In this document: in pieces, positions 1-22,817 of the stretch
Layout: each line of letters starts with the position of its first letter
Numbering within the stretch: position 1 is the first letter of the stretch
DNA from: a virus
Direction: 5' to 3' (one strand)
IMG/VR virus record: IMGVR_UViG_3300008122_000039
Span: 1-22,817 of that record
DNA: 22,817 nt
Position numbers and translations under genes: made by a program
Notes under the pieces: model-generated
Databases searched by the model: none
What the model was told of the DNA's origin: nothing
Seen by the model: the letters and a program-made list of their open reading frames with translations, nothing else

Positions 1-1
1 A

Positions 2-499
2 CCTGAATCAAACGATATATCATTTGATATTGATGGCCCATTATTTTATAATATTAATTTATCAGATATAGATAAAAAAAATCTTTCTACTTTTGAAGAT
101 AAAGAAAATTTAGGTTTAGTTGAATATTATATTAACAATTTTGAGAGAGATGACGATTTCATTGCTCAATTAAAAGATTCTTCTATGTTCCAATGTTATT
201 TGAGAGAAAATAATATTGATCCAACTTATATATTAGAATATCCAATTGAACGTAATGAATATGAAGATTTAAAAATTACTTATATAATTATTGAAGATGA
301 AATAACTAAAGGATCAACTAATTTTATACAATTAGAAAATAATGCAAGTAAAGAACCTAAAATTATTGAAGATGTTGAAATTGATGCAGCAGATGCCTTT
401 ACATCCCAATATGAAGATAATTATGCTAAATTGCCATTAATGGTATTCAATATTTGGGGATGGGAATCAGAAGTTAGATTAGTAGTATCAGGAAAATAA
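2..499 (+). CDS. Unknown protein, C-terminal part (5' end outside window)
   Basis: The frame is open from the first bases of the window and ends at TAA 497-499, so this is the C-terminal 165 residues of a longer protein. An internal ATG at 185 is not needed as a start, because the upstream codons read as normal protein (acidic, rich in Asn, Ile and Asp). The C-terminus has a hydrophobic and aromatic stretch (LPLMVFNIWGWESEVRLVV). I recognise no domain. It is followed after one base by the next rightward gene, so the two are probably co-transcribed from a promoter outside the window. A morphogenesis role is possible from the late-gene context but is not shown by the sequence. Confidence 0.75.
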   Translation, partial: PESNDISFDIDGPLFYNINLSDIDKKNLSTFEDKENLGLVEYYINNFERDDDFIAQLKDSSMFQCYLRENNIDPTYILEYPIERNEYEDLKITYIIIEDEITKGSTNFIQLENNASKEPKIIEDVEIDAADAFTSQYEDNYAKLPLMVFNIWGWESEVRLVVSGK

Positions 500-500
500 A

Positions 501-776
501 ATGAATAATTTATGCCCACCATGTGTTAGTAAATTAACCATTGAAGAACAAGTAACTAGAATTAAAAATCTTAATTATAAAATTAGATCATCTAATATGA
601 AAAATGTAATTAATGATGAATATTATAAAAAAGTTAATCGACCAAATTTTTATTATGAGATGGGTAATGATAAAGCTGAAACTGCAACAGACCGCTTTAG
701 TGAAGCTGAATATCTAAAAGAAATGAACTCCATTTTAGAAATGGAGTTGGATTTGCCACCTGAAATTATTGATTAA
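501..776 (+). CDS. Small unknown protein, 91 aa
   Basis: ATG at 501 lies one base after the previous stop, and AGGAAAA about nine bases upstream serves as a ribosome binding site. The protein has an N-terminal CPPC pair (residues 5-8) and a helical, charged remainder. No family is recognised. It ends in a 3-base overlap with the stop of the leftward gene at 773. An 8-bp hairpin (727-734 with 740-747) lies inside the coding end but has no T-run, so it is not a normal intrinsic terminator. CPPC could be redox-active or bind metal, but nothing else supports that. Confidence 0.7.
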   Translation: MNNLCPPCVSKLTIEEQVTRIKNLNYKIRSSNMKNVINDEYYKKVNRPNFYYEMGNDKAETATDRFSEAEYLKEMNSILEMELDLPPEIID

Positions 777-1027
777 TTAGATGTGATAGCTTTTAGATAG
801 TAAGCGCAGTGTTCAAATAGTTTGGCGGTTGCCTTTTCACGGGCTGCTTCCATTCCTTTAACTTGATCATATTTTAATTCGTCAAACACATTTGATGATT
901 CAACGATTTTAAAGTTAGACAAAGTTGTAATTACGCAAATTGTGAGAGTCCCATCAAAAAAGTATCGTACATCTTTTATCTGGTTTAAAACAAAATCTTG
1001 CGTTAATTCAATCTTAGGTATATTCAT
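773..1027 (-). CDS. Phage protein of N4 gp49 / Sf6 gene 66 family
   Basis: The 84-aa protein matches the pattern of the small phage family named after N4 gp49 and Sf6 gene 66. It has a central LTICVITTLSNFKIVESS strand pair, then an FDELKYDQVKGMEAAREKA helix, and an acidic or aromatic C-terminal helix around FEHCAYYLKA. Length is typical of the family. The function of the family is unknown. Its start overlaps the end of the GIY-YIG gene upstream by four bases (ATGA type), so it sits at the promoter-distal end of the leftward gp4-gp54 operon. Assignment is from remembered family pattern, not from a search. Confidence 0.72.
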   Translation of the reverse strand: MNIPKIELTQDFVLNQIKDVRYFFDGTLTICVITTLSNFKIVESSNVFDELKYDQVKGMEAAREKATAKLFEHCAYYLKAITSN

Positions 1028-1686
1028 GGTTTAAATCCAAAGTAGCTTTTACTATATAACGTATTTAGTAGATCATAATCGGCATCTAAAATTTGATCAA
1101 ATTTAATATGGCTCGTTGAAATACGACCACCAATATAACCATTAATATAAAGTTCTGAATATTCAAGCATCCGTAAATCGATTTGAAGCTTCATCTCAAC
1201 ATAGTTCATTTGTCCGTCTGATATACATAATACTAGAATATTACGTTTAAAATCAGACCATCCTTCTTTTTCGACTTTTTCCATAATATAGTTTGAGCTA
1301 CTATAATATTTTTTCCAATCGGATTCAGCCTTAATCATTTTCTTTTTCTTATTGACCATACGAGGTTTTTTGGTCCATAATTGCTTTTGACCAATATATA
1401 AGCGACCCGTTGAAATTTCTTCAATTAAGTAAATCATGCCATGAGCTTCTTTAATACTAGTAGAATTAAATATCTCACCTTTATAATACCACGGGTTTTC
1501 ATAATCAGTATCAATGATTTCATATACTGGCATTGGCTGTTTAACTGGTTTTTTTATAGCAGCCTTTTTTGCACCAACTTTTTTTACCGGTGCCTTCGCT
1601 ATTGTCGTTGTTTTTGATCTAGTTGTTTTTGGTTTAGATTCAACAACTTCAATAGCTGCTGAATCTACTTTTTTACGTGCTGCCAC
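1024..1686 (-). CDS. GIY-YIG-type nuclease domain protein with basic N-terminal tail
   Basis: This 220-aa protein starts at GTG (1684-1686), immediately after the gp54 stop, with AGG about nine bases upstream. Residues 1-50 are a Lys/Ala/Thr-rich, probably disordered tail. The nuclease core shows MIYLIEE (84-90), LYIGQK (96-101), the ESDWKKYYSSS segment (121-131), and a Glu in NYVEMKLQ (E164) that fits the catalytic Glu. This arrangement is seen in free-standing GIY-YIG proteins of T4-type and cyanophages. Such proteins are homing nucleases or nucleases of unknown target. The YIGQK rather than YIG-S/T variant is usual for this subgroup. Its place directly behind a baseplate gene suggests late expression. 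Confidence 0.75.
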   Translation of the reverse strand: MAARKKVDSAAIEVVESKPKTTRSKTTTIAKAPVKKVGAKKAAIKKPVKQPMPVYEIIDTDYENPWYYKGEIFNSTSIKEAHGMIYLIEEISTGRLYIGQKQLWTKKPRMVNKKKKMIKAESDWKKYYSSSNYIMEKVEKEGWSDFKRNILVLCISDGQMNYVEMKLQIDLRMLEYSELYINGYIGGRISTSHIKFDQILDADYDLLNTLYSKSYFGFKP

Positions 1687-2550
1687 TTAGAAAGACCTAT
1701 TGTATGCGGTAGAATTACTATTACTTAGGGGTAACCATGATTTGAACGATAATGATATCATTACGTTTAATACTGTACTAGAGTTACCATAAGAAATATC
1801 CATTAAACCAATATTCACTGGATAGGCTTCGTATAAGATAATACCGTATGCATCGGCACCAGAATCATTCTGCAAATATAACTTGACATCTGAAACATAT
1901 TCATTATAAAAGTTCATGGTATTATTACCAAAGTTCATAACACATGATTGCCATAATTCAAAATATTCACGCGAGTCTAAGTTACCATCGGCATAGAATG
2001 ATAATGAAATAGGTTGATATGATGTAGACCACGGCATTTTAAAATTAACCGAGTTAGATTTAAAATCGATAGTCTGTAATGAACGTTCCGGGAATGTTGC
2101 CATATTACATTTAACGTTTACAGAACCATTTTTATTAAGAGTTGATTCAACGCCTTTAATTTTACTCGCTAACGCACTTGTATTAACCGCATGCGTAGAA
2201 CCACCGCCAGAAACACCCCGAGGTAAATTAAATTCAGCTCTAAAACGGCTTGACTTCATTACACCGTTTTTAAAATGTGCCATATAGTCATATATAGAAT
2301 TGTCTCTATTATTACCTTTGGCATTTAAGTTACCGGCCGAAGATGAGAACAATCCACTTGATCCACTGCCTAATTTACTAGAGAGTAAGTTATTTACCAA
2401 ATTACCAGCCGAATTAATAGCACCATTTACCATATTGGTTAGACCATTGGCATAGCTAGAAATAGAATTAGATACGGTATTTACCACACTATTCTTTACA
2501 GTAGACGCAAAGCTTTTTAGGCCGCTTGCTGCCATTTTTAATAAGCTCAT
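1687..2550 (-). CDS. 54: Baseplate tail-tube initiator, gp54-like
   Basis: The 287-aa protein has a low-complexity Ser/Asn/Gly N-terminus (about 1-75). A tail-tube-type fold follows, with MATFPERSLQTIDFK, MPWSTSYQPISLSFYAD (strand pattern before the conserved aromatic), YFELWQSCVMNF, and a final LNVMISLSFKSWLPL strand. T4 gp54 and the tube protein gp19 share this fold. Length (T4 gp54 is 320 aa) and position next to gp48 and gp4 favour gp54, which starts tube polymerisation on the gp48 cap of the baseplate. ATG 2548-2550 overlaps the stop of the gene before it (ATGA). A second tube protein would have to be elsewhere in the genome; if none exists this could be gp19. Confidence 0.72.
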   Translation of the reverse strand: MSLLKMAASGLKSFASTVKNSVVNTVSNSISSYANGLTNMVNGAINSAGNLVNNLLSSKLGSGSSGLFSSSAGNLNAKGNNRDNSIYDYMAHFKNGVMKSSRFRAEFNLPRGVSGGGSTHAVNTSALASKIKGVESTLNKNGSVNVKCNMATFPERSLQTIDFKSNSVNFKMPWSTSYQPISLSFYADGNLDSREYFELWQSCVMNFGNNTMNFYNEYVSDVKLYLQNDSGADAYGIILYEAYPVNIGLMDISYGNSSTVLNVMISLSFKSWLPLSNSNSTAYNRSF

Positions 2551-3062
2551 TGTGCATTGTTTCCTTTAAATCGTGCAATTGGTAATACGCTAACTAGATC
2601 ATAATATTTTGGATTTATAACAATAAATTTACTTTCTAATCTATTGTACAAATAATTTTTATATGCAAAATTATAAATACCTATCTTTACTAATCCATCT
2701 AAGAATGGGTATATTCGTTTAAATAGTTGTTTTTTATCGCCGCGTGTTTGTGTATGTAAATGTGTTAATGTATTCATTATTTTGGCTCTATTGTCATGAT
2801 CTAAATAGTGCAAATTAAATCCAAAAAAATGATCTTCTAATGGTCGTACAATTAATACTAATGGAAATTTATCCCAGTATCCATTGGTATTACCAACTGC
2901 CGCATTATATTTGTATAAAACTAAATCACATAACGGCGGGGCTTTCCTATTGTTTAAAGTGATAGATTCTTGTATCTCACCTTTTTTATAAAAATTTGGT
3001 ATCTGCTTAATTTCATTGCTTAACCATTGGATAGCTAACTTTTCCTTGTTATTTTCTATCAT
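2547..3062 (-). CDS. Conserved T4-type phage protein, probably virion-associated
   Basis: This 171-aa protein carries a distinctive motif, YWDKFPLVLIVRPLEDHFFG followed by FNLHYL (about residues 63-87), and a Tyr-rich IYNFAYKNYLYNRL segment. I recall an equivalent 'DKFPLV...GLNLHYL' protein in T4-type marine and cyanophages, where it is annotated only as structural or hypothetical. It lies between gp4 and gp54 with stop-start overlaps on both sides (TAATG at 3060-3064, ATGA at 2547-2550), so it is translated together with head and baseplate proteins. A packaging or virion role is inferred from context; the reaction or partner is unknown. Confidence 0.65.
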   Translation of the reverse strand: MIENNKEKLAIQWLSNEIKQIPNFYKKGEIQESITLNNRKAPPLCDLVLYKYNAAVGNTNGYWDKFPLVLIVRPLEDHFFGFNLHYLDHDNRAKIMNTLTHLHTQTRGDKKQLFKRIYPFLDGLVKIGIYNFAYKNYLYNRLESKFIVINPKYYDLVSVLPIARFKGNNAQ

Positions 3063-3529
3063 TATTTTTTAACCTTTTTATTGTATAGATGCTCTTCTGT
3101 AAGAATTACAAATTGCCAACCGCGATCTTCTGCATATTTTTTTGCATGCTGCCATTTATCCATATTGACCTGATATACATAACATTCATTGAGATATGAT
3201 TCCATCTTTTTACCTTTTTTACGTTCAGGTTTGATTGTCTGCATATAAGGTTTAATCTCAACAAGCATTGTTTTAATACCATCACGTGTCTGCATTTTTA
3301 AAACAAAGTCTAAATGATATGTTCTCATTTTTTGATCAGCTGAAGACCAGTATGGGACTTGTACGTCTTCAGAGTTCCATTGAATAACGCTTGGATTCAT
3401 ATCCGCCCAATGAGCAAATTTAATTTCCCATGATGACCTCATTTTAATATTATTAAGGTCTCCAATATATTTGGCCGGATTTTTAGGATAAAATTGCTTA
3501 ACCTCGGGCCATCCTTTTTTCTTGTTCAT
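3062..3529 (-). CDS. 4: Head completion protein gp4 (gp50/gp65)
   Basis: The 155-aa sequence follows T4 gp4 (150 aa) closely: FYPKNPAKYIGDLNNI, RSSWEIKFAHWAD (E35), NPSVIQWNSEDVQVPY, a Tyr-His-x-Asp-Phe segment (D74) and LVEIKPYMQT (E91, K93). E35, D74 and the E-x-K pair have the layout of a PD-(D/E)XK nuclease fold, as known for this family. In T4 the protein completes heads after DNA packaging so that tails can join. The start ATG 3527-3529 has AAAGGA about six bases upstream. It is the first gene of the leftward morphogenesis operon and diverges from gp48. Confidence 0.9.
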   Translation of the reverse strand: MNKKKGWPEVKQFYPKNPAKYIGDLNNIKMRSSWEIKFAHWADMNPSVIQWNSEDVQVPYWSSADQKMRTYHLDFVLKMQTRDGIKTMLVEIKPYMQTIKPERKKGKKMESYLNECYVYQVNMDKWQHAKKYAEDRGWQFVILTEEHLYNKKVKK

Positions 3530-3548
3530 AATTTATCCTTTTATTTAT

Positions 3549-3558
3549 TATTTAAATA
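3549..3558. promoter_or_regulatory. Palindromic late-promoter-like box between divergent genes 4 and 48
   Basis: The 10-base palindrome TATTTAAATA reads TTTAAATA on each strand, one mismatch from the T4 late -10 box TATAAATA. Start sites six to seven bases beyond it would give leaders that keep both ribosome binding sites (AAAGGA for gene 4, AAAAGGA for gene 48). It is the only visible candidate in the 48-bp divergent gap. The call is inferred from spacing and similarity. Confidence 0.4.
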
Positions 3559-3577
3559 AAAAGTAAAAGGACTTGAA

Positions 3578-4960
3578 ATGAGCTTAAAAACGACAGTAAA
3601 ATATTTGCAAAGTGGTGAAATTTCATCTCCAGCATCATCAATATCAGGCGCAAATTTAGCGTCAGGGAATTTATCATCTAATTTTTTACCAATGAATTTA
3701 CCAATGCCTGATTTAACTGGCTCAGCAACTAGCCCGCTAAATCTTATTAATGCCGGATTAAACAATACCGCTTTAGGCGCTATTAGTAATGTTGGAAATA
3801 TAAATTCTTTACCCGGGGGCGGTGGTGGTATTATTGGTGGTATCGGTGGAATAGGTGGACTTACTGGTGGATTAGACGCAATTGGTGGTGGTATCGGTGG
3901 ATCAATAAACGGTATTGTACCAAATTTGGGCGATATGGCCGGGTCAATCGGAGGATCACTTACTGGTGCTATTAATGGCAGTATAGGATCTATTGGTAGT
4001 ACATTAAATACAAACTTAAACGCAATTAGCTCATCTATTAATGGTATTAAACAAGATATTGGTAATACTGTATCAGCGTTTAATAATGTTGCTTCGGCTG
4101 TTAAAAGTGGTGATATCGGCAAACTCGTAAGCACTGTTTTACCGTCATTATCATTTAATACAAGACCTAATACAAATATGTCTATATATTATCCGGAGAC
4201 ATTAAAGAACGTCGCTTTAAACCCAGCTCATATACATTTTCAATTTTTTAGACAAAATACACAAACTAAATTATCGTCTATTCATTTACCGATGCCGGAT
4301 GATATTCGTAACCCAAGTACAATTAACTGGGAAGCCACTGATTTTGGAATGATGGGTAATGCTGCGGTAAAAAGTATACAAGCGGTAAAAAGTGATAACG
4401 TTTCTAAGTCAGCAATTACAGATCAATTAAATTCAATGTCAGAGCGCGTTAAATCGGTCGCATTCTATCACGCAGCATCAGAGGTAGTAAATGGCTTAGG
4501 TGGTAACCAATTGTCCCCAGATGACATTATGGGAGCCACATCAGGTAAAGTTACTAACCCATATAAAACATTCTTATTCCGGGGTGTAAATTTCCGTACT
4601 TTTAGCTTCAATTTTAACCTGGTACCATTTTCAGAAGCAGACTGTGACAGTATTGATAAAATTGTTTCTAAATTTCGTGAACATTCATATCCAGACTTCG
4701 CGTCTGATAAAATGTTTTTCACATATCCAGATGAATGTCAAATTACTTATATGTGGGAATCCAGTCATAACAAGTGGCTAAATAGTTTTAAACGAGCAGT
4801 ATGCAGCTCTGTAGAAGCCAATTTTGCACCATTAGGTCAATGGGCTGCTTTACGAAATGGCTTCCCATATATGATTACATTATCTACTATATGGACTGAA
4901 GTTGAAATTATTACTAAAGGCGACATTAGTAGTAAAAATAATCAAGGACAACGAGGATAA
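3578..4960 (+). CDS. 48: Baseplate tail-tube cap, gp48-like, with Gly-rich N-terminal region
   Basis: The 460-aa protein is longer than T4 gp48 (364 aa). Its C-terminal half has the tube-cap pattern: FLFRGVNFRTFSFNFNLVPF, then FREHSYPDFASDKMFF, and a final AALRNGFPYMITLSTIWTEV strand set. gp48 caps the baseplate hub and receives gp54 and then the tail tube. Residues about 78-145 are a degenerate Gly/Ile/Ser repeat (GGIGG, GGSING, GSIGS) not seen in T4 gp48. ATG 3578 has AAAAGGA seven bases upstream. It opens the rightward baseplate operon. The gp48 call rests on fold pattern and neighbours (53, 27, 5). Confidence 0.75.
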   Translation: MSLKTTVKYLQSGEISSPASSISGANLASGNLSSNFLPMNLPMPDLTGSATSPLNLINAGLNNTALGAISNVGNINSLPGGGGGIIGGIGGIGGLTGGLDAIGGGIGGSINGIVPNLGDMAGSIGGSLTGAINGSIGSIGSTLNTNLNAISSSINGIKQDIGNTVSAFNNVASAVKSGDIGKLVSTVLPSLSFNTRPNTNMSIYYPETLKNVALNPAHIHFQFFRQNTQTKLSSIHLPMPDDIRNPSTINWEATDFGMMGNAAVKSIQAVKSDNVSKSAITDQLNSMSERVKSVAFYHAASEVVNGLGGNQLSPDDIMGATSGKVTNPYKTFLFRGVNFRTFSFNFNLVPFSEADCDSIDKIVSKFREHSYPDFASDKMFFTYPDECQITYMWESSHNKWLNSFKRAVCSSVEANFAPLGQWAALRNGFPYMITLSTIWTEVEIITKGDISSKNNQGQRG

Positions 4961-4962
4961 GC

Positions 4963-5490
4963 ATGTTCTTTAAATATCATGACACAATTCAATATGAAAT
5001 ATTTGGTACAGAATATCCATTAACTGATATTACAAAATCATCTATTACATTTGATAAAAATAAATTATTAATGAAAACTATTAATGTAAATAGCCGTACC
5101 CCCGAGCAAATTGCTGAAGATGAGTATGATGATCCCCATTTATATTGGACTATATTATTAGTGAATGATATAGTCGATCCTTTCATTGATTGGCATATGA
5201 TGGAAGATCATTTATATGAATATTGTAAACGCATTTATGGTGAAGAAGGAATGATGCAAATTCGTTATTTTATAGATAATGAAACTGATGAAATTATTAC
5301 TGGCGATCAAGAAATTTTATTTCGTGAAATGATGGAAAACGATGAAGTATTGCCAGAAAATATTGATTTTGTCCGTCATTTTGATTATGAAACATATAAA
5401 AATAATAATAAAAAAGTGATTAAAGTTATACCAAAACAATTAATCACTAAGTTTGTTGAAGATTTTAAATCGTCATTAAAAGGAAAATAA
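4963..5490 (+). CDS. 53: Baseplate wedge protein gp53
   Basis: The 175-aa protein matches T4 gp53 (196 aa) in its diagnostic core: an N-terminal FF-YHDTIQYE, an ITKSSITFDKN region, and NSRTPEQIAEDEYDDPHLYW followed by TILLVNDIVDPFIDW. The last part is the LysM-like segment conserved in gp53 proteins. The C-terminus is acidic and ends in a short amphipathic helix (KQLITKFVEDFKSSLKG) like T4's. In T4 gp53 bridges the wedges to the hub late in baseplate assembly. AGGA lies six bases before ATG 4963, two bases after the gp48 stop, so translation is probably coupled. Confidence 0.9.
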   Translation: MFFKYHDTIQYEIFGTEYPLTDITKSSITFDKNKLLMKTINVNSRTPEQIAEDEYDDPHLYWTILLVNDIVDPFIDWHMMEDHLYEYCKRIYGEEGMMQIRYFIDNETDEIITGDQEILFREMMENDEVLPENIDFVRHFDYETYKNNNKKVIKVIPKQLITKFVEDFKSSLKGK

Positions 5491-5491
5491 T

Positions 5492-6643
5492 ATGTCTGGC
5501 GATAGAACGTTTACAAAAATAAAAGTTACCGTTGATGGTACAGATATGACCGATTCATGGTTTAATATTTATATATATCAAAGTGTGGATTCACCCACCT
5601 GGTCGTGCGAACTTTCTATTATGGACGCACGAAATTTATTTGAAACTATTCCGATTCAACACGGATCAGAAATTATTATCACATTAGGGACAACTGATAA
5701 TTGTCCAACTGATGATTTAATTGACTTTGTATTTTATGTATATAATGTAAGTGATAAAGGTATGCAGAACCAAAATTCTGAATCTTATATTTTAAAAGGT
5801 GTAACAAAGGCATTTTTAGAAAATAATATTGTCCGTATTAACCAAAAATATAATTCTATGAAACTTACGGATATTATTGCCGACGTTGCAGCCCAATCAT
5901 TCCCTGGTATGGCAATTGAGTTACCAACACCATCTGATAATAGTAATGAAGTGCTTATTAATAATTGGTCTCCATTTATCACTATTGGTTGGCTGTTAAA
6001 GCAAACACATAAAGATAACCGCGCAGACTTTTTATTTTATCAAAGTGATATCAGCAGTTTTAAAATAGATTCTATTGAAAGTATGTATAGTGATTCTAAA
6101 AATAAGTTAGATCAAATTATTACATATAAAGTAGAAAATATTACCGGGGAACGTAATCAATATAATATTATACAACATACATGGGATCATGTAGATGTGC
6201 AGCAAAACTTGCAAAATGGTTATTATAAATCTACTGTAGTGACATATGATTTCTTTAATAAAGAATGGGGCGAAAGTATTTATTCTCATGGCGATGACAG
6301 TAAAGAAGACTTACGAGTTGCACCACAATGGAAAGATTCTTTATTTGAGAATGCAGAAAAGGCTGCAATTTCTTTTATTCCTAAGATGCCAAAAGTTTAT
6401 ACATCAGAAACAGGCTATGATGATGCAGATAAATGGGTACCATCTCGCCGCGCGGTATTACAACGATTGGATAGTGAAAAATTCTCTGCACAAATGCGGG
6501 GAAGTGTCGGTCAATATAGATGGTTAGGAAAACATATTTATATTGATTTGCCAAGTAATAAAGCTGAAACTATTGTACATCATATCACACCATCAATGTA
6601 TCTAAATAACTTTGAATTCGTAAAAATGAGGATGGAAGAATGA
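5492..6643 (+). CDS. 27: Baseplate central hub protein, gp27-like
   Basis: The 383-aa length equals T4 gp27 (391 aa). The N-terminal tube-like domain shows SWFNIYIYQSVDSPTWSCEL then MDARNLFETIPIQHGSEIII, which parallels the 'LTMRDSLYG...GNEIIQISV' part of gp27. A middle segment (FITIGWLLKQTHKDNRADFL) parallels the gp27 'YLSYVREVALAVGSDKFVF' region. Three gp27 subunits join the gp5 trimer to the tube in T4. ATG 5492 follows AAGGA and the gp53 stop; its TGA overlaps the gp5 ATG. Sequence identity is low, so the call depends on length, pattern and the gp5 neighbour. Confidence 0.75.
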   Translation: MSGDRTFTKIKVTVDGTDMTDSWFNIYIYQSVDSPTWSCELSIMDARNLFETIPIQHGSEIIITLGTTDNCPTDDLIDFVFYVYNVSDKGMQNQNSESYILKGVTKAFLENNIVRINQKYNSMKLTDIIADVAAQSFPGMAIELPTPSDNSNEVLINNWSPFITIGWLLKQTHKDNRADFLFYQSDISSFKIDSIESMYSDSKNKLDQIITYKVENITGERNQYNIIQHTWDHVDVQQNLQNGYYKSTVVTYDFFNKEWGESIYSHGDDSKEDLRVAPQWKDSLFENAEKAAISFIPKMPKVYTSETGYDDADKWVPSRRAVLQRLDSEKFSAQMRGSVGQYRWLGKHIYIDLPSNKAETIVHHITPSMYLNNFEFVKMRMEE

Positions 6644-7464
6644 GTGGTAATCGTAATAACGAGTTCTCATTTGGTGACTTTACATGGTGGACAGGCATAG
6701 TTGAAGATGTAGAAGATCCGTTACAAGCAGGTCGGGTAAAAGTTCGTATTTTTGGATATCATTCTAATGACAAAAATATTATCTCGACCGCAGCCCTACC
6801 ATGGGCAATGATCGCTACTTCTACAATGAGTGCTAGTTATCAAGGTATTGGTATTATGCCACATATGCTTGTTAAAGGTACTCATGTAGGCGGATTTTTT
6901 GTTGATGGACCAAGTGCTCAGCTACCATTAGTTTTATTTACTTATCCTGGTATGGGTAAAAATGGACCAGATGTAGATAAATTATCTCGTGGTGAAGTTG
7001 TTCAGAAAAAGATGGATTCAGCTGGACAATGGACCGAAAAAGCATCAGGTGCTGCTCCAAAATATCCACATAATAAGGTGATTAAAACACCAAGTGGCCA
7101 TATTATTGAATTAGATGATACACCTGGTAAAGAACGTATTCATATCGTTCATAAATCAGGAACATATCATGAATTTCATACTGATGGTACAGTCGTATCT
7201 AGTGTTAAAGGCGATAATTATCAAATTGTTCAAAAAGGATTATTTATACATGTACATGGTAATGCTAATATCGTTGTAGATGGTAATGTTCAAGAAACAA
7301 TTAAAGGAAATAAAACTTCTAATATCACCGGTAATTATACAGTTACATGTAATTCTTATTCAATGAAAACAAAAGGTTCATGGAGTAATAATGTTGGTTC
7401 ATCTGGACTTATTAAGTGTGGTGGGTCCCTTACGGAAAAAGCCGGAGTTATTTATTTGAATTAA
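6640..7464 (+). CDS. 5: Baseplate spike protein, gp5-like without lysozyme domain
   Basis: The N-terminal OB-fold (about 15-110) has WWTGIVEDVEDPLQ then GRVKVRIFGYHS, the signature of gp5/VgrG-type hub proteins. A linker with APKYPHNKVIKTPSGHIIEL follows, leading to a C-terminal beta-helix of short V-x-G-x repeats (GDNYQIVQKG, GNANIVVDGN, IKGNKTSNITGN). The 274 aa contrast with 575 aa in T4, where a lysozyme domain sits between OB-fold and helix; no lysozyme-like E-x-D/C-x-T pattern is present here. The trimeric spike punctures the outer membrane. A strong hairpin terminator follows directly. Confidence 0.88.
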   Translation: MSGNRNNEFSFGDFTWWTGIVEDVEDPLQAGRVKVRIFGYHSNDKNIISTAALPWAMIATSTMSASYQGIGIMPHMLVKGTHVGGFFVDGPSAQLPLVLFTYPGMGKNGPDVDKLSRGEVVQKKMDSAGQWTEKASGAAPKYPHNKVIKTPSGHIIELDDTPGKERIHIVHKSGTYHEFHTDGTVVSSVKGDNYQIVQKGLFIHVHGNANIVVDGNVQETIKGNKTSNITGNYTVTCNSYSMKTKGSWSNNVGSSGLIKCGGSLTEKAGVIYLN

Positions 7465-7488
7465 AAAAAGGACCGTGGGGTCCTTTTT
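7465..7488. terminator. Bidirectional intrinsic terminator (GGACC type)
   Basis: A GGACC/GGTCC stem (7470-7474 with 7479-7483), extended by A5/T5, has a four-base loop. T-runs occur on both strands. It ends the rightward gp5 operon and the leftward 58-aa gene. Confidence 0.85.
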
Positions 7489-7663
7489 AAACGTCTTCAA
7501 TTTCGGCTTTTTCCGCAATAATCAATTGATTATTTTGGTCCCTTCCAATAATAGTTGACTCTTTATTAATGCTTTGCAATTTCATATCAACTTGATTATA
7601 TAAGTCTTTATCTCGTAAAATATGAATTGTATTATTGTTGGCATTTAAAATTACAGTTTTCAT
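7487..7663 (-). CDS. Small unknown late protein, 58 aa
   Basis: ATG 7661-7663 to TAA 7487-7489 encodes 58 residues beginning MKTVILNANNNTIHILRD and ending in AEKAEIEDV. GAAGA lies about six bases upstream. A perfect T4-type late box, TATAAATA, is at 7682-7689 on the same strand, placing the start site just before the ribosome binding site, and a bidirectional terminator lies at its end. This complete promoter-gene-terminator cassette is the reason to accept so short an ORF. No family is recognised. Late timing suggests a structural or lysis-period role, but that is inference only. Confidence 0.7.
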   Translation of the reverse strand: MKTVILNANNNTIHILRDKDLYNQVDMKLQSINKESTIIGRDQNNQLIIAEKAEIEDV

Positions 7664-7681
7664 AACGAATCTTCAAAAATT

Positions 7682-7689
7682 TATTTATA
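7682..7689 (-). promoter_or_regulatory. T4-type late promoter, perfect TATAAATA
   Basis: Exact match to the T4 late consensus, 18 bases before the ATG of the 58-aa gene at 7663, in non-coding DNA just beyond the stop of the gene at 7691. It is the only exact match in the window with ideal placement. Confidence 0.6.
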
Positions 7690-7690
7690 T

Positions 7691-8485
7691 TTATGGATAA
7701 ATCTTTTTTGATTCATTAATTACTTTCATCATACGTAGACGATTAGATTTATTTAACAACGGTGCATTATCGCACAATGTTTTAAAACCTGTTATTGACG
7801 ATTTATTATATAGTTGCTTATATAATAAAGAACATAATTCCATCTTGCGTTCTCTATTTTTCTTCATATACTTGCCGATTTCATCAATAATATCGATTTC
7901 AATATTACGACCCGTATAGCGAATAAATTCTAAATGGATGCCTTGAGAATAGTTACGAGTACCATTAATAACGGACTCAGTATAACCAGGCATATCAATA
8001 AAATCGTTAAAATCTTTTTTATGCCCTTTACCGTTTCCTGATGTAAAATATTCAATGAACTCATTTTTAGATGCGCTAACAGGTGTTTCTGGTACAATTG
8101 GATCAAATAGATAATTTAATTGATATTCACAAATAGTAACTTTGTTTATGCAATCGATTAAACGATACCATGTTTCATCTCGCAATGTGTCTTCTTTAAT
8201 AGCATAGATAATACTATTGCTACCATACAAACTCAAAAGATGTTGAGCGCGGCCTTTTTTAGCTTTATACCATTTTTGAATAAAGTCAACTCGGCCTTTA
8301 TAAATATTCTGAGGATCAACTAAAGTAAAGAATGCAATAAATAGTTTTTGCATATCTTCATTAAAATTGTTAGCATTCATCGTAGAAACTTTATATTTTT
8401 CCTGACCAAACTTATCAAATACTTTAACGTATGCTGGATTAGCTTGGAAGAATTTTTTAAATTCTGCGTATGTAATAGTATCCAT
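7691..8485 (-). CDS. Unknown protein, about 264 aa
   Basis: A leftward ORF open back to 8530 in the same frame. The promoter -10 box at 8517-8522 puts transcription start near 8510, so the far-upstream ATG at 8530 cannot be used. The start is ATG 8483-8485 (MDTITYAEFKKFF) or ATG 8498-8500 (five residues longer); neither has a strong ribosome binding site. The protein is mixed alpha-helical and basic near the C-terminus, with an RKMELCSLLYKQLYNKSS segment, and shows no signal or membrane segment. I do not recognise it. It is a single-gene unit diverging from the GIY-YIG gene at 8592. Confidence 0.75.
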   Translation of the reverse strand: MDTITYAEFKKFFQANPAYVKVFDKFGQEKYKVSTMNANNFNEDMQKLFIAFFTLVDPQNIYKGRVDFIQKWYKAKKGRAQHLLSLYGSNSIIYAIKEDTLRDETWYRLIDCINKVTICEYQLNYLFDPIVPETPVSASKNEFIEYFTSGNGKGHKKDFNDFIDMPGYTESVINGTRNYSQGIHLEFIRYTGRNIEIDIIDEIGKYMKKNRERKMELCSLLYKQLYNKSSITGFKTLCDNAPLLNKSNRLRMMKVINESKKIYP

Positions 8486-8516
8486 ATTTTTAACACCCAT
8501 TTTAAATATATTAAAA

Positions 8517-8545
8517 ATTATATCATACATAATTATATTTGTGTT
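8517..8545 (-). promoter_or_regulatory. Early-type promoter for the gene at 7691
   Basis: On the minus strand AACACA (8540-8545), a 17-bp spacer beginning AATATAATTA, then a perfect TATAAT (8517-8522). The spacer start is shared with promoters at 11901 and 13920. An inverted copy of the AAATATAATT element (8547-8556, against 8531-8540) faces the rightward gene. Confidence 0.55.
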
Positions 8546-8591
8546 AAAATATAATTGATAAATGTAACCTTTTTAGTGGTAATCAAAAGTA

Positions 8592-8921
8592 ATGAAAGAA
8601 GTTAAAGGCGATATATACGAAGTTTATGAAGTTACATATAAAGGAAAATGTGTATATATTGGAAGTGGCGAAGGTGCAGTAGGCAATAAACCAGCAAGAC
8701 ATGAACATGTAAAATCTGGCAAATCTAGTAACGCAAAATTAAATGAACTATTTTTTAAAGATGCTGAAAATGTAAAAGTTATTGTTTTGCGTGATAACTT
8801 ATCTAAAGAAGATTCGCTTGAATTAGAAAGAGATTTTATTATGGCGAGTGAACCTAAATTTAATATCCAGCATAATCAAAAGAATCATAAAGTTAAAAAA
8901 TTTAGAAAATATACGATCTAA
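8592..8921 (+). CDS. Small free-standing GIY-YIG nuclease
   Basis: The 109-aa protein is a nearly bare GIY-YIG domain: YEV (12-14), KGKCVYIGSG (17-26), Arg/His in KPARHEHV (R36, H37), a Gly-rich turn KSGKSSNAKLNE, the catalytic-type Glu in SLELERDFI (E79), and a closing PKFNIQ (N91). Proteins like this in phages are Seg-type homing nucleases or stand-alone nucleases of unknown target. There is no recognisable DNA-binding module after the domain except a basic tail (KKFRKYTI). The ribosome binding site is weak. It is a one-gene rightward insert within a leftward region and ends at a bidirectional terminator, as expected of a mobile gene. Confidence 0.8.
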   Translation: MKEVKGDIYEVYEVTYKGKCVYIGSGEGAVGNKPARHEHVKSGKSSNAKLNELFFKDAENVKVIVLRDNLSKEDSLELERDFIMASEPKFNIQHNQKNHKVKKFRKYTI

Positions 8922-8925
8922 ATTA

Positions 8926-8956
8926 AAAAGGTATGCAATTAAGCATACCTTTTTTT
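8926..8956. terminator. Bidirectional intrinsic terminator
   Basis: GGTATGC (8930-8936) pairs with GCATACC (8943-8949) across a six-base loop, with A-run before and T-run after. It serves the convergent genes at 8592 and 8958. Confidence 0.85.
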
Positions 8957-8957
8957 A

Positions 8958-9296
8958 TTATGAATTTTGAATAATAAATTTATAAGCATTGTCAAGATCG
9001 TTCATCTTTAATGCTTGCTCAAAAATATTATTATCCCATTCATATACCATATTGCGATTCAATTTTTCAAGTAAATCAATTCTATTATAATCTGTAATTT
9101 TCGCGACAGCTTTAATAATAGAGGCTGTATTATCAAAAATACGTTTTTTACTAGATGTTGATCTTTTAGTTTTATTACGAACTTGATCAATAGCTTTACA
9201 TGATTTACTACAGAATAAGCCCCACCCGCGATTAATATCAGCTTGACGAACTTTCATCATATTATTACAGCATTTGCATTGACGTATTACACTCAT
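8958..9296 (-). CDS. Small zinc-ribbon-type protein
   Basis: The start is ATG 9294-9296, with AGGA eight bases upstream; a longer in-frame reading to 9353 would run into the previous gene. The 112-aa protein has C7-x2-C10 and, after RQADINRGWGLFCSKSC, C29-x3-C33, forming a probable four-Cys metal site. The 'RGWGLFCSKSCKA' knuckle is common in short phage proteins of unknown role. The rest is basic then helical, ending in an acidic FEQALKMNDLDNAYKFI helix pair. Nucleic-acid binding is plausible but not shown. It is the second gene of the unit driven by the promoter at 9820. Confidence 0.7.
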   Translation of the reverse strand: MSVIRQCKCCNNMMKVRQADINRGWGLFCSKSCKAIDQVRNKTKRSTSSKKRIFDNTASIIKAVAKITDYNRIDLLEKLNRNMVYEWDNNIFEQALKMNDLDNAYKFIIQNS

Positions 9297-9309
9297 TTTA
9301 ATAATCCTA

Positions 9310-9783
9310 TTATGCAGCCCAGAATTCGGCTGCAAGGTTTGCATAATAACCATTTAAAATACGATTTACTGTTTCAGTAATAAATTCGCCAGTTTCAGAT
9401 TTATCCCAGCAAGCTACTTTTGAATAATCAGCATCAGCTGTATTATAACCGCCCATATTAGCACGAACCCAATCATAAGCTTTTTGTTTAAGTTCATCGC
9501 TATAAGACACTTCCAAGAATGTATATTTAACTTGTGGAATATCGTCGCGTGAATTGCTGATATCATAATAATCATTCATAGAGTCAAAATGACCATATTG
9601 AAATTGATCAATAAATGTAGAAAGTTCTTTACGTTGAGCTGGATTAATATCGGCTACTTCAACACGAACAGATGAACCCATAGAATAAGAAGAAGCTTTT
9701 ACTTTAGCCGGTACACCAATTGCTTTAAAGTGTTGACGGATCATTTTAGCGGCTGCAGCGTGAGAAGATACTTGTTTAGTCAT
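9310..9783 (-). CDS. LPD29 domain protein
   Basis: ATG 9781-9783 with AGGTG seven bases upstream is preferred to the GTG at 9792. The 157 aa show the LPD29 (large polyvalent protein-associated domain 29) layout: AAAKMIRQHFKAIG helix, KVKASSYSMGSSVRVEV (the S-x-S-Y-x-x-G-S-S-V/I-R-V signature), then IDQFQYGHFDSMNDYYD. Further helices end in a hydrophobic C-terminus (YYANLAAEFWAA). LPD29 is found in polyvalent proteins of phages and conjugative elements and as single small proteins; its function is not established. It is the first gene after an early-type promoter, so it is probably made early in infection. Confidence 0.78.
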   Translation of the reverse strand: MTKQVSSHAAAAKMIRQHFKAIGVPAKVKASSYSMGSSVRVEVADINPAQRKELSTFIDQFQYGHFDSMNDYYDISNSRDDIPQVKYTFLEVSYSDELKQKAYDWVRANMGGYNTADADYSKVACWDKSETGEFITETVNRILNGYYANLAAEFWAA

Positions 9784-9819
9784 GATATTCACCTGTTACA
9801 TTTAACATTGTATGAGTTT

Positions 9820-9848
9820 ATTATACGCCGCTAAATTATGAATGTACA
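9820..9848 (-). promoter_or_regulatory. Early-type promoter for LPD29 / zinc-ribbon genes
   Basis: Minus strand TGTACA (9843-9848), 17-bp spacer containing ATAATTTAGCGG, perfect TATAAT (9820-9825). The spacer is very like that of the promoter at 11901 (ATAATTTAGGG). Confidence 0.7.
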
Positions 9849-9863
9849 TACATTTAATAAAAA

Positions 9864-10538
9864 TTATTCAAATAATATAGACTCATAATGGCTGATCATA
9901 TTTCGTAAATTAGATTCCGCTCGAGATTGAAACTTATTGTAAAAATAATCGGTCACAAATATGCGTTCACTATAAAAGTGTTTTAATACTTCACATCGGC
10001 GACTCGCATATTCTTTTAATGGATTATCAGCATCCATATTTAAAAGTGGTGTATATTCATATAAGATCATATGATCATAATTTAAAAATCTGCGTGAATG
10101 TTTTCCAAAGATAGAAAGGTCAATATCGCGTATAATATTTGAATCATTACATTCAGATATAGGATGAGTTTTAGTATCAATAATATATGCATAAACTAAA
10201 TTTGCGTTAATACAATCTAAGTATTGATAATGGTGCATCATTAATTGTGCACTTTGTTCTTCATTATCTTGCGATGCTGGATCATAAACGGCATCATGAA
10301 ATAAGATAGCAAATAGCACATTTAAACGATGATTACATAAATGTTCAGTATCTAAAAATAACTCTAAACATTCAATTAAATGCTCAAGTGTATGATAAAA
10401 TCGGTGACCTGTGCAATAGGATGTTTCAATTAGATTATATAATTTATCAATCTCTGTTTGATTCATATAGTCTAATAATTGACATTTTTTTACTACTTTT
10501 TTCCATATATTCTTAAAACGAATTTTATAGTTAGGCAT
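9864..10538 (-). CDS. HD-superfamily metal-dependent phosphohydrolase (COG4339-like)
   Basis: The 224-aa protein has HRFYHTLEHLIECLELF (H49, H53), then ILFHDAVYDPASQDNEEQSA (H81-D82 with the D-N-E-E-x-S-A extension), IIDTKTHP (H125) and RDIDLSIFG (D138 or D140). This matches the predicted HD phosphohydrolase group that includes COG4339. The conserved His and Asp residues should hold one or two metal ions. The substrate is unknown; nucleotides or signalling nucleotides are typical for HD enzymes. The start overlaps the previous gene by eight bases. It is the last gene of the three-gene unit from 11870. Confidence 0.82.
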   Translation of the reverse strand: MPNYKIRFKNIWKKVVKKCQLLDYMNQTEIDKLYNLIETSYCTGHRFYHTLEHLIECLELFLDTEHLCNHRLNVLFAILFHDAVYDPASQDNEEQSAQLMMHHYQYLDCINANLVYAYIIDTKTHPISECNDSNIIRDIDLSIFGKHSRRFLNYDHMILYEYTPLLNMDADNPLKEYASRRCEVLKHFYSERIFVTDYFYNKFQSRAESNLRNMISHYESILFE

Positions 10539-11349
10539 TTTTTAATTCATCCTGAGCGATACGTTCCAGCTCATCGTTATAGCGCTTTAAAGCCTCATCA
10601 CGACGTTGCTCAATTCTTTTTTGATTATATGCAATATGATAATCAACCAGTTCAGCTGGAACATCAATATTAAATGTTTTAAAATTCTTAATAATTGATT
10701 CAACATTATATGATTGAGACATTGTATGGCGAGCGTGTTCCATTGCCCATTCTGCGGCTTGATTAAGATCAGCTGTAAATCGATATCGGGTGACACCACC
10801 AGAACCATCGCTATAATAACTAATATTATATGCAAGATTACCGTCGGATCTACCAATTAAGCTAAGTAATTTAATACTTTCAAATTGTTTAAAATAATAT
10901 TTATTTTCATATGATGTAATAGCATCCATAAAATGACTAATAAGACCATATTCATCTACTGCATATTTTGCTTGCCCTGTAAAAATATCACAAAAATGAT
11001 TAAAATCAAAGTTAGTCAATGATTTTAAAATACAATTAGATTGTTTGGCAAGCTCTGAAATTGCTTTTAATTCTTCTTTTTTTAGATCATGTTGATATTC
11101 TAGCTGATCAATCTTAGTTTTTAAGATTCTATGTTGATCAGCTACTTCATCATATTGCTTTTGTGCCCATGTTTTTACTGGAACGTCTAATAAACAAATA
11201 GAACGTTCCACAAAATTTTGACCTGCAGTATGTTCAATACCGTTATCGTCCACATACACTTCTTGTACAATGTATTCGTCGTCATTTAATTTAGTAACGA
11301 TATTAACCTTTTTACCAGATGTAGTATATTTTTGAACTGCTTTTGTCAT
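10531..11349 (-). CDS. Unknown coiled-coil protein, 272 aa
   Basis: ATG 11347-11349 (MTKAVQKYTTSGKKV) is chosen; an in-frame TTG at 11362 lies inside the previous gene's end. GGGA about ten bases upstream, formed by that gene's last codons, is a likely ribosome binding site. Residues about 65-110 form a heptad-rich coiled coil (QHRILKTKIDQLEYQHDLKKE), and the C-terminus is another charged helix (RIEQRRDEALKRYNDELERI). No domain is recognised. Early expression is inferred from the promoter at 11901. Confidence 0.75.
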   Translation of the reverse strand: MTKAVQKYTTSGKKVNIVTKLNDDEYIVQEVYVDDNGIEHTAGQNFVERSICLLDVPVKTWAQKQYDEVADQHRILKTKIDQLEYQHDLKKEELKAISELAKQSNCILKSLTNFDFNHFCDIFTGQAKYAVDEYGLISHFMDAITSYENKYYFKQFESIKLLSLIGRSDGNLAYNISYYSDGSGGVTRYRFTADLNQAAEWAMEHARHTMSQSYNVESIIKNFKTFNIDVPAELVDYHIAYNQKRIEQRRDEALKRYNDELERIAQDELKNA

Positions 11350-11354
11350 ATTAT

Positions 11355-11870
11355 TTATTCCCAATCCATAACTTCATATGGTTTAATTAAACCGTTATAT
11401 ACTTTATCGTCAATACATATTGTAAAATTACTATAAATATCAACTGCAAACGCTTTTTCACCAAGAATATCCAAAACTGTTAATTTTGGATTAAGCGATG
11501 TAAAACTTAACAACTCTGCGTTAAGGTTATTTTTCAAAAATTTACTAAATTGTTCCTCTGTCGGCATTTCTTTAAATACGCCGAGAGTTTCATCTTCATA
11601 TTCATCATCCGAACTCTTTGAAGATTCAAATAATGTAATTTCAATATAATCATCAACATTGTCAACGAGATGATTTACATCTGTACTATATCCCCAATAT
11701 TCTAATTCAATATGGTCAAGCGTTTCCAGACCAATAATTTTATTTTCTGGATTAAGATACGCCAGATGGCTATCATAAGTTGTATCAGACTCGTTATGTT
11801 TATAAAAAATATAAAAGAATTTGCCGATCTCAGGGCGTTGACCATCTTTAAAAGAATAAATAGTGCTCAT
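11355..11870 (-). CDS. Unknown acidic protein, 171 aa
   Basis: First gene of a three-gene leftward unit. It is strongly acidic, with an SSKSSDDEYEDE run near the middle. The segment after it, EMPTEEQFSKFLKNNL, resembles KLPTREEFSAYMYNEY in the gene at 12388, each followed by a short beta-strand region, so the two may be distant paralogues. The leader from the promoter at 11901 is about 25 bases, with a weak GAG ribosome binding site. No function can be given. Confidence 0.75.
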   Translation of the reverse strand: MSTIYSFKDGQRPEIGKFFYIFYKHNESDTTYDSHLAYLNPENKIIGLETLDHIELEYWGYSTDVNHLVDNVDDYIEITLFESSKSSDDEYEDETLGVFKEMPTEEQFSKFLKNNLNAELLSFTSLNPKLTVLDILGEKAFAVDIYSNFTICIDDKVYNGLIKPYEVMDWE

Positions 11871-11900
11871 ACAGATGTACTCGATTAAGTTTATAGCTTA

Positions 11901-11929
11901 ATTATACAGCCCTAAATTATATTTGTATA
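11901..11929 (-). promoter_or_regulatory. Early-type promoter for the 11355-11870 / HD operon
   Basis: Minus strand TATACA (11924-11929), 17-bp spacer AATATAATTTAGGGCTG, perfect TATAAT (11901-11906). The -35 box is inside an 18-bp palindrome. Confidence 0.72.
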
Positions 11930-11937
11930 TACAAATA
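11920..11937. repeat. 18-bp perfect palindrome over the -35 box
   Basis: Positions 11920-11937 read the same on both strands (core TTTGTATATACAAA). The same core lies in the 26-bp palindrome at 20197-20222. It may be an operator or activator site. Confidence 0.7.
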
Positions 11938-11938
11938 A

Positions 11939-12325
11939 TTATTTTTTTGGAAAATATTTTTCCATTACTTTTCCAATTTGGTCGGCATTTTCTAAACATA
12001 ATACAGACATATCAGCAACCGAAATATTGTTAGATGTATTCAATGCCGAACTTTTAATCCCAGTAACTGTAATATTAAAGGTTGAATATGAATTAGCAAC
12101 AACACATTCTACTTTTTTAATAGCAAAAATATATTTGTATTGCGAAAGATTTACTTGCGCAATTAAGTTTGTATTGTATGTATCAGTTACAGCATTAATT
12201 ACTTTGCCGTCATGATTGATATGCTTAATAGCAAGTAATTCAATACCAGCATCTTTAAAAAATTGTTCGTTAGGTAAATCATCAATAAAACAACGACTCG
12301 CAAAATTAGTATATGTATCTAACAT
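11939..12325 (-). CDS. Unknown protein, 128 aa
   Basis: ATG 12323-12325 has a strong GAGG ribosome binding site about nine bases upstream. The protein is a mix of short strands and helices with no membrane segment; it ends in ENADQIGKVMEKYFPKK. It lies between the terminator at 12364 and the palindromic promoter at 11901, so it appears to be its own transcription unit. I see no clear early-type promoter in the 38-base gap before it, only an AGTAAATA box that is a poor late-promoter match. No family is recognised. Confidence 0.72.
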   Translation of the reverse strand: MLDTYTNFASRCFIDDLPNEQFFKDAGIELLAIKHINHDGKVINAVTDTYNTNLIAQVNLSQYKYIFAIKKVECVVANSYSTFNITVTGIKSSALNTSNNISVADMSVLCLENADQIGKVMEKYFPKK

Positions 12326-12363
12326 AAGTTTTTCCTCATTTAAATATTTACTTATGATAAAAA

Positions 12364-12385
12364 TAAAGGACCATATGGCCCTTTA
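12364..12385 (-). terminator. Intrinsic terminator, AAAGGACC type
   Basis: A 10-bp stem with one mismatch, centred on CCATATGG, is followed on the minus strand by TTTATTTTTAT. It lies just after the stop of the gene at 12388. Confidence 0.6.
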
Positions 12386-12387
12386 AA

Positions 12388-12633
12388 TTAATCTAGTTTT
12401 GGCCACGTGGCTAAATTGTATATTTGTAAATTACCAGCAATAATTTCAGATTCATCACTTTCGCTATGTGATTCAAAATCAATGGTATATTTATGATCGT
12501 CGAATTTAGTAACAATATGTTCATATTCATTATACATATATGCACTAAATTCTTCTCGTGTCGGGAGCTTATCAAATAAAATAGTAGTATTATCTGAATA
12601 AGGCCAAATAAAGGTTACTTCACAAATTTTCAT
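12388..12633 (-). CDS. Small unknown acidic protein, 81 aa
   Basis: ATG 12631-12633 is chosen over GTG 12643-12645; both have weak ribosome binding sites. The gene starts 17 bases after the helicase stop, so it is probably co-transcribed with it from the promoter at 13920, and a terminator follows. The sequence KLPTREEFSAYMYNEYEHIV resembles part of the gene at 11355. A Ser/Glu/Asp-rich stretch (ESHSESDESE) sits near the C-terminus. No function is recognised. Confidence 0.65.
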   Translation of the reverse strand: MKICEVTFIWPYSDNTTILFDKLPTREEFSAYMYNEYEHIVTKFDDHKYTIDFESHSESDESEIIAGNLQIYNLATWPKLD

Positions 12634-12750
12634 TTTATCAATCACTATAATTATAAAATTTTAAACTGATTACGCCAAACATTTAATGGAGACTTAAATA
12701 ATTGTTCTGCTGTTTGATCCATGATAAATGTAAGACACCAGTCATCTTTA

Positions 12751-13401
12751 TTACGACAGCTTCGACCAATACCTTGTACAATTTTTTTGATGGTCATAAA
12801 CTGCTTTTGATAAAGTCTCACCAACAGCGAATGAGGGCGTTAACATCAATCCTTTATATCCGTCGTCATTTGCATTAGAAACAACCTCGCGTACAACATC
12901 TTGTAGATATTGAATGGTATCTGGCTCTTTCATTGTATAATAACTTAATTTTTTATTACCACAGAAAATAATTTGTTTATTCTCTGGATCATATACCGGG
13001 TCCAAACCCACAAAAGCAGTTTCACCTTTATCCAATTCCATAGTGATTCGCATAAAATCAGGTGAAATAGTAGCGGACATAAACAAATTATAATCAGTCA
13101 TAATCTTGTTAGACATATTACCAACAAAGATAGGCTTAATCGTAATTTTTGTTTCTTGCTCATTATATTCGAATGAATGATCAAACTTATAAAGGAATAA
13201 GTCATTAATTCGAGTAGCATGACCTTGATATTTTTTAGCAATACGTTTTAATTTTACAAATTCTTCAATATCAGCAGCGTTTGATTTTTCAACAAATACT
13301 TCAGCGATAGCTTCAAATGCAGTTTTTAATTGACGTAGTGGTTGAACATAATTAGATTGATTAAGCTCTTCACGTAATAGCTGATTACGTACATCATCCA
13401 T
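12751..13401 (-). CDS. Helicase middle fragment (SAT motif)
   Basis: This frame is open from about 13439; family-like sequence (LTLRDTIDVMDDVRNQLL) begins upstream of the ATG at 13399-13401, so that ATG is probably not a true start, and it has no ribosome binding site. It includes the arch-like helical region and FMSATISPDFMRI. The last residues after DHQ (KNCTRYWSKLS) come from reading past an A7 run in the wrong frame. Confidence 0.55.
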   Translation of the reverse strand: MDDVRNQLLREELNQSNYVQPLRQLKTAFEAIAEVFVEKSNAADIEEFVKLKRIAKKYQGHATRINDLFLYKFDHSFEYNEQETKITIKPIFVGNMSNKIMTDYNLFMSATISPDFMRITMELDKGETAFVGLDPVYDPENKQIIFCGNKKLSYYTMKEPDTIQYLQDVVREVVSNANDDGYKGLMLTPSFAVGETLSKAVYDHQKNCTRYWSKLS

Positions 13402-13904
13402 TACATCAATGGTATCACGTAAAGTAAGCGGCGAAGATTACAATATTTCTCTTGTTCCGCTTTATCAGCTTTACTTTTAACACAATCTTCACCGGTAAAC
13501 TTCTTATCTTTTTCTAAAGACATTGAAGCCGCTAATTCACATTTATAATTACCAGCACCAATAATTTGATGGAATTCATCAGACTCAAAGTCTTTAAATG
13601 TTTCGCCATATTGTTTAACAAGTGAATTACTATGCACCACAATCATTGCAGGTTTAATATCATCGTCTTCAGCTAATTCATTTTCAAAACGATTTTTAAA
13701 AACTTTTGCTACAACAGCCCCAATAATGGATTTCCCCGTACCGGTATCTGCGCTAAGAATTACATTGCGCTTATTATTAATAAAGAATTCAGTAAGAACG
13801 CGATCAACAGCAACATCCTGTCCATTAATTGGAATCAGATTCATTTCTTTATATGCTGTGTCAATTTCTTCTTTAAAATTCATGTTATACATAACCGTGT
13901 CCAT
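13401..13904 (-). CDS. Helicase N-terminal fragment (Walker A, Fe-S-like cysteines)
   Basis: In-frame part of the disrupted helicase. The frame is open to 13967, but the promoter at 13920-13949 implies transcription from about 13913, so the start is ATG 13902-13904 or 13890-13892. The last residues after EQEKYCN (LRRLLYVIPLM) are out of register with the family and mark the break. If expressed alone it would bind ATP at most and could not act as a helicase. Confidence 0.6.
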   Translation of the reverse strand: MDTVMYNMNFKEEIDTAYKEMNLIPINGQDVAVDRVLTEFFINNKRNVILSADTGTGKSIIGAVVAKVFKNRFENELAEDDDIKPAMIVVHSNSLVKQYGETFKDFESDEFHQIIGAGNYKCELAASMSLEKDKKFTGEDCVKSKADKAEQEKYCNLRRLLYVIPLM

Positions 13905-13919
13905 TAAATGTAGGTGTCC

Positions 13920-13949
13920 ATTATAGGATACATAAATTATATTTGTACA
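13920..13949 (-). promoter_or_regulatory. Early-type promoter for the helicase unit
   Basis: Minus strand TGTACA (13944-13949), 18-bp spacer beginning AATATAATTTA, perfect TATAAT (13920-13925). It lies inside the nominal upstream extension of the helicase frame and so decides against a start at 13967. Confidence 0.65.
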
Positions 13950-13978
13950 ACAAAATAGCGCACGCACAAATATAATTT
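13934..13978. repeat. 13-bp inverted repeat in a divergent promoter region
   Basis: AAATTATATTTGT (13934-13946) is repeated exactly in inverted orientation as ACAAATATAATTT (13966-13978). The left copy is the spacer and -35 area of the helicase promoter; the right copy faces the gene at 14044. A similar head-to-head pair is at 8531-8556. Confidence 0.7.
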
Positions 13979-13988
13979 TTAAAAATTA

Positions 13989-14017
13989 TTTATATATGCG
14001 TATACGTGTGATATAAT
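13989..14017 (+). promoter_or_regulatory. Promoter for the small gene at 14044
   Basis: TTTATA (13989-13994), 17-bp spacer containing the palindrome CGTATACG, perfect TATAAT (14012-14017). The start site would be about 20 bases before the ATG. Confidence 0.55.
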
Positions 14018-14043
14018 ATTTTTAACTAATCGGAGTATTAAAA

Positions 14044-14322
14044 ATGTCTAAACAAATTTATGTTATGTACCTAGATAAATTACCCACATTAAATGGACAA
14101 ACCCTTTTTTGCGCCGGTAAATTTGCAAATCTTGGAAATAAAGAAAATGTGTTAAGTTTTTTACAAGAAAAGTACGGGACGGATTTAGTAGAATCCGTAT
14201 CTTTATTAAGTGGATCTGATTATGATGATGATCCTAATTTAATGTACGCTTTTAAAATTAATTTATCGAATGGCCTATATTGGAACGGCGCCGTTAAAGA
14301 AGAATCTCTTGACACATGGTAA
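14044..14322 (+). CDS. Small unknown protein, 92 aa
   Basis: ATG 14044 has CGGAG about nine bases upstream. The protein has two predicted strand-helix halves around SFLQEKYGTDLVESVSLL and an acidic DYDDDPN loop, ending in a Trp. It is the only rightward gene between 8921 and the window end, with its own promoter and the bidirectional terminator at 14334, so it is a self-contained unit. No family is recognised. Confidence 0.75.
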   Translation: MSKQIYVMYLDKLPTLNGQTLFCAGKFANLGNKENVLSFLQEKYGTDLVESVSLLSGSDYDDDPNLMYAFKINLSNGLYWNGAVKEESLDTW

Positions 14323-14333
14323 TATAAGATTTT

Positions 14334-14357
14334 AAAAAGGACCTTAAGGTCCTTTTT
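14334..14357. terminator. Bidirectional intrinsic terminator (GGACC type)
   Basis: A perfect 24-base palindrome with core GGACCTTAAGGTCC flanked by A5 and T5. It serves the convergent genes at 14044 and 14358. Confidence 0.88.
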
Positions 14358-14606
14358 TTATTTTTTACTATTTATTGAATCAATAATATAAACATACCCG
14401 ACAACTGCAAATATTGCGCCCGTATAAATACCCATTGCAACTGGATAAGTTACCACTTTTACATATGGTAATTGTGCACTATATTCAAAAATATGATCAT
14501 ATGATGTAATAGTTTTCATATTTCTATTTTCAGCTTTATACTTTTTATAGCTAAATGTGCCTTTCGGAATTTGCTTTAAAGTGGTTTTAATATTTTTAAA
14601 TGCCAT
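14358..14606 (-). CDS. Small membrane protein, 82 aa
   Basis: The N-terminal half is basic (FKNIKTTLKQIPKGTFSYKKYK). Residues about 50-75 form one long hydrophobic segment (YPVAMGIYTGAIFAVVGYVY) followed by a short charged tail, so a single-span protein anchored near its C-terminus is expected. It overlaps the previous gene by 11 bases and is the last gene of the thyA unit, before the terminator. It has no holin- or spanin-like lipobox or second span, so the role is unknown. Confidence 0.7.
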   Translation of the reverse strand: MAFKNIKTTLKQIPKGTFSYKKYKAENRNMKTITSYDHIFEYSAQLPYVKVVTYPVAMGIYTGAIFAVVGYVYIIDSINSKK

Positions 14607-15075
14607 CTTTTAATACGCCTCTAATAGTACAGTCGCCTTCACTGTCATAGCTCATTGTATATAACCATTTATATACTGAATAATCAATTTTGTCACCATT
14701 TTTGTATCGACGAGATACGCATTCATATTGAATACCGTTCGCATAAAATACTGGGTACTTTACAAATTCTATTTGTAAATTTAATAATTCATCATACGAT
14801 GGTGGGTATATTGTAGATATTAATTGTTTAAAAGGGAGGAATGTATCATAGTTATTAATTCTTGCACCTGCAATAAAATTCATATATGTTGCAACTGTAA
14901 TTTTTACAGGGTCATATCTAATTAAATTATGAATTTCATCTAACGCTTTCAAAAAATCAACATTTTCAACTGTATGACCTAATGCTGAAATTTGATATTT
15001 ATCATCATTATTTGTAATAACAATATCTTTAACGTTATTATTTTTAAATAACACCGTTATGAATTCGTCGTTCAT
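14596..15075 (-). CDS. Unknown protein, 159 aa
   Basis: ATG 15073-15075 has GGAG eleven bases upstream, within the end of the preceding gene, which it overlaps by four bases. The sequence has a helical middle (FLKALDEIHNLIRYDP) and a Tyr-rich C-terminal beta region (YECVSRRYKNGDKIDYSVYK). No family is recognised. It is third in the thyA unit. Confidence 0.75.
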   Translation of the reverse strand: MNDEFITVLFKNNNVKDIVITNNDDKYQISALGHTVENVDFLKALDEIHNLIRYDPVKITVATYMNFIAGARINNYDTFLPFKQLISTIYPPSYDELLNLQIEFVKYPVFYANGIQYECVSRRYKNGDKIDYSVYKWLYTMSYDSEGDCTIRGVLKDGI

Positions 15076-15242
15076 TTATTTATATTCTCCAAAGAAATTA
15101 AAGTGTGTCGCTCATCTGAATCATCTTGCACCCATTCATTTTTTATCCAATAAAATAAAGCATTATCCCATACACAATATAATTGTTTTGTCGGATCAAA
15201 ATATGTTGCTTCTTCTGGTGCAAAGCTAATTAAATTACTCAT
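15072..15242 (-). CDS. Small unknown protein, 56 aa
   Basis: The start is ATG 15240-15242 (MSNLISFAPEEATYFDPTK), with AGG nine bases upstream; in-frame codons further upstream run through the terminator hairpin at 15255-15284 and are rejected. The protein is rich in aromatic residues (LYCVWDNALFYWIKNEWVQDD). Stop and next start overlap by four bases, which supports translation. No function is recognised. Confidence 0.65.
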   Translation of the reverse strand: MSNLISFAPEEATYFDPTKQLYCVWDNALFYWIKNEWVQDDSDERHTLISLENINK

Positions 15243-15245
15243 TAT

Positions 15246-15284
15246 AAAAAACCTAATTGGGTGATAATATGATATCACCCAATT
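15246..15284 (-). terminator. Hairpin terminator after thyA
   Basis: A 12-bp stem (15255-15266 with 15273-15284) with six-base loop, followed on the minus strand by AGG and T6. The AGG is also the ribosome binding site of the next gene, so termination is probably partial. Confidence 0.65.
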
Positions 15285-15287
15285 TTA

Positions 15288-16136
15288 TTAGACTGCCATA
15301 TCGGCTTTAATTGGATCGTGATGGTTATAATTATCTAATCTGAATTGATCAATTGTTGCTTTTTCAAAGTCTTCCAACGTTTGTAAAGCAGGATCAATCC
15401 ATAAAGTTGGTGGTGTCATAGGGGCGCGTTCAAGCTGCTGATATGCTTGATCAACATGGTTTTTATATACATGAGTATTACCAAAATGACAAGATAAATA
15501 GCGTGCTTTTTTACCAAGAATACGAGCAAGTATATGAGTCAACGCAGCATATGATGCAATATCAAATGGACAACCTAAAAATAAATCAACTGATCTCATT
15601 TTAAATAGCACATCAATATAATCGCCTTTAATATTAATCTGATACATATAATGACAAGGCGGCAAAGTCATCTTTTTAAGATCGCCTGGGTTCCAAGCTG
15701 AAATAATAAGACGGCGATTTGACGGGTCTTGCTGTGCAAGCGTTAGCATTTCTTTTAACTGATCAACACCATTAAAGTTACGCCATTGGCTACCGTAAAT
15801 TGGCCCCATTTCACCATCAGTATAACCTAAGTCTTTTGCTTGCTTGTTATAGTTCGCGTCCCAGATTGTTTTCTTTTCATCATTATAGCGATTTTCTTCA
15901 CCATGCAGAATAGCGCGCAGTTCATATAAGTTAGAAGAGCCGCGTATAAACCAAAGTAATTCAGAAATAACTCCTTTCCATGCTAATTTCTTAGTGGTAA
16001 CAGCAGGAAAACCATCACGTAAATCGAACTTAATATGTTCACCAAAAGTACAAACAGTGCCTACACCAGTACGTTCTGTATTATCATCTTCACCAGTTTC
16101 TAATACATGTTTCATTAAATTTAAATATTGTTTCAT
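15288..16136 (-). CDS. thyA: Thymidylate synthase family enzyme, possibly dCMP-specific (Asn to Asp)
   Basis: The 282-aa protein follows T4 Td: ERTGVGT (R22), IWDANYNKQAKDLGY (94-105 region), GPIYGSQWR, SNRR (R141, R142), the catalytic Cys161 in LPPCHYMYQ, RSVDLFLG (R181, D184) and GNTHVYKNH. These residues bind substrate and methylene-tetrahydrofolate. One key residue differs: the usual PFNIASYA reads PFDIASYA, with Asp192 (codon 15561-15563) in place of the Asn that selects dUMP (E. coli N177, L. casei N229). The same Asp is present in T4 dCMP hydroxymethylase, and N229D turns L. casei TS into a dCMP methylase. It may therefore make 5-methyl-dCMP. AAGGT precedes ATG 16136; the gene has no intron, unlike T4 td. 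Confidence 0.93.
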   Translation of the reverse strand: MKQYLNLMKHVLETGEDDNTERTGVGTVCTFGEHIKFDLRDGFPAVTTKKLAWKGVISELLWFIRGSSNLYELRAILHGEENRYNDEKKTIWDANYNKQAKDLGYTDGEMGPIYGSQWRNFNGVDQLKEMLTLAQQDPSNRRLIISAWNPGDLKKMTLPPCHYMYQINIKGDYIDVLFKMRSVDLFLGCPFDIASYAALTHILARILGKKARYLSCHFGNTHVYKNHVDQAYQQLERAPMTPPTLWIDPALQTLEDFEKATIDQFRLDNYNHHDPIKADMAV

Positions 16137-16159
16137 CGCATACCTTTGATATTTCTTAA

Positions 16160-16180
16160 GTACACACTATTTAGGTGTAC
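16160..16180 (-). promoter_or_regulatory. Hairpin in the long leader of thyA
   Basis: GTACAC (16160-16165) pairs with GTGTAC (16175-16180). It lies in a leader of about 116 bases, unusually long for this window, 24 bases before the thyA start. It may be a control element; no known riboswitch is recognised. Confidence 0.35.
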
Positions 16181-16258
16181 CGTTTGGACTATCAAATCTT
16201 TAAGGTATGTAGTAGCATATGGAGGGAATAAGTTTTAATATATAAAAGATTTTAAATG

Positions 16259-16287
16259 ATTATATATGTTTATGTATGTTTTGTAAA
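16259..16287 (-). promoter_or_regulatory. Strong early-type promoter for the thyA unit
   Basis: Minus strand TTTACA (16282-16287), 17-bp spacer, perfect TATAAT (16259-16264). Transcription would start near 16252. It begins right after the terminator of the preceding unit. Confidence 0.72.
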
Positions 16288-16297
16288 TAAATATAAT

Positions 16298-16329
16298 AAA
16301 AAAAGGACCCAATTAAGAGTCCTTTTTTT
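16298..16329 (-). terminator. Intrinsic terminator (GGAC type)
   Basis: A7-GGAC (16298-16308) pairs with GTCC-T7 (16319-16329) across a 10-base loop; T-runs occur on both strands. It ends the four-gene unit that starts at the promoter at 17955. Confidence 0.75.
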
Positions 16330-16341
16330 AATTATTAATGG

Positions 16342-16599
16342 TTACCAAGAATTATAATCCGTGATATCAGCAATTGGTTCATTATTAGCATTATCAAATA
16401 CAATATAAGATGTACCGATTCCACTACCATTATAAGCGCGGATTGTCAAGTCACCGTTAAGATAAACAGAATGATCACTTAAAAATTTTTGAAATAAAGA
16501 TAGCTCTTCAGCTTCTAATTGAAGAACTGGAATACCTTCTTCTTTTTTCCAGACGTCTTTTTTATCAGTAATTAGACTGTATGTTGTATTAGCATGCAT
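16342..16599 (-). CDS. Small unknown protein, 85 aa
   Basis: ATG 16597-16599 lies nine bases after the YqeY gene stop; GTGAG about nine bases upstream may serve as ribosome binding site. The protein has a helical middle (LEAEELSLFQKFLSDHS) and a C-terminal strand pair ending in DITDYNSW. It is the last gene of its unit. No family is recognised. Confidence 0.7.
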   Translation of the reverse strand: MHANTTYSLITDKKDVWKKEEGIPVLQLEAEELSLFQKFLSDHSVYLNGDLTIRAYNGSGIGTSYIVFDNANNEPIADITDYNSW

Positions 16600-16608
16600 T
16601 TTTTAAAC

Positions 16609-17031
16609 TCACTTATATTTTGATGATACATATTTAGCATCATAACGCTTAAAATAATTGTCTTTAAAATAAGACATAGCATCTTTAATAGACGCAAAAT
16701 TTTGTTCCGCACAAATAGAATCAATTTCTGCGTTAGTTAATTGTTTTGGCAAATATGATTCATAAATTTCAATTTCAGCCAATAATTTTGTGCGAGTGGC
16801 TTCAAAATCACCCGGCGCTTTTTCACAGTCATCAACCGATTTTTTAAGGTCTCGCACAAAGCTAGTTAAAAAAGCAATGATATTATCATCAGTTGGTAAT
16901 ACTGGCTTATCTAAACGAGCTTTAGTATCAAATGTACCAATAATATAACGCAATGAATTAACTTTTTGCTGATCTTTTAAACGCATAGCATCTTTCATAT
17001 CAACGATAATTTGTTCATGAATTGTTGTCAT
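16609..17031 (-). CDS. GatB/YqeY-like protein
   Basis: The 140-aa protein matches the YqeY pattern of helices: IIVDMKDAMRLKDQQKVNSLRYIIGTF, then a VLPTDDNIIAFLTSFVRDLKKSVDDCEKA segment, and IEIYESYLPKQLTNAEIDSIC, where YLPKQL is the family hallmark. YqeY resembles the tail domain of GatB, which binds tRNA in the amidotransferase; the role of free YqeY is not established. Phage copies are rare but known. A strong GGAG lies seven bases before ATG 17031. A shorter relative is directly upstream at 17066. Confidence 0.82.
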   Translation of the reverse strand: MTTIHEQIIVDMKDAMRLKDQQKVNSLRYIIGTFDTKARLDKPVLPTDDNIIAFLTSFVRDLKKSVDDCEKAPGDFEATRTKLLAEIEIYESYLPKQLTNAEIDSICAEQNFASIKDAMSYFKDNYFKRYDAKYVSSKYK

Positions 17032-17065
17032 CGTTATCTCCTACGATAATTATAAAGAACATATA

Positions 17066-17353
17066 TTATGCCACATTTTCTTTTATAATATACTGATTTA
17101 AAAAATTAATTTCTTTTTTAATTTGAATGGAATCATCAAAAATATCGTCTTCTTCCATTTCATCTAAATTTTGTTGTAAGTCATACATAAATGAAGTAAT
17201 AAAATTACTAACTAATACGTCATCATGTAAACGATCAGGATAACCTTGCTTAATATGTCCAATTATAAATTCCAATAATGGAACATATATATCATCTTTA
17301 CTTTCAATAAAGTCGTTTAATTTATTTTCTAAAACTTGTAGTAAAGTTGTCAT
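17066..17353 (-). CDS. Short YqeY-like paralogue
   Basis: This 95-aa protein aligns with the middle of the neighbour at 16609: LLEFIIGHIKQ with SLRYIIGTFDT, DDVLVSNFITSFMYDLQQNLDE with DDNIIAFLTSFVRDLKKSVDD, and EINFLNQYI with EIEIYESYL. It lacks the YLPKQL motif and everything after it. Tandem duplication followed by loss of the C-terminal part is the simplest reading. GGGA lies about eight bases upstream of ATG 17353, which follows the stop of the previous gene by one base. Confidence 0.65.
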   Translation of the reverse strand: MTTLLQVLENKLNDFIESKDDIYVPLLEFIIGHIKQGYPDRLHDDVLVSNFITSFMYDLQQNLDEMEEDDIFDDSIQIKKEINFLNQYIIKENVA

Positions 17354-17354
17354 A

Positions 17355-17921
17355 TTAGTTCCCTTTTAATAATGATTTAATATCGGCTTGAAATATTTTA
17401 CCATAAGCATGATATTCAATATACGGATAAAAGCTATATGATAAACTACAGCTTGCATCTGCAGTATAATCATCATCTTTTGAAAAGCTTAATTCTTCAT
17501 TATATGATGAATCATGATCATCAAAAAATGCATTCAGCTTTTTAATTAAATCGATTGCTTTAGCTTCATCACCTTCAACTATAATTGTACGAGTATCAGT
17601 TGTAGTACCACGACAATTTTCGCCATAAATTGAAAGTTTAAAATAACAATTTGGCTGTTGGTGATGTGGATAACATACATATTCAAGTTGATCACCTATT
17701 TTGGGATCAGCCGTCATTTTATATTTGATGCCATTTAAAGCAACTTCATATTGAACTTCTGTATTTTTTAATAAACTTAATTCCATACCCATACTAGTCA
17801 ATTGATTTAATTGGATATTAGTTATTTCTACAAATTTTTCTGCGACTTTTTCTGGCTCTAAAAAGTCATTAAATATGATTTCTTCGTCTGCCTTAATAAG
17901 CACTTTAACAGTTTTAATCAT
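17355..17921 (-). CDS. Unknown protein, 188 aa
   Basis: The frame extends to ATG 17952-17954, but the -10 box of the promoter ends at 17955, so that ATG would lie before or at the transcript start. ATG 17919-17921 (MIKTVKVLIKADEE) with GGA about ten bases upstream is used instead. The protein is a beta-rich and acidic sequence with an HHQQPNCYFKLSIYGENC segment and a Tyr-rich C-terminus (YSFYPYIEYHAYGK). It is the first gene of the YqeY unit. No family is recognised. Confidence 0.72.
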   Translation of the reverse strand: MIKTVKVLIKADEEIIFNDFLEPEKVAEKFVEITNIQLNQLTSMGMELSLLKNTEVQYEVALNGIKYKMTADPKIGDQLEYVCYPHHQQPNCYFKLSIYGENCRGTTTDTRTIIVEGDEAKAIDLIKKLNAFFDDHDSSYNEELSFSKDDDYTADASCSLSYSFYPYIEYHAYGKIFQADIKSLLKGN

Positions 17922-17954
17922 ATCTATAATCCATTCATTAATAGTAATAATCAT

Positions 17955-17983
17955 ATTATATTATATGTTTTTATAAATGTACA
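17955..17983 (-). promoter_or_regulatory. Early-type promoter for the YqeY unit
   Basis: Minus strand TGTACA (17978-17983), 17-bp spacer, perfect TATAAT (17955-17960). It lies seven bases after the terminator of the preceding unit and moves the start of the next gene to 17921. Confidence 0.7.
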
Positions 17984-17990
17984 CACAAAT

Positions 17991-18013
17991 AAAAAGAGAC
18001 TTTTTAGTCTCTT
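17991..18013 (-). terminator. Intrinsic terminator of the folA unit
   Basis: AAGAGACT (17994-18001) pairs with AGTCTCTT (18006-18013) around a four-base loop, with T5 after it on the minus strand. Confidence 0.8.
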
Positions 18014-18519
18014 AATATTTTTTCTATTTCATCAAAGTCAGGATCTGCTGCCGTATTTCGATTATTGTGAACTACAATATATTTTTTATCACCAAAATCT
18101 TTATGATCTTTATCTTCAATCACTGAAAAATAATTTGATAATTCTTTCTTAAAAATTGAGCGAGCTAATAATTTATAGCCTTTATCAACATTAGATTGGA
18201 ATTTATATATAATAGTTTTGGCACTTGTAACTGATAAATAAAATCCAGTGAAAATACCTACCAAAGTTTCAACTACTTTATTAACATCATAAAAGTCAGT
18301 TGTAATTTGTACAATATCAGATTTACCAGAACCCGCATAACCTAATTCAGCAGTATAAATATCATCTTTATGCTTAGTAAAGACAAATCTATAATCACGA
18401 GCTTCACCAGTTTGAATATCAAAAACTACTTCATTATCTGAAGTAGTTTGTTCAGCTTTATATCCATTATCGGAGTCAAACATCTCTTCTAATAATAGAA
18501 AGTCCTTTATATAACTCAT
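18004..18519 (-). CDS. Unknown protein with capsid-targeting-like N-terminus, 171 aa
   Basis: ATG 18517-18519 (MSYIKDFLLLEEMF) is preferred because AAGGCG lies eight bases upstream; it overlaps the previous gene by 44 bases. An alternative is ATG 18481-18483. The first residues, Y/F-x-x-D-F-L-x-x-E, resemble the T4 internal-protein leader (MKTYQEFIAEA), though the P1' residue would be Glu, unlike the usual gp21 cleavage site. The body has DYRFVFTKHKDD and a hydrophobic ETLVGIFTGFYLSV stretch. No fold is recognised. It is the last gene before the terminator at 17991. Confidence 0.65.
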   Translation of the reverse strand: MSYIKDFLLLEEMFDSDNGYKAEQTTSDNEVVFDIQTGEARDYRFVFTKHKDDIYTAELGYAGSGKSDIVQITTDFYDVNKVVETLVGIFTGFYLSVTSAKTIIYKFQSNVDKGYKLLARSIFKKELSNYFSVIEDKDHKDFGDKKYIVVHNNRNTAADPDFDEIEKILRD

Positions 18520-18817
18520 CATTTTCGCCTTTTGTAGCATAAACAACTTCAGATGCATTATTTTTCAAAATTACAGAATAGCCAGCTTCTTCATCTTTAG
18601 GGCCATTTGTATTAGGCTCTTTAAGATTATCTGGTGCAAATGCATTACCACTATTGGCAGTTGGATTAGTGCCAGCATTACCATTAGCATCAATGGTACG
18701 ACCAATCATAAGGCCACGTGTTTTTTGAGCAATGGTTTTTGCGTCAGCCCGAGCATCTGTGTTTTGAATATCTGCATTACTAACAACAGCTTCAGATAAA
18801 AAATCATTAAAAGTCAT
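18476..18817 (-). CDS. Putative internal head protein with capsid-targeting-like leader, 113 aa
   Basis: The N-terminus MTFNDFLSEAVV is close to the T4 internal-protein targeting sequence MKTYQEFIAEA and contains L-S-E|A, which fits the gp21 prohead protease rule (Leu/Ile-x-Glu before Ala/Gly). After the leader the protein is Ala/Asn/Gly-rich and probably disordered (NGNAGTNPTANSGNAF), then has a short folded C-terminus (YSVILKNNASEVVYATKG). GGAG lies seven bases before ATG 18817. A head location and injection with DNA are inferred from the leader. The rest of the sequence suggests no function. Confidence 0.68.
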   Translation of the reverse strand: MTFNDFLSEAVVSNADIQNTDARADAKTIAQKTRGLMIGRTIDANGNAGTNPTANSGNAFAPDNLKEPNTNGPKDEEAGYSVILKNNASEVVYATKGENDELYKGLSIIRRDV

Positions 18818-18836
18818 TATAATCTCCTTTTATGAT

Positions 18837-19343
18837 TTATTTAGCAACTTTTTCATATTCAGTGAATTTATATTGGCAATCATTTTCCATAAATATTTCA
18901 CTATTTTTAACCAATTTAAAGTAATCCGGTATTTCATAGGTAGCATCGCCTTCAACTTCAATATCGACTTCTGTCACTAATAAACGATGCGATACTTCCA
19001 TACTTAAACGATAAATTTCGGCGCCACCAATAATAAAAATTCGATTCTTATTAGTCAAATGTGTATTAATTTTAGCCATGGCAATAGCCGTATCAATATC
19101 ACGTGCATAGATAACGCCATCTTCTACACGGGTAATACCACTACGAGACAATACAATAAATTTACGACCTTTTAAATGTTTGATGGTTTCATAAGTTTTA
19201 CGTCCAACAATACAAATATGATTTAGCGTATTTTCTTTAAAATACTGTAGATCACCAGTAATCTTCCACGGAATTTCATCACCATTTCCAATTACATTAT
19301 TACTACTACGTGCTACAATTTGTACAACTTCTATATTTGACAT
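18837..19343 (-). CDS. folA: Dihydrofolate reductase
   Basis: The 168-aa protein has all main DHFR elements: IVARSSNNVIGNGDEIPWK (Met20-loop region), TGDLQYFKENT with the catalytic acid D31, VGRKTYETI (46-54, NADPH binding), KFIVLSRS and FIIGGAEIYR (103-112). It reduces dihydrofolate to tetrahydrofolate, the T4 frd function. A methylating thymidylate-synthase-type enzyme releases dihydrofolate, so this enzyme would support the thyA homologue at 15288 even if that works on dCMP. GGAG precedes ATG 19343. A weak promoter (TTTATA, 16 bp, TATGAT) lies in the 87-base gap upstream. Confidence 0.96.
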   Translation of the reverse strand: MSNIEVVQIVARSSNNVIGNGDEIPWKITGDLQYFKENTLNHICIVGRKTYETIKHLKGRKFIVLSRSGITRVEDGVIYARDIDTAIAMAKINTHLTNKNRIFIIGGAEIYRLSMEVSHRLLVTEVDIEVEGDATYEIPDYFKLVKNSEIFMENDCQYKFTEYEKVAK

Positions 19344-19430
19344 TTACTTCTCCAAAATCTTTTATATTTTATCATATTTTTTTACTTATATATATAAAAG
19401 CTGAATAAGTTTATATTAGAATGCAAAAAA

Positions 19431-19847
19431 TTATTCACATTCTTCAGTTAATACTTTTTTAGTGTCTTTGGCTGGCTTTCTATCGCCATGAGGATATACA
19501 GTCAATACTTTAAATAAATCATCTTCCATACGTGTTACTGCGATAGCGCGCTCTAAACTATTTGAATAAACCAAATAAATTTGACCTTTTTCTTTATATT
19601 GAACTGCTTTAGCAACATTCTTTAATAATTTATTAATATAATCAATATCTAATGGGGCTTCACGCTCAATATATCTGGCTTGCGCATGGAAAGTAAATTT
19701 AAAATAAACATCTTCTTTTGGTAAACGAATTCTAAATTTACTTGTTTTGAAAAAATCTTTAAATTGTAATACTTGGGCTTTTTCTTTTTCTGTATCTTTA
19801 ATACTAAAGGCTTCAACAAAATACCATTCTTCAAATGATAGGTCCAT
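19431..19847 (-). CDS. Late protein with capsid-targeting-like leader and RelE/colicin-like core
   Basis: The N-terminus MDLSFEEWYFVEAFS resembles the T4 internal-protein leader (T-Y-Q-E-F-I-A-E-A), with V-E|A as a possible cleavage point, though Phe stands where Leu/Ile is usual. The core has FTFHAQARYIEREAP, then IYLVYSNSLERAIAVTRM and FKVLTVYPHGD. This His, Arg, then strand-strand-strand layout resembles small RNase folds (barnase-EndoU-colicin-RelE class), but that is only a pattern impression. The start codon lies in a hairpin carrying a late-type box (19842-19881), so late expression is likely. It might be a nuclease packaged in the head. Confidence 0.7.
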   Translation of the reverse strand: MDLSFEEWYFVEAFSIKDTEKEKAQVLQFKDFFKTSKFRIRLPKEDVYFKFTFHAQARYIEREAPLDIDYINKLLKNVAKAVQYKEKGQIYLVYSNSLERAIAVTRMEDDLFKVLTVYPHGDRKPAKDTKKVLTEECE

Positions 19848-19881
19848 AAATAATCCATCTTTTTTAAGATTATTTATGGAC
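19842..19881 (-). promoter_or_regulatory. Start-codon-covering hairpin with embedded late-promoter box
   Basis: A perfect 14-bp stem (19868-19881 with 19842-19855) with a 12-base loop covers ATG 19845-19847 and GGA just upstream. The 5' arm on the minus strand holds CATAAATA (19871-19878), one mismatch from the T4 late box. Transcripts from upstream would fold and block translation; late transcripts would start in the loop, lack the 5' arm and be translated, as known for T4 e and soc. Confidence 0.65.
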
Positions 19882-19895
19882 TTTTATATAAACTA

Positions 19896-20153
19896 TTATA
19901 CTAATTCATATAATTGATCAATTAGTTCGTCAGTCACATCATTAGGATTAAATACACCTTCGAAATAATGATTAAAAACGAAAATTACACACTCTTTCAT
20001 ATCTTCACGGCTTTTCACTTCACCAGTCTCGATATTATGTAAAATTTGTTTCGCTTCAATTTCATATTCATCATACAATGAATTATTAACAGTGCCAATC
20101 TTCATAAGATCGTGCATGTAAAGAGTCATTGTGATATCTGATAAATTTGGCAT
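19896..20153 (-). CDS. Small unknown acidic protein, 85 aa
   Basis: ATG 20151-20153 has GGAG ten bases upstream and follows the palindromic promoter at 20182. The protein is helical and acidic (DEYEIEAKQILHNIETGEV, then NPNDVTDELIDQLYELV). No family is recognised. It is first in the transcription unit that leads into the leader-bearing genes and folA. Confidence 0.72.
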   Translation of the reverse strand: MPNLSDITMTLYMHDLMKIGTVNNSLYDEYEIEAKQILHNIETGEVKSREDMKECVIFVFNHYFEGVFNPNDVTDELIDQLYELV

Positions 20154-20181
20154 ATATATACGTCTCCGTCTGTATGATGCA

Positions 20182-20210
20182 ATTATACTACTATTATTTA
20201 TATTTGTATA
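20182..20210 (-). promoter_or_regulatory. Early-type promoter with an overlapping late box
   Basis: Minus strand TATACA (20205-20210), 17-bp spacer AATATAAATAATAGTAG, perfect TATAAT (20182-20187). The spacer also contains an exact TATAAATA (20195-20202), so the same site could be read early and late. Confidence 0.7.
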
Positions 20211-20222
20211 TACAAATATAAA
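20197..20222. repeat. 26-bp perfect palindrome over the -35 box
   Basis: Positions 20197-20222 are a perfect inverted repeat with no loop, centred on GTATAC and sharing the TTTGTATATACAAA core with 11920-11937. It is likely a protein-binding site. Confidence 0.75.
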
Positions 20223-20251
20223 ATAAATAAATTTATCAGATATTTAGATGC

Positions 20252-20932
20252 TTATTTTGCAATCTTTTTATTTGCAAGGTATAAATAATACTTTAGTAAT
20301 CCTTTATCGCGTTTACCGATAGAACTCAAAATTGCTTTTTTACCTTCTTTAATAGTATTGGACAATTCAGTAATATCTTCGACTTTACGGTCAATACGGC
20401 TTTGTATAGTATCAAAAAATTGCTGGTTGCGTTTAATATCATTATTACGAATATGCTGTTCATAATATACACCACCCGGCTTATATCGATTCAACTGAAT
20501 TCTATCATCAATAATTGATTGTCGAATTGTATGTCGTTCTTTATATGCATTAACTACGTTTAAGCATTTTGACATGGTAATGCTAGATACAAATTGATGG
20601 TATGATATATATAGATTCGTATTAACTTCTACCCAACGGATATTACTTCCATTATATGTAGAATTAATAACATTATTAACATCCAGTCCTAATGGTAATT
20701 CATCGATATGAATATTGCCATTTGCTTGCATATAAGTATTAATCAAACCTTGTATTGTATGTGCTAAACGGGTATACTGGTCGGCATTAATATCATAGAT
20801 ATTACCTTTCTTAAACAATAATTGAGGCAATACCAGAGTAATACAATTTTTTTCGCGATTTTGAAAAACACCAACCACGAATTTACATTTGGTTAATTTG
20901 GTTTCATAATATTTTTTAAAACGGTGGCGCAT
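20252..20932 (-). CDS. Unknown basic protein, 226 aa
   Basis: ATG 20930-20932 overlaps the stop of the 58-aa gene (TAATG). The N-terminus is very basic (MRHRFKKYYETKLTKCK), the middle has QYTRLAHTIQGLINTYMQ and LPLGLDVNNVINSTYNG, and the last 80 residues are helical and coiled-coil-like (RKVEDITELSNTIKEGKK), ending KYYLYLANKKIAK. Nucleic-acid binding is plausible from charge only. No family is recognised. No terminator is visible before the promoter at 20182. Confidence 0.75.
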   Translation of the reverse strand: MRHRFKKYYETKLTKCKFVVGVFQNREKNCITLVLPQLLFKKGNIYDINADQYTRLAHTIQGLINTYMQANGNIHIDELPLGLDVNNVINSTYNGSNIRWVEVNTNLYISYHQFVSSITMSKCLNVVNAYKERHTIRQSIIDDRIQLNRYKPGGVYYEQHIRNNDIKRNQQFFDTIQSRIDRKVEDITELSNTIKEGKKAILSSIGKRDKGLLKYYLYLANKKIAK

Positions 20933-21108
20933 TAGTCTTTATCCTTCATAAGTATCCAATTATATTTGCTTTTTGGATATTTTGTCTTTGCTTCATTAAA
21001 TGTTAACTTGTTTTCATCCCATATGCCATCGGGATAAAAGAAATAGATAATTTCTTGACCTTTATCAAATACGGTTTTTACTTTTGTATATGTGATATCT
21101 ATTTTCAT
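20932..21108 (-). CDS. Small unknown protein, 58 aa
   Basis: ATG 21106-21108 to TAA 20932-20934 encodes 58 residues (MKIDITYTKVKTVFDKGQE ... NWILMKDKD). Its start overlaps the stop of the gene at 21105 (ATGA) and its stop overlaps the start of the gene at 20252 (TAATG), which is strong evidence that it is translated. The sequence is a Lys/Tyr-rich strand region with YFFYPDGIWDENKLTFNEA, which looks like a small beta-fold in which the phrase 'PDGIWDENKLTFNEA' would form a turn and helix. No family is recognised. Confidence 0.75.
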   Translation of the reverse strand: MKIDITYTKVKTVFDKGQEIIYFFYPDGIWDENKLTFNEAKTKYPKSKYNWILMKDKD

Positions 21109-21695
21109 AAGTATCGATCTGCACCATTTTTAAATAAAATATCTAAATTTTGATGAGTTAATGCAACATGCTTTACTTTATCAAAATTATTGCGAACATA
21201 CATACGCACAAGCGGATTATATAGTTTGGCATACTCTTTACGATTACATAATGCATTAATGTAAGTATTAGAATAGTCAATCATTTTCATTTTCCAATCT
21301 AATGGCATATCAGCAACATCCAACATCGGAATGATTAATGTGACATTAGTTGGTGGTACAATATTTTTACAGACTTCTGTTAGCATATAAAAACAAAGTT
21401 TATGGCCAGGTACACTATAAAATTTTTCTGGGCTATATCCACCACCAGGAAAACTTACATTATTAATAGCAAGTGCAATATTTTCTACATAATCAATAAT
21501 TTGACCGGTTCGACGGTCCCATATAGATGTATTGTTATAATCAGGATAAGCGGTCACTTCTTTAGTAAAATGAGTGATATAAGATTCAAAAATAGCCTGA
21601 TAATACTCACCAAAAAAGAATGATTTATGTTCAGATTTTCCACCCGAACAATAAATATGTCGTGGATCAATATTTTTAATTTCATATAATGGCAT
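21105..21695 (-). CDS. Unknown protein, 196 aa
   Basis: ATG 21693-21695 follows GGAAA about nine bases upstream. Visible segments are DPRHIYCSGGKSEHKSFFFG near the N-terminus, NNVSFPGGGYSPEKFYSVPG (Gly/Pro-rich loop) and a helical C-terminus with NRKEYAKLYNPLVRMYVRNN. No membrane segment or known catalytic motif is seen. It is followed by overlapping small genes at 20932 and 20252, forming one unit. Function unknown. Confidence 0.75.
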   Translation of the reverse strand: MPLYEIKNIDPRHIYCSGGKSEHKSFFFGEYYQAIFESYITHFTKEVTAYPDYNNTSIWDRRTGQIIDYVENIALAINNVSFPGGGYSPEKFYSVPGHKLCFYMLTEVCKNIVPPTNVTLIIPMLDVADMPLDWKMKMIDYSNTYINALCNRKEYAKLYNPLVRMYVRNNFDKVKHVALTHQNLDILFKNGADRYL

Positions 21696-21710
21696 ATATA
21701 TTTTCCATTT

Positions 21711-21738
21711 AAAAAGATGATGCTATTAATATAGCATC
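21711..21738 (-). terminator. Hairpin terminator overlapping a gene end
   Basis: GATGCTAT (21719-21726) pairs with ATAGCATC (21731-21738), loop TAAT, with T5 after it on the minus strand. It covers the stop codon of the gene at 21726. Confidence 0.5.
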
Positions 21739-22259
21739 TCTGAGTAAAGTCGTTTAGAACCAGTTGGACATAAACGGCGAATTTGATTTTGTCTCACTGC
21801 GATTTCATATGCTTCATATCGATCTACAAAACGATATTTATTTGTTAAAAAGCCTTGTTTAAAATGATTACAATCTTTTTCACCATGGGTATATTTATCA
21901 TCTATTAAGCCCCAAAAGATTTCACAACCATGACGTACGCATGGATATACGACACCACTGTCCGGGTCTTTATTAGCAGCACATACAATGAATTCAGGTA
22001 ATACATCACGAGGTTGTACTGGAGCTAACTTTTTATATGATGCGAGTAGAACATCCAATTCAATGCATTGATCCGATATTTCAGAAACATCTGACCATTC
22101 ATTATTCATATCATATAGTTCATAATATGAAACAGCATGTTTACGCAAATATGAATCATTTTCCATATCATATATAGTTGCCGTTTCAGGTGTATTATCC
22201 AATACCTTTTTAAGCAGTAACGGACTTTGTAGTAATTCCAGCGATTTTATACTTAGCAT
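21726..22259 (-). CDS. Conserved phage protein (GF-x-T-N...RFVDR-x-EA type)
   Basis: The C-terminal half has FIVCAANKDPDSGVVYPCVRHGCEIFW, CNHFKQGFLTNKYRFVDRYEAYEIA and LYSEMLY. I recall this set (a Cys/His strand region, 'QGF-x-T-x-x-x-RFVDR-x-EA-x-x-IA' and a terminal 'L-Y-S-E-x-L') as a widespread small phage protein of unknown function. Start ATG 22257-22259 with GGA nine bases upstream overlaps the previous gene by 50 bases; ATG 22164-22166 is a possible shorter start. Cys and His residues might bind metal. Confidence 0.75.
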   Translation of the reverse strand: MLSIKSLELLQSPLLLKKVLDNTPETATIYDMENDSYLRKHAVSYYELYDMNNEWSDVSEISDQCIELDVLLASYKKLAPVQPRDVLPEFIVCAANKDPDSGVVYPCVRHGCEIFWGLIDDKYTHGEKDCNHFKQGFLTNKYRFVDRYEAYEIAVRQNQIRRLCPTGSKRLYSEMLY

Positions 22260-22698
22260 AATAGTCATCCAAAGTTAATGTTTCACCACCGATAGTTGTA
22301 ATACAGCTATTAAGTAAAATTATTTTTTTATCTTGATAGCTATGATTGGCGCTTACAAATGCAACCAAATTATAATATGAATCTGTAAGTTTATCATTTT
22401 TTGTAAACTGTGCTGAATCGTTATATTCAATAGTAAGGCCTTTAGATCCATCATTAAATTGAATAGAAATACGATTAGTCATCGGTTTTTTTGATTTTTT
22501 ATCAGATATACCTGATACAGAATAATTATATTGTTTAATATCGCTAATATTTTCAATATTAAATTCGCTATAACTAGATTCATGAATAGCGTCGGCTAAA
22601 TCATAAACAACATCATTAACACGAATAACGTTGGCCGATAGAAGTGGGGCAATAGATTTAGCGTTCTTAATTAATTCAACAAATTGTAAAATATCCAT
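22210..22698 (-). CDS. Unknown protein, 162 aa
   Basis: ATG 22696-22698 (MDILQFVELIKNAKS) is chosen because the longer frame to 22785 crosses the terminator hairpin at 22704-22747. The ribosome binding site is poor: AAGG lies about 13 bases away inside the hairpin. The body is beta-rich with TNRISIQFNDGSKGLTIEY and KKIILLNSCITTIGG, ending GITTKSVTA. No family is recognised. A possible promoter is embedded in the upstream terminator. Confidence 0.72.
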   Translation of the reverse strand: MDILQFVELIKNAKSIAPLLSANVIRVNDVVYDLADAIHESSYSEFNIENISDIKQYNYSVSGISDKKSKKPMTNRISIQFNDGSKGLTIEYNDSAQFTKNDKLTDSYYNLVAFVSANHSYQDKKIILLNSCITTIGGETLTLDDYYAKYKIAGITTKSVTA

Positions 22699-22703
22699 GT
22701 AAT

Positions 22704-22747
22704 AAAAAAACCTTATAACGTTTGTATTCACATTATAAGGTTTTTTT
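22704..22747 (-). terminator. Strong intrinsic terminator of the gene entering from the right
   Basis: A 15-bp stem (A7-CCTTATAA, 22704-22718, with TTATAAGG-T7, 22733-22747) around a 14-base loop, with T7 on the minus strand. It follows the stop at 22764. Confidence 0.82.
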
Positions 22748-22760
22748 AAAAAAATATAAA
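22732..22760 (-). promoter_or_regulatory. Promoter embedded in the terminator
   Basis: Minus strand TTTATA (22755-22760), 17-bp spacer, perfect TATAAT (22732-22737). The start site would fall in the terminator loop, so the new transcript would lack one arm of the stem. Chance matches are common in such AT-rich DNA. Confidence 0.4.
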
Positions 22761-22763
22761 CTA

Positions 22764-22817
22764 TTATTTCTTTATTTTTTGCCATATATAGTCAATGGCA
22801 TCATTAAAGTAATAAAA
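22764..22817 (-). CDS. C-terminal end of an unknown gene (5' part outside window)
   Basis: A minus-strand frame enters from the right edge and ends at TAA 22764-22766, encoding FYYFNDAIDYIWQKIKK. The intrinsic terminator starts 17 bases later, which supports a real gene end. Too short for any assignment. Confidence 0.5.
   Translation of the reverse strand, partial: FYYFNDAIDYIWQKIKK

Follow-up and report, generated by a model that had tools for sequence, protein, structure and literature searches.

The window, by which we mean the whole stretch of 22,817 nucleotides that was analysed, carries on its minus strand at positions 15288–16136 a gene of the thymidylate synthase (TS) superfamily, recognized from its open reading frame and translation and matching PF00303 at 4e-86, whose 282-residue product is predicted to be a dCMP C5-methyltransferase. 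The top PDB match is T4 Td (1tis, 2.5e-83), which is the closest solved structure and of the same lineage, and the nearest named phages are the Pseudomonas phages Astolliot and Milchi (62–63 % identity), both of which have Asn at the position equivalent to Asn177 of Escherichia coli ThyA. Alignment with the E. coli enzyme places Cys161 (codon 15654–15656), the catalytic nucleophile, at Cys146, Arg22, Arg141, Arg142 and Arg181 at Arg21, Arg126, Arg127 and Arg166, and Trp92, Tyr114, His222 and Tyr224 at Trp80, Tyr94, His207 and Tyr209; the fold, the catalytic cysteine, the phosphate-binding arginine set and the folate-site residues are all those of a TS. The statement of an earlier note on this DNA that Cys161, the arginines and the folate-site tryptophan are kept is borne out by this alignment, with the nuance that Trp83 is replaced by Asn95, as it is in T4 Td and other phages. 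The C-terminal tail, IKADMAV (15291–15311), is TS-like, and Leu158 (codon 15663–15665), three residues before the cysteine, is the residue found in TSs, as opposed to Asp145 of the T4 hydroxymethylase (PMC6400193).

The protein departs from a canonical dUMP enzyme at the residue that determines pyrimidine specificity, E. coli Asn177. At positions 15561–15563 the plus strand reads ATC and the minus strand GAT, which is codon 192 and encodes Asp within the sequence LPPCHYMYQINIKGDYIDVLFKMRSVDLFLGCPFDIASYA, just as the earlier note had claimed. Residue 177 sets the choice between dUMP and dCMP, and an Asn-to-Asp change yields a dCMP methylase (PMC8670742); in the T4 dCMP hydroxymethylase the equivalent residue, Asp179, recognizes cytosine and protonates N3 (PMC6400193). 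TSs encoded on viral contigs with modified cytosine are marked by Asp177, and on those contigs residue 147 also differs from His (PMC8670742), whereas in the window TS position 147 is an unaltered His. A second replacement, overlooked by the earlier note, is Met180 (codon 15597–15599) in place of E. coli Gln165; T4 Td has Gln165 as well as Asn177. The neighbouring dihydrofolate reductase (DHFR) gene that had been reported does lie nearby, on the minus strand at 18837–19343 (168 aa, PF00186 4.8e-37).

No near DNA match to the window was found in the phage collection. IMG/VR supplied a relative, the viral contig G001 (3300011242_000001; 380,997 bp), whose DNA is 97–98.7 % identical to the window across the roughly three-quarters of it spanned by the fetched locus. 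Its TS is 99 % identical to that of the window and has Asp at the same place; the two genes differ by nine synonymous and two non-synonymous codon changes, none at Asp192, and because this independent relative shares the residue despite those differences we regard the Asp as real and conserved.

Asp at position 177 is no chance event, since a large number of viral TSs only remotely related to one another have it, frequently in combination with Met165. DNA-pattern scans of IMG/VR gathered TSs of both the Asp and the Asn type; in the non-redundant set, 24 of the 37 Asp proteins have Met at position 165, against 2 of the 90 with Asn. When a 92-row alignment of viral TSs was examined, column 165 had the strongest association with column 177 (Met in 18/25 Asp rows versus 2/67 Asn rows, P=9e-12; runner-up column, P=1.4e-8), these P values being ones that ignore shared ancestry. 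Asp177 arose several times: when only supported branches of the tree are counted, no fewer than five changes are required. In independent pairs across such branches Met changed in the same direction in an average of 3.2 out of 5 and in the opposite direction in 0.1, the pairs being too few for significance. Met165 is shared by the window TS, phages 133 and ZZ1 and T4 gp42, in which the motif NMRSND...ND has Met and Asp at the same places, and Phe163 and an FGN motif are likewise common to the TSs of the window, 133 and ZZ1. A single origin of Asp in a clade of these last three was rejected (AU test, P=0.006, motif columns excluded), and for this reason the shared motif set looks convergent or locally exchanged; local gene conversion of a short motif may have taken place among them. 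Residue 165 offers a second marker by which converted TSs of this kind may be recognized. Another group of viral TSs, set apart on long branches and found at nine loci, combines Asp177 with Gln165 (QRSADAFLGLPFDIASY) and is possibly a different solution to the use of dCMP.

The gene content that surrounds this enzyme is known largely from G001, the window itself being 22.8 kb; DenB, the deaminase and the PRA-PH-type pyrophosphohydrolase are all drawn from that relative, which is 97–99 % identical. G001 encodes DHFR, NrdA and NrdB, a DenB with 45 % identity to that of T4 (8.7e-44; PHROG DenB, 6.3e-56), and a PRA-PH-type pyrophosphohydrolase (110673–111482; PF01503 6e-6, PHROG 671 1.4e-14) whose gene directly precedes that of a dCMP deaminase (g173, 111596–112711; PF00383 and PF14437). 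MazG (PF03819) gave only a weak match in G001, and this pointed to the PRA-PH gene. These pyrophosphohydrolase and deaminase families have been reported alongside TS on contigs with modified cytosine (PMC8670742), and G001 unites an Asp-type TS with PF01503, PF00383 and PF14437 in one genome, as do the contigs identified by MetaGPA in that study, although the carbamoyltransferase was not found here. Searches of G001 found no homologues of gp42, the gp56 dCTPase, Alc, the α- or β-glucosyltransferase, DenA or the gp1 dNMP kinase. The earlier note had proposed looking for a dCTPase, a 5-methyl-dCMP kinase and a second thymidylate synthase: the PRA-PH protein is a plausible candidate for the first, no gp1-type kinase was found for the second, and for the third G001 has a single PF00303 gene, with no ThyX found in a search of the genome. 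Since gp56, Alc and gp1 homologues are lacking, complete replacement of cytosine in this phage would rest on the putative PRA-PH dCTPase and on some other kinase or one supplied by the host.

Further evidence comes from the distribution of DenB, the nuclease with which T4 destroys cytosine-containing DNA (PMC8056088; PMC12115623); given this activity, a phage that bears DenB should have modified cytosine in its own DNA. We compared DenB, gp42 and residue 177 in 24 T4-type phage records picked for spread. Where both DenB and gp42 are present the TS has Asn (11/11: T4, Acj9, AbTZA1, Merlin, JY1, PEi26, LC53, IsaacDaniel, Berthold, WG01 and SonariX); where DenB is present and gp42 absent it has Asp in all seven records, from four lineages (VR20, VR25, VR26, YenM_P8, ZZ1, 133 and G001); and where both are absent it again has Asn (6/6: RB43, RB49, Aeh1, KVP40, Astolliot and Milchi). 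Among the gp42-negative phages the association gave P=5.8e-4 by record and P=0.008 by lineage in a Fisher test. YenM_P8 was a partial prediction, in that it was chosen for its kinship with VR26 and its residue was read only after the absence of gp42 and the presence of DenB were known. An extra PF00303 match in Aeh1, weak and under the cut-off, was left out of the gp42 count. For phage 133 our search found no gp42 homologue, which agrees with one account (PMC8056088) and conflicts with another that lists gene 42 for this phage (PMC2993671). DLP4, which is not a T4-type phage, has an Asp-type TS without DenB.

We propose, with a probability of roughly 0.77 and on comparative evidence, that the window gene is a TS of the T4 Td lineage that has become a dCMP C5-methyltransferase, and that the resulting 5-methyl-dCMP is used in phage DNA. 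The covariation at position 165, the joint pattern of DenB, gp42 and TS residue, and the company of PRA-PH, deaminase and DHFR genes with neither a second TS nor ThyX lend support to the suggestion, already made in the earlier note, of a switch to dCMP and a genome with modified cytosine; the modification may act against host restriction. In the mechanism that we envisage, Asp192 would pair with N3 of cytosine and protonate it, Cys161 would attack C6, methylene-tetrahydrofolate would provide the carbon, and hydride transfer beneath the retained C-terminal tail would give 5-methyl-dCMP and dihydrofolate, the latter to be recycled by the phage DHFR. The 5-methyl-dCMP would then be phosphorylated and replace dCMP in the phage DNA, while the PRA-PH-type pyrophosphohydrolase probably removes dCTP and DenB would destroy the cytosine-containing DNA of the host and spare that of the phage. 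If its only TS does not act on dUMP, the phage must obtain dTMP from the host or by deamination of 5-methyl-dC nucleotides, and, with no second thymidylate synthase to rely on, it probably also uses the deaminase encoded beside PRA-PH to convert 5-methyl-dC nucleotides to dT nucleotides. Enzymes of this type are able to do so: dCMP deaminases act on 5-methyl-dCMP, and that of phage XP-12 converts 5-methyl-dCTP to dTTP (PMC12088426).

The same observations would suit a scheme in which 5-methyl-dCMP is only a stepping stone to thymidylate by way of dCMP deaminase and the phage DNA contains ordinary cytosine, for G001 keeps the deaminase with no other TS and no ThyX, and both deaminase activities just described are of the kind required. 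We nevertheless judge it unlikely. G001 retains DenB, an attacker of cytosine DNA, and in the phages compared DenB is tied either to gp42 or to an Asp-type TS. Moreover, coliphage VR7, whose Td reads PFDIGSYG and thus has Asp, is described in the available text of PMC6326788 as having unglycosylated DNA with modified cytosines; that text does not name the base, but the report constitutes independent wet-laboratory support from a phage with an Asp-type TS. Since the two uses of 5-methyl-dCMP are compatible, the thymidylate route is likelier to be an addition to cytosine methylation than an alternative to it.

It is somewhat less probable still that the enzyme is a dCMP hydroxymethylase like T4 gp42 and gives rise to 5-hydroxymethylcytosine DNA. 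T4 gp42 belongs to the same superfamily, places Asp and Met as the window TS does, shares its Met-Arg-Ser motif and is found in phages that carry DenB. Hydroxymethylases have, however, a signature of Asp or Glu three residues before the cysteine, Ser or Thr two residues before the tyrosine and a missing C-terminal tail, the part of TS that closes over the folate and that gp42 lacks (PMC6400193). Every element of that signature is absent from the window TS, which has Leu158 and, before Tyr114, Pro112 where gp42 has Asp145 and Ser94, and which keeps the tail. It is on the absence of these residues and the retention of the tail that we base the prediction of 5-methyl-dCMP as product; a phage-encoded DHFR also favours methylation, since this enzyme is needed when dihydrofolate is released, and homologues of glucosyltransferase and carbamoyltransferase, as of gp42, were not found in G001. 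The earlier note had left room for either a methyl or a hydroxymethyl product; the former is now favoured and the latter disfavoured. In the CMP hydroxymethylases MilA and BcmA, Lys substitutes for Arg126 and Ala for Ser167 (PMC5175136), and here too the window TS differs, with Arg141 and Ser182.

That the enzyme has stayed an ordinary TS, acting on dUMP in spite of its Asp, is an equally poor prospect. The 62.8 % identity to Asn-type phage TSs and the conservation of the other catalytic residues would be expected of such an enzyme, but the Asn-to-Asp change is a reported specificity switch (PMC8670742), Met165 changes along with Asp177, and residue 177 follows DenB and gp42 status in 24/24 T4-type records. 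That Asp192 is a sequencing error or a neutral substitution may be dismissed almost outright: GAT and AAT differ by one base, but the independently assembled G001 contig again has GAT, not AAT, at codon 192, and the TSs of ZZ1, 133 and Gaprivervirus also have Asp.

A TS-type dCMP methylase is an enzyme of a kind already known, and what is of interest in the present case is that td would have been reused convergently and that an open question becomes directly testable. The DNA of Xanthomonas phage Xp12 contains 5-methylcytosine (PMC7653180), and DLP4, which we examined as a relative standing in for Xp12, resembles the phage described here in encoding an Asp177 TS, a dCMP deaminase, DHFR and a nucleotide pyrophosphohydrolase. 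These genes lie side by side in DLP4, whereas in G001 they are scattered; the DLP4 TS has the longest branch, Leu165, Pro147 and no aligned C-terminal tail, and DLP4 lacks the DenB that G001 carries. Phages 133, ZZ1 and the Gaprivervirus phages VR20, VR25 and VR26 are closer parallels, with Asp177, DenB and no gp42. The first two also have the Met165, Phe163 and FGN motif of the window TS, whereas Gaprivervirus keeps Gln165, and all of them retain the gp56 dCTPase and Alc that G001 lacks.

It has been noted that Gaprivervirus, ZZ1 and 133 encode DenB, Alc and dCTPase, which would be of use only to a phage whose cytosine is modified, but none of the enzymes known to make such a base (PMC8056088), and in 2025 Gaprivervirus was reported to be unable to replicate without a non-canonical base whose identity is unknown (PMC12115623). 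The genes annotated only as thymidylate synthase or td in VR7, VR20, VR25, VR26, YenM_P8, ZZ1 and 133 all encode Asp177, and to judge from this residue their products are also candidate dCMP methylases; the residue flagged in the window thus names, for Gaprivervirus, ZZ1 and 133, a candidate enzyme for that question. A search of the available literature found no paper that ties an Asp177 td to the missing base of these phages. The DNA of ZZ1 is open to HindIII, EcoRI and EcoRV (PMC3438129), so modification may not protect its cytosine completely from these three. It is tempting to speculate, at what we would call even odds, that T4-type phages have repeatedly converted their own td, marked by Asp177 and in many cases by Met165 as well, to a dCMP methylase that replaces gp42, with loss of the direct step from dUMP to dTMP, so that one enzyme together with dCMP deaminase would make both 5-methylcytosine and thymine; this would supply the base of Gaprivervirus, ZZ1, 133 and G001. 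Some genes annotated as thymidylate synthase may accordingly not make thymidylate, a point that bears on the metabolic annotation of phages.

Several other genes were observed in passing. The NrdA large subunit of G001 (114935–117841; 14935–17838 of the fetched locus) contains an intein splicing domain (PF14890, 1.6e-12). The best PHROG match of an adenylosuccinate synthetase-like gene (71186–72379; 11186–12379 of its locus) is a PurZ-type family, and this PurA-like gene raised the idea of a 2-aminoadenine genome, which was rejected, the GDEGKG motif being kept and the score far below the PurZ cut-off. Homology to the T4 gp43-type DNA polymerase is split over two G001 genes about 10 kb apart (61528–62790, which uvsX adjoins, and 73273–75207), an arrangement that recalls 43A/43B of phage 133. 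A helicase that is intact in G001 (590 aa, 217079–218851) is split in the window (12751–13967, minus strand), where two internal stretches of about 220–235 bp present in G001 are missing, by real loss or by assembly collapse. In the same gene run as the window TS and DHFR lies a small protein gene (16609–17031, minus strand) that matches PHROG 1460, named tRNA amidotransferase, at 6.8e-23. Elsewhere on the minus strand, 9864–10538 has a phosphohydrolase PHROG match (1.1e-20) and no Pfam match, and 1024–1686 a homing-endonuclease PHROG match (6.5e-13) and a better one named NAD synthetase; on the plus strand, the product of 8592–8921 resembles a GIY-YIG nuclease, by eye only.
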